Below are positions 1-60,325 of a DNA stretch of 60,325 nt, one piece after another. The first letter of the stretch is position 1. Each line of letters begins with the position of its first letter. The stretch lies in the NCBI RefSeq assembly GCF_015557635.1, contig NZ_JADNOP010000020.1, forward strand, positions 1-60,325. Direction: 5' to 3'. The stretch is from Fusicatenibacter saccharivorans. Lineage in GTDB: Bacteria; Bacillota; Clostridia; Lachnospirales; Lachnospiraceae. The notes beneath the pieces were generated by a model that saw nothing but the letters and a program-made list of their open reading frames with translations, did not search any database and was not told the origin of the DNA. Made by a program: the position numbers and the translations under genes.

Positions 1-180
1 GGGTAGCCAAGTCGGGAAGGGATAAACGCTGAAGGCATCTAAGCGTGAAGCCCCCCTCAAGATGAGATATCCCATTCGAAAGAAGTAAGACCCCTTGAAG
101 ACGACGAGGTAGATAGGGCAGAGGTGGAAGTGCCGTAAGGCATGGAGCTGACTGTTACTAATCGGTCGAGGGCTTGACCT
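1..180 (+). rRNA. 23S ribosomal RNA, 3' end (partial)
   Basis: The first ~180 bases read as the conserved 3' end of 23S rRNA, domain VI, including the helix segment around GATGAGATATCCCATTC and the closing stretch ending GGGCTTGACC. The gene begins before the window. The exact 3' end is an estimate. A short inverted repeat (TGCAAAAC/GTTTTGCA, 185-204) lies just after it and may be a processing stem. No 5S rRNA gene is visible between here and tRNA-Trp. Confidence 0.93.
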
Positions 181-285
181 GAAATGCAAAACAAAAGTTT
201 TGCAGAAAATGGTTGTGTTCGGAAAGAAAGTATGGTATGATGTATAGATGTTAAGTGTATGCGGTTTTGAAGGTATATCTAGCGT

Positions 286-356
286 AGGGGATTGGTCAAA
301 TGGTATGATAGGGGTCTCCAAAACCTTTGGTGGGAGTTCGATTCTCTCATCCCCTG
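286..356 (+). tRNA. tRNA-Trp (anticodon CCA)
   Basis: The sequence folds as a cloverleaf. The acceptor stem pairs AGGGGAT with ATCCCCT, the anticodon loop CTCCAAA carries CCA, and the T arm is GGGAG-TTCGATT-CTCTC. The discriminator base is G, as expected for bacterial tRNA-Trp. The 3' CCA is not encoded. It lies about 105 bases after the 23S end, so it is probably transcribed as the tail of the rRNA operon and released by processing. Confidence 0.95.
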
Positions 357-363
357 TATTAGG

Positions 364-397
364 AAAGAGTGAAGATACAAAATCTTCACTCTTTTTT
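364..397 (+). terminator. Intrinsic terminator after the rRNA/tRNA unit
   Basis: An AAGAGTGAAGAT...ATCTTCACTCTT stem with a five-base loop is followed by a T run. It ends the rRNA-tRNA-Trp transcript. Confidence 0.9.
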
Positions 398-559
398 CGT
401 ATTGTTTAAAAGAAAAGTCTAACAGAACAGGATTTACAGAATTTTAAGATATTTTTGTAAAGCAGGACTGTTTTTTATGGTGTAAATAAGGTACAATAGA
501 GCCACAGAACATATTCAAAAATAATGAAAAATGAAACATGAGAAGGGAGTGGGTGTAAC

Positions 560-1159
560 GTGAGCAGAGAAAAGAATGGAAGCCGCGGCACGGTAAAAGC
601 TGTCATTTATCTTCTGATCGTAGTAATCCTTGCTGGAATGGTTGTTTATCTGACGCAGTCGTTGCGGCGGGACCGGGAGCCGGAGATTACGGGGACGTTT
701 ATTGACAGCAAGCTGGAGGCGGCGGGGGAGCTGACGTCGGCGAAGATGATTTATAACGGGCTGATTCATTACTCGGACGGGTCGATTCCGTTTCTGACGC
801 AGAAGGCGTTTAATATGACATACCGTGCAGAGGTACGTGCGGGCGTGGATCTCTCGAAGGCGAATACGGAGGTGACGGATTCAGAAGTAACAGTTACACT
901 TCCGGCAGTGGAGATTTTTGATATTTCCATCGACAATGATTCCATCCAGTATTACGATGAGAAGGCAGCGCTTCTGAACTGGGAGCGGAAGGAAGATGCG
1001 ATGGATGCAATCGCGAGTGCGAAGGAGGATGTAGAGCAGCAGACGAAAGAAATGGATGACCTGGAAACGATGGCACAGGAACAGGCGAAAACACTGATTA
1101 CCGGAATGCTGTCCGAGACGGTCGGGGACAAGACATTGGTTGTAAAATTTGAAGAATAG
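560..1159 (+). CDS. DUF4230 domain-containing membrane-anchored protein
   Basis: A 199-residue protein with a basic N-terminus, one membrane segment at about residues 13-31 (VKAVIYLLIVVILAGMVVYL) and an extracellular domain matching the DUF4230 family by overall pattern: a TGTFID/SKLEAAGEL start, a beta-rich core, and the conserved stretch with VTVTLPAVEIF. The role of the family is unknown. The start is GTG with AGAAGGGAG 8-12 bases upstream. It stands alone: a terminator precedes it and about 390 bases without a gene follow. A possible -10 (TACAAT, 492-497) lies upstream, but its -35 is poor. Confidence 0.75.
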   Translation: MSREKNGSRGTVKAVIYLLIVVILAGMVVYLTQSLRRDREPEITGTFIDSKLEAAGELTSAKMIYNGLIHYSDGSIPFLTQKAFNMTYRAEVRAGVDLSKANTEVTDSEVTVTLPAVEIFDISIDNDSIQYYDEKAALLNWERKEDAMDAIASAKEDVEQQTKEMDDLETMAQEQAKTLITGMLSETVGDKTLVVKFEE

Positions 1160-1472
1160 TACATAGACGGGATGTCGGCACTTCTTTTTGGGGGATAAAA
1201 AAAGGAGGGCCGGTATTTCTTCTGGCAGAAACACCGGCATTATGAAAAAGAAAAATCTATATAAATTGGAAAGAATATTAGGTTGGGACAACGGTTGAAA
1301 GATAGAGGAAGATGATTTGTTGTCCCTTTGTTTTGATACGTTTAGTATAGTTGTCATATGTGAGGAAAGTGTGAATGGAGTTTGAAGAAACTTTGAAAAG
1401 ATTTGTGAATGGCGCGGGTGAACATCGGAACATCCCAACGCCCGGATATCGCCGAATTTGCATAGAATTAAC
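1160..1472. other. Gene-free interval
   Basis: No coding frame is convincing. A hairpin with a ten-base stem and one mismatch (GCCGGTATTT/AAACACCGGC, about 1210-1239) lies here without a T run. A long minus-strand frame through this stretch continues antisense into both neighbours and looks like a shadow. Confidence 0.5.
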
Positions 1473-1502
1473 TTGAAAGTGAACACTGCTTCATGGTACA
1501 AT
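1473..1502 (+). promoter_or_regulatory. Sigma-A promoter for the ThrE-type exporter pair
   Basis: TTGAAA (1473-1478), an 18-base spacer and TACAAT (1497-1502), preceded by TGG. It sits 47 bases before the first gene of the pair. Confidence 0.65.
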
Positions 1503-1549
1503 CGTTTGGCATGTGTGAAATATGAGTTACATTTGAGAGGACAAAAACT

Positions 1550-2311
1550 ATGGACTATAAACTGCTGCTGGACACCGCGGTCATGGCGGGAGAAATCCTG
1601 CTGGAAAGCGGGGCGGAGACGTGGCGGGTGGAGGATACCATGCTGCGGATGCTGCGCATGTCCGGCCTGAAAACTGCGGATGTACTGGCGCTGACGACCG
1701 GCTTTGTGGTAACGCTCGACGACCCGGCGATGGATTCCATGACTGTTATGCGCAGCGTAGAGAGCCGTGCAACGGATCTGAACCGGATCCATGCGGTCAA
1801 TCAGCTTTCCCGCGATTTCTGCGAAGGAAATATCGACCTGGATGCGCTGTTCCACCGGGTGCGGGATATCTATCGTGCCAAGTCGGAAATTAAAAAAAAT
1901 CTGCTCGCGATGATGGCGACGACCGCAGGCTTTGCAATCATGTTCGGAGCCGGGTTCTACGAAGTGCTGGCATCTGCACTTGCAGGTTTTATATCAGGAA
2001 TCGGTGTTTACGGAGGAAAAAAAGCCGGGATGCAGTCGTTTCTTGTGAACTGTATCGGGTCATTTTTGCTGGCGGTCACATCTATTCTCTGTGTTCATTA
2101 CCTGCCGGGGACCATGGATCTGAACGTCATTATCATTGCATCGATCATGCCCCTCGTACCGGGTGTGGCGATCACGAATGCGGTGTATGATACCCTGCAC
2201 GGCGACTACATTTCCGGTGCGGCACGGATGCTTGAGGCGTTTGTAACCGCTGCGGCCATCGCAATCGGCGTGGGACTTGGCATGCTGCTGCTCCGTCCAC
2301 TGGTGCGGTAG
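1550..2311 (+). CDS. Threonine/serine exporter family protein, ThrE N-terminal half (YjjP-like)
   Basis: A 253-residue protein of the split ThrE type. An N-terminal cytoplasmic domain (MAGEILLESGAETWRVEDTM, then LTTGFVVTL) is followed by about five membrane segments from residue 118 on. The family exports small neutral amino acids together with a short partner, which is the next gene. In some bacteria the two halves are fused. It starts at ATG with AGAGGACAAAAACT just upstream. The two genes are 41 bases apart and look like an operon. The substrate here is inferred only from the family. Confidence 0.85.
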   Translation: MDYKLLLDTAVMAGEILLESGAETWRVEDTMLRMLRMSGLKTADVLALTTGFVVTLDDPAMDSMTVMRSVESRATDLNRIHAVNQLSRDFCEGNIDLDALFHRVRDIYRAKSEIKKNLLAMMATTAGFAIMFGAGFYEVLASALAGFISGIGVYGGKKAGMQSFLVNCIGSFLLAVTSILCVHYLPGTMDLNVIIIASIMPLVPGVAITNAVYDTLHGDYISGAARMLEAFVTAAAIAIGVGLGMLLLRPLVR

Positions 2312-2352
2312 AGAAAACCGATACAGAAAAAAGATGAGGTTAAAGCAAAAAT

Positions 2353-2799
2353 ATGAGAATAGCAGGTGAAATCATCCTGAAATCCCTTGGAGCCTGGGTT
2401 GCAATCTGGGGATTTTCAAGACTGTTGAACGCACCAAAAAAGCTGGAATGCTACACGGCCGGTGTCGGTATGATCGGCTGGGCGGTCTATCTGATCGTGG
2501 AAGTATTCAACGACGGCATTCTGATGAAGAACTTTCTTGCCGCCGTTGCCGTCGCCCTGGTTTCCCAGGCAATGGCGCGTCATTTCAAAGCGCCGGTGAT
2601 CCTTTTCGTGATCCCGGGCATTCTTCCGATGGTGCCGGGAGCCGGTATGTACCGCATCGTCTACTCGATCGTTATGGGGCCGGAAAACATGGTTGGAACG
2701 TATCTTTTAGAGACAGCGACCGCGGCAGGCGCAATTGCCCTTGGAATTTTCCTCGGAGAAGCGCTGCAGAAGGTATTTTTTTACGAATTCCATAGGTGA
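2353..2799 (+). CDS. Threonine/serine exporter family protein, ThrE C-terminal half (YjjB-like)
   Basis: A 148-residue, highly hydrophobic protein with four to five membrane segments. It contains the VIPGILPMVPGAGMYR stretch typical of the YjjB/ThrE_2 family. It pairs with the preceding YjjP-like protein to form the exporter. Length and gene order match the usual two-component arrangement. Downstream comes an AT-rich non-coding stretch with its own promoter-like site. Confidence 0.85.
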   Translation: MRIAGEIILKSLGAWVAIWGFSRLLNAPKKLECYTAGVGMIGWAVYLIVEVFNDGILMKNFLAAVAVALVSQAMARHFKAPVILFVIPGILPMVPGAGMYRIVYSIVMGPENMVGTYLLETATAAGAIALGIFLGEALQKVFFYEFHR

Positions 2800-2861
2800 T
2801 TTACGAAAAAAGTGAGAAATTTGCCAAAACCAAATTTTTTGCTTTTTTTTGTCGAATTTTA

Positions 2862-2870
2862 TGATATACT
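2862..2870 (+). promoter_or_regulatory. Extended -10 promoter (TGaTATACT)
   Basis: TGATATACT fits an extended -10 element, where the TG motif can compensate for a weak -35. No good -35 is seen at 16-18 bases. It would start a transcript near 2877 that runs through a terminator-like hairpin and the IS605-like structured element before reaching the cell-wall gene. Confidence 0.5.
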
Positions 2871-2882
2871 TAACAGTGTATG

Positions 2883-2921
2883 TGCCCTTGGACAAAAGAA
2901 GAAATCTATAGGGGCATTTTT
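2883..2921 (+). terminator. Terminator-like hairpin in the leader
   Basis: TGCCCTT (2883-2889) pairs with AGGGGCA (2910-2916) with one mismatch and is followed directly by TTTTT. It may end the exporter transcript, or attenuate the transcript beginning near 2877. Confidence 0.5.
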
Positions 2922-2933
2922 AACATCAGTAGA

Positions 2934-3097
2934 CAAGAAGTCCCCCGCTTCTAAAGCGGTGGGATGAATTGTTAAAAGAAACATAACGGTAGTGGCGGGC
3001 GGAGAGAAATCGGTATCCTCCACTGACATGAGGTAAGTCACAGTCGAACTATTTTCGACATGTCAGACTCCGTGAAAATACCGACTGTGAGTTGAAA
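2934..3097 (+). mobile_element. IS200/IS605-derived non-coding element with omega-RNA-like fold
   Basis: Positions 2934-2971 hold a hairpin (CCGCTT-CTA-AAGCGG, 2945-2959, extended by CCC/GGG around a bulged T). Its flanks, CAAGAAG on the left and GATGAATTG on the right, match the left end of the IS200/IS605 element at 59.75 kb. The next 120 bases have no ORF but strong RNA pairing. CTGACATG (3023-3030) pairs with CATGTCAG (3059-3066). TCACAGTCG (3038-3046) pairs with CGACTGTGA (3082-3090). The two helices cross, so they form a pseudoknot. This suggests an internally deleted element that keeps a left end and a TnpB-type guide-RNA scaffold (right end). Boundaries are approximate. Confidence 0.6.
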
Positions 3098-3157
3098 CAA
3101 GGAAAAAAGAAGAGAAGTAAGTAAAGTGCAGACACAGAACTATGAGGAGCAAAAAAT

Positions 3158-5581
3158 ATGAAGTTTGAAGATGATGATTTAAAGGACGGTAAACTTTGGG
3201 CTGCCCTGCAAAAAGAGATTGACCGTGACCTGGCGGAAAAGGAGAGCGGTGAAACATTCCAGGAAGAACTGGCAGACATCGAAGACTCCATTGAATTTGA
3301 AAGCAAAGAAACAAAAAGCGAAGATCACATCCCGGATGAGACTGCAAATTTAAGTAATCTGCGAAGTGTCCTTGAGGCAACTGAGCGTGCAAAAGACGAA
3401 GAAGCGAAGCAGAAAATGAAGCAGACCAAAGTGGAGCCTGTGACGCAGGACATCGAGATTCCGGAATTTACAGAAGAGGAAGAAGAAATCGAAGAGACGC
3501 CGGCGGAGACAAAAACAGAATCGGAACCGGAAGAAGTGATGGTGGATGATGATCTGATCATCAACGATCCATTCGCAGATGAGGATGATCTGCTGGGAGA
3601 AGAGAAGACAGAGACCAAGGGTTCGGAGAAAGAAGTGCTTGGTGATCAGGTGGAAGCCGCAATGGAGCGCCTCGTCAGCGACACGGTAGGCCATATCCCA
3701 ATGCCGGAAATAGACGATGAGGATGATGACTACGACGATTATGAGGATGACGACGAAGAGTACATTCCGCATGGCGCAAAACCGCAGAAGAAAAAGGGAA
3801 AAGGCGGTGCGGTTATCGCCGTTGCAGCCGTTGCTGTTATTGCTGTGGGAGGCTTTTTCTATGGAAGCAAAATGTTCCATTACCAGAATTATTTTTTCAA
3901 CGGAACAACCATCAACGGAGTAGACTGCTCGGATATGACGGCCAAAGAGGCAGAAACGAAAATCAAAGAGCAGGCTGCAAACTATACCTTAAATGTAAAA
4001 TTCAAAGACAATGATACGAAGAGTGTCAGCGGAAAAGACATCGACTACACCTACGCCGGAGACGGCAGCGTGGAGAGCGTGTTAAAGAAACAGAACAGTT
4101 TCCTCTGGTTCCTGGGAAATGGCGGAAAAGAGAAAGATTCCCAGGTCACCATGCAGTACAGTCAGGAAAAACTGGATGCGGTGATTGATGGATTTGACGA
4201 ATTCCAGTCCGCAGACGGTGAGAATGCACCGGCCAGCGCCTACATCACCTTCCAGAACAATGAGTTTGAGATTGTGGATGCTGTTATGGGTGAGGGAATG
4301 GATCTTACCCTTGCAAAACAGTGCATCGAAAACGCGCTGATCAATGCGGATACCGAAGTGGATCTTGAAAAAGCAGGCGTTTACGACGGAACCTTGGTAA
4401 CAGCAGATGACGAAACACTGAATGCACAGAAGGATCAGTTAAATGAACTGGTACGCGCAAGTATCACATACAGTATGCCGGATGGAACAACACAGGTTCT
4501 TGACGGAAATACCATGAAAGACTGGCTGGCGGTCGATGCGGATGGAAATTATTCCAAAGATGAAAACCAGTGGAATGAAAAAGTAAAAGAATATGTGGCA
4601 AATCTTGCGGCAGCGATTGATACCGATGGCAAGGATCACACCTTCCCGGCAACCGGTATCGAAGGCGGCGTGACCATCAGCCAGGAAGGCTACGGATGGA
4701 AAGTGGATCAGGAGCAGGAGATAGCAAAGATCGCAGAAGAAGTAGATGCTCACGCAGCAGACGCAAGAGAGCCGCAGTATGCGCAGAGAGAGTTTGCTGC
4801 TTCCACAGAGAACAACGGATTCGGCAAGACGTATGTTGAGGTTGATGCCAGCCGTCAGCATATCTGGCTCTACAAAGATGGAAATCTGGTTGTCGACGGT
4901 GACTGTGTAACCGGTCTGATGGAGCAGAGCAGCTACACGAAGCCGGGTATCTACACAACCGCAGCAAAAGAAAGCCAGAAAAAACTGCACGGAGAGCTTC
5001 AGGCAGACGGCAGCTATTCCTGGGAAAGAGATGTGGATTCCTGGATTCCGTTCAACGGAGAGATTGGTTTCTACGATGCTTCCTGGAGAAGTAGTTTCGG
5101 CGGAAACCTGTATCTGACTGCAGGATCGACGACAGGATCTGTTGCACTTCCGACTGCAGTGGCACAGGCATTATATGACAATGTCGATGACGGAACACCG
5201 GTTATCATTTATTATTCCGAAGCTTATGAGGTAAGTGAAGACACGCTTACTGTGACACAGGCACCGGAAGCAGATGACGAAAATGTCGATGATACGACGA
5301 ATACCACGACAGTAACGCCGACGAGAACGCCATCCTACACGTACGATGATTACACGCCGTCAACTCCGTCAACCCCATCAACTCCATCAACCCCATCAAC
5401 TCCATCGACCCCGTCTACGCCGGAACCGACCACAGCACCGACCGAGATCCCGTCTACGCCGGAGCCGACCGTAGCACCGACGGAGACCCCGTCCACACCG
5501 GAACCGACCCAGGAGCCGAGCGCACCGGATCAGGGAGACCATACGGGTGACGATGATTACCCAGGTAAGGGCGAGAGCTGA
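3158..5581 (+). CDS. Membrane-anchored PG-binding/L,D-transpeptidase-like protein, catalytic site lost
   Basis: An 807-residue protein. Residues 1-205 are very acidic and cytoplasmic. A membrane segment follows at about 212-232 (AVIAVAAVAVIAVGGFFYG), then PG_binding_4-type repeats (about 240-545), a YkuD-like domain (about 548-690) and a Thr/Pro-rich tail with STP repeats. YkuD enzymes cross-link peptidoglycan through a Cys in a SHGC motif and a nearby His. Here the expected His in the IGxHD stretch is Tyr639 (IGFYDASW), and the SHGC block reads GSTTGSVALP (656-665), with Ser661 where the Cys should be. The DNA codons confirm this. It is probably a non-catalytic wall-binding or scaffold protein. 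The RBS is ATGAGGAGC before ATG. Confidence 0.85.
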   Translation: MKFEDDDLKDGKLWAALQKEIDRDLAEKESGETFQEELADIEDSIEFESKETKSEDHIPDETANLSNLRSVLEATERAKDEEAKQKMKQTKVEPVTQDIEIPEFTEEEEEIEETPAETKTESEPEEVMVDDDLIINDPFADEDDLLGEEKTETKGSEKEVLGDQVEAAMERLVSDTVGHIPMPEIDDEDDDYDDYEDDDEEYIPHGAKPQKKKGKGGAVIAVAAVAVIAVGGFFYGSKMFHYQNYFFNGTTINGVDCSDMTAKEAETKIKEQAANYTLNVKFKDNDTKSVSGKDIDYTYAGDGSVESVLKKQNSFLWFLGNGGKEKDSQVTMQYSQEKLDAVIDGFDEFQSADGENAPASAYITFQNNEFEIVDAVMGEGMDLTLAKQCIENALINADTEVDLEKAGVYDGTLVTADDETLNAQKDQLNELVRASITYSMPDGTTQVLDGNTMKDWLAVDADGNYSKDENQWNEKVKEYVANLAAAIDTDGKDHTFPATGIEGGVTISQEGYGWKVDQEQEIAKIAEEVDAHAADAREPQYAQREFAASTENNGFGKTYVEVDASRQHIWLYKDGNLVVDGDCVTGLMEQSSYTKPGIYTTAAKESQKKLHGELQADGSYSWERDVDSWIPFNGEIGFYDASWRSSFGGNLYLTAGSTTGSVALPTAVAQALYDNVDDGTPVIIYYSEAYEVSEDTLTVTQAPEADDENVDDTTNTTTVTPTRTPSYTYDDYTPSTPSTPSTPSTPSTPSTPSTPEPTTAPTEIPSTPEPTVAPTETPSTPEPTQEPSAPDQGDHTGDDDYPGKGES
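5359..5421 (+). repeat. Nine-base tandem repeat coding for Ser-Thr-Pro
   Basis: About seven copies of a TCAACYCCR-type unit encode consecutive STP triplets in the C-terminal tail of the cell-wall protein. Such repeats are prone to length change by slippage. Confidence 0.8.
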
Positions 5582-5601
5582 GAAAAGAAGAAATAGAACA
5601 T

Positions 5602-5646
5602 AAAAAATACGCATTCCGTTATCAAAACAGGAATGCGTATTTTTTA
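5602..5646. terminator. Bidirectional intrinsic terminator
   Basis: AAAAAATACGCATTCC pairs with GGAATGCGTATTTTTT, with A and T runs on both sides. It serves the two converging genes. Confidence 0.92.
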
Positions 5647-5667
5647 TGAGAAAGAAACTGTTAAAAA

Positions 5668-6315
5668 TTAATTTTCCGGTACGAACAGTGTGACAAGATC
5701 CATCGGGGAAGTGATGGTGTAGTCCGGGTTTTCGGTCTGACCAAAACCGTATGCGGCATGGACAAACGGGATTCCGGCCTCGCGTGTCGCCTTGTAGTCG
5801 CCGTCGGTATCGCCGACATAGACCGCGTGCTGCAGATGGTTCTGTTCGATGATTGTACGGATGTTGTCTGCCTTTGCCTTTCCGGTATCGCCAGGACAGA
5901 GATGGCCTTTGAAATAGTGACCGAGGCCTGTGGCTTCCAGAAAAACTTCGATATAGCCCGCCTGGCAGTTGCTTACGATATAAAGCGGGTAATGTCTGGA
6001 AAGAATAGAAAGTGCATCGACAAGTCCCGGATAAACAGGAGCCGGTGTCGCAAGAAGTGCCTCATGCTCTTTGGCACAGCATGCCTCGATCAGTTCTAAC
6101 TGGCGCTCCTTTGGATATTCGTGGAAAATGACGGCGGCGATATCCGGGAGCAGGCGGCCGAACAGGCCTTTTAACACGGTTCCGGTGAGGTTTGGTGTCA
6201 TATCAGTTTCTTTTTCCATAATCTGATTCCATGCGTCGGCAACAACGTCTGTGGAGTCCCACAGGGTGCCGTCCACATCAAAAATAATACTGTCGATCAA
6301 GAGTTTTTCCTCCAT
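5668..6315 (-). CDS. HAD-family hydrolase (phosphoglycolate phosphatase-like)
   Basis: A 215-residue HAD subfamily IA protein. Motif I is FDVDGTLWDST (about residues 12-22), with the nucleophile and acid-base Asp pair. Motif II is in YIVSNC (about 113-118), and motif IV is VGDTDGDYKA (about 166-175). A helical cap lies between motifs I and II. These enzymes hydrolyse small phosphate esters, and the substrate cannot be read from sequence. It converges on the cell-wall gene and shares its terminator. Confidence 0.88.
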   Translation of the reverse strand: MEEKLLIDSIIFDVDGTLWDSTDVVADAWNQIMEKETDMTPNLTGTVLKGLFGRLLPDIAAVIFHEYPKERQLELIEACCAKEHEALLATPAPVYPGLVDALSILSRHYPLYIVSNCQAGYIEVFLEATGLGHYFKGHLCPGDTGKAKADNIRTIIEQNHLQHAVYVGDTDGDYKATREAGIPFVHAAYGFGQTENPDYTITSPMDLVTLFVPEN

Positions 6316-6448
6316 ATCTTAAGGGTTTTGGTTATTCTTTTAAAGTATTTATTAATTTTAATCAAAAACACGTGAGAGCGCAATGTTTATTTTGCATTTT
6401 GGAGGAAAATGTGGCAAAATAAGAATGATATATTAACAGGAGATTACT

Positions 6449-7516
6449 ATGCAGGACACAATCACAAAGCCATTATTGAAATGGTATGGCGAAAATAAAA
6501 GAGTGCTGCCGTGGAGAGAAAAAAAGAACCCGTATGAAATCTGGGTTTCCGAGATTATGCTCCAGCAGACGAGGGTGGAGGCGGTCAAGCCGTTTTATGA
6601 GCGGTTTATGCGTGAACTGCCCAATGTCGCAGCACTTGCGGTCTGTCCCGAGGAAAAGCTTTTGAAGCTCTGGGAAGGCCTTGGTTACTATAACCGTGTG
6701 CGGAATATGCAGAAGGCCGCACAGAAAATTATGGAAGTGTATGACGGTGTATTTCCGGCAGATTACGAAGCCTTAAAAGGACTTCCGGGAATTGGAAATT
6801 ACACAGCGGGAGCCGTTGCATCGATCGCGTTTTGCATTCCGGTGCCGGCGGTGGACGGAAATGTGCTTCGTGTGATGGCACGCCTCCGGGAGGACGGTGA
6901 GGACATTTTAAAGCAGTCCGTGAAAAACCGCGTGGAAGCGGAATTGACCGAAATCATGCCGGCAGAAGATCCGGGAGCCTTCAACCAGGCGATGATGGAT
7001 CTCGGCGCAATGGTCTGTCTGCCGAACGGCGCACCAAAATGTGAAGTCTGTCCGCTTTTTGACCAGTGTCTGGCGGGACAGCATCAGACCTGGACGGAAT
7101 ATCCGTTTAAAAAGAGCGCAAAGCCGCGCAGAATCGAAGACAGAACCGTTCTGTTATTTCTGGACGGTACGCACACAGCAGTGCGGAAACGGCCGAAAAA
7201 AGGACTTCTGGCGGGACTTTACGAGTTCCCGAACTTCGATGGCGTGCTCTCCGAACAGGAAGCACTTGAAGAGGCAGAAAAATTCGGCGTGACGCCGCTT
7301 CATATTCAGGCATTGCCGCCGTACAAGCACATTTTTTCCCATGTCGAGTGGCATATCACAGGATACGCTATTAAAATTGCAGGAAACGATGTGGAGCAGG
7401 AAGGGGAAGAAAAAGCCGGATTGATTTTTGCGGATGCGAAAACCGCGGCTGAAAGATATGCCATTCCGTCTGCGTTTGCGGAATACGCAAAATATACAGA
7501 TCTGGAACGTGCCTGA
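6449..7516 (+). CDS. mutY: A/G-specific adenine glycosylase MutY
   Basis: A 355-residue DNA-repair glycosylase that removes adenine mispaired with 8-oxoguanine. Visible are SEIMLQQTRVEAV with the catalytic Glu near the N-terminus, the helix-hairpin-helix LPGIGNYTAGAV, the VDGN motif with the catalytic Asp, and a four-Cys iron-sulfur cluster in CLPNGAPKCEVCPLFDQC. The C-terminal third is the NUDIX-like 8-oxoG recognition domain. The length is normal. The ATG follows AACAGGAGATTACT. Confidence 0.95.
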   Translation: MQDTITKPLLKWYGENKRVLPWREKKNPYEIWVSEIMLQQTRVEAVKPFYERFMRELPNVAALAVCPEEKLLKLWEGLGYYNRVRNMQKAAQKIMEVYDGVFPADYEALKGLPGIGNYTAGAVASIAFCIPVPAVDGNVLRVMARLREDGEDILKQSVKNRVEAELTEIMPAEDPGAFNQAMMDLGAMVCLPNGAPKCEVCPLFDQCLAGQHQTWTEYPFKKSAKPRRIEDRTVLLFLDGTHTAVRKRPKKGLLAGLYEFPNFDGVLSEQEALEEAEKFGVTPLHIQALPPYKHIFSHVEWHITGYAIKIAGNDVEQEGEEKAGLIFADAKTAAERYAIPSAFAEYAKYTDLERA

Positions 7517-7553
7517 AACGGCAGAAGAGCAAAAAAGAGCAGGGAGAAAAAAG

Positions 7554-8570
7554 ATGAAGATTTTATCAATTGCAGTACCATGCTATAATTCAGAAGCATA
7601 TATGGAGAAATGTATCGATTCGCTGCTGGTCGGCGGAGAAGAAGTAGAAATTCTGATCGTGGACGATGGTTCCAAGGACGGAACCACAGAGATTGCAGAC
7701 CGCTATCAGGAAAAATATCCGACGATTGTAAAAGCGATTCATCAGGAAAACAAGGGCCACGGCGGAGCAGTCAACACGGGTGTGGAAAATGCGACGGGTC
7801 TGTACTTTAAGGTTGTGGACAGTGATGACTGGGTAAACCCAGAGGCATACCAGAAGATTTTAAATGTTCTGGCAGAAGTCGTACGCGGACCGAAAACACT
7901 CGACCTTCTGATCAGTAACTATGTGTATGAAAAAGAGGGCGCCAAGAGAAAACGTGTGATGCGCTATGCGAAATCGCTGCCGGAAGGCCGCTTTTTCGGA
8001 TGGGATGAGGCGAAAGCTCTCGGCAAAACACATTATCTGCTGATGCATTCGCTGATTTACCGGACTTCTCTTTTAAGAGAGTGCGGCATGAAGCTGCCGG
8101 AGCACACCTTCTATGTGGATAATCTGGTTGCGTTTATTCCGCTTCCGTACGTCAAAACGATGTATTATCTCGATGTCAATTTCTACCGCTACTTTATCGG
8201 GAGAGCCGACCAGTCGGTTAACGAGAAAGTCATGATCGGCAGAATTGACCAGCAGATCCGTGTCAACAAGCTGATGATCGATTACCTTGGTGAACAGAAA
8301 GGGCTGTCGAAGCACCTGCGGAAATATATGATCAGCTATCTGACCATTATTATGACGGTTTCTTCCGTGATGATGATGCGCTCTGGAACGGAAGAAAATC
8401 TCGAGAAAAAGAACGATCTTTGGAGATACCTGAAACAGGAGGATGCAGCCGATTACTTCCGCATCCGCCACGGCATTTTCGGAACTGTTATGAGCAGCAA
8501 ATCAAAACCGGGACAGAAAATTGCAGTCTATGCCTACAAGGTAGCGCAGAAACTGTATGGATTTAACTAG
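7554..8570 (+). CDS. Glycosyltransferase family 2 protein
   Basis: A 338-residue GT-A fold enzyme. The N-terminus ([20 protein letters not shown]) and [12 protein letters not shown] are the nucleotide-sugar binding start of family 2. VVDSDDWV is the DXD-like metal site. The C-terminal part is alpha-helical with two hydrophobic stretches. The ATG at 7554 was chosen over an upstream frame extension because AGGGAGAAAAAAG lies directly before it and the family N-terminus starts there. It follows mutY by 37 bases. The sugar and acceptor are unknown. Confidence 0.88.
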
Positions 8571-8596
8571 AAAGTAACGAAGCGGAGGAACGAACA

Positions 8597-9145
8597 ATGC
8601 GAGTAGGAATGGGTTACGATGTGCATAAACTGGTGGAAAACCGGAAACTGATTCTGGGCGGTGTGGAAATCCCGTATGAATATGGCCTTCTGGGACATTC
8701 CGATGCGGATGTGCTGGTTCATGCCATTATGGATGCGCTTCTCGGCGCTGCAGCACTGCGGGACATCGGACGCCATTTTCCGGACAATGATCCGGCGTAT
8801 GAGGGCGCAGACAGCATCGAACTGCTGAAAAAAGTGGGTGAGATGCTCGAGGAGCGGATGTATCTGATTGAAAATATCGATGCAACCGTTATTGCACAGA
8901 AGCCGAAGCTCCTGCCATACATCGACACGATGGTGAAAAATGTGGCGGAGGCGCTTCATCTCGAAGAGGATCAGGTCAATATCAAGGCAACGACCGAGGA
9001 AGGACTTGGCTTTACCGGAAAGAAAGAGGGAATTTCCGCACAGGCGATCTGCTGCATTTCCAAGGCACTCGACCTGATGCCGGACGACCGGATCGCAGGC
9101 GGATGCAGCGGCTGCCCGGGATGCGCAAAGAACGCAGAAGAATAA
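8597..9145 (+). CDS. ispF: 2-C-methyl-D-erythritol 2,4-cyclodiphosphate synthase IspF with Cys-rich tail
   Basis: A 182-residue MEP-pathway enzyme making the cyclic diphosphate precursor of isoprenoids. The metal-binding start GMGYDVHKL, the [19 protein letters not shown] block and the [15 protein letters not shown] block are all present. Typical IspF ends near residue 158. This one carries about 20 extra residues with a GGCSGCPGC cluster, a possible metal site. It lies 26 bases after the glycosyltransferase and may be cotranscribed with it. Confidence 0.95.
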
Positions 9146-9158
9146 AAGAGAAATGCGA

Positions 9159-9187
9159 TTGCACAAGGCCGGAAGATGTGGTAGACT
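9159..9187 (+). promoter_or_regulatory. Promoter for the riboswitch-ATPase transcript
   Basis: TTGCAC (9159-9164), a 17-base spacer and TAGACT (9182-9187), with an extended TGg before the -10. The start would fall near 9193, just before the aptamer. Confidence 0.65.
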
Positions 9188-9194
9188 GGAAGAA

Positions 9195-9325
9195 GAATAA
9201 GGGAGTAGTCGGCGGCATACGTGACGCTATAAGGCCAACAACCGAAGAAAAAGCATTTCTTCTGGCTTTGTATGAAATGACAAGACTTATCTGTATCAAC
9301 AAATATGGTGCGGATAGGTCTTTTT
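9195..9325 (+). promoter_or_regulatory. yybP-ykoY (manganese) riboswitch with terminator
   Basis: The leader contains the GGGAGTAG and CCAACA segments typical of the yybP-ykoY class (about 9201-9240), a central hairpin, and GAAATGACAAGACTT. It ends in a strong terminator: GACTTATCTG (9284-9293) pairs with CGGATAGGTC (9311-9320), followed by TTTTT. In this class Mn2+ binding prevents termination and turns on Mn exporters or P-type ATPases. The downstream gene is such an ATPase. The class call rests on motif match and context. Confidence 0.8.
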
Positions 9326-9401
9326 CTATATAGAAAGAGACCGGTGTACCAGTGGGAACTTATCACAGGAACGCAAAAAGCGTTTTCAGAAGAAAGGACG
9401 G

Positions 9402-12035
9402 ATGGAAATGAAAGAGTATCTGGAAAAAAGTTCGAAGATTCTTGATGAGTTACAGACAACGGAGCAGGGACTTTCCGAGGCGGAAGCTGCGCGGCGGCTT
9501 TCCGAACACGGACCTAACCGGCTGGCGGCGGGAAAAAAGAAGAGTAATCTTCAGCGGTTTTTCGAAGAACTGAAAGACCCGATGATCCTGATCCTGCTCG
9601 CCGCAGCGCTGATTTCCGGCATCACATCGGCGTATGAAGGCGAATCGTACGCTGATGTGGTCATTATTCTCACCGTTGTCATCATTAATGCGGTGCTCGG
9701 TGTTCTGCAGGAGAGCAAGGCAGAGAAAGCGATTGAAGCTCTGCAGGAGATCGCGGCAGCCACGTCGAAGGTGATGCGCGGCGGGAAAATGGAAGTGAAA
9801 AAGAGCGAGGAGCTCGTACCCGGTGATATTGTAATTCTCGAAGCGGGCGATGCTGTTCCGGCGGATGGCCGTATTTTAGAGAGCGCCAGCATGAAAATCG
9901 AGGAAGCAGCGCTGACCGGAGAATCTGTCCCGGTCAATAAAACAGCGGATGTTCTGAACGCCGGCGCAGCCAGCGAGGTTCCGCTCGGGGACCGGAAAAA
10001 CATGGTCTATATGGGAAGCACCGTTGTCTATGGCCGCGGCCGCGCTGTTATCACCGGAACGGGTATGAAAACCGAGATGGGAAAGATCGCCCATGTTCTG
10101 ACGCAGTCGGCGGATGAGAGCACACCGCTGCAGAAGCGGCTGAACCAGCTCAGCAAAATCTTAAGCGTGATGGTGCTCGCCATCTGTGCCGTGATTTTCA
10201 TTGTCGGTATTTTAAAAGAGGGCGTGACGCCGCAGAACATCTTAAATACCTTTATGGTAGCTGTCAGCCTTGCCGTAGCGGCAATTCCGGAAGGACTTGC
10301 AGCAGTTGTCACAATCGTGCTTTCCATCGGTGTGACCAAAATGTCAAAGCGGAATGCGGTGATCCGGAAACTGACGGCTGTCGAGACGCTCGGCTGTACG
10401 CAGGTGATCTGCTCGGATAAGACAGGAACGCTGACCCAGAATAAGATGACCGTGGTAAAACATGAGGGAAGCGATATAAAACGTCTCGTATCCGTCATGG
10501 CACTCTGCTCCGATGCGGAGCCGGACGAAAACGGCGAGGCAGTCGGAGAACCGACGGAATGTGCGTTGGTCAACGATGCGCAGAAAGAGGGATGCCCGAA
10601 GAAGAGTCTGTCCGTCCAGTATCCGCGTGTCGGGGAAGCGCCGTTTGATTCGATGCGGAAACGCATGACAACGATCCACCGCGCAAACGACGGAACGTAT
10701 TTTTCCTGCACAAAAGGCGCACCGGATGAGATTCTGAAGCGGTGCACCTCCGTTTGGCGTGACGGCAGAAAACAGCCGATGACAGAAGCATTCCGGCAGG
10801 AAATCCTGTCGCAGAACAAGGCGATGGCAGACCAGGCACTCCGCGTGCTGGCGGCAGCAGGAAGAGCGTGGAACCAGATGCCGTCCTCCCAGGAGCCGGA
10901 CTTTCTGGAGCAGGATCTCTGCTTTTTAGGACTTTGCGGTATGATTGATCCGGTGCGGCCGGAAGTAGTCGATGCGATCCGGGAATGCCGCGGGGCAGGC
11001 ATCCGTCCGGTGATGATTACGGGTGACCACAAAGACACAGCGGTTGCTATTGCAAAAGAGCTGGGTATTCTGGAGGCGGGCTGGAAAGCGGTAACGGGAG
11101 CCGAGATTGACCAGTTAAGCGATGAGGAGCTTGACCGGAGAATCGAGGAATATGCTGTTTACGCACGCGTCCAGCCGGAGCATAAAGTGCGGATCGTCGA
11201 TGCGTGGAAGCGGAAAGGCAGAATCACCGCGATGACAGGAGACGGAGTCAACGATGCGCCGTCGATCAAGCGTGCGGATATCGGCATCGGAATGGGCATC
11301 ACGGGAACGGATGTGACGAAAAACGTGGCAGATATGGTGCTCGCGGACGACAACTTTGCGACGATCATCGCGGCGGTTGAGGAAGGAAGACGAATCTACG
11401 ATAATATCCGTAAGGCAATTCAGTTCCTTCTGGCATCGAACCTTGCCGAGGTGCTGTCGATTTTCTGCGCGACGCTGATGGGCTTTACGATTTTAAATCC
11501 GGTGCATCTGCTCTGGATCAACCTGATTACGGACTGCTTCCCGGCGCTGGCGCTCGGTATGGAGGACGGTGAGGCAGACATCATGAAACGCCCGCCGAGA
11601 AATGCGGATGACGGTATTTTTGCGGACGGCCTCGGCTTTGATGTTGCGTTTCAGGGCATCGTGATTACGGTGCTGACGCTGGCGTCCTACTTCATCGGCC
11701 ATTATCTGGAAGCCGGCCGCTGGGAAATCGTCAACAGCCCGGACGGCATGTCGATGGCGTTTCTGACACTCTCCATGGTGGAAATTTTCCATTCCTTCAA
11801 TATGAGATCACGGAAAGGTTCTATTTTCCATATGAAGCATCAGAACAAGTATCTGTGGGGCGCGATGGCACTCTCATTTGTCCTCACATCCGCCGTCATT
11901 TACATCCCGGTACTGTCGAGTGCGTTCGGTTTTGAGCGGATCAGCGCGTTGGAATATGATGTGGCGATCGGCCTTGGACTGCTTGTCATTCCGGCGGTCG
12001 AAATCAGCAAGTGGATCCGGCGGAAATTTGCTTGA
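9402..12035 (+). CDS. P2-type cation-transporting ATPase (Ca2+/Mn2+ type)
   Basis: An 877-residue PMCA/SERCA-like pump. It shows the actuator TGES motif (LTGESVPV), the phosphorylation site CSDKTGTLTQNKM with Asp339, the hinge MTGDGVNDAPSIK, PEGL in M4 and NLITDCFPALALGME in M6. An N-terminal cation-ATPase domain and about ten membrane segments are present. The family moves Ca2+ or Mn2+ out of the cell. The Mn-type riboswitch in front argues for Mn2+ export or tolerance. The start is ATG 9402, and ATG 9408 is an alternative. The stop codon overlaps the -35 of the next promoter. Confidence 0.92.
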   Translation: MEMKEYLEKSSKILDELQTTEQGLSEAEAARRLSEHGPNRLAAGKKKSNLQRFFEELKDPMILILLAAALISGITSAYEGESYADVVIILTVVIINAVLGVLQESKAEKAIEALQEIAAATSKVMRGGKMEVKKSEELVPGDIVILEAGDAVPADGRILESASMKIEEAALTGESVPVNKTADVLNAGAASEVPLGDRKNMVYMGSTVVYGRGRAVITGTGMKTEMGKIAHVLTQSADESTPLQKRLNQLSKILSVMVLAICAVIFIVGILKEGVTPQNILNTFMVAVSLAVAAIPEGLAAVVTIVLSIGVTKMSKRNAVIRKLTAVETLGCTQVICSDKTGTLTQNKMTVVKHEGSDIKRLVSVMALCSDAEPDENGEAVGEPTECALVNDAQKEGCPKKSLSVQYPRVGEAPFDSMRKRMTTIHRANDGTYFSCTKGAPDEILKRCTSVWRDGRKQPMTEAFRQEILSQNKAMADQALRVLAAAGRAWNQMPSSQEPDFLEQDLCFLGLCGMIDPVRPEVVDAIRECRGAGIRPVMITGDHKDTAVAIAKELGILEAGWKAVTGAEIDQLSDEELDRRIEEYAVYARVQPEHKVRIVDAWKRKGRITAMTGDGVNDAPSIKRADIGIGMGITGTDVTKNVADMVLADDNFATIIAAVEEGRRIYDNIRKAIQFLLASNLAEVLSIFCATLMGFTILNPVHLLWINLITDCFPALALGMEDGEADIMKRPPRNADDGIFADGLGFDVAFQGIVITVLTLASYFIGHYLEAGRWEIVNSPDGMSMAFLTLSMVEIFHSFNMRSRKGSIFHMKHQNKYLWGAMALSFVLTSAVIYIPVLSSAFGFERISALEYDVAIGLGLLVIPAVEISKWIRRKFA

Positions 12036-12060
12036 CAAACGAGAAAAATTTGCATAAACT
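12032..12060 (+). promoter_or_regulatory. Sigma-A promoter for the cysE operon
   Basis: A perfect TTGACA (12032-12037), a 17-base spacer and TAAACT (12055-12060). The -35 includes the TGA stop of the upstream ATPase gene. Confidence 0.8.
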
Positions 12061-12066
12061 AGAACA

Positions 12067-12335
12067 AACGGAAACAGAAAAAGGCTTGGAACGGAAAAAG
12101 TAGAAAATCAGAATTGTTTCACAGAGAATGGCAGACAAATGGGGCTGGAAGCTGCCTGAAACGAGGGTTTTTGAAGTGCGTCCGGAAGCTGGCCGGGTGA
12201 AGCGGAAAAAGTGGGTAGTCCGGCACGGGTCCTGCACGTTATGCAGAAGAAAAGAAGAGGGCAGGTGTGCCCTTAAAGTAAAGTGGAACCACGGAGCTAT
12301 TTCGTCTTTATCGGAGATGAAACAGCTCCGTTTTT
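12067..12335 (+). promoter_or_regulatory. T-box leader, probably cysteine-specific
   Basis: AGAGA opens stem I, with the GGCAG/CTGCC apical hairpin. GAAGTGCG follows, with TGC (12177-12179) as the likely Cys specifier. The T-box core reads AAAGTGGAACCACGG (12280-12294). A terminator follows: CGGAGCT (12292-12298) pairs with AGCTCCG (12324-12330), then TTTTT. Uncharged tRNA-Cys would stabilise the antiterminator and allow cysE expression. GTG (Val) overlaps the specifier reading, but the cysE context favours Cys. Confidence 0.88.
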
Positions 12336-12412
12336 GAATATTACTGTTATGCAGAATGATGGTAAGAAATAAAAATCCGGAAAAGTCCCAGCAGGAGGCA
12401 AGGAGAGGAAAG

Positions 12413-13096
12413 ATGAGTTTTTTCGCGTATTTTAAAGAGGAATTTCAGGTGATTCAGGAGCGGGATCCGGCGATACATTCTCCCATGGAAGTCTTGCTGT
12501 ATCCTTCATTTCGTGTTATGCTGAAGTACAGACGGGCGCACAAGCTATATCTGAAAGGCCATTACTTTCTGGCCAGGTGGATTTCACAGCGGGCAGCGAG
12601 AAAAACCGGTATCGAAATCCATCCGGGTGCGACGATCGGAAAGGGATTGTTTATTGATCATGGTTCTGGTGTGATTATCGGAGAAACAGCCATTATCGGA
12701 GACAACGTGACGCTGTATCAGGGCGTGACGCTTGGCGGTAATGGTAAGGAGACCGGGAAACGTCATCCGACGCTGAAGGACAATGTTATGGTCAGCGCCG
12801 GTGCGAAGATCATCGGATCGTTTACGATCGGGGAAAACTCCAAAATCGGAGCCGGATCGGTTGTGATCGAGGAGGTTCCGCCGAACTGTACCGTCGTCGG
12901 CGTGCCGGGGCACATTGTGAAGCAGAATGATGTGCGGATTCCGAGAAAAAGCATGGATCACATTCATCTGCCGGACCCGATTTTCGAGGATATCAAAGTA
13001 CTGCAGCAGGAGAATACGGAGCTTACGAACCGTGTGCTCGAGCTGGAGGGCGAGCTGCGTCAGATGAGGAAAAAAGAAAGGACAGAACAGAAGTGA
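12413..13096 (+). CDS. cysE: Serine O-acetyltransferase
   Basis: A 227-residue enzyme making O-acetylserine from serine and acetyl-CoA, the first committed step of cysteine synthesis. The left-handed beta-helix hexapeptide repeats are clear (IHPGATIGKG...IDHGSGVIIGETAIIG...LYQGVTLGG...). His residues in IDHGSG and the KRHPTL loop match active-site positions. A coiled C-terminal tail follows. The ATG at 12413 has AAGGAGAGGAAAG before it, so the upstream in-frame ATG at 12356 is less likely. The T-box upstream links expression to tRNA-Cys charging. Confidence 0.93.
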   Translation: MSFFAYFKEEFQVIQERDPAIHSPMEVLLYPSFRVMLKYRRAHKLYLKGHYFLARWISQRAARKTGIEIHPGATIGKGLFIDHGSGVIIGETAIIGDNVTLYQGVTLGGNGKETGKRHPTLKDNVMVSAGAKIIGSFTIGENSKIGAGSVVIEEVPPNCTVVGVPGHIVKQNDVRIPRKSMDHIHLPDPIFEDIKVLQQENTELTNRVLELEGELRQMRKKERTEQK

Positions 13097-13563
13097 CGGA
13101 AGTGGGCAAAGAGACAGAAAACGAGGAGCTTTTTCCAGAGGCGGTTTTCGGGGAGAAGGATTATCTTTCGGAGGTATTCGGACTGGAACAGCATGACATC
13201 CGCATGTATTCGCCGCTTACGCTGGCCTACATCGGGGATGCTGCGTATGAGATCGTCATCCGCACGATTCTGGTGCGGAAAGCAAATATGCAGGTCAACA
13301 AGCTGCACCGCCATGCGGCAGGGCTTGTAAAGGCGGAGAAACAGTCGGCGATGATTGAAATTCTGGAGCCGCTGTTTACCGAAGAGGAAAAACAGATTTA
13401 TAAAAGAGGCAGAAATGCGAAATCTTATACCAAGGCAAAAAATGCGTCCACGATCGACTACCGCCGGGCAACCGGGTTTGAGGCTGTGATGGGGTATCTG
13501 TACCTGAAAGGGGATTACAAGCGGATGATCGACCTGATCCGGGCAGGACTTGGCGAAGTGTGA
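13093..13563 (+). CDS. mrnC: Mini-ribonuclease III
   Basis: A 156-residue RNase III catalytic domain without the dsRNA-binding domain. It processes the 23S rRNA precursor ends in Firmicutes. The signature is in SPLTLAYIGDAAYEIVIR. The GTG start overlaps the cysE stop by four bases (GTGA), which suggests translational coupling. In most Firmicutes cysS sits between cysE and mrnC, and here it is absent. Confidence 0.92.
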   Translation: MTEVGKETENEELFPEAVFGEKDYLSEVFGLEQHDIRMYSPLTLAYIGDAAYEIVIRTILVRKANMQVNKLHRHAAGLVKAEKQSAMIEILEPLFTEEEKQIYKRGRNAKSYTKAKNASTIDYRRATGFEAVMGYLYLKGDYKRMIDLIRAGLGEV

Positions 13564-13602
13564 GAGCAGATAAGATTCAGAAAATAAAAAAGAAGCGGCA
13601 GG

Positions 13603-13643
13603 GCAGTGGGGCTTTTGAAAAAGCAAAAGTTCCCACTGCTTTT
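13603..13643 (+). terminator. Intercistronic hairpin between mrnC and rlmB
   Basis: GCAGTGGG pairs with CCCACTGC, with an inner CTTTTG/CAAAAG stem, followed by a short T run (TTTTG). It may be a partial terminator or an mRNA-stabilising stem. An in-frame upstream GTG for rlmB lies inside this hairpin, which argues against that start. Confidence 0.65.
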
Positions 13644-13665
13644 GGGACCGCGGAACAGGAATGAT

Positions 13666-14529
13666 ATGAGAGAAAACAACAGAAACGACAAGAGAAATTT
13701 TGAGAGAAGAGACGGAAAAAAACGTGACTTTAAGGGGAAACGAGATTACCGTGACAGAGACAGAAAACAGGAAGTACAGCAGGCGGATGAGGAGTTTACA
13801 GGCGGCATGGTAGAGGGAAGAAACGCTGTCATCGAGGCGTTCCGCTCCGGCAAGACCGTGGACAAGCTGTTCGTCCTTGCAAGCAGCCAGGACGGCCCGA
13901 TCCGCACGATCATCCGTGAGGCGAAAAAACACGATACCATCATCAATTATGTAGAAAAAGAACGTCTTGACGAGCTGTCCACCACCGGAAAGCATCAGGG
14001 TGTCATTGCACAGGTGGCTTCCTACAGTTATGCAACCGTTGAGGACATCCTCGCGCGCGCAGAGGAGAAAGGAGAGCCGCCATTTATCCTTCTGCTGGAC
14101 GGCATTGAGGATCCGCATAACCTCGGTGCGATCATCCGTACCGCAAACCTGGCAGGCGCACATGGTGTCATCGTGCCGAAGCACCGCGCAGTCGGCCTGA
14201 CAGCAACCGTTGCCAAAACGTCGGCAGGTGCATTAAATTACACACCGGTGGCAAAGGTGACGAATCTGGTGCAGACCATGGAAATGCTGAAGGAAAAGGG
14301 CATCTGGTTTGTCTGCGCGGACATGAACGGACAGAGAATGTATGATCTCGACCTCAAAGGACCGATCGGCCTTGTAATCGGAAATGAGGGAGAGGGTGTC
14401 AGCCGTCTGGTGAGAGAAAACTGCGACTTCACAGCCACAATTCCGATGAAAGGCGATATCGACTCTCTGAACGCTTCCGTGGCAGCCGGCGTGCTCGCTT
14501 ATGAGATTGTAAGACAGAGAAGCTGCTAG
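13666..14529 (+). CDS. rlmB: 23S rRNA (guanosine-2'-O-)-methyltransferase RlmB, SpoU/TrmH family
   Basis: A 287-residue SPOUT methyltransferase that 2'-O-methylates a 23S rRNA loop guanosine. After a charged Arg/Lys-rich leader (residues 1-45) come the substrate-binding domain (GGMVEGRNAVIEAF) and the knotted catalytic domain with motifs LDGIEDPHNLGAIIRTA, LVIGNEGEGVSR and IPMKGDIDSLNASVAAGV. The ATG at 13666 follows AGGA by five bases. It is third in the cysE-mrnC-rlmB-sigH unit. Confidence 0.93.
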   Translation: MRENNRNDKRNFERRDGKKRDFKGKRDYRDRDRKQEVQQADEEFTGGMVEGRNAVIEAFRSGKTVDKLFVLASSQDGPIRTIIREAKKHDTIINYVEKERLDELSTTGKHQGVIAQVASYSYATVEDILARAEEKGEPPFILLLDGIEDPHNLGAIIRTANLAGAHGVIVPKHRAVGLTATVAKTSAGALNYTPVAKVTNLVQTMEMLKEKGIWFVCADMNGQRMYDLDLKGPIGLVIGNEGEGVSRLVRENCDFTATIPMKGDIDSLNASVAAGVLAYEIVRQRSC

Positions 14530-14568
14530 AAATTGCGGAAAATCACATTACGCTCCGGCGGAAGAAAG

Positions 14569-15174
14569 ATGAAGGATACAAGAGATATGATGGTGAAAGA
14601 TTACGATACCTGTACGGATGAGGAGCTGATTGCGCGTCTGCGGGCAGGAGAACGCGAGATTACCGATTATCTGATCGACAAATACAAATCGCTGGTGCGG
14701 ACCAGGGCGAGGGCGCTGTACCTGGTGGGCGGAGATCACGAGGATCTGATCCAGGAGGGCATGCTCGGACTTTTTAAGGCAGTGCGTGACTACAAACCGG
14801 GGAAGGAGGCATCGTTTGCCACCTTCGCCGGCCTGTGCATCGACCGTCAGATGTATTCTGCAGTGGCATCGTCCCAGCGCCAGAAGCATCAGCCGCTGAA
14901 CAGCTTCGTCTCGTTAAGCGAACCGGTTTCCGAGCAGGAGCTGCGCCTGGTGGACGAGGAGACACCGGAGGAGATCATGATCAGCCGGGAAAACGTAATC
15001 GGCATGCATGAGCGGATCAAAGAACGGCTCAGCAAATTTGAGTACCAGGTGCTGGAATTGTATCTGAAAGGGTACGATTATACGCAGATTGCAGAAAAAC
15101 TTGGAAAGCAGCCGAAGGCAATCGACAATGCACTGCAGAGAATCCGCAGCAAAGTGCGGGAGGTCTGTTCGTGA
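14569..15174 (+). CDS. sigH: RNA polymerase sigma-H factor (sporulation/transition-state)
   Basis: A 201-residue sigma-70-family factor. Region 2 is visible in EREITDYLIDKYKSLVRTRA...DHEDLIQEGMLGLFKAVRDY...ASFATFAGLCIDRQM. Region 4 is in LSKFEYQVLELYLKGYDYTQIAEKLGKQPKAIDNALQR. The position after rlmB is the usual place for sigH in Firmicutes (yacP is missing here). In spore-formers it drives early sporulation genes. The ATG at 14569 gives the standard N-terminus. A TTG 36 bases upstream is less likely. Confidence 0.9.
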   Translation: MKDTRDMMVKDYDTCTDEELIARLRAGEREITDYLIDKYKSLVRTRARALYLVGGDHEDLIQEGMLGLFKAVRDYKPGKEASFATFAGLCIDRQMYSAVASSQRQKHQPLNSFVSLSEPVSEQELRLVDEETPEEIMISRENVIGMHERIKERLSKFEYQVLELYLKGYDYTQIAEKLGKQPKAIDNALQRIRSKVREVCS

Positions 15175-15268
15175 GATGGGAAAACGACCGAAAAAATTAC
15201 GGCGAATTGTCAAAAGCGCAGGAAAATCTGTGAACAAATAAAAATTTTCAAATTTGTAGAAAAAACTG

Positions 15269-15297
15269 TTGACAATTCACTATAGTTTTGATAGAAT
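15269..15297 (+). promoter_or_regulatory. Consensus sigma-A promoter for tRNA-Thr
   Basis: A perfect TTGACA (15269-15274), an exact 17-base spacer and TAGAAT (15292-15297). The start would fall about 40 bases before the tRNA. Confidence 0.88.
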
Positions 15298-15344
15298 ACC
15301 AAATGTAGCAAGGAGCTAACAAAAAAACAAAACAACTTGCGAGT

Positions 15345-15417
15345 GCTGATGTGGCTCAGTCGGTAGAGCGTCGCCTTGGTAAGGCGGAGGTCACGGGTTC
15401 GATTCCCGTCATCAGCT
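15345..15417 (+). tRNA. tRNA-Thr (anticodon GGT)
   Basis: A 73-base cloverleaf. The acceptor pairs GCTGATG with CATCAGC, and the D arm is GCTC...GAGC. The anticodon arm CGCC-TTGGTAA-GGCG carries GGT, and the T arm is CGGGTTCGATTCCCG. CCA is not encoded. Confidence 0.97.
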
Positions 15418-15424
15418 TACTAAG

Positions 15425-15451
15425 AAAGATCCCGGGAAACCGGGATCTTTT
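15425..15451 (+). terminator. Terminator after tRNA-Thr
   Basis: AAAGATCCCGG-GAAA-CCGGGATCTTTT, a strong stem with a GNRA tetraloop and a T run. Confidence 0.93.
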
Positions 15452-15550
15452 CGTTATATAAAAAACAGCAGGAGATGGGTAGGAAGAAAAAGACACTATT
15501 ACAAAAGGTACAGTTATGATTGTGAGGGAAAAAGAAGATGCGTCATTCGC

Positions 15551-16105
15551 TTGGGGGAAAGAAAGCTCGAATATAAGGATTCCAAAGGACAGGACTGTTA
15601 TTTCTATTATTCGAACATTGCCGGAACCGATCTGGATATGCCGTTCTATGTCTGCAATGCCGAGTGTGTCAGCGGCATGAAAAAGAGAGAATCCAAATCG
15701 GAGACATTCAGCGCAAATCCGTTTGAATACGAATTCTTATACGCACCGCTCGGGGACAAGGGCGCTTACGCGTACCAACAGCCGTGGTATGGATTTTCGG
15801 TCAACAAAGACAGCGAAGAGAAAGAGATCGCGGTTGAGTTTCTGCGCTTTATGATGCAGGAAAAAGAGATCGACGAGATGGCCAGTATTAAAGGCCTGCC
15901 GTCGGTGGCAGAAAACGGAACCGACGAGCGGTATGCGGGGCTTCGGGATGCAAAAAATATTGAGGCAAGTTTTATCAACGACGGCAGCGTGCCGGATTCC
16001 ATCCGCGCGGCATTGGAGCAGGTCTGCAATGACTTCGGAGCAGGCGTGTACGGCAATGCAAACGAGGCAGTGCAGGCGTTTGTGGAGCTGTGTGCAGAGA
16101 AATAA
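15551..16105 (+). pseudogene. C-terminal remnant of an ABC transporter solute-binding protein
   Basis: About 184 residues resemble the C-terminal half of an extracellular family 1 sugar-binding protein (APLGDKGAYAYQQPWYGFSVNK, then EIAVEFLRFMMQ and a final helix with VQAFVELCAEK). There is no signal peptide or lipobox, the N-terminal half is absent, and the only start is a TTG without a clear RBS. No permease genes are nearby. It is read as a 5'-deleted pseudogene. Confidence 0.75.
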
Positions 16106-16120
16106 GATAGGAAAACGAGA

Positions 16121-16158
16121 AGAGCGACTCATTTGTGAAAACAATTGGGTCGCTTTTT
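16121..16158 (+). terminator. Intrinsic terminator
   Basis: AGCGACTCA pairs with the GGGTCGCT segment and is followed by TTTTT. It separates the solute-binding remnant from the chromate transporter genes. Confidence 0.75.
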
Positions 16159-16211
16159 GGTGCCAAAGATGGTAGAATAGGTACAACAGAAAAAATGAGG
16201 TGAAGAAAACA

Positions 16212-16778
16212 ATGGAGTCAAAACGTAAGGTACTACAAAAACTGTTCCTTTCCACGCTGTATCTGAGTGCGTTTACGTTCGGCGGCGGTTATGTGATTGT
16301 GACGCTGATGAAGAAGAAATTTGTGGATGAGTACCACTGGATTGAGGAGAATGAGATGCTCGATCTGGTGGCGATTGCGCAGTCATCGCCGGGGCCGATT
16401 GCGGTGAATGGGGCGATTGTTGTCGGGTATAAGCTGGCGGGGATGATTGGTGTGCTGGTTTCGATTATTGGAACGATTATTCCGCCGTTTCTGATTATCT
16501 CTGTGATTTCGGTCTGCTATCAGGCGTTCCGGGATAATTTTTTCGTGAGCCAGATGCTCGAAGGAATGCAGGCAGGCGTCGGAGCCGTGATTGCATCCGT
16601 GACGTATGAGATGGGAGCCGGGGTTGTGAAAGAAAAAGATCCGCTGTCGCTGGTGATTCTTGTCTGTGCGTTTGCAGCAGCCTGTTTTTTCAAGGTCAAC
16701 GTGATTTATATTGTACTGGTCTGCGGTGCCATCGGTGCGGTGCGGACGATTCTGGCGAAACGGAGGGGTGCGAAATGA
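16212..16778 (+). CDS. Chromate transporter, short CHR subunit 1
   Basis: A 188-residue half-size CHR protein with about six membrane segments. It has the family signature FTFGGGYVIVTLM near the N-terminus and AQSSPGPIAVNGAIVVGYK. In Gram-positives such proteins work in pairs encoded side by side. They export chromate or transport related anions. The ATG at 16212 has GAGGTG nine bases upstream. The gene overlaps the next by four bases (ATGA). Confidence 0.88.
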   Translation: MESKRKVLQKLFLSTLYLSAFTFGGGYVIVTLMKKKFVDEYHWIEENEMLDLVAIAQSSPGPIAVNGAIVVGYKLAGMIGVLVSIIGTIIPPFLIISVISVCYQAFRDNFFVSQMLEGMQAGVGAVIASVTYEMGAGVVKEKDPLSLVILVCAFAAACFFKVNVIYIVLVCGAIGAVRTILAKRRGAK

Positions 16779-17371
16779 TTTATTTTCAGCTATTTTTAAG
16801 CTTTTTCCAGATCGGCCTGCTCAGCTTCGGCGGAGGCTATGCGGCCATGCCGCTGATTCAGGGACAGGTGGTGCAGGGACACGGCTGGCTTTCGATGTCG
16901 GAGTTTACGGATCTTATCACCATCTCTCAGATGACACCGGGGCCGATCGCAGTCAATTCGGCAACCTTCGTCGGAATTAAAATCGCAGGCATCCCAGGAG
17001 CGCTCGTGGCAACGTTTGGATGTATTCTGCCGTCGTGTATTCTCGTCACACTGCTTGCGAAGCTATATTTAAAATACCGCGAAATGGCAATGCTCCAGGG
17101 AATCCTCCACTCCCTCCGCCCGGCGGTTGTGGCGATGATCGGTTCCGCAGGGATTTCAATTCTGGTCACGGCGTTTTGGAGTAGTGAAGGAGATACCGTG
17201 ATCCGGCTGGCGCAGACGAACTGGAGTCTTGTCGTGATCTTTATCATCAGCCTCATTCTGCTGCAGAAAGGCAAAAAGAACCCAATCTTTGTGATGGTAC
17301 TGGCCGGGGTGATGAAGGTGGCAGTGGCGCTGGTGGAAAAATTTGCGGCATGCTGTGGGACGATTTTTTAA
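16775..17371 (+). CDS. Chromate transporter, short CHR subunit 2
   Basis: A 198-residue second half-size CHR protein, with LLSFGGGYAAMPLIQ and ISQMTPGPIAVNSATFVGI. The stop lies inside the start of a truncated AAA-ATPase-like gene. The last residues (about AACCGTIF) may therefore have been altered by the rearrangement that created that fragment, though the length is still normal for the family. Confidence 0.88.
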   Translation: MIYFQLFLSFFQIGLLSFGGGYAAMPLIQGQVVQGHGWLSMSEFTDLITISQMTPGPIAVNSATFVGIKIAGIPGALVATFGCILPSCILVTLLAKLYLKYREMAMLQGILHSLRPAVVAMIGSAGISILVTAFWSSEGDTVIRLAQTNWSLVVIFIISLILLQKGKKNPIFVMVLAGVMKVAVALVEKFAACCGTIF

Positions 17372-17643
17372 ATTCAAAGGTGAATGCTTTTCAGGACGTA
17401 TTAAACTCAAGAATATATATCGATAAAACAGGATTGCTGGAATACACCAACAGTGTGATTGACACAACATCGAAGTTTATCTGCAACAGCCGCCCCAGAA
17501 GATTTGGAAAATCGATCACAGCGGATATGATGACTGCGTACTACAGCAGAAGTCTGGATACAGAAGAAATGTTTGAAAAGCTTAATATTGGTCAGGCGGC
17601 AAATCAGAAAATACAGGATGAATATCAAACAGCAGATTCTTAA
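17350..17643 (+). pseudogene. Truncated AAA-ATPase-like (PF09820-type) gene, N-terminal part only
   Basis: These 97 residues match the N-terminus of the AAA-ATPase-like/DUF1703 family (DVLNSRIYIDKTGLLEYTNS and SRPRRFGKSITADMMTAYYS with a Walker-A-like GKS). Full proteins are 500 residues or more. Here the frame ends after IGQAANQKI with an unrelated tail, so most of the gene is missing. The start overlaps the chromate gene by 22 bases. These genes are common, multi-copy and often decayed in gut Clostridia. It is a remnant, not functional. Confidence 0.82.
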
Positions 17644-17660
17644 TAGGGAAGGTAAACATA

Positions 17661-17864
17661 GTGTTATACATTATTTTTGATTTTATAATGGCAGTAATTA
17701 TGTTTATGTCACTTCCTTTTATTGTTGGAATAATGGTAGATATCCGCCATCAGGGAATTGGGTGCTTTGCGGCATGGGTAATATGGGGAGTTATGCTTAT
17801 CTTATCGTTGAGGCTGTTTGATGCTCTGAAATTAAGATGTCAAAAAAAGCCAGAAAAAAGATAA
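17661..17864 (+). CDS. Small two-span membrane protein, unknown
   Basis: A 67-residue frame with two hydrophobic stretches (residues 2-24 and 35-52) and a basic C-terminus (LRCQKKPEKR). It has a GTG start with GGGAAGG nine bases upstream. I do not recognise a family. It may be genuine or a by-product of the gene decay around it. Confidence 0.45.
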   Translation: MLYIIFDFIMAVIMFMSLPFIVGIMVDIRHQGIGCFAAWVIWGVMLILSLRLFDALKLRCQKKPEKR

Positions 17865-17895
17865 AAAGGATCTTTCTTTCTAAACATGAATCGTG

Positions 17896-17901
17896 TATAA
17901 T
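17896..17901 (+). promoter_or_regulatory. Possible -10 for the MATE gene
   Basis: TATAAT lies 90 bases before the MATE transporter start. The -35 region is poor (TTTCTT). Support is weak. Confidence 0.35.
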
Positions 17902-17990
17902 AAGCATTACTGTTCGGGGCCTGCCTGGAGAAATCCAGAAAGGCTCCGATTTATGTCATTTATTTTATACAGCAAGAAAAGGGGGAAACC

Positions 17991-19379
17991 ATGCAGAAAC
18001 ACAGAAAATTTATTGGGAACAAACGGTTTTACCTGATGGTACTTGGCGTTGCGATGCCGATTATGATTCAGAACGGTATCACCAACTTTGTCAGTCTTCT
18101 CGACAACATCATGGTAGGACAGGTCGGTACCGAGCAGATGTCCGGCGTTGCAATTGTCAACCAGCTTCTTTTTATCTATAACCTTTGCATTTTCGGAGGG
18201 GTATCCGGTGCAGGAATTTTCACTGCGCAGTATTTCGGACAGGGCAACGACGAGGGTGTGCGAAACACCTTCCGCTTCAAGCTCTGGATCGGCGTGATCC
18301 TGACGGCAGCGGCAATCACTATTTTCCTTGGTGCGCACGAGCCTCTGATTCGTCTCTACCTGACAGGAGATCAGGGAAGCCAGGACATGAATGCGACATT
18401 AGCCTATGGCATTTCTTATATGAAGGTCATGCTGGTAGGACTTCCGCCGTTCCTGTTTGTGCAGCTTTATGCCAGCACGCTGCGCGAATGCGGCGAGACG
18501 ATGCTTCCGATGAAGGCCGGTATCACAGCCGTATTTGTCAATCTGATTTTTAATTATATTTTAATCTACGGAAAATTCGGCGCACCGCAGCTCGGAGTTG
18601 TCGGCGCGGCAGTTGCAACGGTGCTGTCCCGTTACGTGGAGATGGCGATCGTGCTGATCCGCACGCACGGAAACAAAGAAAAATATCGTTTTACGAAGCA
18701 TCTGTACCGCACGATCCGTGTTCCGGCGGCTTTGACGAAACAGATCCTTATCAAAGGAACACCGCTGATGCTGAACGAAACGTTCTGGGCAGGCGGCGTT
18801 GCGATCCTGATGCAGTGTTACTCCGTGCGTGGACTGAATGTCGTAGCCGCGATGAATATCTCCAACACGATCTCGAACCTGTTCAACGTCGTTTTCATCG
18901 CACTCGGCGATTCCGTTGCCATCATCGTCGGACAGCTCCTCGGAGCCGGAAGGATGGAAGAGGCAAAGGATACCGATACGAAGCTGATCACGTTTTCCGT
19001 ATTACTCTGCATTGTGATCGGCGCGCTGATGGCGCTCGTGGCTCCAATCTTCCCACGCCTCTACAACACGACGGACGAAGTACGCCACATGGCGGCAATC
19101 TTCATCGTGGAAGTGGCCATGTTCATGCCGGTCAATGCATTCCTGCATGCAAGCTACTTTACCCTGCGCTCCGGTGGAAAAACGATCATCACGTTCCTGT
19201 TCGACAGCGTCTTCATCTGGGTTGTCAGTGTGCCGGTGGCTTTCTGCCTGAGCCGTTTTACCGGACTTTCGATCTACGCAATCTACTTTATGGTTATGTC
19301 GGTTGACCTGATCAAGTGCGTGATTGGATTTGTCCTTGTCAAGAAAGGAGTCTGGCTGCAGAATATTGTGGCGGAGTAA
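17991..19379 (+). CDS. MATE family efflux transporter
   Basis: A 462-residue, twelve-span multidrug/toxin extrusion protein. The two homologous halves are visible: AMPIMIQNGITNFVSLLDNIMVG in the first, and ALTKQILIKGTPLMLNETFW with ISNLFNVVFIALGDSVAIIVGQLLGAG in the second. The family uses Na+ or H+ gradients to expel cationic compounds. The substrate is not predictable. AAAGGGGGAAACC precedes the ATG. It is monocistronic, with a terminator directly after. Confidence 0.93.
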   Translation: MQKHRKFIGNKRFYLMVLGVAMPIMIQNGITNFVSLLDNIMVGQVGTEQMSGVAIVNQLLFIYNLCIFGGVSGAGIFTAQYFGQGNDEGVRNTFRFKLWIGVILTAAAITIFLGAHEPLIRLYLTGDQGSQDMNATLAYGISYMKVMLVGLPPFLFVQLYASTLRECGETMLPMKAGITAVFVNLIFNYILIYGKFGAPQLGVVGAAVATVLSRYVEMAIVLIRTHGNKEKYRFTKHLYRTIRVPAALTKQILIKGTPLMLNETFWAGGVAILMQCYSVRGLNVVAAMNISNTISNLFNVVFIALGDSVAIIVGQLLGAGRMEEAKDTDTKLITFSVLLCIVIGALMALVAPIFPRLYNTTDEVRHMAAIFIVEVAMFMPVNAFLHASYFTLRSGGKTIITFLFDSVFIWVVSVPVAFCLSRFTGLSIYAIYFMVMSVDLIKCVIGFVLVKKGVWLQNIVAE

Positions 19380-19383
19380 AGAA

Positions 19384-19436
19384 AAAAATCTGTCTGTTTT
19401 CCAGTCTGAAAAGGATGGGAGGCGGGCAGATTTTTT
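19384..19436 (+). terminator. Terminator after the MATE gene
   Basis: AAATCTGTCTG pairs with CGGGCAGATTT (with G-U pairs), followed by a T run. Confidence 0.85.
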
Positions 19437-19604
19437 GCTTTATAAAAAACTTTGTTGAATTTTACTGTAAAGCAAAAAAAGCCCTCCGGGCAGGATCGGA
19501 CTGCGGCTGAGAGAAAGAAAAAGAGTATTTTTGATAAAATTTCGCAAATGAAGCAGCTGTTTTTGGTGGAAAAGTGGAAATTTTTTCATTAATCAAAACA
19601 CCGG

Positions 19605-19632
19605 TTGAAATTTAGAGAACGCTTGTTATAAT
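19605..19632 (+). promoter_or_regulatory. Promoter for malic enzyme
   Basis: TTGAAA (19605-19610), a 16-base spacer and TATAAT (19627-19632), with the extended TGT before the -10. A leader of about 85 bases contains GTGTGACGCGTG...CGCAGTCACAC, a possible imperfect stem. Confidence 0.75.
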
Positions 19633-19726
19633 AGGGGTGCAGCGAACAGACATCCCGTGTGACGCGTGAATCTCTCTTCCTATTATTAATGAGACGCAGT
19701 CACACATGAAATGGAGGAAAAAAGCG

Positions 19727-20899
19727 ATGGATTACGCAAAAGAATCATTAAAGATGCACTATGAATTACGCGGAAAGCTTGAGGTCACTTCCCGGGCGGC
19801 CGTAGATACAAAAGATGCCTTGAGTCTTGCCTATACACCGGGTGTGGCGGCGCCGTGCCTGGAAATTCAGAAAGATGTCAACAAGAGCTACGAGCTGACC
19901 AGAAGATGGAACACGGTAGCTGTTGTTACAGATGGAACCGCAGTTCTCGGACTTGGAGATATCGGCCCGGAGGCCGGCATGCCGGTCATGGAAGGAAAAT
20001 GCGTGCTGTTTAAAGAATTCGGTGGTGTCGATGCAATCCCGCTCTGCGTGCGCAGCAAGGATGTGGATGATATTGTCAATACCGTGCGTCTTCTCGCAGG
20101 AAGCTTCGGCGGTGTCAACCTGGAGGACATCTCCGCACCGAGATGTTTTGAGATCGAGAAGAAATTAAAGGAATGCTGTGATATTCCGATTTTCCACGAT
20201 GATCAGCATGGAACAGCCGTGATCACACTGGCCGGTGTCATCAATGCGCTGAAACTGGTTGGAAAGAAACTGGATGAAGTCAAAATTGTTACCTCAGGAG
20301 CCGGTGCAGCCGGAATCGCCATTATCCGCCTGCTGATTTCGATGGGTCTCAAAAACGTCATCATGACAGACCGCAAAGGTGCGATTTACGAGGGACGCGA
20401 CGGCCTCAACCCGATCAAAGAGGAGATGGCGAAGATCACAAACTACAACCATGAGAAGGGCACGCTTGCAGAGGTAATCAAAGGAGCCGATATTTTTATT
20501 GGCGTTTCTGCGCCGGGTACGCTCACTCCCGATATGGTACGTACGATGGCAAAAGAGCCGATCATCTTTGCCTGCGCAAATCCGACGCCGGAGATTTTCC
20601 CGGACGAGGCGAAAGCAGCAGGAGCAGCCGTTGTCAGCACAGGAAGAAGCGATTACCCGAACCAGGTCAACAACGTACTCTGCTTCCCGGGCATCTTCCG
20701 CGGAGCGCTCGATGTGAGAGCATCTGATATCAACGATGAAATGAAGGTCGCAGCAGCTTACGCAATCGCAGGCCTGGTAAGCGATGAAGAGCTGAACGCA
20801 GACTACATCCTCCCGGCAGCCTTTGATCCGCGTGTCAAAGATGCGGTGGCAGCAGCCGTTGCAGAGGCAGCAAGAAAGAGCGGCGTAGCGAGAATCTAA
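19727..20899 (+). CDS. Malic enzyme, oxaloacetate-decarboxylating, short form
   Basis: A 390-residue malate dehydrogenase (decarboxylating), converting malate to pyruvate and CO2 with NAD(P)H formation. Family blocks are AYTPGVAAPCLEI, LGLGDIGPEAGMPVMEGK, FHDDQHGTAVI and the Rossmann motif TSGAGAAGIAI. It lacks the phosphotransacetylase domain of long forms. The ATG at 19727 follows TGGAGGAAAAAAGCG. It faces aspartase across a terminator, and together they suggest aspartate-to-fumarate/malate-to-pyruvate flow. Confidence 0.94.
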   Translation: MDYAKESLKMHYELRGKLEVTSRAAVDTKDALSLAYTPGVAAPCLEIQKDVNKSYELTRRWNTVAVVTDGTAVLGLGDIGPEAGMPVMEGKCVLFKEFGGVDAIPLCVRSKDVDDIVNTVRLLAGSFGGVNLEDISAPRCFEIEKKLKECCDIPIFHDDQHGTAVITLAGVINALKLVGKKLDEVKIVTSGAGAAGIAIIRLLISMGLKNVIMTDRKGAIYEGRDGLNPIKEEMAKITNYNHEKGTLAEVIKGADIFIGVSAPGTLTPDMVRTMAKEPIIFACANPTPEIFPDEAKAAGAAVVSTGRSDYPNQVNNVLCFPGIFRGALDVRASDINDEMKVAAAYAIAGLVSDEELNADYILPAAFDPRVKDAVAAAVAEAARKSGVARI

Positions 20900-20928
20900 A
20901 CAGAGTTTGATACAAAAGAAAACGACAG

Positions 20929-20972
20929 AAAAAGGCTTCCCGGACAGCAAGGAAATCCGGGAAGCCTTTTTG
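20929..20972. terminator. Bidirectional terminator
   Basis: AAAAAGGCTTCCCGGA pairs with TCCGGGAAGCCTTTTT between two convergent genes. Confidence 0.93.
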
Positions 20973-21012
20973 CGTATCGTTAAGAAATTATGAAGGAAAG
21001 CAGCAGTTACAT

Positions 21013-22425
21013 TCAGCCAGCCAGATCGTCTTCTGCCGGCAGTTCCGGTCCGGTCAGAGCGTACGGATCGAGAATGTCGTCGAGCTGTTTCTGTGTCAGC
21101 AGTTCGTCTTTCAGAACCAGAGAAGTAACACTCTCGCCCGTCTTCAGCGATTTCTTTGCAATCGAGGCCGCTTTCTGGTATCCGATATACGGGCAGAGCG
21201 CCGTTGTGATGCCGACACTCTTCGAAACGAGATCCTCGCATCGTTTCTCATTTGCGGTAATGCCGAGAATACAGTTCTTCACAAGCGTATTCACAGCGCC
21301 TGTCATCGAGGTGATGGAAGAGAACAGGGAGTAGAAGACAACCGGCTCAAACGCGTTCAACTCCATCTGGCCAGCCTCAGCCGCCATCGTGATTGTGGTG
21401 TCGTTTCCGATGACATGGAAGGCAACCTGTGTCACAACCTCCGGGATAACCGGGTTGATCTTGCCCGGCATAATCGAGGATCCGTTCTGCATCGGCGGCA
21501 GGTTGATCTCGCCGAATCCGGTCCGCGGTCCGCTGGACAGCAGGCGCAGGTCGTTGCACATCTTGGAGAGGTTGACGGCGCAGGTCTTTAACGTGTTGGA
21601 GATCGTCACAAATCCGTCGAGGTTCTCCGTCGCGTCAAACAGATCGTCCGCCTGCATCAGCGGATAGCCTGTCACAGCAGCGAGGGTCGGTACGATGTGG
21701 TGGAGATAGTAATCGGAAGCATTGATCGTCGTACCGATGGCTGTTCCGCCGAGGTTCAGGGTGAACAGCTCTTTTCTGGCGCATTCGATCCGGCGGATAT
21801 CACGCTCGATCATCGTTGCGTAAGCGTGGAAGCTCTGGCCGAGACGCATCGGAACGGCATCCTCAAGCTGGGTTCTTCCCATCTTTAAAATGTGGTCAAA
21901 TTCCTGGGACTTATCGAGCAGTGCTGCGTGGAGTGACTCGAGCGCATGCAGAAGATCCGGGAGCAGATCGAGTACGGTCAGTTTTCCTGCACTTGGGATA
22001 ACGTCGTTTGTGGACTGTGCCATGTTGACGTGGTCATTCGGGTGGACAATGGTATAATCACCCTTGGTGCCGCCCAGGATTTCGATGGCGCGGTTTGCGA
22101 TGACTTCGTTTGCGTTCATATTGGCACTCGTTCCGGCACCGCCCTGGATGCCGTCAACGATGAACTGGTCTTTTAATTTGCCGGCAATGATTTCATCACA
22201 GGCATAGATAATGGCAGCCGCTTTTTCCTCCGGCAGTCTCTGTGCTTCGCGGTTGGAGATGGCAGCTGCCTTTTTAATTTTCGCCAGATTCTGGATCATG
22301 ACCGGGTGGATCGACGTTCCCGTGATGGGAAAATTCCGTTTTGCCCGCAGGGACTGTACCCCGTAGTAGGCGTCGGATGGGACTTCAAGGGAACCAATGG
22401 AATCTGCTTCAATTCTTGTCTTCAT
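21013..22425 (-). CDS. aspA: Aspartate ammonia-lyase
   Basis: A 470-residue member of the aspartase/fumarase superfamily, deaminating aspartate to fumarate. It has the catalytic loop GSSIMPGKINPVIPEVV, the ALE-type GRTQLEDAVPMRLGQ block and HPNDHVNMAQSTNDVIPSA. The N-terminus MKTRIEADSIGSLEVPSDAYYG is aspartase-like. The ATG at 22425 has AAGGAGA upstream, and the frame extends further 5' without a family match. It is divergent from an Lrp/AsnC regulator, likely its controller. Confidence 0.93.
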   Translation of the reverse strand: MKTRIEADSIGSLEVPSDAYYGVQSLRAKRNFPITGTSIHPVMIQNLAKIKKAAAISNREAQRLPEEKAAAIIYACDEIIAGKLKDQFIVDGIQGGAGTSANMNANEVIANRAIEILGGTKGDYTIVHPNDHVNMAQSTNDVIPSAGKLTVLDLLPDLLHALESLHAALLDKSQEFDHILKMGRTQLEDAVPMRLGQSFHAYATMIERDIRRIECARKELFTLNLGGTAIGTTINASDYYLHHIVPTLAAVTGYPLMQADDLFDATENLDGFVTISNTLKTCAVNLSKMCNDLRLLSSGPRTGFGEINLPPMQNGSSIMPGKINPVIPEVVTQVAFHVIGNDTTITMAAEAGQMELNAFEPVVFYSLFSSITSMTGAVNTLVKNCILGITANEKRCEDLVSKSVGITTALCPYIGYQKAASIAKKSLKTGESVTSLVLKDELLTQKQLDDILDPYALTGPELPAEDDLAG

Positions 22426-22570
22426 AATAATCTCCTTCTTTCTGCACGCATTGAGTTGTGTATATTGTCTGAAACAATTCTTGCTTTGCCTTTCGATACC
22501 GGAAGAATAACACCAGGGCAGAAATTTGTAAATACCGCCGCCGAAGAACTGTGGAATCTTATTTATTTTT

Positions 22571-22588
22571 GTATTTGATTTTAAATAC
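22571..22588. promoter_or_regulatory. Candidate Lrp/AsnC operator
   Basis: An AT-rich palindrome, GTATTT-N6-AAATAC, lies in the divergent aspA/lrp intergenic region. Size and composition suit an Lrp/AsnC dimer site. This is inferred from position only. Confidence 0.45.
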
Positions 22589-22649
22589 CAAGGGAAAGAG
22601 GCACTTTTACTTATTTTTCGAAAGCAGTTTCCGCGAGGACACGTTTTCG

Positions 22650-22678
22650 TAGACAAAAAACGGCGAACGTGATATGCT
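22650..22678 (+). promoter_or_regulatory. Promoter for the Lrp/AsnC gene
   Basis: TAGACA (22650-22655), a 17-base spacer and TATGCT (22673-22678), 37 bases before the start codon. Confidence 0.6.
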
Positions 22679-22714
22679 GAACAGTATAAAAGTGAAAAAA
22701 CAGGAGAGCAGCGT

Positions 22715-23203
22715 ATGAAACATGAAAAAAGCAAGAACGATGCGATGCGCCATGAGCTCGATCACATCGATGCAAAAATCTTGAATCTCCTTCGGGAAAA
22801 TGCCAGGATGCCGCTGAAAGAAATCGCGGAACACGTATTTTTATCCTCCCCGGCAGTTTCCGCCAGAATTGAGCGGCTGGAGAAGGAAGGCTACATTACA
22901 GGATATCAGGTCAAATTAAATCCGGCGCTTTTGGGATATCCGATCAAAGCGTTCATCAACCTCGAGGTTGAGCCGGTTCAGAAAAAAGAATTTTATCCCT
23001 ATATTGAAAAGGTCCACAATGTCGTGGAATGTAATTGCGTTACCGGTGATTACTCCATGCTCATTGAGGGCCTTTTTGTTAGCACCATTGAGCTCGACCA
23101 GTTTATCGGCGAGCTGCAGCATTTTGGACGGACGCGGACGCAGATCGTGTTCTCGACCTCCGTGGAGCACCGCCAGGTGACCGCACACGAGGCAGAAGAA
23201 TAG
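22715..23203 (+). CDS. Lrp/AsnC family transcriptional regulator
   Basis: A 162-residue regulator. The N-terminal winged helix (DAKILNLLRENARMPLKEIAEHVF, then SSPAVSARIERLEKEGYI) binds DNA. The C-terminal RAM domain (about residues 75-150, with VECNCVTGDYSMLIEG) binds an amino acid effector and oligomerises. It is divergent to aspA, so an aspartate/asparagine-responsive role is plausible. ACAGGAGAG lies before the ATG. Confidence 0.9.
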   Translation: MKHEKSKNDAMRHELDHIDAKILNLLRENARMPLKEIAEHVFLSSPAVSARIERLEKEGYITGYQVKLNPALLGYPIKAFINLEVEPVQKKEFYPYIEKVHNVVECNCVTGDYSMLIEGLFVSTIELDQFIGELQHFGRTRTQIVFSTSVEHRQVTAHEAEE

Positions 23204-23354
23204 GCACCGGTCCGCTCCGGCGGCTTTGTGTACCGAAAAAAATGCTTTGCAGGAGAATGCTTTTGTGTTATAGTGATAGAATACACAGAGCATTTTGCGC
23301 CCTTTTCGGGACAGTGCTCCAAACGAAAAGATTCGAGGGAGGCCTGACCTTATT

Positions 23355-25028
23355 ATGGAAGAAAAAGAAGTTGTTTCCAAAAATTTTATCGAGCTTGCGA
23401 TTGACAAAGATCTGGCAGAGGGCGTTTACGACCATGTATGCACACGATTCCCGCCGGAGCCAAACGGCTATCTTCATATCGGACATGCAAAATCCATCCT
23501 GTTAAACTACGGTTTATCACAGGAGTACAACGGAGAGTTCCACATGCGTTTCGATGATACAAACCCGACGAAAGAGAAAACCGAGTTTGTTGATTCCATC
23601 AAAGCCGATATCCAGTGGCTTGGTGCAGACTGGAAAGATCATCTGTACTACGCATCCGATTATTTCCCACAGATGTATGAGGCAGCCGTAAAACTGATCA
23701 AAAAAGGAAAAGCATTCGTCTGCGATCTGTCCGCAGAGGAGATCCGTGAGTACCGCGGAACCTTAACCGAGCCTGGAAAAGAGAGCCCGTACCGCAATCG
23801 TTCCGTGGAGGAAAACCTGGACCTGTTCGAGCGCATGAAAAACGGCGAATTCGAGGACGGAAGCAAAGTACTCCGTGCGAAAATCGATATGGCATCACCG
23901 AACATCAACATGAGAGACCCGGTTATCTACCGTGTAGCCCATATGCATCACCACAGAACCGGCGATACCTGGTGCATCTACCCGATGTACGACTTCGCGC
24001 ATCCGATCGAGGACGCCATCGAAGGCATTACCCATTCTATCTGTACGCTGGAGTTTGAGGACCACCGTCCGCTGTACGACTGGGTTGTACGCGAGCTGGA
24101 ATATCCGATGCCGCCACGCCAGATTGAGTTTGCAAAGCTGTATCTGACCAACGTGGTTACCGGAAAACGTTACATCAAAAAGCTGGTAGAGGACGGCGTG
24201 GTAGACGGCTGGGATGACCCGCGTCTCGTATCCATCGCAGCACTCCGCCGCAGAGGCTTTACACCGGAGTCCATCAAGAAATTCGTAGATCTGTGCGGTG
24301 TATCAAAAGCAAACAGCTCCGTTGACTATGCGATGCTGGAGTACTGCATCCGCGAGGATCTGAAGCTGAAAAAAGCCCGTACCATGGCAGTCTTAAATCC
24401 GGTGAAACTTGTCATCGACAACTATCCGGAAGACCAGATTGAGATGCTGGAAGTACAGAATAACCTCGAGAATCCGGAGCTTGGCAGCCGTCAGGTACCG
24501 TTCGGAAGAGAACTGTACATCGAGCGCGAAGACTTCATGGAGGAGCCGGTCCGCAAATACTTCCGTATGTTCCCGGGCAATGAAGTCCGCCTGATGAACG
24601 CATACTTCGTCACCTGCACCGGATGCGAGAAAGACGAGAACGGAAATATTACCGTAATCCATGGAACGTACGATCCGGAGTCCAAGGGAGGAAATTCCCC
24701 GGACGGAAGAAAAGTAAAAGGAACAATCCACTGGGTAGCAGCAAAGACCGCCGTCAAAGCAGAGTGCCGTCTGTACGAAAACCTGATCGACGAGGAGAAG
24801 GGCGTTTACAACGAGGATGGTTCCATGAACCTGAATCCGAATTCCCTGACCGTATTAAAAGAGTGCTATCTGGAGCCGTCTTTAAAAGATGCGAAAGCAT
24901 ATGACAGCTTCCAGTTTGTCAGAAACGGATTCTTCTGTGTAGACGCAAAAGATTCCAAAGAGGATGCGCTGGTGTTCAACCGTATCGTATCCCTGAAGAG
25001 CTCTTTCAAGCTGCCGGCAGCGAAATAA
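23355..25028 (+). CDS. glnS: Glutaminyl-tRNA synthetase
   Basis: A 557-residue class I synthetase charging tRNA-Gln. The HIGH region is [18 protein letters not shown] (about residues 34-51). The GlnRS-specific catalytic core ([21 protein letters not shown]) is followed by the KMSKS-equivalent [12 protein letters not shown] and two C-terminal beta-barrels that read the anticodon. The ATG at 23355 follows GAGGGAGG, and the extra upstream frame is not conserved-looking. Not all Firmicutes have this enzyme. Confidence 0.95.
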
Positions 25029-25049
25029 ATAAGAATTTTGAAATGGAAC

Positions 25050-25097
25050 AGAGCAGCCGCCTGGATGAAACCGACATCCCAAGCGGCTGTTCTTTTT
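25050..25097 (+). terminator. Terminator after glnS
   Basis: AGCAGCCGC pairs with GCGGCTGTT, followed by CTTTTTG. The next gene starts only about 20 bases later. Confidence 0.8.
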
Positions 25098-25115
25098 GTC
25101 AGGGGAGATGGGAAG

Positions 25116-26522
25116 ATGAATGAATTGACGATTTCGCTGGATCCGCATCGGAAGACACCGCTCTATGAGCAGATCTACGGTTTTATCCGCGAGGAAATCC
25201 GCGGCGGACGGATCCGTGCAGGGGAGCGGCTGCCGTCGGCGCGGGCGCTTTCGGGCTATCTGTCGGTGAGCCGGAGTACCGTGGATCTGGCGTATGAGCA
25301 GCTGGTATCCGAAGGGTATCTGGAGAGTGTGCCGTGCAAAGGCTACTTTGTCTGTGAGATTGAGGGGCTGTACCGCCTCGATGAAAAGAAAGAGGAGACA
25401 AAAGAGGATGATGCCGCGGAACAGATGCCGTTCCGCTACGATTTTGCCGTGACCGGTACGGCGCCGGGCGGATTTCCGCAGAACAGCTGGAAGAAGATCT
25501 CGAAAGAAGTCCTGCTGGACGCAGATGACAGCCTGTTCCAGCTCGGGGATGCGAAGGGCGAGCACGGTCTTCGGGAGGCAATCCGCGACTATCTGCACCA
25601 CGCACGCGGCGTGAACTGCCGCACGGAGCAGATCATCGTCGGAGCGGGAAATGATTATCTGCTGATGCTGCTTTCGGTGATCTTAGGGCGTGGCCATAAA
25701 GTGGCGATGGAAAATCCGACCTACATCAGTGCCTACCGCTGTTTTGCGAAGCTCGGCTATGCGATGTGTACGATTTCGATGGACGAAGCGGGCATGCGGC
25801 CGGCGGAGCTGGAAAAAAGCGGGGCGGATCTGGCGTACATCATGCCGTCGCACCAGTTCCCGATGGGCATGGTCATGCCGATGAAGCGGCGGATGCAGCT
25901 CCTTGCGTGGGCATCGAGGGAAAATGGGCGGTATCTGATTGAGGATGATTACGACAGTGAATTCCGCTACAAGGGCCGCCCGATCCCGGCACTGCAGGGC
26001 AATGACACAGAGGGAAAAGTGATCTATCTTGGAACGTTTTCGCGGGCGATTGCGCCGTCCATCCGCATCAGCTACATGGTGCTGCCGGAGACGCTGCTGC
26101 CTGCCTACGAGGAGAACGGAAGATGCTTTTCCGCGACAGTTTCGAAGACGGACCAGAAGATTCTGGAAGAGTTTATGCGGAGCGGCGCGTTCGAGCGCCA
26201 TCTGAACCGGATGCGTGCACAGTATAAAGGGAAACACGACCTGCTGATCCGGCTTCTGAAGGAGTTTGGGCGGGAGTACACGGTGTCCGGCGAGAATGCG
26301 GGAGTCCATGTGCTGGTCCACCTGCCGAGAGGACTTTCCGAAGCGGAGGCGGTGCAGCGGGCAAAAGAGGATGGCGTGCGCGTGTACGGGCTGGAACGGT
26401 ACTGCATCGGCGCTGCCGCAGATCCCGCACAGGGCGGCACAGTGCTGCTTGGGTACGCCGGGCTTTCTGAGGAGGAGATTGCAGAGGCAGCTGCGATTCT
26501 GAAAAAGTGCTGGAATGCGTGA
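25116..26522 (+). CDS. MocR/GabR-type regulator (GntR HTH + aminotransferase-like domain), PLP lysine replaced
   Basis: A 468-residue fusion. The GntR winged helix (residues 1-75, PLYEQIYGFIREEIRGGRI and RLPSARALSGYLSVSRSTVD) is joined to a fold-type I aminotransferase domain (about 105-466). Family motifs remain: AMENPTYISAYR, YIMPSHQFPMG and YLIEDDYDSEFRY. The block that should hold the PLP-binding lysine (GTFSK in GabR/PdxR) reads GTFSRAIAPSIRISY. The codon at 26043-26045 is CGG, Arg310. It cannot form the usual Schiff base, so it may sense a ligand without PLP chemistry or bind PLP non-covalently. The RBS is AGGGGAG. The target gene is unknown. Confidence 0.88.
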   Translation: MNELTISLDPHRKTPLYEQIYGFIREEIRGGRIRAGERLPSARALSGYLSVSRSTVDLAYEQLVSEGYLESVPCKGYFVCEIEGLYRLDEKKEETKEDDAAEQMPFRYDFAVTGTAPGGFPQNSWKKISKEVLLDADDSLFQLGDAKGEHGLREAIRDYLHHARGVNCRTEQIIVGAGNDYLLMLLSVILGRGHKVAMENPTYISAYRCFAKLGYAMCTISMDEAGMRPAELEKSGADLAYIMPSHQFPMGMVMPMKRRMQLLAWASRENGRYLIEDDYDSEFRYKGRPIPALQGNDTEGKVIYLGTFSRAIAPSIRISYMVLPETLLPAYEENGRCFSATVSKTDQKILEEFMRSGAFERHLNRMRAQYKGKHDLLIRLLKEFGREYTVSGENAGVHVLVHLPRGLSEAEAVQRAKEDGVRVYGLERYCIGAAADPAQGGTVLLGYAGLSEEEIAEAAAILKKCWNA

Positions 26523-26533
26523 AAAAAGATATG

Positions 26534-26587
26534 AAAAAAACGGATTGCTTCGCCAGTAACAAAAGCTGACGGAACAATCCGTTTTTA
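26534..26587. terminator. Bidirectional terminator
   Basis: AAAACGGATT pairs with AATCCGTTTT around a long loop, between the convergent MocR and pepF genes. Confidence 0.85.
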
Positions 26588-26619
26588 CTGTTCGATAGAG
26601 AGTTACAATGCGGACAGGA

Positions 26620-28422
26620 TCAGCAGCCCAGCTCTTCGGTCAGCTCGCAGATCTCATCGATGATCGATCCAATCGTCTCGATCGTATCGAGAAGCGGTGC
26701 ATCCGTCGAGATATCAACGCCGGCCATTTTTGCCAGCTCTTCCGGTGTCTTCGTGCTTCCGGCGGTCAGTACCTTTTTCCAGTCATCGACAGCGGTCTGG
26801 CCTTCGGTTTCGATGCGCCTGCAGACCTGTGTGGCAACGGTCAGTCCGGCGCTGTAGGTGTAGGAGTAAAGTCCCATATAGTAATGCGGCTGGCGCATCC
26901 AGGTGAGCGCTGCGTCATCGGAAATTTCCACATCATCGCCCCAGAACTTCTGCAGGGTCTCTTTCATAATGTTGCTTAACGTCTCAGCCTGTACGCTGTC
27001 GCCGGCATCGATGAGCTTGTAAACCTCGCGCTGGTAAGCAGCCTCCATCAGATGGGTGACGAAGTTATGATAATATGTGTTGCTGATCATACAGCTTAAA
27101 ACCCAGCGGCGGAACCGTTTGTCCGGGGTCGTTTTCAGCAGATAATGAGCCATAAGAAGCTCGTTCATGGTAGACGGCGCCTCGACAAAATAAGAGGAAA
27201 CCTCGGTATCGAGAATCGCCTGTGCGCCGTTGCAGAGACGGAAATGGCCGGCGTGGCCGAGTTCATGCGCCAGCGTGAAAACATCTGCCATGCGGTTATT
27301 CCAGCTTAAGAGAATAAAGGAACCTTTTCCGTACGGGCTGGCACAGAAGCCGCCGGTGGATTTTCCCTGGTTCTGTGCAAAGTCAACCCAGCGTTTTTTG
27401 TAGGCCTCCTGAATCATGGAAACGTAATCATCACCGAGAATGGCAAGGCCTTTTTCGATGTACTGTTTTGATTCCTCGATCGTGACAGACGGATCGTACT
27501 CCGGGTCGACGGCGATTTTCAGATCGGCGAAGGTCATGCGGTCAAGGTTGTGAACCTTTTTCAGCAGGCGGGCATATTTGCGCATATGCGGAGCCAGGCG
27601 GGTGGTGATGAGATCGATCTGGCGGTTGTACAGCTCACGGCTGACCTGCTGCGGGAACAGCAGAGAATCGATGACGGAATTGAAGCCGCGCAGCGTGGCC
27701 ATGGTCTTTTCTGTCTGCAGCTGGGCATTGTAAGCAGCTGCCGTTACATTTTCGTACTGTCTGATTTTTGTAGAAAAGGCGGAGAATGCACTGCGGCGGA
27801 TATCGGTGTCTTTTTCGTACTCGTAATTATCCTCAAACAGGGAGTAGCCGAGCGGATATTCTTTTCCGTTTACGGTGAAAGAATCAAATTTCATATCGGC
27901 AAGCTTTGCCATGTTGTAGATCTGGTACGGAGCCGAGAAGGTCTGGGAAAGAGCGGAAATGGCACGCTCGGTTTCCGGGCTCAGGCGGTGTGCCTTGTTG
28001 CGGAGAATCTCGGCGAGATAGCAGCGGTTCGTATCTGACTGCTGCATGGCCTCGTTCAAAACATCCTCGGACTGTTCGGAAAGCTCGCTCTCGATAAAGG
28101 TGAGACGGCTGAAAATCTCAGAGATCAGGCTGTTGATGCGGTCGTTGCGCGTCTGGTTTGCACTGTTGTAATAGTCGACAGAAACGGCGAGATCGCAGTA
28201 GTTGGCGGTCAGTGTGATCAGACGGTAGACCTCCTGGTAATCGTCGAGGCAGTGGTTGATCGTGGCTGCATCGGTGAGGTTTCCTTTGTAGGATGCTTCC
28301 ATAGAAAGACTTAATTCTTTCATTTTCTGCGCATCAGCCAGCATGGCCTCCTCGGTTGTATAAATTAAAGACAGGTCCCAGGTAAGTTCTACAGGAACGT
28401 CATCGCGTTTTGCAAGTTCCAT
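26620..28422 (-). CDS. pepF: Oligoendopeptidase F
   Basis: A 600-residue M3B zinc peptidase that trims short peptides in the cytoplasm. The zinc motif HELGH lies at about residues 385-389 (TLAHELGHAGHF), with the third-ligand Glu downstream in VEAPSTMNELLM. The N-terminal oligopeptidase F domain is complete and the length is normal (about 600). AAAGGAGATTGTT lies before the ATG. Confidence 0.95.
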   Translation of the reverse strand: MELAKRDDVPVELTWDLSLIYTTEEAMLADAQKMKELSLSMEASYKGNLTDAATINHCLDDYQEVYRLITLTANYCDLAVSVDYYNSANQTRNDRINSLISEIFSRLTFIESELSEQSEDVLNEAMQQSDTNRCYLAEILRNKAHRLSPETERAISALSQTFSAPYQIYNMAKLADMKFDSFTVNGKEYPLGYSLFEDNYEYEKDTDIRRSAFSAFSTKIRQYENVTAAAYNAQLQTEKTMATLRGFNSVIDSLLFPQQVSRELYNRQIDLITTRLAPHMRKYARLLKKVHNLDRMTFADLKIAVDPEYDPSVTIEESKQYIEKGLAILGDDYVSMIQEAYKKRWVDFAQNQGKSTGGFCASPYGKGSFILLSWNNRMADVFTLAHELGHAGHFRLCNGAQAILDTEVSSYFVEAPSTMNELLMAHYLLKTTPDKRFRRWVLSCMISNTYYHNFVTHLMEAAYQREVYKLIDAGDSVQAETLSNIMKETLQKFWGDDVEISDDAALTWMRQPHYYMGLYSYTYSAGLTVATQVCRRIETEGQTAVDDWKKVLTAGSTKTPEELAKMAGVDISTDAPLLDTIETIGSIIDEICELTEELGC

Positions 28423-28437
28423 AACAATCTCCTTTCC

Positions 28438-28463
28438 ATAAAAAAGGGGAGGTTTCCCTCCCC
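28438..28463 (-). terminator. Terminator of the small acidic membrane protein gene
   Basis: On the minus strand, GGGGAGGGAAACCTCCCC is followed by TTTTTT, just after the stop of the gene at 28505. It separates that gene from pepF. Confidence 0.88.
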
Positions 28464-28504
28464 AGGAATTACTTCCTTATGTTTCTATATTCTGTTTTTG
28501 GGTT

Positions 28505-28876
28505 TTATTCTGCGGTTACTTCGCTTTCTTCCTGTGGAGAAACTTCACGATCCGCACAGCTTTCTTTTTCAGCGTCTTCTTCTTCGGACTCTGCGGTTGC
28601 GCTTTCAGCTTCTGTATCAGCTGTTTCGGAACCTTTATTGCAAGCTGCAGATTCCGGATCCGGTGCAGCATCCTCCGCACCTTTCGTTTTCGGAAGGGTC
28701 GTATAAGTACGTTCAGCAGGAGCAGGCTCTTCCTCTTCAAATTCGTCTTTAAAATCGTCAAAATCTGTTTCAAGATCTGCTTTTCCTTTCCGGATAAAAT
28801 AGACTGCCGCACCGCAGGCTGCGCCGACAGCGGCAGAAGCCAGAGTAAGCAGAATACGTTTTGATTTTCGTGACAT
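28505..28876 (-). CDS. Small acidic membrane-anchored protein, unknown
   Basis: 123 residues: a basic start (MSRKSKR), one membrane helix (about 9-28, TLASAAVGAACGAAVYFI) and a highly acidic, Ala/Glu/Ser-rich tail that is probably disordered. I recognise no domain. Similar short anchored proteins are common in Lachnospiraceae. AAAGGAGACTTGAATCGAG lies upstream of the ATG. It is monocistronic with its own terminator. Confidence 0.7.
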   Translation of the reverse strand: MSRKSKRILLTLASAAVGAACGAAVYFIRKGKADLETDFDDFKDEFEEEEPAPAERTYTTLPKTKGAEDAAPDPESAACNKGSETADTEAESATAESEEEDAEKESCADREVSPQEESEVTAE

Positions 28877-29019
28877 CTCGATTCAAGTCTCCTTTCAAAT
28901 GCCGTCCTTTGAAACTATTGTAATACAGTTTCAACAAAAAAGAAAGTAAAATCTTACAGAATTCGGAAAAAGTGCCAAAGAAAACAAGAAAAAGAAGGTT
29001 TCCTGACACAGAAACAGAA

Positions 29020-29841
29020 TCAGGCAAGGATAAACTTACGAAGAATCTCCGCCACGCCGCTGTGATTGCAGTCGTTTTCCGTGATATAATCGGCACTCGC
29101 CTTTACGGCATCGGTCGCATTTTTCATGGCGGCACCGACGGCAGCGGCCTCGATCATCGAAATATCATTTTCCTGATCTCCGGCAGCCACGGTGTTGGCA
29201 AGCGGAATCTGAAGAAGCTCGCAGAGTTTTTTCACGGCATGGCCCTTGGAAACGTGTTCCGGGACATGCTCGAGGTAATGCGGGCTGGAGTAGAACATCG
29301 AAATTTTTCCTTTTGCCCACGGCTCCATGGCAGCGCGGTAAGCGTCCATTTTTGCACGGTCGTGGAGATCAATCACGATCATCTTGCATGGTTCCTCGGC
29401 GAGGTGCTCCGGCAGAAGCGGATCTTCCACGACGGGAATGTGGATTGCCTGTGTGTAAACGCGCGTTTCCTCGCCTGCATGGCGGCAGAGAAGGGAGGTG
29501 TCAGAGTAGGTGTGGCAGTAGAGGCCTGCCTCCTGCGTTTTTTCAAAGATCACGCGTGCATATTTGAGTGGAATCGTGCGGCGGTACAGCGTTTTCTTTG
29601 CCGCGCAGTCGTAAATCAGTCCGCCGTTGAATGCGATGGCATAGCAGCCTTTGCGGTCGAGTCCGAGCTCTTTTAAGATCGGCAGAAAGCCGGAGAGCGG
29701 TCGGCCGGTGTTGAACACAATTTTGTGGCCGGCAGCAAGTGCCTCTGAAATGGCATCCATGTTTTCTTTTGTCACCTGCTTTTCGGAATTCAGCAGGGTA
29801 TCATCCATATCGGTAAAAAATATTTTCACAGTCTGATTCAT
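29020..29841 (-). CDS. Cof-type HAD-IIB family hydrolase
   Basis: A 273-residue sugar-phosphate/nucleotide phosphatase-like protein. It has motif I FFTDMDDTLLNSE (residues 8-20), motif II in FNTGRP, the Cof-type alpha/beta cap (about 85-200) and motifs III/IV in SKGHAVKKL and AAGDQENDISMI. The family dephosphorylates hexose phosphates, FMN/PLP and similar compounds. The substrate cannot be set here. It is divergent from another HAD gene at 30016. Confidence 0.92.
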   Translation of the reverse strand: MNQTVKIFFTDMDDTLLNSEKQVTKENMDAISEALAAGHKIVFNTGRPLSGFLPILKELGLDRKGCYAIAFNGGLIYDCAAKKTLYRRTIPLKYARVIFEKTQEAGLYCHTYSDTSLLCRHAGEETRVYTQAIHIPVVEDPLLPEHLAEEPCKMIVIDLHDRAKMDAYRAAMEPWAKGKISMFYSSPHYLEHVPEHVSKGHAVKKLCELLQIPLANTVAAGDQENDISMIEAAAVGAAMKNATDAVKASADYITENDCNHSGVAEILRKFILA

Positions 29842-30015
29842 ATTCTCTTTTTTTCCTTTCCAAGAATCTGAAAAACAGTTTCATTTTAGCATAAAGTGCC
29901 GGAAAAGAAAATATGGTTGCGCAGGGAAAAAATACAGGATATAATGATTGCGGACAAGAAGAGAGAGAAGAAAGAAAATCGAAGAACAAAAGAGACAAAG
30001 AAGGGAAGTCAGAAT

Positions 30016-30684
30016 ATGATAAAAGCTTGTATCTTTGACCTGGACGGCACCATCGCAGACACTGTAGAGTCGATTGCGCACGCAGTCAACCGCGTTCTGG
30101 AACATTTTGGACTTGTGCCGCGCCCGGTAGAAGCCTTCAACTTTTACGCCGGAGACGGTTTCGATCTGGCAGTGGAGCGCGCTTTAAAAGACGCCGGAGA
30201 TGCAGAACTCAACTATCTGCAGGAGGGCATCCGCCTTGGCCGCGCGTGGTTCAACGAGGACCCGCTGTATCACGTAAAACCGTATCCTAATATGCGGGAA
30301 ACCCTGACCGCGCTGCGGGAAGAAGTTCCGATTGCCGTATGTTCCAACAAGCCGCACGAGGCGGCCATCCACGTCGTGGAGAGCGTGTACGGACCGGGCT
30401 TTTTCAACCGGATTCAGGGGCAGACCGCAGAAATCCCGAGAAAGCCGTCTCCGATCGGTGCGCTCGCGATTGCAGACGCACTCGGCGCCAGACCGGAAGA
30501 GTGCCTGTACTTTGGCGATACCAATACGGATATGCAGACCGGAAACGCTGCAGGCATGTTTACCGTTGGTGTGACGTGGGGATTCCGCCCGCGCCAGGAG
30601 CTGATCGACAACCATGCGATGGAGCTGCTCGACCGGCCGGAGGAAATCTTAACGCTTTTTCACAGAAAGAATCAGGAAAAATAA
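30016..30684 (+). CDS. HAD-IA hydrolase, phosphoglycolate phosphatase-like
   Basis: A 222-residue enzyme with motif I FDLDGTIADTVES (residues 7-19), motif II AVCSNKPHE, motif III KPSP and motif IV YFGDTNTDMQTG. The arrangement is typical of the Gph/PpaX branch. It starts a three-gene run with the small protein at 30708 and the FAD protein at 30996 (gaps about 24 bases). The ATG at 30016 has AAGGGAAGTCAG upstream, and the further 5' frame is Lys/Arg-rich and unlikely to be translated. Confidence 0.9.
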   Translation: MIKACIFDLDGTIADTVESIAHAVNRVLEHFGLVPRPVEAFNFYAGDGFDLAVERALKDAGDAELNYLQEGIRLGRAWFNEDPLYHVKPYPNMRETLTALREEVPIAVCSNKPHEAAIHVVESVYGPGFFNRIQGQTAEIPRKPSPIGALAIADALGARPEECLYFGDTNTDMQTGNAAGMFTVGVTWGFRPRQELIDNHAMELLDRPEEILTLFHRKNQEK

Positions 30685-30707
30685 AACGAACAGAGGAGAA
30701 AACCAGA

Positions 30708-30971
30708 ATGGGAGAATATACTGAAGAATGCATCAACACATTTTTAATGAATCAGGGCCAGTTATTCGACGAGCCGGTGGCTGAAAATTACGATGAGGCA
30801 GAGGCCTTTCTGGAGGACTGCTTTGCAGTCGTTGCCGACAATCTGGACGACGTGCGCGCCTACATGGAAGAAGAGGGCATGGACGTGGAAGAAATGTCGG
30901 ATGCAGAATTAGAAGAGCAGAGCGAAGTCTTTGCCCTGCCGGACGGTCAGTATCTGATCGTGATGGGATAA
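30708..30971 (+). CDS. Small acidic conserved-type protein, unknown
   Basis: 87 residues with no membrane segment and strongly acidic, from MGEYTEECINTFL to a C-terminal FALPDGQYLIVMG. The regular helix spacing and the ALPDGxYLIV ending suggest a folded globular protein. I know no function. GAGGAGAAAACCAGA gives a good RBS. Tight spacing between the HAD phosphatase and the FAD protein suggests cotranslation. Confidence 0.75.
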   Translation: MGEYTEECINTFLMNQGQLFDEPVAENYDEAEAFLEDCFAVVADNLDDVRAYMEEEGMDVEEMSDAELEEQSEVFALPDGQYLIVMG

Positions 30972-30995
30972 AAAACAAGAGGAAATTAAAAAAGA

Positions 30996-32390
30996 ATGAA
31001 ATATGATGTCATTATTATCGGCGCAGGCCCGTCAGGTATTTTCTGTGCCTATGAACTGCTGAAAGAAAAACCGGATCTGAAGGTGCTGATGATCGAAAAA
31101 GGACGTTCGATCGAGAGCCGTCAGTGTCCAAAGAGAAAAACGAAAAAATGCGTGAACTGCAAACCGTGCTCAATCACAACGGGATTTGCCGGAGCAGGCG
31201 CATTCTCCGACGGAAAGCTTTCTCTTTCCCCGGATGTCGGTGGAAATCTGCCGGAGATTTTAGGATATGAAAAGACGGTTGAGCTGATCCATGAGTCCGA
31301 CCAGATCTATCTGGATTTCGGCGCAGACAAGAATGTTTACGGTGTCGATAAAGAAAAAGAGATCCGTGAGATCCGCCGCAGAGCGATCAACGCCAACCTG
31401 AAGCTGATCGAATGTCCAATCCGCCATCTCGGAACTGAGGAGGGCTACAAGATTTACAGCCGCCTCGAGGATCACTTAAAAGAGATCGGCGTGGAAATGA
31501 AATTCAACACGATGGTCAATGATATTACAATCGAGGACGGCCGTGCGACAGCTGTAACACTTGAGGACGGAACGGTTTACGAGGCAGATGAGATTGTCTC
31601 CGCAGTAGGCCGCGAGGGAGCCGACTGGTTCTCACATATCTGCAACGGCCACGGCATCGAGACCGAGGTCGGAACCGTCGATATCGGTGTCCGCGTGGAA
31701 GTCCGCGACGAGGTCATGGAGTTTCTGAACAAGAACCTGTACGAGGCAAAACTCGTTTACTATACCCCGACTTTTGACGACAAAGTGCGTACTTTCTGTA
31801 CGAACCCGTCCGGTGAGGTGGCAACTGAGTATTATGAAAACGGTCTGGCAGTTGTAAACGGTCACGCCTACAAATCCCAGGAGTTCAAGACAAACAACAC
31901 GAACTTTGCCCTCCTGGTATCCAAGAACTTTACGAAACCATTTAAAACCCCGATCGAGTACGGCAAACAGATCGCACAGCTTTCCAACATGCTCTGCGAC
32001 GGCAAGATCCTCGTTCAGACGTACGGCGATTTCAAACGCGGAAGAAGAACGACAGAAGAGCGCCTCTGCCGCAATAACCTGATCCCGACCTTAAAAGATG
32101 CCGTTCCGGGCGACCTTTCCCTGGTATTCCCGCACCGTATCATGGTCGACATTGCCGAGATGATCGAAGCCCTCGACAAAGTAACACCGGGTATCGCCAG
32201 CGATGAGACACTGCTGTACGGCGTAGAAGTCAAATTCTATTCCAACAAAGTTGTCGTAGACAAAGACTTCTGCACCAGCGTCAAAGGCCTCCGCGCCATC
32301 GGCGACGGCGCATCCGTAACCCGCGGCCTCCAGCAGGCAAGCGCAAACGGACTGTCGGTTGCGAGAAGCATTCTGAAAAGCATGAAATAA
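30996..32390 (+). CDS. NAD(P)/FAD-dependent oxidoreductase
   Basis: A 464-residue flavoprotein. It has the Rossmann dinucleotide motif VIIIGAGPSGIFCAYEL at the N-terminus, a Cys-rich insertion CPKRKTKKCVNCKPC (about residues 46-60), then GFAGAGAFSDGKLSLS and the C-terminal FAD contact GLRAIGDGASVTRGLQQAS. This is the conserved 'FAD-dependent dehydrogenase' family common in Firmicutes, with unknown substrate. The Cys cluster could bind metal or be redox-active. Confidence 0.88.
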   Translation: MKYDVIIIGAGPSGIFCAYELLKEKPDLKVLMIEKGRSIESRQCPKRKTKKCVNCKPCSITTGFAGAGAFSDGKLSLSPDVGGNLPEILGYEKTVELIHESDQIYLDFGADKNVYGVDKEKEIREIRRRAINANLKLIECPIRHLGTEEGYKIYSRLEDHLKEIGVEMKFNTMVNDITIEDGRATAVTLEDGTVYEADEIVSAVGREGADWFSHICNGHGIETEVGTVDIGVRVEVRDEVMEFLNKNLYEAKLVYYTPTFDDKVRTFCTNPSGEVATEYYENGLAVVNGHAYKSQEFKTNNTNFALLVSKNFTKPFKTPIEYGKQIAQLSNMLCDGKILVQTYGDFKRGRRTTEERLCRNNLIPTLKDAVPGDLSLVFPHRIMVDIAEMIEALDKVTPGIASDETLLYGVEVKFYSNKVVVDKDFCTSVKGLRAIGDGASVTRGLQQASANGLSVARSILKSMK

Positions 32391-32400
32391 GAGAGAACGA

Positions 32401-32443
32401 AAAAAGATCCTTCGTCTGTGAAATGAGACGGAGGATCTTTTTT
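32401..32443. terminator. Bidirectional terminator
   Basis: AAAAAGATCCTTCGTCT pairs with AGACGGAGGATCTTTTTTT between the convergent FAD and AraC genes. Confidence 0.93.
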
Positions 32444-32469
32444 TGCGCCGGAAAGAGGGGTGTTTCAGA

Positions 32470-33291
32470 TTATATGCCGTACAGCTTCCGGAACTGCTTC
32501 GGCGTTGTCCCGGTCTGCTGGCGGAAAACCGAGATAAAGTAGCTGACATCGCGGTAGCCGCAGAGGGCGGCGATGCCGTCGAGCGTAGTGTAGGGACGGC
32601 TGATGAGAAGCTCCTTGGCGCGGCTGATGCGCAGAACGCTGATGTACGAGCGGACAGAGCTGCCGACAAAACGCTGGAACAGGCGTGTCAGATACTGCGG
32701 CGTGATATGGAGCTGTTCCGCGAGATCATCCACATTGAGCGGGTCGGAAAGATGACTTTCGATTTCCTGCATTGCCGGGCGGACATACTGGAGATACAGA
32801 GGGTGCTCCGTCCGGGAAAGGCCGGTGCGGAGCTGGGAAAGGCGTGTCAGGAACTCAAAGCATCCGACGGAGAGCGTAGCATCGTCGATGTCATTTTTCA
32901 GAAAATGTGAGTCGATTATGCGGTCAATCCATTCCTGAAACCACGCGCCCTCTGAGGCCGGAACGAAAAGATACGGCGAGACGGCACAGATTTTATAGAG
33001 ATCATCGGAGATCTTTCCGTCAAAGGTCAGAAAGGATGTAAACCACATCCCGCTGCCGTCGTTTTCGCGGTATTCATGCGGCACATGCGGAGCAATCAGA
33101 ACACCGTCACCTGGTTTCAGCAAAAGTTTCTGGCCTTCGAGGGTCAGCAGCCCTTCGCCGCGTTCCGTCTGGATCCAGTGATATAAGGGGAATCCGTTCG
33201 GGCGCACAACGGGCTCCTGCAGCCAGCGGTTGCCGATGCTGTCAGCGGAGAGGGAAAAATCGGAGGCGGATGGTTTAAAGAAAATAGGCAT
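32470..33291 (-). CDS. AraC family transcriptional regulator
   Basis: A 273-residue regulator. The N-terminal cupin (LLKPGDGVLIAPHVPHEYRE) probably senses a sugar. The C-terminal double HTH (about 170-270) is clear: PLNVDDLAEQLHITPQYLTRLFQ, then ELLISRPYTTLDGIAALCGY and FRQQTGTTPKQFRKL. It is divergent from the GH42 beta-galactosidase and is probably its activator. AGAAAGGAACTG lies before the ATG. Confidence 0.93.
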   Translation of the reverse strand: MPIFFKPSASDFSLSADSIGNRWLQEPVVRPNGFPLYHWIQTERGEGLLTLEGQKLLLKPGDGVLIAPHVPHEYRENDGSGMWFTSFLTFDGKISDDLYKICAVSPYLFVPASEGAWFQEWIDRIIDSHFLKNDIDDATLSVGCFEFLTRLSQLRTGLSRTEHPLYLQYVRPAMQEIESHLSDPLNVDDLAEQLHITPQYLTRLFQRFVGSSVRSYISVLRISRAKELLISRPYTTLDGIAALCGYRDVSYFISVFRQQTGTTPKQFRKLYGI

Positions 33292-33350
33292 AACAGTCAG
33301 TTCCTTTCTGAAAGAAAAGTCTAAAATAAGATTCCGGAATGAGTTTCGAA

Positions 33351-33385
33351 AATTGATACTTTTTAGACAAGCATATCATACTTTT
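33351..33385. promoter_or_regulatory. Direct-repeat operator for the AraC regulator
   Basis: ATACTTTT occurs at 33356-33363 and 33378-33385, 22 bases apart (two helical turns) and in the same orientation. The second copy covers the -35 region of the beta-galactosidase promoter. This geometry is typical of AraC-type activator sites. The link to this regulator is inferred. Confidence 0.6.
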
Positions 33386-33401
33386 CTCACAAAGACCAGT
33401 A

Positions 33402-33407
33402 TATAAT
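33402..33407 (+). promoter_or_regulatory. -10 element of the beta-galactosidase promoter
   Basis: A perfect TATAAT with no recognisable -35 (TACTTT at the right distance). This suits an activator-dependent promoter. Confidence 0.65.
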
Positions 33408-33452
33408 AGAGCCATCAAAACGAGATATCCAAACACAGGAGGAATCAAAAAA

Positions 33453-35468
33453 ATGCAGCCAAAATTCAAAAAAATGTTATACGGAGGAGACTACAACCCA
33501 AACCAGTGGCCAAAAGAGATCTGGGATGAGGATATGAAACTTTTCCATCAGGCCGGCATCAACAGCACCACGATCAACGTATTTTCCTGGGCAAAAATCC
33601 AGCCGTCCGAGAATGAGTACGACTTTACAGAGCTCGATGAGATCGTAGACACCCTGACAAAAGAGGACGTTCAGATCGTCATGGCAACATCCACCGGCGC
33701 ACTCCCGGCATGGATGGTACACCGTTATCCGGAAGTGGCAAGAACCGATTTCGAAGGACGCCATCACAAATTCGGTCATCGCCACAATGCCTGCCCGAAC
33801 AGCCCGGTTTTCCAGAAATATGCAAAACGCCTGGCAGAAAAACTGGCAGAGCGTTACGGCGACAACAAAAACATCGTCTGCTGGCACATCAGCAATGAGT
33901 ACGGCGGCGAGTGCTACTGCGAGAACTGTGCAAAAGCGTTCCGCGTATGGCTGAAAGACAAATACAAAACACTCGATGAAGTCAACAAGGCATGGAACAT
34001 GGAGTTCTGGGGCCATACCATCTACGACTGGGACGAGATTGTACCGCCGAACGATCTGGGAGACGGAATGCCATGGGGAAGCGGCACTGCATTTGCAGGA
34101 ATGTCCCTCGACTACATGCGTTTCAACTCCGACGGCATGCTGAACAACTACAAAATGGAGCGTGACGCGATCCGCAAATACGACAAAGAAACCCCGATCA
34201 CCACAAACCTGATGGGAACGTACAAAGGCCTCGACTACTTCAAGTGGGCAAAAGAAATGGATATCGTATCCTGGGACAACTACCCGAGCTACAATACACC
34301 ATGGAGCCACGTAGCTATGACCCACGACCTGATGCGCGGCCTCAAAGACGCACCGTTCATGCTGATGGAGCAGACTCCGAGCCAGCAGAACTGGCAGCCG
34401 TACAACTCCTTAAAGAAACCGGGCCAGATGCGCGCACAGAGCTATCAGACCGTTGCACACGGCGCAGACACGATTCAGTTCTTCCAGCTGAGAAGAAGCG
34501 TCGGCGGATGCGAGAAATTCCATGGTGCTGTTATCGCACACGCAGGAACCGCAGATACCCGTGTCTTCCGTGAGGTAACCCAGCTCGGAAAAGAACTGGA
34601 GAAAATCGGAAGCCGTGTGATGGGCTCCGAGAACCACGCAAAAGTCGGCATCATCTTCGACTGGGAAAACTACTGGGCACTGGAGTACACCAGCGGACCG
34701 AACCGCGATTTACGTTACGTAGACCAGATCGAGCAGATGTACAATTACTTCTATAACAAGAACATCGCTGTCGATATGATCCCGATCGACGCGGACTTCT
34801 CCAAATATGACCTCGTTGCAGCACCGGTTCTCTACATGGTAAAAGACGGTGTGGCAGAGAGCCTGGAGGCTTATGTACAGGCAGGCGGAACCCTCATCAC
34901 CACCTACATGAGCGGTATCGTCGGACAGTCGGACAACGTTCATCTCGGCGGATACCCGGGACCGCTCAGAAAAATGGCAGGCGTATGGGTAGAAGAGATC
35001 GACGCTCTTGCACCGGAGCAGAGAAACAAGATCCGTTTCGCAGACGGAACCGAGGAAGAGTGCCGTCTTGTATGTGACCTGATGCACCTCGAAGGAGCTG
35101 AAGAAATCGCACAGTATGAGAGCGATTTCTATGCAGGCATGACTGCTGTTGCAAAAAATCAGTTCGGAAAAGGAACCGTATATTATGTCGGAACCGACCT
35201 TTCTGAGAGCGGCCTTGCAAAAGTTCTTGCTATGGCAGCAGACAGCGCAGCCATCCAGCCGGTGATTGGAGAAGCAACAGCACTCGAGATCACAAAACGC
35301 CAGGCAGACGGAGAGGATCTGTACTTTATCATCAACTTCAAAGATGAGGAGATTCCGCTTCCGGCAGTCTTCGACGGAAAAGAAGATATCCTGACCGGCG
35401 AGAAAGTACAGGGCGGTGAGATGCTGAAGAAATACGGTCTGCGGATTGTCAGCGTTCCGAGAGCATAA
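33453..35468 (+). CDS. Beta-galactosidase, GH42
   Basis: A 671-residue glycoside hydrolase family 42 enzyme without signal peptide, so it cleaves imported galactosides in the cytoplasm. The start YGGDYNPNQWP is typical. The acid/base Glu lies in HISNEYGGE (about residue 149), the nucleophile Glu in MLMEQTPSQQNW (about 306), and zinc-type cysteines in CYCENC. Trimerisation and C-terminal beta domains follow and the length is normal. The RBS is AGGAGG. It is regulated by the divergent AraC gene. The adjacent NahK-like gene hints at galacto-N-biose, lacto-N-biose or galacto-oligosaccharide use. Confidence 0.95.
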   Translation: MQPKFKKMLYGGDYNPNQWPKEIWDEDMKLFHQAGINSTTINVFSWAKIQPSENEYDFTELDEIVDTLTKEDVQIVMATSTGALPAWMVHRYPEVARTDFEGRHHKFGHRHNACPNSPVFQKYAKRLAEKLAERYGDNKNIVCWHISNEYGGECYCENCAKAFRVWLKDKYKTLDEVNKAWNMEFWGHTIYDWDEIVPPNDLGDGMPWGSGTAFAGMSLDYMRFNSDGMLNNYKMERDAIRKYDKETPITTNLMGTYKGLDYFKWAKEMDIVSWDNYPSYNTPWSHVAMTHDLMRGLKDAPFMLMEQTPSQQNWQPYNSLKKPGQMRAQSYQTVAHGADTIQFFQLRRSVGGCEKFHGAVIAHAGTADTRVFREVTQLGKELEKIGSRVMGSENHAKVGIIFDWENYWALEYTSGPNRDLRYVDQIEQMYNYFYNKNIAVDMIPIDADFSKYDLVAAPVLYMVKDGVAESLEAYVQAGGTLITTYMSGIVGQSDNVHLGGYPGPLRKMAGVWVEEIDALAPEQRNKIRFADGTEEECRLVCDLMHLEGAEEIAQYESDFYAGMTAVAKNQFGKGTVYYVGTDLSESGLAKVLAMAADSAAIQPVIGEATALEITKRQADGEDLYFIINFKDEEIPLPAVFDGKEDILTGEKVQGGEMLKKYGLRIVSVPRA

Positions 35469-35484
35469 TATAAAACATATTAAC

Positions 35485-35533
35485 AAAAAAGACACAGCAG
35501 GAGGCAGAAAGATACTTCCAGCTGTGTCTTTTT
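35485..35533. terminator. Bidirectional terminator
   Basis: AAAAAAGACACAGC pairs with GCTGTGTCTTTTT between convergent genes. Confidence 0.92.
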
Positions 35534-35557
35534 GATGCTGTGAATTTATGCGGGTGC

Positions 35558-36679
35558 TTAGTGGGAAAACGAAGCCCGTGCGACGATGTTCTCCATCTCG
35601 CCCCATTTCTCCTCCATATCCGCTACAAGCGCGATCTGTGTCCGCGCCCGTACGAGGTTGTGCTCCGGGTAAGCGGTTTTGAAGTAGGTATCGCCCATCA
35701 GGTAATCGGCGAGAAAACGGATGCCGCATTCGAGGGTCATTAATTTTGCACCCATCGGCAGCATTTCGACTTCCGCGCGGGTCAAAGAGCCTGCGCAGCC
35801 TGCGAGAAAGCCCTTTGTATAGCTCTCAAAGAGAGGAAGGGAAAGAGACACCTTCGAGACATCCTGTTCGTCCTCAGCGGCCGTATTCGCGCCGAAGCGG
35901 ATGGAATCGCCGAAGTCAAAGATCGACAGTCCCGGCATAATGGTGTCTAGGTCGATGACGCAGATGCCCTCGCCGGTTTTGTCATCAATCATAATGTTGT
36001 TCAGCTTCGTATCGTTGTGCGTTACGCGGAGCGGCAGCTCGCCCGAGGCCTTCATGCGCTCGGCTACGCCGTAATCGTCTGCGTGGTCGAGGAAAAACGC
36101 CATCTCATCCGAAACGTTTTTCAGCCGTCCTTTCGGATCCGCCTGTGCCGCCTGTAAAAGCGCCTGGTAGCGGAGCGGTGTGTTGTGGAAATCCGGGATC
36201 GTCTCGAAAAGAGAGGCGGACGGAAAATCGGAGAGCATCTGCTGGAAGCGGCCGAAAGCATTACCGGTCTCGTAAAACAGCTTTGGATCTGTCACGGCAT
36301 CATAGCAGGACGCATCGGAAATAAAGAGAAATGCGCGCCAGAATTCTCCGCGCTCATCGACGAAAAACCAGGCATCGTCTGTCGTCGGAATCAGGTTCAG
36401 CGTCTCGCGGAATGGATCTCCTCCTGCGGCTGTGATTTTTTTCCGCAGAAATGATGTTACCTGTGCAATATTCTGCATCAGCTCCGTTGGATTGTGGAAA
36501 ACGGTGCGGTTCATGCGCTGCAGAATCGATTTGCGGAGGACGCCGTTTTCGGTGGAGCGCACCAGAAACGTATCGTTGATATGGCCGTTCCCGTGCGGCG
36601 TCCAGTCTGTAATCGTTCCCGGGAAAGCAAATGCGTGGACAATGGAAGAGAGTTCTTCCTGTGTGTATGTAATCATCAT
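35558..36679 (-). CDS. Aminoglycoside phosphotransferase-fold sugar kinase (N-acetylhexosamine 1-kinase-like)
   Basis: A 373-residue APH-fold kinase. GHINDTFLV is the nucleotide loop, LRVTHNDTKLNNIMID holds the catalytic Asp, and CVIDLDTIMPG holds the metal-binding Asp. These blocks and the length resemble NahK, which phosphorylates GlcNAc/GalNAc at C1 in the lacto-N-biose/galacto-N-biose pathway. The partner GNB/LNB phosphorylase and epimerase genes are not in view. Start: MM, either ATG. Convergent with the beta-galactosidase. Confidence 0.78.
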   Translation of the reverse strand: MMITYTQEELSSIVHAFAFPGTITDWTPHGNGHINDTFLVRSTENGVLRKSILQRMNRTVFHNPTELMQNIAQVTSFLRKKITAAGGDPFRETLNLIPTTDDAWFFVDERGEFWRAFLFISDASCYDAVTDPKLFYETGNAFGRFQQMLSDFPSASLFETIPDFHNTPLRYQALLQAAQADPKGRLKNVSDEMAFFLDHADDYGVAERMKASGELPLRVTHNDTKLNNIMIDDKTGEGICVIDLDTIMPGLSIFDFGDSIRFGANTAAEDEQDVSKVSLSLPLFESYTKGFLAGCAGSLTRAEVEMLPMGAKLMTLECGIRFLADYLMGDTYFKTAYPEHNLVRARTQIALVADMEEKWGEMENIVARASFSH

Positions 36680-36765
36680 GGGTATAAACTCCTTATTTTA
36701 ATTAGACAAACCTGATTAAGTAAAGCACGCGCAGGGCGAAAAGTCAAGAAAAGGGCGCGAAACGA

Positions 36766-36795
36766 TTGACAACGAGCGGCATTTCTGACTATAAT
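36766..36795 (+). promoter_or_regulatory. Sigma-A promoter for the ilvBN T-box transcript
   Basis: A perfect TTGACA (36766-36771), an 18-base spacer and a perfect TATAAT (36790-36795). Confidence 0.88.
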
Positions 36796-36802
36796 AGACA
36801 GT

Positions 36803-37140
36803 AATTTAAGAAAAAACAAAACCTAAAATGCAGTGACAGGGAGGAGTACCTGGCGGCGCAAAGCAAAGAGAGGAGATGGCTGGTGAGAATCTCCGTGAGC
36901 GTGCCTGCGGAAGTAGCCCTCGAGCAGTGGACTGAACAGAAAAAGCGGACAGCAATGTTTTCCAAGTAGGCTCCAACGTAGTTCCCACGTTACCGGGATG
37001 CCGTATCGGATGAAAAAAGTTAAATCCTGTACGGAATGAGCAGAAGTGTATTCTTCTGGAATTCAGGTGGTACCGTGGATGGAAACATTCTCCCTGAACG
37101 TAAGGCACAGAAAAGGTGTTTTATGTTCGGGGATTTTTTA
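36803..37140 (+). promoter_or_regulatory. T-box leader for branched-chain amino acid synthesis
   Basis: Stem I shows AGAGAG with the apical GGAGAT...ATCTCC hairpin. GGAAGTAGCCC follows, where GTA (36913-36915) is the best Val specifier candidate. The T-box core is AGGTGGTACCGTGGA (37065-37079). A terminator follows: TCCCTGAAC (37091-37099) pairs with GTTCGGGGA (37125-37133), then a T run. The specifier assignment is less certain than the T-box itself. Confidence 0.92.
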
Positions 37141-37170
37141 TGCAGCAAATTTAGAACAGGAGGTTTTCAT

Positions 37171-38889
37171 ATGAAACAGATTACAGGAAACAAACTTCTG
37201 GTAAAGGCTCTGAAGGAGGAGGGTGTCGAGTATCTCTTCGGTTATCCGGGAGCCTGCACCATTGATATCAGCGATGAGCTTTACAAACAGGATGAAATCA
37301 AAATCGTTCTGCCGCGCCACGAGCAGGCGCTGGTGCATGAGGCGGATGCCTATGCGAGAACGACAGGAAAAGTCGGCGTATGCCTCGTTACCAGCGGCCC
37401 TGGTGCAACCAACCTGGTCACCGGTCTTGCAACGGCAAACTACGACAGCGTTCCGCTTGTCTGCTTCACCGGACAGGTAGCCCGCCACCTCATCGGAAAC
37501 GATGCATTCCAGGAGGTTGATATTGTCGGCATCACCCGCAGCATCACGAAATACGGCGTGACGGTAAGAAACCGTGAAGATCTCGGACGCATCATCAAAG
37601 AAGCCTTCTACATTGCCCGCACCGGAAAACCGGGACCGGTTCTCATTGACCTTCCAAAAGATGTCATGGCAGAGTTCGGCAGCGCAGAGTATCCGAAAAA
37701 CGTCAACATCCGCGGCTACAAACCGAACACCAGCGTTCACATTGGTCAGTTAAAACGTGCGTTAAAGATGCTTTCGAAAGCAAAACGCCCGCTGTTCCTT
37801 GCCGGCGGCGGCGTCAACATCGCACATGCGCAGGAAGTGTTCCGCGAAGTGGTCGAGAAAACACAGGTGCCGGTTGTCACAACCGTTATGGGACGCGGCG
37901 CGATCTCCACGAAACATCCGCTGTTCATCGGAAACCTTGGCATGCACGGCGCGTATGCGGCGAATATGGCAGTCAGCGAGTGCGATCTGCTGTTCTCGAT
38001 CGGAACACGTTTCAATGACCGTATCACCGGAAAGCTGCATGAATTTGCCCCGCACGCGCAGATCGTCCACATCGACATAGACACCGCTTCGATCTCTCGA
38101 AACATCCATGTCGATATCCCGATCGTAGCCGATGCAAAAGAGGCGATCACGAAGATGGCAGAGTACGTAGAGCCATGCTCCACATCGAAATGGCTTGCCC
38201 AGATCGATGCCTGGAAGAACGAGCATCCGCTGACGATGCGCCAGAACGGCGTGATGGGACCGCTCGATATTTTCAACGCGATCAACGAGAAGTTTGACGA
38301 TGCGATCATCGTCACCGACGTCGGACAGCACCAGATGCTGACAAGTCAGTACGTCGACATTACCGAAAACCGCCAGATCATCATGTCCGGCGGCCTTGGA
38401 ACGATGGGATACGGCCTTCCGGGCGCGATCGGAGCAAAAATCGGCAACCCGGACAAACCGGTCATCGCGATTTCCGGTGACGGCGGTATGCAGATGAATA
38501 TTCAGGAGCTGGCGACTGCCGTTCTCGAGGAGCTGCCGGTCATCCTGTGTATCTTCAATAATGAATACCTCGGCATGGTACGCCAGTGGCAGAAGCTGTT
38601 TTACGGCAAACGGTACAGCATGACAAATCTGCGCGCCGGTGCACTTTCCCGCAGAACAGACGGAGAAGAGTACCCGGAATACACGCCGAATTTTATCAAA
38701 TTGGCTGAGAGTTACGGCGCAAAAGGCATCCGTGTCATGAAGAAAGAGGATATCGCGGCCGCGTTTGAAGAGGCGAAGAAAAACACCAAGACTCCGACGA
38801 TCATCGAATTTATCATCGATCCGGAGGAGATGGTTTACCCGATGATCAAGCCGGGCGGAACGCTCGAAGATATGATTATGGACTGTTAG
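37171..38889 (+). CDS. ilvB: Acetolactate synthase, large (catalytic) subunit
   Basis: A 572-residue ThDP enzyme of valine/leucine/isoleucine synthesis. It has the catalytic Glu in LPRHEQALVHEADAYAR, FAD-domain segments (GMHGAYAANMAV, GTRFNDRITGK) and the ThDP motif GDGGMQMNIQELATAV followed by FNNEYLGMVRQWQ. The start GYPGACTIDISDELY differs slightly from the common GYPGGAV form. The ATG at 37171 follows ACAGGAGG. The small subunit follows after 12 bases. Confidence 0.95.
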   Translation: MKQITGNKLLVKALKEEGVEYLFGYPGACTIDISDELYKQDEIKIVLPRHEQALVHEADAYARTTGKVGVCLVTSGPGATNLVTGLATANYDSVPLVCFTGQVARHLIGNDAFQEVDIVGITRSITKYGVTVRNREDLGRIIKEAFYIARTGKPGPVLIDLPKDVMAEFGSAEYPKNVNIRGYKPNTSVHIGQLKRALKMLSKAKRPLFLAGGGVNIAHAQEVFREVVEKTQVPVVTTVMGRGAISTKHPLFIGNLGMHGAYAANMAVSECDLLFSIGTRFNDRITGKLHEFAPHAQIVHIDIDTASISRNIHVDIPIVADAKEAITKMAEYVEPCSTSKWLAQIDAWKNEHPLTMRQNGVMGPLDIFNAINEKFDDAIIVTDVGQHQMLTSQYVDITENRQIIMSGGLGTMGYGLPGAIGAKIGNPDKPVIAISGDGGMQMNIQELATAVLEELPVILCIFNNEYLGMVRQWQKLFYGKRYSMTNLRAGALSRRTDGEEYPEYTPNFIKLAESYGAKGIRVMKKEDIAAAFEEAKKNTKTPTIIEFIIDPEEMVYPMIKPGGTLEDMIMDC

Positions 38890-38901
38890 GAGGAGAGCGC
38901 G

Positions 38902-39411
38902 ATGAATAAGGGAATGAAAAAAAGATGGATTTCACTGTACGTAGAAAACCAGGTTGGTGTCCTTTCCAAGATTTCCGGGCTTTTTTCCGCAAAAAGCTAT
39001 AACTTGGACAGCCTGACCGTCGGAACGACCGAGGACCCGACCGTATCGCGTATGACGATCGCCACGGTCAGTGACGATGAGACGTTTGAGCAGATCAAAA
39101 AACAGCTGAACCGCATGGTCGAGGTCATCAAAGTCATTGACTTTACCGACGTGTTTGTGCGCATGAAAGAGATTCTGTATATCAAGGTATTCAACTGCAG
39201 CGCAGCTGACAAAGTCGAGCTGTTCCAGATCGCTGAGACGTTCAAGGCGAAGGTCATCGACTACGGAAAAGACAGCCTGCTGCTCGAGTTTGTCCAGACA
39301 GCGACGAAAAACGATGCGGTTGTGAAGCTGATGAAAGAGGAATTCGGCAAGATCGAGGTCGTGCGCGGCGGAAGCGTCGGCATCGAGTCGATCAATGTGA
39401 TGGAGCGGTAA
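38902..39411 (+). CDS. ilvN: Acetolactate synthase, small (regulatory) subunit
   Basis: A 169-residue partner of IlvB. The N-terminal ACT domain (RWISLYVENQVGVLSKISGLFSAK...SYNLDSLTVG) gives feedback by valine. A C-terminal domain (about 85-165, VKVFN/IxKV-like ILYIKVFNC) completes the usual length. GGAGGAGAGCGCG lies before the ATG. It is cotranscribed with ilvB under the T-box. Confidence 0.94.
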   Translation: MNKGMKKRWISLYVENQVGVLSKISGLFSAKSYNLDSLTVGTTEDPTVSRMTIATVSDDETFEQIKKQLNRMVEVIKVIDFTDVFVRMKEILYIKVFNCSAADKVELFQIAETFKAKVIDYGKDSLLLEFVQTATKNDAVVKLMKEEFGKIEVVRGGSVGIESINVMER

Positions 39412-39429
39412 AAGAGAGGACGTTTTTGC

Positions 39430-39633
39430 GTGAACGAAAAGAGTATTACCACAATTACGTTAAAAAAGATTAATAAGAAAAGTGTGTATCAGTACATCTA
39501 TGAGCACCGCCAGACGGCGAAGCAGCAGATTGTGCAGGATCTGACGATGGGGCTTTCGATGCACAGCGGAACGCTCGAGCATATCTGCATTGACCCGGAA
39601 GGGCCGGAGTGCTACTGCGCTTCTTTTTATTGA
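39430..39633 (+). pseudogene. Internally deleted ROK-family gene remnant
   Basis: 67 residues. The first about 43 (ITLKKINKKSVYQYIYEHRQ, then TAKQQIVQDLTMGLS) are the winged-helix start of a ROK repressor. The last about 20 (LEHICIDPEGPECYC) look like the zinc-binding block found about 250 residues later in intact ROK proteins. The middle and the C-terminus are missing. It sits 18 bases after ilvN with a GTG start and probably gives no functional product. Confidence 0.7.
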
Positions 39634-39684
39634 AGAGTTTCTGCAGTCGGAATTTTAATTTTTAATTATAGAATTTCAGGGATA

Positions 39685-39737
39685 GAAAATCCGGGAACGG
39701 AAAGTTTTACATTGCTTTCCATTCCCGGATTTTTTCT
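39685..39737. terminator. Bidirectional terminator
   Basis: AAAATCCGGGAACGGAAAG pairs with CTTTCCATTCCCGGATTTTTT. It closes the ilvBN unit and the convergent lrgAB unit. Confidence 0.93.
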
Positions 39738-39758
39738 GTTTTTTATCAGTGTTCGTTT

Positions 39759-40451
39759 TTAGATAAACATCGCATAAATCGACGCTCCGACCACAGTCAG
39801 AATACCTGCAACTGCAATCGAAAGGCTGCTCATCGCGCCCTCGACATCGCCCATCTCCATGGCCTTCGCCGTACCGATCGCATGGGAGGCCGATCCGATA
39901 CTGATGCCCTTTGCAATCGGTTCCTCAATGTGAAACAGCTTGCAGAGCGTCTCCGCCAGCATATTTCCCAGCACACCCGTGATGATGATAACGGCAACCG
40001 TGATCGTCACCGCACCGCCGAGCTCTTCCGAAACACCCATGCCGATGGCCGTTGTGATGGATTTCGGCAGCAGTGTTACATACATTTTATGATTCAGATT
40101 GAAGATCAGCGCCAGCGCGAGAACCACGGTAAGGCTCGTCAGCACGCCGGAGAGAATACCGGCGAGGATGGCTTTGATATTCTTTTTCAATGCCTCCATC
40201 TGCTCATACAGCGGAATCGCAAGGCAGACCGTTGCAGGAGTCAGCAGATAGCTCAAGTATTTTGCACCGTCATTATAATTCTGATAATCGATATCGAAAA
40301 CAGCAAGGAATACAATGACGACTGCAATGGAAATTAGCAGCGGATTGAAAAGCGGAAGCCCAAATTTTTTCTTTAACAGCATGCCGAGCTCATACGCCAG
40401 AAGGCTGATGACAACGCCGAAAAATGCAGATTCACAGAGCATATTTGTCAT
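39759..40451 (-). CDS. lrgB: LrgB family membrane protein
   Basis: A 230-residue, multi-span protein of the LrgB/CidB family, with [20 protein letters not shown] and [16 protein letters not shown] as clear family blocks. With LrgA it forms a holin/antiholin-like system. In other Firmicutes it is tied to autolysis control and pyruvate uptake. It overlaps lrgA by four bases (ATGA). Confidence 0.93.
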
Positions 40452-40819
40452 TTTGCGTCCCCTCCTTTGTGTTTCCTTTCCAGCCGGATGACCGCCTGTG
40501 TCACGCGTCCGGACACAACCATAACGACGATGGTGCTGACGAGCGTAATCACGAGAACCGGAACGAGAACGGCTTTTAATTCACCCCAGGATTCCATCAG
40601 GCCGACGCCCGCCGGAATGAACATGACCGGCATGATCTCAATCATAAACTTGCCTGCGTCCTCGACGGCATCAAGTTTTAATGCCCCCGTCATCAGAAGC
40701 GCCAGCATCAGCACAAGGCCGTAGATACTTGCCGGAATCGGAAGCGGCAGCACGGCGTGCAGGATTTCTCCGACGAACGAAACCGCCATAATTACAAGGA
40801 ACTGTCTTAATAATTTCAC
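40448..40819 (-). CDS. lrgA: CidA/LrgA family membrane protein
   Basis: A 123-residue protein with four membrane segments (LVIMAVSFVGEILHAVLPLP, IYGLVLMLALL, FMIEIMPVMFIPAGVGLM, LVITLVSTIVVMVVSG). The length matches the family. GTG at 40819 was chosen because AAGGA lies ten bases before and the conserved N-terminus (KLLRQFLVIM) begins there. An upstream frame extension is less likely. Confidence 0.9.
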   Translation of the reverse strand: MKLLRQFLVIMAVSFVGEILHAVLPLPIPASIYGLVLMLALLMTGALKLDAVEDAGKFMIEIMPVMFIPAGVGLMESWGELKAVLVPVLVITLVSTIVVMVVSGRVTQAVIRLERKHKGGDAK

Positions 40820-40958
40820 TTTGTCTGTTGTCCTTTCTCCCCATAACCCACATAACATCATTACTTCTCAATGTCACGACCCCGATTATACTACCCGCAT
40901 AAAAGAATTTCAACCGTAAATGTTACTGCAATTTTGGCAATTTTTGCAAAAAAAAGCA

Positions 40959-41007
40959 AAAAAATGCCCGCCGATCAAACGAAAAAGTGAAATCGGTGGG
41001 CATTTTA
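40959..41007 (-). terminator. Terminator of the antiporter gene
   Basis: On the minus strand, AATGCCCACCGAT pairs with ATCGGCGGGCATT and is followed by a T run. Confidence 0.88.
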
Positions 41008-41042
41008 ACATAATTTTTTGAGTTGATCCGATACGGAACTTT

Positions 41043-42368
41043 TTAAGCATTGCTTTCGACATTTTTCCGATCCGGCAGAACGAAGATAAAGATCAGCGAA
41101 CTGACAAGCAGCATGCCCGGATAGAAGAGGTTTGCCATGATTTCAAAGGCGGAGAGCTCATATCCCAGTTCATGCACCGCGGAAATCGCCACGAGCATCT
41201 GCGCGCCGTACGGCAGGATGTCCTGTGAGATGCAGGAGAAGGTATCGAGGAGCGATGCCGTTTTCCGTGGGGTGATGCCGTAGTCCTCGGACATCTGCTT
41301 TGCGATCGGGTTTGCCATGACGATCGCGACGGTGTTGTTTGCGGTCGCAATGTCGAGCAGCGCGACGAGAATGCCGACACCGAGCTGGCCGCCCTTTTTT
41401 CCGCGGAAGATTTTGTGAATGGCACGAAGCAGGACAGTAAAGCCGCCGTTTTCCCGAATCAGCGCGCACATCGCAGCGACAAGAATCGCAACCATACATG
41501 TCTCAAACATACCCGAAGTGCCGCTTCCCATGCTGGAGAGCATATCCCAGAGCGTCGTCTGTCCCGTACCGAGCATGATAACGGCACCGGAAGCAATACC
41601 GATAAGGAGTACGACAAACACCTGAATGCCCGCGATGCCGCCGATCAGCACGAGCAGGTACGGAACCGTCTGCAGCAGATGGTATTCGTGGACGATCGGT
41701 GTGCCCGGCGCCTGTCGGAAGGAGATTACAAGGATCAGCGCCAGCGCGGCAAGAGCAGCCGGGAGAGCGATCCAGAAGTTTTCGCGGAACTTGTCTTTCA
41801 TCTCGCAGCCCTGTCCGTTGCAGGCGGCGATTGTCGTGTCGGAGATGAAAGAGAGGTTGTCGCCGAACATGGATCCGCCCATGACGGAGGCGACGCAGAG
41901 CGCCAGCGAAAAGCCGGAGGTCTCGGCAACAGCAGAGGCGATCGGCACGAGAAGCGTGATCGTTCCGACGGAGGTTCCCATGGCCGTGGAGACGAAGCAG
42001 GCAACGACAAAGAGCACAGCGACGGCATACTTTGCCGGAATCCAGGAGAGCATGAAATAGGCAACGCTCTCTGCACTGCTCCTTCCGACAACGCCGACAA
42101 ACGTGCCTGCGGCGAGGAAGATCAGCAGCATTGTGATGATGTTTTTGTCCCCGATGCCCTGTCCCATGAGGGCGAGCTTTTCTTCAAACGGGACACTGCG
42201 GTTCTGCAGACAGGCGACGAGGATCGCTGCCAGAAACGCGACGACGATGGGGATGTTGTAGAAGCCCATCGGAATTTTTAAAATATACTCGGAATAAATG
42301 CCGAGCCCCAGATAAAACACCAGAAAAACGGCGATCGGGAGCAGGGCGGATGGCTTTCCTTTTTTCAT
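41043..42368 (-). CDS. Na+/H+ antiporter NhaC family protein
   Basis: A 441-residue protein with 11-12 membrane segments. It has ACFVSTAMGTSVGTITLLVP, SVMGGSMFGDNLSFISDTT and DIATANNTVAIVMANPIAK, the NhaC/ion-transporter core. Related proteins exchange Na+ with H+, malate/lactate or amino acids, so the solute is uncertain. The ATG at 42368 gives the family N-terminus. The RBS is weak and distant (AAAGG). Confidence 0.88.
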   Translation of the reverse strand: MKKGKPSALLPIAVFLVFYLGLGIYSEYILKIPMGFYNIPIVVAFLAAILVACLQNRSVPFEEKLALMGQGIGDKNIITMLLIFLAAGTFVGVVGRSSAESVAYFMLSWIPAKYAVAVLFVVACFVSTAMGTSVGTITLLVPIASAVAETSGFSLALCVASVMGGSMFGDNLSFISDTTIAACNGQGCEMKDKFRENFWIALPAALAALALILVISFRQAPGTPIVHEYHLLQTVPYLLVLIGGIAGIQVFVVLLIGIASGAVIMLGTGQTTLWDMLSSMGSGTSGMFETCMVAILVAAMCALIRENGGFTVLLRAIHKIFRGKKGGQLGVGILVALLDIATANNTVAIVMANPIAKQMSEDYGITPRKTASLLDTFSCISQDILPYGAQMLVAISAVHELGYELSAFEIMANLFYPGMLLVSSLIFIFVLPDRKNVESNA

Positions 42369-42471
42369 AGAAATAAATACCAGACCTTTCGTGTGATTTT
42401 CCTTATTTTTCAATAGGGCGAATAGAATTATTCTACCATCTGGATCAGAAATCGTAAAGTAAAAAAGCAGG

Positions 42472-42521
42472 AAAAAACACGCCGGACATCTGGTAAATTC
42501 CAGAAATCCGGCGTGTTTTAT
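42472..42521 (-). terminator. Terminator of htpG
   Basis: On the minus strand, AAACACGCCGGA pairs with TCCGGCGTGTTT and is followed by TTTTT. Confidence 0.9.
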
Positions 42522-42552
42522 AAGAGGTGCGTTTTGCTGTGCCTGTGCTTTA

Positions 42553-44628
42553 TCATTTTGCAAGGAGCATCATAATCTGATTGCTTCTGCTTACGAATTT
42601 TGTCATCTCGTCCGGAGAGAGCGGTTTGTGGCTGATCATTGCCAGATCATACAGCTGCTCGCAGAACAGGGATGTGTTGTTGTTCTCGCCATTCTTCAGA
42701 ATGTACTGAACGAGCGGATGTTTTGCATTCAGGATCAGGGTTTCCTGTCCGCCGAACATGGACGGATCCATGCCGGTCATGCCATACATCTTCATCATAT
42801 CCTGCATCCGGCGGCTCTCCTCGGAAAGCGTTACCATGGAGGATACATTTTCGTCTTTCAGGTTCTCAACTTTGACGGTCAGATCTTTCTTGTCGAGGAC
42901 TTTGCGGAAGAGATCGGTCAGAGTATTTGTAGCGTCGGTCAGATCCTCACCGGACTCGTCTTTCATATCGTTGGTCAGATCTGCATCGATGCGCTGGAAG
43001 GTTACATGCTCGTTGTAACGCTCTGCATGGGTGATGAAAGCGGAGTCGATGTTGTGTTTCAGGATGACAGCATCCATGCCCTGGCTGCGGAACATGTTGA
43101 TGTACTGGCTCTGCTGAACTTCGTCGGTGACGTAGTAAACAGTCGTTTTTTCCGGCTCTTTCTTCTCGTCAGCGTTTTCCGTATTTTCGGTATTCTCCGT
43201 AGTTTCAGCCTTCTCCTCGGTGTTCTCTGCAGGAGCTTCTTCTTTCTTATTCTCGTTGATGCAGTCCTCAAGAGTCAGATATTTTCCGTCGATGTTCTTG
43301 AACAGAATATAGTCCATCATCTTCTTGGAGAATTTCTCGTCCTTGATGCATCCGTATTTGATGAATGGGTTGATATCATCCCAGTATTTCTCGTAATTCT
43401 CACGGTCGGTTTTGCACATGCCGGAGAGCTTGTCAGCGAATTTCTTGGAGATGTACTCGGAGATCTTTTTGACAAATCCGTCGTTCTGCAGTGCGCTTCG
43501 GGATACGTTCAGCGGCAGATCCGGGCAGTCGATGACGCCTTTTAAGAGCATCAGGTATTCCGGAATGACTTCTTTGATGTTGTCGGCAATAAATACCTGG
43601 TTGTTGTACAGCTTGATGGTTCCCTCGATGGAATCGTACTCGGTGTTGATACGCGGGAAGTAGAGGATACCTTTGAGGTTGAACGGATAGTCCATGTTCA
43701 GGTGGATCCAGAACAGCGGCTCGCGGTAGTCGTTGAAGACTTTGCGGTAGAATTCTTTATAATCCTCATCGCTGCACTCGTTTGGATGTTTGGTCCACAG
43801 CGGGTGGATATCGCTGATGGAAACCGGGCGTTTGTTGATTTTTACTTTCTCTTTGGCCGGGGAAACTTCAACCTGCTCTTTCGTTCCGTCTTCTTTTTCT
43901 TTCTCTTCGTATTTTGCGTCCTCGTGGATGTGCTCTACGACAACGTCGTCGTCTTTTAATTCGCTTTCATCGATGGTCTCGTATTCCTGCGGCGCATTTG
44001 CTTTGGACAGGAAAATTTCAACCGGCATGAAGGAGCAGTATTTTTCCAGAACTTCGCGGACACGGTATTCGTTTGCGAATTCCAGGCAGTCCTCGTTCAG
44101 GAACAGAGTGATTTCGGTACCAACAGTTGTCTTGCTGCCCTCGGACATATCGTACTCGGTGCTTCCGTCACAGGTCCAGTGTACCGGGGTGGATCCTTCT
44201 TTATAGGAAAGAGAATCGATGTGAACTTCATCTGCTACCATGAAAGCAGAGTAGAAACCAAGACCGAAGTGGCCGATCATCTGATCTGAATTCGTTTTGT
44301 CTTTGTATTTCTCCAGGAATTCGGTAGCGCCGGAGAAGGCGATCTGGGTAATATATTCTTCGACTTCGTCTGCGGTCATACCGATACCGTTATCGATGAA
44401 TTTTAAGGTTTTCTCATCCGGGTTTACAATCACCTGAATGGCTGCTTTGTAGTCATCCGGCAGAGTATATTCACCCATGCCGTCCAGTTTTTTTAGTTTG
44501 GTGATGGCATCGCAGCCGTTGGAAACGAGCTCACGGACAAAGATATCGTGGTCGGAATACATCCATTTTTTGATAATCGGGAAAATATTGTCGCTGTTGA
44601 TTGAAAGATTTCCATGTTTCGCACTCAT
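42553..44628 (-). CDS. htpG: Molecular chaperone HtpG (Hsp90)
   Basis: A 691-residue Hsp90. The N-terminal ATPase domain has ELVSNGCDAITKL, DNGIGMTADEV and GHFGLGFYSAFMVAD. The middle domain has LNVSRSALQ and the C-terminal dimerisation domain is complete. Two acidic insertions stand out: one at the N/middle linker and one of about 40 residues rich in Glu/Thr/Asn (about 475-515). The ATG at 44628 has GGAG ten bases upstream, and GTG three codons earlier is an alternative. It is controlled by a perfect CIRCE element. Confidence 0.95.
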   Translation of the reverse strand: MSAKHGNLSINSDNIFPIIKKWMYSDHDIFVRELVSNGCDAITKLKKLDGMGEYTLPDDYKAAIQVIVNPDEKTLKFIDNGIGMTADEVEEYITQIAFSGATEFLEKYKDKTNSDQMIGHFGLGFYSAFMVADEVHIDSLSYKEGSTPVHWTCDGSTEYDMSEGSKTTVGTEITLFLNEDCLEFANEYRVREVLEKYCSFMPVEIFLSKANAPQEYETIDESELKDDDVVVEHIHEDAKYEEKEKEDGTKEQVEVSPAKEKVKINKRPVSISDIHPLWTKHPNECSDEDYKEFYRKVFNDYREPLFWIHLNMDYPFNLKGILYFPRINTEYDSIEGTIKLYNNQVFIADNIKEVIPEYLMLLKGVIDCPDLPLNVSRSALQNDGFVKKISEYISKKFADKLSGMCKTDRENYEKYWDDINPFIKYGCIKDEKFSKKMMDYILFKNIDGKYLTLEDCINENKKEEAPAENTEEKAETTENTENTENADEKKEPEKTTVYYVTDEVQQSQYINMFRSQGMDAVILKHNIDSAFITHAERYNEHVTFQRIDADLTNDMKDESGEDLTDATNTLTDLFRKVLDKKDLTVKVENLKDENVSSMVTLSEESRRMQDMMKMYGMTGMDPSMFGGQETLILNAKHPLVQYILKNGENNNTSLFCEQLYDLAMISHKPLSPDEMTKFVSRSNQIMMLLAK

Positions 44629-44728
44629 GAGAAACACACTCCTTTTCTTATAAAAATATTTTGATCCAGCAAAGCGGGAATATCATGCTTTTTTAGATGT
44701 CTGCAGCTTTTTTACTGCTCTGATAGTT

Positions 44729-44757
44729 ATAGTAATACTGGCACAGGGAAAAGTCAA
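44729..44757 (-). promoter_or_regulatory. Sigma-A promoter for htpG
   Basis: On the minus strand, TTGACT (44757-44752), a 17-base spacer and TACTAT (44734-44729). Confidence 0.8.
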
Positions 44758-44764
44758 GGGGAAA

Positions 44765-44791
44765 TTAGCACTCGAGAAAAAAGAGTGCTAA
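44765..44791. promoter_or_regulatory. CIRCE operator (HrcA binding site)
   Basis: TTAGCACTC-N9-GAGTGCTAA, a perfect match to the CIRCE consensus, directly upstream of the htpG -35. HrcA should repress htpG here. The hrcA gene itself is not in this window. Confidence 0.97.
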
Positions 44792-44971
44792 CAGAACGAC
44801 GGAAAGTATTGAATTTACTGGTATTACGGTACTTTCTAAACTTTTTGTAAAGTCTGATCAGAAGGGCTGCGCAGTTGTTTCTGGAGAATGGATATGCTAC
44901 AATGAAAAAGTATAGAAGCGTTTCGAACAGAAAGATTCCGAGGGTACATAAAAGAAAAATGGAGGAAATAC

Positions 44972-45538
44972 ATGACAAATGCGACAAAGGCGGCGCTGGA
45001 AGCGTCATTAAAAAAGCTGCTTTTGAAAAAGCCGCTGGACAAAATTACGATCAACGATCTGACGACAGACTGCGGCATCAGCCGGATGGCGTTTTATTAT
45101 CATTTTAAGGATATCTACGATCTTGTCGAATGGTCGTGCCTGGAGGATGCGACGCAGGCGCTGCAGGGGAAGAAAACGTATGAGACATGGCAGGAAGGCC
45201 TGCAGCAGATTTTTGAGGCAGTGCTCGAGAATAAACCATTTATTATGAATGTCTATCACTCTGTAAGCCGGGAGCAGATCGAAACATATCTCTTTCATCT
45301 GACGCACGATCTGCTGTACGGTGTCGTACAGGAAAAAGCAAAGGGAACCGGCATCTCCGAGGCGGATCAGAGTTTTATCGCAGATTTCTATAAGTATAGC
45401 TTTACCGGTGTCATGCTCGACTGGATCAAAGACGGAATGAAAGGGGATTACCATATGATTGCGGAAAAAATGCACCGCACGATGGAAGGAAATGTCGTCA
45501 ATTCCATCCGAAATTTTGAAAAAAGAAATAAAATATAG
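44972..45538 (+). CDS. TetR/AcrR family transcriptional regulator
   Basis: A 188-residue regulator. The N-terminal HTH is ALEASLKKLLLKKPLDKITI, then DLTTDCGISRMAFYYHFKDIYDLV. The C-terminal ligand domain is of the TetR_C_7/DhaS-like kind. It lies directly before the oleate hydratase gene in the same direction, separated by a terminator, so control of that gene by a fatty-acid signal is plausible but unproven. ATGGAGGAAATAC lies before the ATG. Confidence 0.88.
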   Translation: MTNATKAALEASLKKLLLKKPLDKITINDLTTDCGISRMAFYYHFKDIYDLVEWSCLEDATQALQGKKTYETWQEGLQQIFEAVLENKPFIMNVYHSVSREQIETYLFHLTHDLLYGVVQEKAKGTGISEADQSFIADFYKYSFTGVMLDWIKDGMKGDYHMIAEKMHRTMEGNVVNSIRNFEKRNKI

Positions 45539-45546
45539 TTACACTT

Positions 45547-45594
45547 TACAAAACAGGGCGGATGATAAAAATTTAATCATCCGCCCTGTTTTGT
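45547..45594. terminator. Long symmetrical terminator
   Basis: ACAAAACAGGGCGGATGAT pairs without mismatch with ATCATCCGCCCTGTTTTGT around a 9-base loop (the two arms are about 19 bases). Confidence 0.88.
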
Positions 45595-45757
45595 AAATGG
45601 AAAAGCGGGGAAAAATGAAGTAAGATTCAAATTGTCAACAGACAATGGCAACACAAATAGAAACTTGTAAAACAAAGAAAGCAGCATAACCTATACGAAC
45701 CGGAAATTCGAAAAAACATTCCGGCAGTCGTATTTAGAAAAGAAAGGATGAACGTCT

Positions 45758-47737
45758 ATGTCAAAAAAAGGATTAAAATTCGGAATCGCATCAGCAGCAG
45801 TCATCGGAGCTGGAGCAGCAGTGCTGCGGGCAAAAAACAAGAGTGGAGCAAAAAAAGCAGCGGAGACAACCACTGTAACATCAGAACCAAAGAATGATTA
45901 CCGCAACACCGAGCGCGGAAAAGATAAGAAAAACAGCAAAGGCATTTATTACACCAACGGAAACTACGAAGCCTTCGCAAGACCGGAAAAACCGGAAGGC
46001 GTCGATGAGAAGAGCGCATACCTCGTAGGAAGCGGCCTCGCAGCCCTCGCAGCAGCGTGCTTCCTCGTAAGAGACGGCCAGATGAAAGGCGATCACATCC
46101 ACATTCTGGAAGCCATGGACATCGCCGGCGGTGCCTGCGACGGTATCTACGATCCGACCCGCGGCTACATCATGAGAGGCGGCCGTGAGATGGAAAACCA
46201 CTTCGAGTGCCTGTGGGATCTGTTCCACAGCATCCCGTCAATTGAGACACCTGGCGTATCCGTTCTCGACGAGTATTACTGGCTGAACAAAAAAGACCCG
46301 AACTACTCCCTGTGCCGTGCAACGAAGAACCGCGGCGAGGATGCCCATACCGACGGCAAGTTCAACCTGAGCCAGAAAGGCTGCATGGAGATCATGAAAC
46401 TCTTCATGACAAGAGACGAGGATCTGTACGACAAGACGATCGAGGATGTTTTCGATGATGAAGTCTTCAATTCCACCTTCTGGCTGTACTGGAGAACGAT
46501 GTTCGCATTCGAAAACTGGCACAGTGCACTGGAGATGAAGCTGTACTTCCAGCGGTTCATTCACCACATCGGCGGACTGCCGGACTTCTCCGCACTGAAA
46601 TTCACGAAGTACAACCAGTATGAATCCCTGATTCTTCCGATGAAGAAATACCTCGAGGATGCCGGCGTAGACTTCCAGTTCAATACCGAAGTAACCAACG
46701 TTATCTTTGAAATCAACGATGGAAAGAAAGTAGCAAAAGCCATCGAGTGCAAAGTAAACGGCGTCGAGAAAGGCATCGTTCTCACCGAGAATGACCTCGT
46801 CTTCGTTACCAACGGAAGCTGTACCGAAGGCACGATCTACGGCGATCAGAACCATGCACCGAACGGTGATGCAGAGGTCCGCACGAGCGGCTGCTGGAGC
46901 CTGTGGAAAAACATTGCAAAACAGGATCCGTCCTTTGGACATCCGGAGAAATTCTGCTCCGATATTGCAAAGACAAACTGGGAATCCGCAACAATTACCA
47001 CTCTCGACAATAAGATCATTCCGTATATCACCAATATCTGCAAACGTGATCCGAGAACCGGAAAGGTTGTTACCGGCGGTATCGTAAGCTGCCAGGATTC
47101 CAAGTGGCTTTTAAGCTGGACCATCAACCGTCAGGGACAGTTCAAAGAGCAGGATAAAGATAAGGTATGCGTATGGGTTTACAGCCTGTTCACCGACGTA
47201 CCTGGCGACTATGTGAAGAAACCGATGAAAGAGTGCACTGGTAAAGAGATCACCGAAGAGTGGCTGTACCACCTCGGCGTGCCGGTTGACCAGATTCCGG
47301 AGCTGGCAGAGAACAGCGCTGTCTGCGTACCGACCATGATGCCGTACATCACCGCATTCTTTATGCCAAGAAGAAAGGGCGACCGCCCGGATGTCATCCC
47401 GGATGGCTGCGTCAACTTCGCATTCCTTGGACAGTTCGCTGAGACACCAAGAGATACCATCTTCACGACAGAGTATTCCGTTCGTACCGCAATGGAAGCT
47501 GTTTACGGACTCCTCGGCGTAGACCGCGGCGTGCCGGAAGTATGGGGCAGCGTTTACGATATCCGCGACCTGCTGGACAGCTCCGTGAAACTGATGGATG
47601 GAAAATCCCCGCTGGAAATCGAGCTTCCTGGACCGCTCAACCTGCTGAAAAAACCTCTGCTGAAACTGGTAGATGGAAATGTAGTTGGAGATCTCTTAAA
47701 AGAGCATGGAATTATCAAAGAGGATATGGTGAAATAA
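45758..47737 (+). CDS. Oleate hydratase with N-terminal membrane-type extension
   Basis: A 659-residue FAD enzyme of the myosin-cross-reactive antigen family. It adds water to the cis-9 double bond of oleic or linoleic acid, giving 10-hydroxy fatty acids. It has a Rossmann FAD motif YLVGSGLAALAAACFLVRDG, the active-site block RGGREMENHFECLWDL (about 138-153) and FLGQFAETPRDTIFTTEYSVR near the C-terminus. Relative to typical sequences it has about 50 extra N-terminal residues with a hydrophobic stretch (FGIASAAVIGAGAAVL), a possible membrane tether. AAGAAAGGATG lies before the ATG. Confidence 0.93.
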   Translation: MSKKGLKFGIASAAVIGAGAAVLRAKNKSGAKKAAETTTVTSEPKNDYRNTERGKDKKNSKGIYYTNGNYEAFARPEKPEGVDEKSAYLVGSGLAALAAACFLVRDGQMKGDHIHILEAMDIAGGACDGIYDPTRGYIMRGGREMENHFECLWDLFHSIPSIETPGVSVLDEYYWLNKKDPNYSLCRATKNRGEDAHTDGKFNLSQKGCMEIMKLFMTRDEDLYDKTIEDVFDDEVFNSTFWLYWRTMFAFENWHSALEMKLYFQRFIHHIGGLPDFSALKFTKYNQYESLILPMKKYLEDAGVDFQFNTEVTNVIFEINDGKKVAKAIECKVNGVEKGIVLTENDLVFVTNGSCTEGTIYGDQNHAPNGDAEVRTSGCWSLWKNIAKQDPSFGHPEKFCSDIAKTNWESATITTLDNKIIPYITNICKRDPRTGKVVTGGIVSCQDSKWLLSWTINRQGQFKEQDKDKVCVWVYSLFTDVPGDYVKKPMKECTGKEITEEWLYHLGVPVDQIPELAENSAVCVPTMMPYITAFFMPRRKGDRPDVIPDGCVNFAFLGQFAETPRDTIFTTEYSVRTAMEAVYGLLGVDRGVPEVWGSVYDIRDLLDSSVKLMDGKSPLEIELPGPLNLLKKPLLKLVDGNVVGDLLKEHGIIKEDMVK

Positions 47738-47762
47738 GAAATAGAAAATAAGTAAGAAATTC

Positions 47763-47799
47763 AATAAGACCTGCGCTTTCAAACGGCGCAGGTCTTATT
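47763..47799 (+). terminator. Terminator after oleate hydratase
   Basis: AATAAGACCTGCGC pairs with GCGCAGGTCTTATT. Confidence 0.85.
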
Positions 47800-47860
47800 G
47801 CGTTGCTATGTATGGTCTCAAACAATTATAGCAATTCCAGAAAATAATGCAAAAAATCCA

Positions 47861-47949
47861 GCACTGCAGAACGTGAATTACTGCGTCACGGATTTTCGTC
47901 GTACCCCGGTACGCCTTCAAATCCGTTCCTTGTAATTCGCGCCCTGCAG
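47861..47949. repeat. Long nested imperfect palindrome downstream of eutH
   Basis: Four nested arms share one centre: CTGCAG (47864-47869)/CTGCAG (47944-47949), GTGAATTA/TAATTCGC, ACGGATTTT/AATCCGT, and CGTACC/GGTACG (47899-47912). On the plus strand a CCTTTTTT run follows at about 47955. It may be a large terminator, an RNA processing stem or a mobile repeat. Confidence 0.65.
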
Positions 47950-47965
47950 CACTGCCTTTTTTGCG

Positions 47966-49051
47966 TTATTTTCTGGTCTTGCTATAAGCAGATTTCTTCG
48001 TGAAAAACAGTGCGGCACAGACGGCGGCGATGCCTCCGGCGAGCTTTGCAACGAGAAGCGGCACGACAAAATCAGGATCGGTGCCGAACGTAAATCCCAT
48101 ATGTGCGGCGATGGTCGATGCGGCGGAGACGAGGAAAGCTGTGTTTACAATCTTTCCGCGCTCGTCCATTTTTTCCATCATTGTAATCGCCGGAACAGGG
48201 CTGACAATGCCCATCAGAAGGCCGGCGGCACTGCTGTCGTTCATGCCGGTTTTTCTTCCAATAAAAGAGAGCGGCTTTTTGAGCACCCGCTGTAAAAGCT
48301 CCGCCGTCGGAAGGCTGCCGAGCAGTACAATGCCGATGGACGAGACGACCGCCATCGCGTCCTCCAGCGGCGCAAGGTCCGGGAGCAGCGAAAAGCCGGT
48401 CATATAGCAGAACGCGCCCGCGATGAGGCCGATCGTCGTCAGAAGCCGGATCACATCTGCAAATACCGTGAACGCGCGCACGGTCTGCTCCGGAAAACGC
48501 CAGATGCCGAACATCAGCAGAAAGCAGAAGAGGAGCACCGGGAGCGACTGAAGTACGATCTGCAGAAAAGAGAGCCCTGAGAGCAGTCCGCCGACGATCA
48601 TCGTGACGGGAAGCGTGCCCGTGCCGATCAGCATGCCGCGGGAGAAAAAGAGGCGGTCGCCGCTTTTCAGCATTCCCATGCCGACCGGAATCGTAAAGGT
48701 GATGGTACAGCCAAGCGTCGCCGCAATCACAAGTCCTGCGTAGCGCACCATCTCCTGCGATGCCGAAAGCTCCCCGGCGAGCTGGTAGCCGCCCATGTCA
48801 ATGGCGAGAATGCCGGCGAGAAGTCCCGCATCCAGCCCAAAAAAGTTCCAGATGGGAACGAGGGCGAAACGGAGAAAGCGGGAGAGCAGCGGGGTGAGGC
48901 AGATGATGCCCGACATGGAAAGTGCCGTCGGTCCAAGCAGCGTAAAGCCCTCCTCAAACCGTTTTCCAAGTCCGAAGCGATTGCCAGCGATCCGGTCGAC
49001 GCCGCCGAGTACCGCGCCGACTGCCATGATCCACATAATAATCTGATTCAT
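47966..49051 (-). CDS. eutH: Ethanolamine utilization protein EutH-like transporter
   Basis: A 361-residue membrane protein with about ten segments. Family blocks include MAVGAVLGGVDRI, LAIDMGGYQLAGEL and NDSSAAGLLMGIVSPVPAI. EutH facilitates ethanolamine uptake at low pH. No other eut genes (ammonia-lyase, microcompartment shell) are nearby, so this is an orphan copy and its true substrate is open. Confidence 0.88.
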   Translation of the reverse strand: MNQIIMWIMAVGAVLGGVDRIAGNRFGLGKRFEEGFTLLGPTALSMSGIICLTPLLSRFLRFALVPIWNFFGLDAGLLAGILAIDMGGYQLAGELSASQEMVRYAGLVIAATLGCTITFTIPVGMGMLKSGDRLFFSRGMLIGTGTLPVTMIVGGLLSGLSFLQIVLQSLPVLLFCFLLMFGIWRFPEQTVRAFTVFADVIRLLTTIGLIAGAFCYMTGFSLLPDLAPLEDAMAVVSSIGIVLLGSLPTAELLQRVLKKPLSFIGRKTGMNDSSAAGLLMGIVSPVPAITMMEKMDERGKIVNTAFLVSAASTIAAHMGFTFGTDPDFVVPLLVAKLAGGIAAVCAALFFTKKSAYSKTRK

Positions 49052-49085
49052 AAAAAGAGAACCTTTCTAAATAAGTATTTTGTCT

Positions 49086-49592
49086 TTATATCTGTTCTTC
49101 AAATGCAATTTCATTTTTCAGCAGAAACTGGCGGACTTCCTCATCGAAGACGCGGTCGAGCGACTTGTCCATCGTAAAGATTTTGAGGGAAGTTCCGGTG
49201 GTAAGTAAGAGTTTTCCGTCCTTATACTGAAAATTCAGAAAGCATCCAAACACGTTCTCTATTTCCAGCGGCAGCGCATGGTCCGCGATCATTTTTTCGC
49301 ACGCCGCCTGCGGAAGCTGAAACACAAATTTGAACTGCAGGGGTGTCCGTTTTCCTTTGATGACGGAATAGCAGAACGATTTCACATCTTTCCAGAGAAG
49401 CCGCGTCCGCCCTTTTTCTTTTAAGAGCTGCGCGTCATCGGGATCGAAAAAGTCCGTGTGAAGACTGCCGTCGATGGAGAACGTCGTAAACGTTGTGATC
49501 GACGCCTCGGAGACTGGAAAGCGGTCAAATGTCTCGAGACGGAGCAGGGTGTTCATAAAATTCTTTAACTGTGTAATCTGCAGGATAATCAT
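49086..49592 (-). CDS. DUF5721-like conserved protein
   Basis: 168 residues with no membrane segment and beta-rich, with FSIDGSLHTDFF, FCYSVIKGKRTPLQFKFVFQL and LNFQYKDGKLLLTTGTSLKIFTMDKSLD. It matches my recollection of a short, Lachnospiraceae-centred family of unknown function (DUF5721). The start lies six bases from the end of the CorA-like gene, so they are probably cotranscribed. Confidence 0.68.
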   Translation of the reverse strand: MIILQITQLKNFMNTLLRLETFDRFPVSEASITTFTTFSIDGSLHTDFFDPDDAQLLKEKGRTRLLWKDVKSFCYSVIKGKRTPLQFKFVFQLPQAACEKMIADHALPLEIENVFGCFLNFQYKDGKLLLTTGTSLKIFTMDKSLDRVFDEEVRQFLLKNEIAFEEQI

Positions 49593-49598
49593 CCGTAG

Positions 49599-50480
49599 TT
49601 AAAACCAGCCTTTCTTTTTAAAATACCAAATTTCAACAGCAACAATGAGAATACAGACGCCGATCAGGATGAAGTACGCATACGGGGCAGAAAGCTCAGG
49701 CATATGCGTAAAATTCATGCCGTACCAGCCGGCGATCAGGGAAAGCGGGAAAAAGATCGTCGAGACGACCGTCAGAATCCGCATCGTATCGTTCTGACGC
49801 AGGTCGATCTGCGCCTGCTGCATCTCGCGGATCTGCAGGGCGTACTCCCGCAGCATCTGGGTGTGGTCGTACAAACGGTCCACGCGGTTTCCAAGGCGCG
49901 AAAACTGACGGGCGCATTCCGGGGGAAGAAAGTGATTTTCGTCCTCGGAGAGTATTTCGCACATGTCGAGAAGCTGCTGGTAATAGGCATGGAACACGAG
50001 CAGCTCCCGACGGATTGTGATCAGGGTCCGCTGCAGCTCTTTTGGCAGAGTGTCGAGAAGAGACTCCTCGATTGTCGCGAGGCGCTTCTCAAAATTCTGC
50101 AGATAGAGCATATCCTCCTGGATCAGCGATTCCAGAAACGAGAAAAACAGGTGGAAGACATCGGAAGTATCGAGCGGTTCTTCCGGGAAGAGGAGGCTCT
50201 GCAAAGCCGGAAGTGTCTGTTCGTCGGCTGCCAGAATAAGCTGCCCCCGGTCGAGATAAAACGCAAGCGAGAATGCAAGGTGAAGCGGATGCGTCTTGTC
50301 CGGGACGGCAAGCGATCCGACCAGGCAGTCAGGCAGCAGCTCTGCGCGGCAGTATTCGATGCGCTCCGGCTGCAGACTGCGCCGGAAAAGAGAAAATCCG
50401 GGCAGCGCCGCGCAGGCTTTGGAAGCTTCCGAAAACGAAAGCAGGGAAAGCCGGACCGAATCCGAAAAAGTCCATTCCAT
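49599..50480 (-). CDS. CorA-like Mg2+/divalent cation channel
   Basis: A 293-residue 2-TM-GxN family protein. A long cytoplasmic alpha/beta and coiled-coil domain is followed by two C-terminal membrane helices (TVVSTIFFPLSLIAGWYG and YFILIGVCILIVAVEIWYF). The signature GMN is in AGWYGMNFTHMPEL. The C-terminus ends basic (FKKKGWF) as usual. The ATG at 50480 was chosen because CAGGAGGTGGTACGT lies directly before. Confidence 0.9.
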   Translation of the reverse strand: MEWTFSDSVRLSLLSFSEASKACAALPGFSLFRRSLQPERIEYCRAELLPDCLVGSLAVPDKTHPLHLAFSLAFYLDRGQLILAADEQTLPALQSLLFPEEPLDTSDVFHLFFSFLESLIQEDMLYLQNFEKRLATIEESLLDTLPKELQRTLITIRRELLVFHAYYQQLLDMCEILSEDENHFLPPECARQFSRLGNRVDRLYDHTQMLREYALQIREMQQAQIDLRQNDTMRILTVVSTIFFPLSLIAGWYGMNFTHMPELSAPYAYFILIGVCILIVAVEIWYFKKKGWF

Positions 50481-50581
50481 ACGTACCACCTCCTGAAAAT
50501 AAGCAATGGAAAAATATCCATAAACAAAAAAGCCGTATGACCGTAGTATACCGCAAAAAGGGGAGTGCGACAAGAAAAGGA

Positions 50582-50623
50582 AAAAACTTTTAACGGAAAA
50601 ACTTTTATTGGGAAAAAACTTTT
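50582..50623. repeat. Three direct repeats of AAAAACTTTT
   Basis: AAAAACTTTT occurs at 50582-50591, 50597-50606 and 50614-50623, just upstream of the -35 of the degV-family gene. It could be an UP-element-like AT tract or an operator array. Confidence 0.55.
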
Positions 50624-50651
50624 TGCAATGGAGCACTAAGTATGTTATGAT
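50623..50651 (+). promoter_or_regulatory. Promoter for the DegV gene
   Basis: TTGCAA (50623-50628), a 17-base spacer and TATGAT (50646-50651). A leader of about 150 bases starts with a TGTAGT...ACTACA hairpin. Confidence 0.6.
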
Positions 50652-50806
50652 AAAATGTAGTTATCAAAACTACATGACAAAATATCAAAAAATTCACTGT
50701 GTCGAATTCGTCCCTAGTTCAGGAAGGTTTGAAAAAGAGCGGTGATTGGAAATACGAAACGTCCGCAGTGAGAAAAAGCGGAATCAAGTTTGGAGGGACA
50801 AAATAT

Positions 50807-51646
50807 ATGAGTTTTCACATTGTTGCAGACAGCTGCTGTGAACTGACAGCAGATATGAAAAAAAGAGGAAATATTGAAATTGCACCGCTGACCCTGGAAG
50901 TCGGTGGTGAATCCATTCTGGATGACGAAACATTTGATCAGAAGTCATTCCTAAGAAAAGTGGCGGAGTGCCCGGAATGCCCAAAATCCGCATGCCCGTC
51001 TCCGGAGTATTTCCGCACGGCATTTCTGAACGGGGCAAAGCACTGCTATGCGGTAACGCTTTCCGCACAGCTCAGCGGATCCTATAACAGTGCAGTGCTT
51101 GGAGCCAACCTGGCACAGGAAGAAGATGAGGACCTGAAAATTCATGTGTTTAATTCCAGAAGTGCATCCATCGGTGAGACACTGATTGTGAAAAAAATCG
51201 TGGAGTGTGAAGAAGCCGGTATGAGCTTTGAACGTGTAGTTGAGACAGTAGAACTCTACATCAGCACACAGCATACCTATTTTGTGCTGGAAAATCTCGA
51301 AACGTTGCGGAAAAACGGCCGCCTTTCCAAAACAAAAGCACTTGTTGCATCCGCGCTTAAGATCAAACCGGTTATGGGAGCCACACCGGAGGGCGATATC
51401 GTTCAGCTCGACCAGGCGCGCGGCATCAACAAAGCGCTGATGAAGATGGTTGATGCCGTTGTGAATGACGCACAGCATGTAGAGACAAAGACCCTCGCCG
51501 TTTCCCACTGCAACTGCCCGGAGCGCGCCGAGATGGTAAAAGAAGCCCTTCTGGAGCGCCTTGCGGTACAGGATGTCTTCGTACTCGATACCCAGGGCGT
51601 CAGCAGTATGTATGCAAATGACGGCGGAATTATCATTGCATTATAA
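50807..51646 (+). CDS. DegV family fatty-acid-binding protein
   Basis: A 279-residue two-domain DegV/FakB-type protein. N-terminal block: FHIVADSCCELTADM. Substrate-loop blocks: SACPSPEYF and AVTLSAQLSGSYNSA. C-terminal block: RKNGRLSKTKALVASALKIKP. FakB proteins hold a fatty acid for phosphorylation by FakA, whose gene is not here. The ATG at 50807 follows TGGAGGGAC. Upstream frame extension lacks family similarity. Confidence 0.92.
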   Translation: MSFHIVADSCCELTADMKKRGNIEIAPLTLEVGGESILDDETFDQKSFLRKVAECPECPKSACPSPEYFRTAFLNGAKHCYAVTLSAQLSGSYNSAVLGANLAQEEDEDLKIHVFNSRSASIGETLIVKKIVECEEAGMSFERVVETVELYISTQHTYFVLENLETLRKNGRLSKTKALVASALKIKPVMGATPEGDIVQLDQARGINKALMKMVDAVVNDAQHVETKTLAVSHCNCPERAEMVKEALLERLAVQDVFVLDTQGVSSMYANDGGIIIAL

Positions 51647-51743
51647 CTTTTCTCTTCCCTTTTTGTTGAAAATGTAGTATAATTTTCAACATGTTTGAAA
51701 GTGCCGCCGAGCACTTTTTAGAAATCAAAGGAGAAGTAGAACC

Positions 51744-52115
51744 ATGAGTCAGGAAAAAGTTGACCGCTATAAAAAGGAAAAAGCGAACCGTGAGAAAATC
51801 ATGAGACGTGAAAGATGGATCACGAGACTGGAAGTTACCGCTTTCGTCGTTGTTCTGGCTACCCTGATCGGCTGGTTCTCCGTTGCTGTTTACCAGAACT
51901 CGGTAGCAGAGAAAAAGGCGAACCGCACGAAAGAAACCACAACGATGAACGTGACGGATATTCAGAATTATCTGAGCGAGACCAACACATCCAGCGACAG
52001 CAGTGCAGATGACACCAGCGACAGCTCTGATGCTTCCGATACATCTTCGGACAGCACAGCAGATACGGCAAGTGACAGCACAGCAGATTCCATCAGCGAA
52101 AGTACAGCGGAATAA
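51744..52115 (+). CDS. Small membrane-anchored Ser/Asp-rich protein, unknown
   Basis: 123 residues: a charged helical start (VDRYKKEKANREKIMRRERW), one membrane helix (about 31-49) and an exposed tail made mostly of Ser, Asp, Thr and Ala, probably disordered. I know no domain. The tail codes use near-repeats of a GACAGC/TCCGAT kind. AAAGGAGAAGTAGAACC gives the RBS. It has its own terminator. Confidence 0.75.
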   Translation: MSQEKVDRYKKEKANREKIMRRERWITRLEVTAFVVVLATLIGWFSVAVYQNSVAEKKANRTKETTTMNVTDIQNYLSETNTSSDSSADDTSDSSDASDTSSDSTADTASDSTADSISESTAE

Positions 52116-52136
52116 GCAGAATTGTTAAAGAAAGTA

Positions 52137-52184
52137 AAAGCGCTTACCACAGACGGGAAAATCCCGGGGTGATAAGCGCTTTTG
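52137..52184 (+). terminator. Terminator
   Basis: AAAAGCGCTTA pairs with TAAGCGCTTTT, with an internal GGGA/TCCC stem. Confidence 0.9.
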
Positions 52185-52208
52185 TTATAGAGATTTAGAA
52201 AAAACTAT

Positions 52209-52294
52209 GAGAAACACGCTCCGCGAGTTTCTCAAGTTATCGCGGCAGTCGCCAAGGTCTCGTGCAGGCATGGACTTTGGCTCGTTGCCCGCGT
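52209..52294. repeat. Tandem hairpins with conserved-looking structure
   Basis: First TGAGAAAC (52209-52216)/GTTTCTCA (52228-52235). Then a nested stem: CGCGGCA (52242-52248)/TGCCCGCG (52287-52294) around GCCAAGGTC (52252-52260)/GACTTTGGC (52274-52282). There is no ORF. It lies between the ends of two convergent genes. It may be a structured 3' RNA or a repeat. Confidence 0.6.
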
Positions 52295-52300
52295 AAATTA

Positions 52301-52328
52301 AAAAACCGGAGGACATACATCCCCCGGC
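52301..52328 (-). terminator. Terminator of the cold-shock gene
   Basis: On the minus strand, CCGGGGGATGTATGTCCTCCGG is followed by TTTTTT. Confidence 0.88.
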
Positions 52329-52345
52329 CTTTCGCTTATGGTTAA

Positions 52346-52546
52346 TTAGCATTTAACAACGTTGGAAGCCTGCATTCCGCGAGCACCCTCGGTAAGATCG
52401 TAAGTAACCGCCTGACCTTCGTCAAGAGTTTTGAATCCTTCACCCTGGATAGCGGAGAAATGTACGAATACATCGTTTCCGTCTTCGCCTGTGATGAAGC
52501 CATAGCCCTTCTCTGCGTTAAACCATTTCACTGTTCCCTTGTTCAT
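52346..52546 (-). CDS. Cold-shock protein, CspA family
   Basis: A 66-residue single cold-shock domain. RNP1 is KGYGFI and RNP2 is VFVHF ([15 protein letters not shown] and DVFVHFSAI). It binds single-stranded RNA/DNA and acts as an RNA chaperone. ATGGAGGTAACTCACA precedes the ATG. The mRNA has a leader of about 180 bases with a terminator-like hairpin. Confidence 0.97.
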
Positions 52547-52627
52547 TGTGAGTTACCTCCATAAAATTAAAAAATAAGCATGATGTGGGAATGCATATGT
52601 TCCCCCATAAGCGAGTGAACTTTTGGT

Positions 52628-52696
52628 AAAAAAATTCACTAGCTATTACAGATTATATTGAAGGTGAATGCTAATATAATCTCTAATAGCTAGTGA
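52628..52696 (-). promoter_or_regulatory. 24-bp inverted repeat with U tract in the cold-shock leader
   Basis: The arms at 52636-52659 and 52673-52696 are complementary with one mismatch (TCACTAGCTATTA...TAATAGCTAGTGA outer part). On the minus strand the stem is followed by seven T. It sits about 30 bases after the likely start site and 80 bases before the csp start codon, so it looks like a premature terminator or attenuator. Confidence 0.75.
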
Positions 52697-52733
52697 CCAC
52701 GTATTACATCTCAACATCTTCTCGATTGAGACT

Positions 52734-52762
52734 ATTATAATCTTGCAAATCAAAAAAGTCAA
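52734..52762 (-). promoter_or_regulatory. Sigma-A promoter for the cold-shock gene
   Basis: On the minus strand, TTGACT (52762-52757), a 17-base spacer and a perfect TATAAT (52739-52734). Confidence 0.85.
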
Positions 52763-52860
52763 GAAAAAACTCTTTATTTCAGGAAAGATTTCGTGTATTA
52801 TAAAAAGGAATAAATGGTCGGACGACGGCCAGAAGAAAAGAAAGGATCAGAGAACGTAAG

Positions 52861-54141
52861 ATGAGTATCTTAATCAAAAATGGACAGGTCATCGATCCGG
52901 CCACCCAAAAAGACGAAATCAGTGATGTTCTGATCGAAAACGGCGTTATTACACGGGTTGAAAAAGGAATCCGCGTAAAAGATGCGCAGGTAATAGATGC
53001 AAAAGGCTGCTATGTAATGCCTGGCATCATCGATATGCATGTACATCTCCGCGACCCGGGGCAGACATATAAAGAAGATATTGAAAGCGGTTCGAAAGCA
53101 GCAGCAAAAGGAGGCGTGACAACGCTGGTAGCGATGCCGAATACAAAACCGGTCATCGACAGCCCGGACCGCGTCAACTATGTAACGATCAAAGCAGACC
53201 GTTTTTCTCCGATTAATGTACTGCAGGCAGGCGCCATCACAGTAGGACAGAAGGGTGAAGAGCTCGCCGATATCGAGGGCATGGTAAAAGCCGGCATCCC
53301 GGCGATCAGCGAGGACGGAAAATCCGTTATGAACGCGCTGCTCTACAAAGAGGCCATGGAGATTGCCGCAGAGAAAAACATTCCGGTGCTGGCTCACTGC
53401 GAGGACAAGAACCTCGTAAACGGCGGCTGCATGAATGAGGATGCAAACTCGAGAGAGTGGCATCTGCCGGGCATCACAAACTCCGTAGAGAACACGATTG
53501 TTGCAAGAGATATCGTACTTGCCGTAGAGACAGGTGCACACCTGCATCTGTGCCACTGCTCGACCAAAGAGAGCGTGGATATGGTGCGTGAGGCGAGAAA
53601 GGCCGGCGTTTCGATTTCCGCCGAGGTCTGCCCGCATCACTTTACCCTCTGCAGCGACGACATTGTAAAGGGCGACACCAACTACAAGATGAATCCGCCG
53701 CTCCGTACGAAAGAGGATCTCGAGGCACTGCGCCAGGGTCTGAAAGACGATGTCTTCGATGTCATCAGCACCGATCATGCACCGCATGCGCTGACCGAGA
53801 AACAGGAGTCCTTCAAGAAAGCTCCGTTCGGCATCGTCGGACTGGAGACGAGCGTGGCTCTTACCATCACCGAACTTGTGGATACCGAGATCATCACCCC
53901 GATGCAGATGGCGGAGAAGATGAGCTACAATCCGGCAAAAATCCTGCACCTGGACAAGAAAGGTTCTCTTGCACCTGGCATGGACGCCGATGTGGTTGTC
54001 ATCGATCCGGAAGCAGAGTATGTGATCGATCCGAAGGAGTTTGTTTCCAAGGGCAAAAACACTCCGTTCGGCGGCAAGAAAGTCAAAGGAAAAGTTATGG
54101 CTACCGTATGCGGCGGCAAGATTGTATACGAAGCTGAGTAA
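52861..54141 (+). CDS. pyrC: Dihydroorotase
   Basis: A 426-residue class I zinc amidohydrolase closing carbamoyl-aspartate to dihydroorotate. The metal motif is GIIDMHVHLRDPG. Further ligands and active-site blocks: HCEDKN, HLCHCSTKESV and ISTDHAPHA. It starts the pyrC-pyrF-pyrK-pyrD run. AAGGATCAGAGAACGTAAG lies before the ATG. No PyrR attenuator could be made out in the short leader. Confidence 0.95.
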   Translation: MSILIKNGQVIDPATQKDEISDVLIENGVITRVEKGIRVKDAQVIDAKGCYVMPGIIDMHVHLRDPGQTYKEDIESGSKAAAKGGVTTLVAMPNTKPVIDSPDRVNYVTIKADRFSPINVLQAGAITVGQKGEELADIEGMVKAGIPAISEDGKSVMNALLYKEAMEIAAEKNIPVLAHCEDKNLVNGGCMNEDANSREWHLPGITNSVENTIVARDIVLAVETGAHLHLCHCSTKESVDMVREARKAGVSISAEVCPHHFTLCSDDIVKGDTNYKMNPPLRTKEDLEALRQGLKDDVFDVISTDHAPHALTEKQESFKKAPFGIVGLETSVALTITELVDTEIITPMQMAEKMSYNPAKILHLDKKGSLAPGMDADVVVIDPEAEYVIDPKEFVSKGKNTPFGGKKVKGKVMATVCGGKIVYEAE

Positions 54142-54178
54142 TTTCTATAAGAAAAGAAAGAAGAGGGAGAGTAAGCAG

Positions 54179-55108
54179 ATGATTAACAAACTGATTGCAA
54201 ACATTAAAAAAACAAATGCACCGATCGTCGTAGGTCTGGACCCGATGCTGAACTATGTGCCGGAGCACGTACAGAAAAAGGCATTTGCCGAGTACGGAGA
54301 GACACTCGAAGGAGCTGCAGAGGCCGTTTGGCAGTTCAATAAAGCGATTGTCGACGCAACATACGATCTGATTCCGGCTGTAAAACCGCAGGTTGCCATG
54401 TATGAGCAGTTCGGCGTTCCGGGAATGGCAGCGTATGAGAAGACCGTTTCCTACTGCCAGGAAAAAGGTCTCATTGTCATCGGCGATATCAAACGAGGCG
54501 ATATCGGTTCTACTTCTGAGGCGTATGCAGTCGGCCACCTCGGCCACGTGCAGGTGGGAAGCAAATCCTATGCCGGATTCCATGAGGATTTTGCAACTGT
54601 CAATCCGTATCTTGGATCTGACGGCGTAAAACCGTTCATCAAGGTCTGCAAAGAGGAGAAAAAAGGTATCTTTGTTCTGGTAAAAACCTCGAACCCGTCC
54701 AGCGGCGAGTTCCAGGACCGCATCATCGACGGACGTCCGCTGTATGAGTGGGTCGGCGAGCAGGTTGCCGCGTGGGGCGAGGAGCACATGGGCGATGATT
54801 ACAGCTATGTGGGAGCTGTTGTCGGCGCTACGTACCCGGAGATGGGCAAGGTGCTGCGTAAGGTAATGCCGAAATCCTATATCCTGGTACCGGGCTACGG
54901 TGCACAGGGCGGAAAAGGAAAAGACCTCGTTCACTTCTTCAATGAGGACGGACTGGGTGCAATCGTAAACTCTTCGAGAGGTATTATCGCTGCTTACAAA
55001 CAGGAAAAATATGCCGAGTTTGGCACTGAGAACTTTGCGGATGCTTCGAGAGCAGCTGTAAAGGATATGGTTGAGGATATCAGCGGGGCGCTTGCTGCTG
55101 CAAAATAA
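54179..55108 (+). CDS. pyrF: Orotidine 5'-phosphate decarboxylase, long form
   Basis: A 309-residue enzyme of the longer OMPDC subgroup, making UMP. It has IVVGLDPMLNYVP at the start and the catalytic DIKRGDIGSTSEAYA block (Lys-Asp pair). The C-terminal phosphate loop is in YILVPGYGAQGGKG. The ATG at 54179 follows AGGGAGAGTAAGCAG. The upstream in-frame extension overlaps pyrC and is rejected. Confidence 0.95.
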   Translation: MINKLIANIKKTNAPIVVGLDPMLNYVPEHVQKKAFAEYGETLEGAAEAVWQFNKAIVDATYDLIPAVKPQVAMYEQFGVPGMAAYEKTVSYCQEKGLIVIGDIKRGDIGSTSEAYAVGHLGHVQVGSKSYAGFHEDFATVNPYLGSDGVKPFIKVCKEEKKGIFVLVKTSNPSSGEFQDRIIDGRPLYEWVGEQVAAWGEEHMGDDYSYVGAVVGATYPEMGKVLRKVMPKSYILVPGYGAQGGKGKDLVHFFNEDGLGAIVNSSRGIIAAYKQEKYAEFGTENFADASRAAVKDMVEDISGALAAAK

Positions 55109-55215
55109 GAATACAGGGTGAAAAGCTCAGAAGGTCTGCCGGGTAGATGTTATGTCCGCCGGAGGATATTTTGGGCTTTTCGCCGATTCAAGAAAATAAA
55201 AGGAGTGTTCAGCTT

Positions 55216-55986
55216 ATGAAAATCAAGGAATGCTGTACTGTGGAAAGTCAGGAGTGCATTGCAAAAGGAATTTACAGCATGTGGATTTCCACGAAAGTGA
55301 TTGCGAAAGAGGCGAAGGCCGGCCAGTTTATTTCTCTGTTTTCGAAAGACGGCAGCCGTCTTCTGCCGCGTCCGATTTCTCTTTGTGAGATCGACCGGGA
55401 GGGAGGAAGACTTCGGATTGTCTACCGTGTGGCAGGTGCAGGAACGGAGGAGTTTTCACATCTGAAAGCGGGGGATGAGGTTGATATTTTAGGGCCGCTT
55501 GGAAATGGATTCCCGATCGAGGAAGGTAAGGGAAAACGTGTGATGCTGATGGGCGGCGGTATCGGTGTTCCGCCGATGCTGCAGACGGCGAAGGATCTTG
55601 GAACGGACACGATCATCTGCTGTGGTTACCGCGATGAGTTGTTCTTAAATGAGGAGTTTGCTGCGGCAGGCGATCTTCATATTGCAACGGAGGACGGAAG
55701 TGCCGGTGTGAAGGGCAATGTGATGGATGCGGTGCGCGAGGATCATCTGGAAGCAGATGTAATTTTTGCCTGCGGTCCGGCTCCGATGCTGCGTGCGATT
55801 AAGGCGTACGGTCTGGAAAAGGGAATTCCATGCTGGATTTCGATGGAAGAGAAGATGGCGTGCGGCGTTGGCGCATGTCTTGCGTGTGTCTGCCAGTCGA
55901 CTGAGGTGGATGGTCATTCACATGTGCACAACAAGCGGATCTGCAAGGACGGACCGGTCTTTTTAAGTACGGAAATTGAGCTGTAA
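55216..55986 (+). CDS. pyrK: Dihydroorotate dehydrogenase B, electron transfer subunit
   Basis: A 256-residue FAD/[2Fe-2S] protein passing electrons from PyrD to NAD+. It has the FAD-binding LLPRPISLCEID, the NAD-binding MGGGIGVPPMLQTAKDL and the cluster cysteines in MACGVGACLACVCQ plus ICKDGPVF. The ATG at 55216 has AAAGGAGTGTTCAGCTT upstream. A gap of about 107 bases separates it from pyrF. Confidence 0.95.
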   Translation: MKIKECCTVESQECIAKGIYSMWISTKVIAKEAKAGQFISLFSKDGSRLLPRPISLCEIDREGGRLRIVYRVAGAGTEEFSHLKAGDEVDILGPLGNGFPIEEGKGKRVMLMGGGIGVPPMLQTAKDLGTDTIICCGYRDELFLNEEFAAAGDLHIATEDGSAGVKGNVMDAVREDHLEADVIFACGPAPMLRAIKAYGLEKGIPCWISMEEKMACGVGACLACVCQSTEVDGHSHVHNKRICKDGPVFLSTEIEL

Positions 55987-56010
55987 GTGACGCGAGGAGG
56001 AGAAAAAGCG

Positions 56011-56913
56011 ATGAAGACAAGTGTGAATCTGGCGGGTGTGGAACTGAAGAATCCGGTTATGACGGCATCTGGTACGTTTGGCTCCGGCGCGGAGTACAGT
56101 GAGTTTGTGGATTTGAAGGAGCTTGGCGCGGTTGTGACAAAGGGTGTTGCGAATGTGCCGTGGCCGGGGAATCCGACGCCGCGTATTGCGGAGGTTTACG
56201 GCGGAATGCTGAATGCGATCGGACTGCAGAATCCTGGTATTGATGTGTTCTGTGAGAGGGATATTCCGTTTTTGAAACAGTTTGACACGAAGATTGTGGT
56301 GAATGTGTGTGGACGGACGACGGAGGATTACTGTGAGGTTGTGGAGCGATTGACTTCGGAGCCGGTGGATCTGCTGGAGATTAATATTTCGTGCCCGAAT
56401 GTGAAGGAGGGCGGTATTGCGTTTGGACAGGATCCGAAGGCGGTGGAGGCGATCACCAGAGAAGTTAAAAAATATGCGAAGCAGCCGATTATTATGAAAT
56501 TGAGCCCGAATGTGACGGATATTACGGAGATGGCGCGGGCTGCGGAAGCCGGCGGGGCGGATGTGCTGTCGCTGATCAATACGCTTACTGGGATGAAGAT
56601 TGATATTGAACGGCAGAAGTTTGCGATTGCGAATAAGACTGGCGGTATGTCGGGGCCGGCGGTGAAGCCGATTGCGGTGCGGATGGTGTATCAGGTGGCG
56701 CAGGCAGTGAAAGTGCCGATTATTGGTATGGGCGGTATTGCGTCGGCGGAGGATGCGCTGGAGTTTATTCTGGCGGGGGCTACGGCGGTTTCGATTGGGA
56801 CGGCGAATTTCTTTAATCCGTATGCGACTGTTGAAACGGTTCGCGGTATCGAAGAGTATATGAGAAGGCATAAGGTTGACGATATTAATTCGCTGATCGG
56901 GGCGGTGAGATAA
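56011..56913 (+). CDS. pyrD: Dihydroorotate dehydrogenase B, catalytic subunit
   Basis: A 300-residue FMN enzyme oxidising dihydroorotate to orotate. It has NPVMTASGTFGSGAEY at the start, LLEINISCPNVKEGG with the class 1 active-site Cys, LSPNVTDITEMA, and GMGGIASAEDALEFILAGA for FMN phosphate. CGAGGAGGAGAAAAAGCG gives the RBS for the ATG at 56011. It is the last gene of the pyr run and is followed by a long palindrome. Confidence 0.95.
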   Translation: MKTSVNLAGVELKNPVMTASGTFGSGAEYSEFVDLKELGAVVTKGVANVPWPGNPTPRIAEVYGGMLNAIGLQNPGIDVFCERDIPFLKQFDTKIVVNVCGRTTEDYCEVVERLTSEPVDLLEINISCPNVKEGGIAFGQDPKAVEAITREVKKYAKQPIIMKLSPNVTDITEMARAAEAGGADVLSLINTLTGMKIDIERQKFAIANKTGGMSGPAVKPIAVRMVYQVAQAVKVPIIGMGGIASAEDALEFILAGATAVSIGTANFFNPYATVETVRGIEEYMRRHKVDDINSLIGAVR

Positions 56914-56940
56914 GACGGACGGCCTCGAGCGGCTTCGCAT

Positions 56941-57079
56941 CTGCGGTGCGGCGGGCGAGAAAAAGAGGGCGGAACTGTGGCTCAGAATAGGCACGGGGAA
57001 ACGGGAACCATCCCATTTTCCTGCACCTGTTCCGGGCTCACAGTTTCTGCCCTCTTTTTCTATGCCCGCCACACCGCAG
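56941..57079. repeat. Long (about 139-base) nested palindrome after pyrD
   Basis: The outer arms, CTGCGGTG-GGCGGGC (56941-56956) and GCCCGCC-CACCGCAG (57064-57079), match with one difference. Inside, GAAAAAGAGGGC...AACTGTG (from 56959) pairs with CACAGTT...GCCCTCTTTTTC (57039-57060) with one indel. An inner GGGGAAACGGGA/TCCCATTTTCCT stem closes it. The stem totals about 40 bp. There is no ORF. It may be a super-terminator, a MITE or an RNase III target. Confidence 0.78.
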
Positions 57080-57131
57080 GCGCAAATTCCAGTGAGGTCT
57101 GGTTGTGTGGAGCTGAAACGAAGTAGGTCTG

Positions 57132-57150
57132 GATCCGCCGGGGGCGGATC
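57132..57150. repeat. Perfect small hairpin
   Basis: GATCCGCC-GGG-GGCGGATC without a T run, between the long palindrome and the NlpC/P60 gene. Function unknown. Confidence 0.6.
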
Positions 57151-57208
57151 GGCGTGAGAGTGTTGTGATGGGTGCATAGTATATAGAAAATGGAAGGTGG
57201 TATGTGAA

Positions 57209-58105
57209 ATGAAGTATGGGATCATTAAAGTGAAGCGGGCGTTTTTGTATGAGGAGAATGGGGTTGATGTGGTGGATGAGGTGTTTTTTGGATGGAGCGT
57301 GATGTGGGAAGATGAGGGGGAGTGGATTGAGGTTTGGACGCATTATGGGTATCGAGGGTGGATGGAGAGGAATTTGATTGAGGAGAAAAGCAGGGAGTGG
57401 ATGGAGGAGAGGGAAAAGGCAGGGAATACGTATGTGGTGACACGCGGGTTTGCGGATGTGATGAGAGGAGCGCGGGTGCAGGCGCGGATGTTGGAGACGC
57501 TGGGACGGGGGTGTTTTGTGGAGAAAATGGAGGAGACGGAGAATGGGTATTGCAGGGTGAAGCTGGCGAATGGGATCAGTGGGTTTGTGCCGGAGGTGGC
57601 ATTAAGAAAAAGACTGGATTCGGATCGGTTTTTGTGGGGAAAATCGGAAGAGAGGTTTTTTGTGGAGCAGGGGATTCCGGAGGGGTGGTCGGAAGAGAAG
57701 TTTCGGAGGAAGGTTGTGGAGTGTGCGAAGGGGTATCTTGGATGCCAGTACCGGTGGGGCGGGAAGGCGGCGGATGGGATTGACTGTTCGGGTGTGGTGT
57801 TTATGGTGTATTTGATGAATGGGGTTTTGATTTGGCGGGATGCGGATATCAGGGAAGGGTATCCGATGAAGGCGATCTGGAGAGAAGGGGAGGAGATGTG
57901 TCTGGTGGAGGAACGGGCGAAGGCCGGGGATCTGCTGTTCTGGAGAGGGCATGTGGGGATGTATCTGGGGGACGGCAGGTATCTGCACTGTACGGGGCAT
58001 GAGAGGGTGTTTGGGTGCAGGGTGAATAGTCTGCGGAGAGGGGATGAGGATTTTAGGGAGGATCTGGCGGAGGCGCTGAAAGGGGTTGGGAGTGTTTTTT
58101 CGTGA
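57209..58105 (+). CDS. NlpC/P60 family peptidase with SH3-like N-terminus
   Basis: A 298-residue protein. The N-terminal two-thirds resembles tandem SH3-like domains. The C-terminal NlpC/P60 domain (about 170-290) has the catalytic Cys in DGIDCSGVVF, His in WRGHVGMYLGDG and a third residue in RYLHCTG. Such enzymes cut gamma-D-Glu-diamino-acid bonds in peptidoglycan. No signal peptide is seen, which is odd for a wall enzyme, so it may act on imported muropeptides. The coding strand is unusually G-rich (many GGG, GAG, TTG codons). ATG 57209 follows GAAGGTGG. Confidence 0.85.
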   Translation: MKYGIIKVKRAFLYEENGVDVVDEVFFGWSVMWEDEGEWIEVWTHYGYRGWMERNLIEEKSREWMEEREKAGNTYVVTRGFADVMRGARVQARMLETLGRGCFVEKMEETENGYCRVKLANGISGFVPEVALRKRLDSDRFLWGKSEERFFVEQGIPEGWSEEKFRRKVVECAKGYLGCQYRWGGKAADGIDCSGVVFMVYLMNGVLIWRDADIREGYPMKAIWREGEEMCLVEERAKAGDLLFWRGHVGMYLGDGRYLHCTGHERVFGCRVNSLRRGDEDFREDLAEALKGVGSVFS

Positions 58106-58257
58106 AATATCTGGAAGCGGAAAGCGATCATATGATACAGTCCGGCGATTTTCCGACGAGTCTTATTATGGCGGACTGCAATTATCTGAAGCGGACGAAC
58201 GACACGCTGGGCCACGAGTACGGTGATCTGCTGCTGCAGCGGACGGCACGGAAGTAA
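58102..58257 (+). pseudogene. GGDEF (diguanylate cyclase) domain remnant
   Basis: A 51-codon frame starting with GTG and overlapping the preceding stop reads like the N-terminal part of a GGDEF domain (SLIMADCNYLKRTNDTLGHE, then YGDLLLQR; compare the D-NxLKxxNDxxGHxxGD pattern). The GGDEF active-site loop and the rest are missing. It is a truncated remnant, though the frame reads through cleanly. Confidence 0.72.
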
Positions 58258-58299
58258 ATAAGACATATATAATTGACATCAGGAAATATCATTTTTGTA

Positions 58300-58329
58300 T
58301 TGGTAATCCCTGAAAAAGTTTGTTATAAT
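58300..58329 (+). promoter_or_regulatory. Promoter for the alcohol dehydrogenase gene
   Basis: TATAAT (58324-58329) with an extended TGT, and a TTGGTA -35 candidate (58300-58305) at 18 bases. It overlaps the Rex-like operator. Confidence 0.7.
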
Positions 58330-58337
58330 AATAACAA
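58320..58337. promoter_or_regulatory. Rex-like operator
   Basis: TTGTTA-N6-TAACAA, matching the clostridial Rex consensus TTGTTAA-N4-TTAACAA except at the two innermost bases. It covers the -10 of the promoter, so Rex would block transcription at low NADH. Confidence 0.75.
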
Positions 58338-58455
58338 AGTCGAAAACAAAAGACAAAAGGCGGCTTAAACAGAGAGTGGAAAAACAGAAAAATCTGCTGA
58401 TCTGATCTGCCGGAGCCGCCTGATCAGAAGCAAAACAAGAAAGGGGTTCTGAACA

Positions 58456-59673
58456 ATGGCAAGATTTACATTACCAAGAGATTTATACCACGGAAAGGGT
58501 GCTTTAGAGGCACTGAAAACATTTGAGGGAAAACGCGCAATGGTCTGTGTAGGCGGCGGTTCCATGAAACGCTTCGGTTTCCTGGATCGTGCAGTGGATT
58601 ACCTGAAAGAGGCTGGCATGGAAGTACAGCTTTTCGAAGGAATTGAGTCTGACCCGTCTGTAGAGACGGTTATGCGCGGTGCAAAAGCGATGGAAGAGTT
58701 CCAGCCGGACTGGATCGTAGCAATGGGCGGCGGATCTCCAATCGACGCAGCAAAGGCAATGTGGATCAAATACGAGTATCCGGACATCACCTTCGAGGAG
58801 ATGTGCAAAGTATTCGGAATGCCGAAACTTCGTAAGAAAGCTCACTTCTGTGCAATTTCTTCGACATCAGGAACGGCAACGGAGGTAACCGCATTCGCAG
58901 TTATCACCGACTATGAAAAAGGTATCAAATACCCGCTGGCAGACTTCGAGATCACACCGGATGTCGCAATTGTTGACCCGGATCTGGCAGAGACCATGCC
59001 GCAGAAGTTAGTTGCTCACACCGGTATGGACGCTATGACGCATGCGATCGAGGCATACGTTTCCACTGCAAACTGTGACTTTACCGATCCGCTGGCTCTG
59101 TATGCGATCCGTATGATCCAGGCAGATCTTGTAGATTCCTACAACGGAGATATGGCAAAACGTGACAGCATGCACAACGCACAGTGTCTCGCTGGTATGG
59201 CATTCTCCAACGCACTGCTTGGTATCGTTCACTCCATGGCACACAAAACAGGCGCAGCATTCGCTGATTACGGCGCTCACCTGATCCATGGAGCAGCAAA
59301 TGCCATGTATCTGCCGAAAGTTATCGCTTTCAATGCAAAAGATGAGACCGCAGCAAAACGTTACGCAGTCATCGCTGACGAGATGAAACTGGGCGGCGAG
59401 ACAACCGAAGAGAAAATCAAACTTCTCATCGCTTATCTGCGCGGCATGAACGACAAACTGAACATTCCGCAGTGCATCAAGAACTACGGAAAAGACAGCT
59501 ATCCGACCGAGCAGGGATTCGTTCCGGAAGACGTATTCCTGGAGAGACTGCACGACATCGCCGTAAATGCCATCGCCGATGCCTGCACCGGATCCAACCC
59601 GAGACAGCCATCTGTTGAGGAGATGGAAAAACTGCTGAAATGCTGCTACTATGATACAGAAGTAGATTTCTAA
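58456..59673 (+). CDS. Iron-containing alcohol dehydrogenase
   Basis: A 405-residue group III alcohol dehydrogenase. The coenzyme site is VAMGGGSPIDAAKAMW and the SSTSGTATEVTAFAVI block follows. Iron-binding His/Asp are in GMDAMTHAIEAY, GIVHSMAHKTGA and HGAANAMYLP. It probably reduces an aldehyde (ethanol/butanol/propanediol type) to recycle NADH. A Rex-like site at its promoter fits this role. GAAAGGGGTTCTGAACA lies before the ATG. Confidence 0.93.
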   Translation: MARFTLPRDLYHGKGALEALKTFEGKRAMVCVGGGSMKRFGFLDRAVDYLKEAGMEVQLFEGIESDPSVETVMRGAKAMEEFQPDWIVAMGGGSPIDAAKAMWIKYEYPDITFEEMCKVFGMPKLRKKAHFCAISSTSGTATEVTAFAVITDYEKGIKYPLADFEITPDVAIVDPDLAETMPQKLVAHTGMDAMTHAIEAYVSTANCDFTDPLALYAIRMIQADLVDSYNGDMAKRDSMHNAQCLAGMAFSNALLGIVHSMAHKTGAAFADYGAHLIHGAANAMYLPKVIAFNAKDETAAKRYAVIADEMKLGGETTEEKIKLLIAYLRGMNDKLNIPQCIKNYGKDSYPTEQGFVPEDVFLERLHDIAVNAIADACTGSNPRQPSVEEMEKLLKCCYYDTEVDF

Positions 59674-59687
59674 AAAGAAAACATATC

Positions 59688-59722
59688 AAAATCTCTCCGT
59701 TCTCTGGGCGGAGGGATTTTTT
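59688..59722 (+). terminator. Terminator after alcohol dehydrogenase
   Basis: AAATCTCTCCG pairs with CGGAGGGATTT, then TTT. Confidence 0.9.
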
Positions 59723-59804
59723 GCGTTAGAGAATAAAATTTATCCTCTTCCAGCAAGAAGACTCCGACCTCTAAGGTGAGAGATGAATTGCGTCCGTTAT
59801 CTTC

Positions 59805-59833
59805 TTGATATTGGGTTCTAATCATGGTATAAT
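59805..59833 (+). promoter_or_regulatory. Promoter inside the IS element
   Basis: TTGATA (59805-59810), a 17-base spacer and a perfect TATAAT (59828-59833). Confidence 0.78.
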
Positions 59834-59870
59834 AGAATCAGTCGAATAGAAGAAAGGGGGTCGAAATACA

Positions 59871-60284
59871 ATGGATTTGGATAATAATGCACATTCAGTG
59901 TTTTTACTGCACTATCATCTTGTTCTTGTGGTTAAGTACCGCAGACAGGTTTTTGATGACGCAATTTCCGGCAGGGCAAAAGAGATCTTTGCGTATATTG
60001 CTCCAAATTACAATATCACCCTTGAAGAATGGAATCACGATAAAGACCATGTGCATATACTTTTCAAGGCCCACCCCAATACGGAAATAAGCAAGTTCAT
60101 AAACGCATATAAAAGTGCAAGCAGCAGACTTTTGAAAAAAGAATTCCCGCAGATAAAGAAAAAGCTGTGGAAAGAACATTTCTGGAGTCAGAGTTTTTGC
60201 CTGCTTACAACGGGCGGTGCCCCGATTGAAGTAATCCAAAAATACATCGAAAGTCAGGGACAAACGGATCGAAAAAGGAAGTGA
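59871..60284 (+). CDS. tnpA: IS200/IS605 transposase TnpA (Y1, HUH)
   Basis: A 137-residue single-strand transposase. The HUH motif is in KDHVHILF, and the single catalytic Tyr is in EVIQKYIESQG near the C-terminus. It acts as a dimer on hairpins at the element ends. It appears intact. AGAAAGGGGGTCGAAATACA lies before the ATG. tnpB follows after five bases. Confidence 0.95.
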   Translation: MDLDNNAHSVFLLHYHLVLVVKYRRQVFDDAISGRAKEIFAYIAPNYNITLEEWNHDKDHVHILFKAHPNTEISKFINAYKSASSRLLKKEFPQIKKKLWKEHFWSQSFCLLTTGGAPIEVIQKYIESQGQTDRKRK

Positions 60285-60289
60285 CCAAC

Positions 60290-60325
60290 ATGGCAAACAA
60301 AGCATATAAATTCAGAATATACCCC
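60290..60325 (+). CDS. tnpB: TnpB, N-terminal start only (partial)
   Basis: The last twelve codons of the window read MANKAYKFRIYP, the characteristic start of IS605-type TnpB, an RNA-guided nuclease. AAAAGGAAGTGACC precedes the ATG. The rest lies beyond the window, so completeness is unknown. Confidence 0.88.
   Translation, partial: MANKAYKFRIYP

Follow-up and report, generated by a model that had tools for sequence, protein, structure and literature searches.

A MITE-like, IS200/IS605-related element of the Lachnospiraceae with a covarying structured RNA at its 3' end and a possible guide-like role

The window analysed here is a 60,325-nucleotide stretch of Fusicatenibacter saccharivorans DNA, and its positions 2919-3098 hold a protein-free mobile element of ~175 nt, preceded by TTTAAC. 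At its left end the element resembles autonomous IS605 elements; it occurs in multiple copies between unrelated flanks, and occupies a locus that is element-free elsewhere. A first interpretation made from the letters of the window alone (hereafter the sequence-only reading) had described it as a protein-free derivative of IS200/IS605 elements, a placement borne out by its left end, its further copies and the element-free loci of sister genomes. From these comparisons, the best reading is that the element is MITE/PATE-like, with a right end matched to no parent element. Its 3' module is, as modelled on the aligned copies, a structured RNA that covaries and stops at the border to host DNA, and a guide-RNA-like working of this RNA appears plausible.

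The explanation towards which we lean, with slightly more confidence than doubt, is that of a MITE/PATE-like Lachnospiraceae element that is moved by TnpA and carries a structured RNA under selection, its guide-like transcript being bound by a putative protein. This explanation overlaps with those of the alternatives considered below that name a protein partner. The remainder of the element beyond its left end can fold into a conserved RNA with compensatory changes, made up of a hairpin (P1), a helix enclosing the 3' end and possibly a loop pseudoknot. The explanation proposes that a Y1 TnpA acting in trans would recognise TTTAAC and the left hairpin and move a single strand, and that co-directional transcription would yield an RNA composed of this scaffold and the adjacent host sequence. 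Selection would then act on the RNA because, like an omega RNA, it would be bound by a protein of the host or the transposon.

An IS605-like left end on a protein-free element

The left target or cleavage motif TTTAAC, which would be a TAM under a TnpB reading, occupies positions 2919-2924 (forward strand, as for all window coordinates of the element, the IS605 element and the neighbouring genes given below), and the element copy itself extends from 2925 to 3098. Of 79 aligned rows, 52 have the terminal TTGAAAC, and in 50 of these it is followed by AA, which leaves an uncertainty of 2 bases in the right border; the 3' end, earlier placed at 3097, is actually at 3098 (or 3100). No open reading frame of at least 80 aa lies inside 2919-3098, in agreement with the earlier statement that the element holds no transposase or TnpB frame, and its right part is overlapped by two antisense mechanical ORFs.

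The IS200/IS605-like left-end hairpin (2940-2965) was delimited by folding and by comparison of ends. It is flanked by CAAGAA and GATGAATTG, and both flanks recur unchanged in the IS605 element at the far end of the window, in the copy of that IS605 at the end of contig C6 and in a complete IS605 element of genome G218, upholding the match reported in the sequence-only reading. The complete G218 element also has TTTAAC on its left. In the window, the IS605 element comprises a left end with approximate limits 59754-59794, a tnpA gene for a Y1 transposase (59871-60284; PF01797, E 1.3e-45) whose product is 71% identical to the G218 TnpA, and the start of tnpB (60290-60325), cut by the contig end and assigned from the earlier note, its position and its likeness to the G218 tnpB start. 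The genome of the window (G000) has four Y1 tnpA matches. The right end of the window IS605 lies past the contig end at 60325 and was not found in the assembly. Both IS605 copies, in the window and on C6, break off at one and the same point of tnpB, so the tnpB part they share was probably left out of the assembly; contigs end within IS200/IS605-type elements at window position 60325 and at the ends of C6 and C1. Elsewhere in this genome, a 502-aa protein (L019; G000:C5, 1856-3361) lies beside a Y1 tnpA and is TnpB-like by position, without a Pfam match at E 0.001.

The right end of the G218 IS605 consists of a terminal hairpin followed by TTCAC and differs from that of the element. Because the right end of the element is unlike any IS605 right end compared, we infer its mobilisation by TnpA from the left end only. 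The closest known likeness is to palindrome-associated transposable elements (PATEs) of the IS200/IS605 family (PMC7290912; PMC3119063), which are short and protein-free, have an IS605 left hairpin and are thought to be moved by a transposase in trans (PMC7290912). The PATE-like element of Halanaerobium, however, keeps its own IS605 right end (PMC7290912), whereas the right part of the present element is a conserved structured RNA matching no IS605 right end compared.

Copies in the genome and their surroundings

A BLAST search with positions 2920-3110 located the element at 15 places in the 3.6 Mb genome. Far from being solitary, as it had first been called, it is represented there by 13 near-full copies and two fragments by this count, and the structure model likewise placed it at 13 sites. 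The near-full copies are 82-100% identical (11 at 94-100%, 2 at 82%). At their left ends TTTAAC is found in 10, TTTAAT in 1 and TTCAAC in 2, and at their right ends TTGAAAC is found in 12/13, L008 being the exception; with minus-strand copies reoriented, these ends are common to the copies and the flanks are unrelated. For copy L006, joining the flanks yields one continuous frame. Just behind the end of what we take by eye to be a dnaK-like ORF lies a 50-nt fragment from the 3' part of the element (L014; G000:C5:18683-18732).

Several copies begin, as judged by eye, at the stop codon of the upstream gene, TTTAA. Under a simple ORF rule, the upstream gene is co-directional with the element in 66/75 rows and the downstream gene in 64/78 rows; these orientation counts derive from 79 rows representing 77 places, two of them in duplicate. 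Such co-orientation speaks for the explanation we lean towards, but it may also stem from strand-specific insertion combined with stop codons within TTTAAC.

Copies also differ in completeness. P1 is missing in some, such as L109 in genome G366, and what is apparently the same site holds a full copy in G052 and a P1-less copy in G366. Copies thus decay, and no single copy need be functional. In three others (L033, G219:C52; L042, G255:C4; L116, G052) the left end and P1 are kept and the 3' part is cut off, at nearly one place near ATGAGGTC, a little upstream of an RBS-like stretch and an ATG.

Distribution among genomes

Some DNA match to the element, in part to the left end only, was present in 25 of 397 genomes of the same family, and a covariance model built from eight relatives found the element in 20 of the 397. 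Across 361 genomes of the class, the same model returned the genome of the window only; in both model surveys, at most nine or ten candidates per genome were scored, under stricter filters, which makes the copy numbers per genome lower bounds. Five of the 20 genomes (G138, G145, G153, G255 and G315) have weak hits, and 15 element genomes are left without them. The exact pattern of the 3' end was found on two contigs of Hominifimenecus microfluidus (Lachnospiraceae), where one copy, lacking the usual left hairpin, lies directly before an ORF that we take by eye to resemble a copper-type P-ATPase. From these contigs we infer that the family of the 397 genomes is the Lachnospiraceae.

Plasmids gave no match to the element, and viral contigs gave 0 matches for two exact patterns. 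Six records labelled as phage did match; carriage by phage was rejected for four of them (H1, H2, H4 and H5), which are bacterial DNA of the same species, since the entire fetched 1.2 kb aligns to loci of the own genome at 97-100%. Records H3 and H6 match in the element only. Four INPHARED entries deposited as 'Bacteriophage sp.' (MT835696, MT836632, MT835994 and MT835706) are 97-100% identical to this bacterial genome along the entire fetched stretch. One further copy (L231; MT836829.1) lies at the stop codon of what is, by eye, presumably a glutamine synthetase-like gene, a site absent among the own-genome copies compared.

A covarying RNA at the 3' end

Folding of the window copy beat that of dinucleotide-shuffled sequences (z -3.84; 0/200 shuffles). 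The two perfect crossing helices first noticed in it are indeed present: helix 1, of 8 bp, pairs 3023-3030 with 3059-3066, and helix 2, of 9 bp and situated before the junction, pairs 3038-3046 with 3082-3090. Upstream of both strands of helix 2, conservation and covariation point to the P1 hairpin (2990-3025, with 2990-2995 pairing to 3020-3025), in whose loop the strand TCGGTA (3010-3015) could form a candidate pseudoknot with TACCGA (3079-3084). Among Rfam families nothing credible was found on the window copy; a HEARO/IscB identity was rejected, this copy having no match at E up to 10, and the best Rfam match of copy L028 (suhB, E 0.013, on the opposite strand) was taken as noise.

The helices were tested on A5, a MAFFT alignment comprising 18 A-like copies, in which 93.8% of cells are paired for helix 1, 91.9% for helix 2 and 92.8% for both, and in which two pairs of helix 1 and one pair of helix 2 changed on both sides. 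For the two helices together, the observed pairing was reached by 2/500 shuffles, the covariation score by 5/500 and the number of cells changed on both sides by 10/500; measures counting pairs or types were reached by 43/500 and 135/500. At least 7 of the 8 pairs of helix 1 are kept in 19 of 23 A-like rows and in 0 of 46 other rows. Of the covariation on which the sequence-only reading had let its two helices depend, that of helix 2 thus stands family-wide, but helix 1 is limited to one sub-clade. The shuffle controls for pairing and covariation, here and in the next paragraph, ignore the relatedness of the copies.

When P1, the pseudoknot and the 3' helix were taken together (MAFFT), none of 500 shuffles reached the observed pairing, the number of cells changed on both sides or the covariation score; 32/500 reached the number of pairs changed on both sides and 456/500 the number of pair types. 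Counting unique strand combinations, the 6-bp core of helix 2 (s1-s3) was equalled by 1/5000 shuffles over the whole family, and the hairpin that competes with it (s2-s3) and P1 were each equalled by 12/5000. Part of the covariation evidence for P1 consists of pair counts taken from an alignment that had been fitted to the structure. The candidate pseudoknot is paired in 95.4% of cells on A5, and 8 rows of the G247 kind, among them one place in duplicate, have it as GCGGTA/TGCCGC; by itself it was not significant (1011/5000 shuffles, unique combinations). G-U pairs exceed A-C mismatches in s2-s3 (16 vs 5) and in P1 (21 vs 11), an excess expected if the RNA has the sequence of this strand. Conservation is highest in P1 and the 3' tail, with a pairwise identity among 15 representatives of 0.85 each, and the left hairpin stands at 0.67.

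These measurements bear on a possible, if doubtful, account in which the element is a plain MITE, its structures serving the transposase as DNA ends only and its RNA having no function. The left hairpin would be one such end and the s2-s3 hairpin the other, with TTGAAAC as the cleavage site just downstream. Such a hairpin on the right, closely followed by its cleavage site, would suit the anatomy of IS200/IS605 elements. The left end and TTTAAC are common to complete IS605 elements, copies decay as those of a plain MITE would, and the orientation bias can be explained by strand-specific insertion. Against this account, P1 lies inside the element and yet is conserved like the extreme 3' end, more so than the left hairpin, and covaries, and the excess of G-U over A-C in s2-s3 and P1 points to pairing at the RNA level.

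Possible use of the RNA as a guide scaffold

A further reading, which we regard as rather unlikely, treats the element as a mobile stand-alone guide RNA that consists of the scaffold only, each insertion capturing a new guide from the flank for use in trans by a TnpB-like nuclease or by the type I-C CRISPR machinery that its 3' end imitates. In the window copy, the anatomy of the element would assign this guide to the adjacent sequence at 3099-3120.

TnpB works with a structured RNA from the right end of its element and uses the adjacent host sequence as guide. Were the transcript an omega RNA acting in trans, an IS605 TnpB would bind it, the 3' flank would be its guide, and cutting of empty TTTAAC sites would favour retention of the element. 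We find this quite unlikely. The order of scaffold and flank speaks for it, as does the left TTTAAC, the same as in a complete IS605 element, and GTGGTTGAAACA stands just before the right hairpin at two of 42 TnpB ends (L199 and L221), a short likeness to the 3' end of the element. TnpB (PF07282) is enriched in the genomes with strong element hits (11/15 vs 119/382 others, P 0.001); with weak hits included the proportion is 11/20 (P 0.03), and both P values ignore phylogeny and genome size. One genome assembled in a single contig, G052, has at least 8 element matches and no PF07282 hit.

Other observations weigh against an omega RNA acting in trans. A TnpB C-terminal motif was found upstream of the element in 0/79 rows (77 places; upstream DNA to ~2.6 kb, sometimes much less). 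The single motif match among these rows belongs to a TnpB 1950 nt downstream, and the same motif detected 42 of 49 TnpB-type loci. Divergent TnpBs could be missed. By eye, none of the 42 TnpB ends (some duplicates; 49 loci) is like the 3' end of the element as a whole, and many of them resemble the G218 right end. A search of 55 loci, most of them with TnpB, with the structure model recovered only a known element copy at L100 and three weak matches: the 33 TnpB loci gave L100 and L208 (E 0.68), and 22 further loci gave L133 (E 0.0058) and L220 (E 0.11). The weak matches at L133, L220 and L208 were taken as noise; the L133 locus had been selected by its left end and not by TnpB. At L100 (G247:C23), the element copy is followed downstream by a TnpB element with a RAGATH-18 RNA of its own.

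Comparison with known TnpB RNAs leads to a similar division. Like the element, omega RNAs (reRNAs; PMC8612924) and RAGATH-18 RNA (PMC11061315; Rfam RF03064) are structured and terminate where host sequence begins, and the left flank of the element is a possible TAM. Unlike omega RNAs and RAGATH-18, the element has no tnpB 3' end at the copies examined and no RAGATH-18 match, and its right end differs. The covariance search that the sequence-only reading had proposed, run with the RAGATH-18 model, matched no element copy among those tested (the window copy and L028: E up to 10). This model exceeded its cut-off at 5 of 13 TnpB loci and scored the G218 end at E 0.032, and since it missed the other 8 TnpB loci the negative result weighs little. 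Of the omega-RNA-like character ascribed to the element at first, the structure is strengthened by covariation and by the other copies, but beyond the short GTGGTTGAAACA motif no likeness to an IS605 right end was found among those compared. As derivation from a tnpB 3' end was looked for and not found, we do not file the element as a TnpB omega RNA.

Resemblance to type I-C CRISPR repeats

Type I-C CRISPR repeats begin with GTC, continue with a stem and close with an 11-nt tail ending in TTGAAAC. The 3' 37 nt of the element (3062-3098 in the window) have this layout, with the stem at 3064-3066/3085-3087 and the 11-nt tail TGAGTTGAAAC at 3088-3098. A joint pattern retrieved, across 12 genomes, 20 element ends and 17 array repeats in G247, and its reversed control retrieved nothing; the pattern was drawn after both kinds had been viewed and misses the arrays of other carriers. 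Compared with 10 type I-C repeats, six of seven element types had a best score that beat all 2000 shuffles, and the seventh was matched by 3. These were 10 of the 11 array repeats of carriers, the G345 repeat, which has another tail, being omitted.

In an account that we judge improbable, these 37 nt would mimic a solitary repeat and be bound by Cas5d or the type I-C complex, either as a Racr-like decoy or to make a crRNA-like guide out of the flank. Besides the shuffle scores, this account can draw on an identical tail, TGAGTTGAAAC, in the main own element type and in the Hominifimenecus array repeat (L153), and on the presence of a type I-C system in the genome of the window. Matches to Rfam CRISPR-DR9 were found below its cut-off of 45, at 15.6 bits for copy L028 and 13.7-13.9 bits for the own array. 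Cas5d occurs in 12/20 element genomes vs 70/377 (P 9e-5, ignoring phylogeny and genome size).

The same comparisons also count against the mimic. Without the last 7 nt the scores weaken, 1 to 174 of 2000 shuffles being as good, and the G345 repeat stood outside the test. Scored against the main own element type, the repeat of the own array reaches 1.5, vs 11.5 for the best repeat on that type, and against the second own type it reaches 4.0; a match of the element to the repeat of its own host was thus sought and not found. No CRISPR-DR family matched the window copy at E up to 10. Counting strong hits only, Cas5d is present in 7/15 genomes (P 0.02, again ignoring phylogeny and genome size), with G052, among the 7, below the family cut-off, and 8 of the 20 element genomes gave no Cas5d hit. 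Because dropping the weak hits weakens the association with Cas5d and strengthens that with TnpB, we rely on neither.

Solitary CRISPR repeats that act as RNA anti-CRISPRs (Racr) resemble the element as a single unit like a type I-C repeat outside any array (PMC10651486). The element differs from Racr in being transposable and chromosomal, with a large scaffold in addition, in not being known to affect CRISPR and in a stem unlike that of the host's own repeat. Carriage by a phage or plasmid, as for a Racr-like repeat, was looked for among the records described above and not found. In the open-licence literature, neither a stand-alone or MITE-borne omega RNA nor CRISPR repeats on MITEs appeared among the matches listed, and no description of this Lachnospiraceae MITE family was among them.

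Insertion into the leader of a cell-wall gene

In the window, the element lies between a gene for a ThrE_2-type exporter subunit (2353-2799; PF12821, E 2.3e-34) and a gene for a YkuD L,D-transpeptidase (3158-5581; PF03734, E 4.9e-15; PF12229, E 3.9e-13). The latter, by its Pfam assignment, is the cell-wall gene of the sequence-only reading. A -10-like site (TATGATATACT, 2860-2870) precedes the element and is identical in sister genomes G001, G004, G005 and G006; G002 has TGTGTTATACT and G003 has TATGGTATACT in its place. The six sister genomes of the genus hold no copy of the element anywhere, and in 6/6 the exporter and L,D-transpeptidase genes are adjacent, in the same order and element-free (four loci read directly, those of G004 and G005 by tblastn). 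The element was therefore inserted, to the extent that a -10-like site can show it, into the 5' UTR of the L,D-transpeptidase gene. Its placement in this 5' UTR, already part of the sequence-only reading, agrees with its position between the -10-like site on the strand of the gene and the start codon and with the gene order in 6/6 sisters. Two ordinary T-box leaders were identified elsewhere in the window by Rfam, at 12078-12312 and 36824-37099.

That the element is a cis-regulatory, riboswitch-like leader of the cell-wall gene, as its position between promoter-like site and start codon and its two competing helices using one common strand might suggest, is highly improbable, the same leader being element-free in six sister genomes and the flanks of other copies being unrelated. 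Except for making the 5' UTR longer, the window copy is unlikely to serve the L,D-transpeptidase gene in any specific way.

Significance

If its RNA is functional, the element would be a protein-free mobile element whose transposition makes guide-like RNAs, and it might stand as an intermediate between omega RNAs and CRISPR repeats. Gut bacteria would also gain new 5'-UTR and intercistronic RNA from it. If the RNA is not functional, the element still represents a MITE family of the Lachnospiraceae whose copies can pass for regulatory leaders or for CRISPR repeats.
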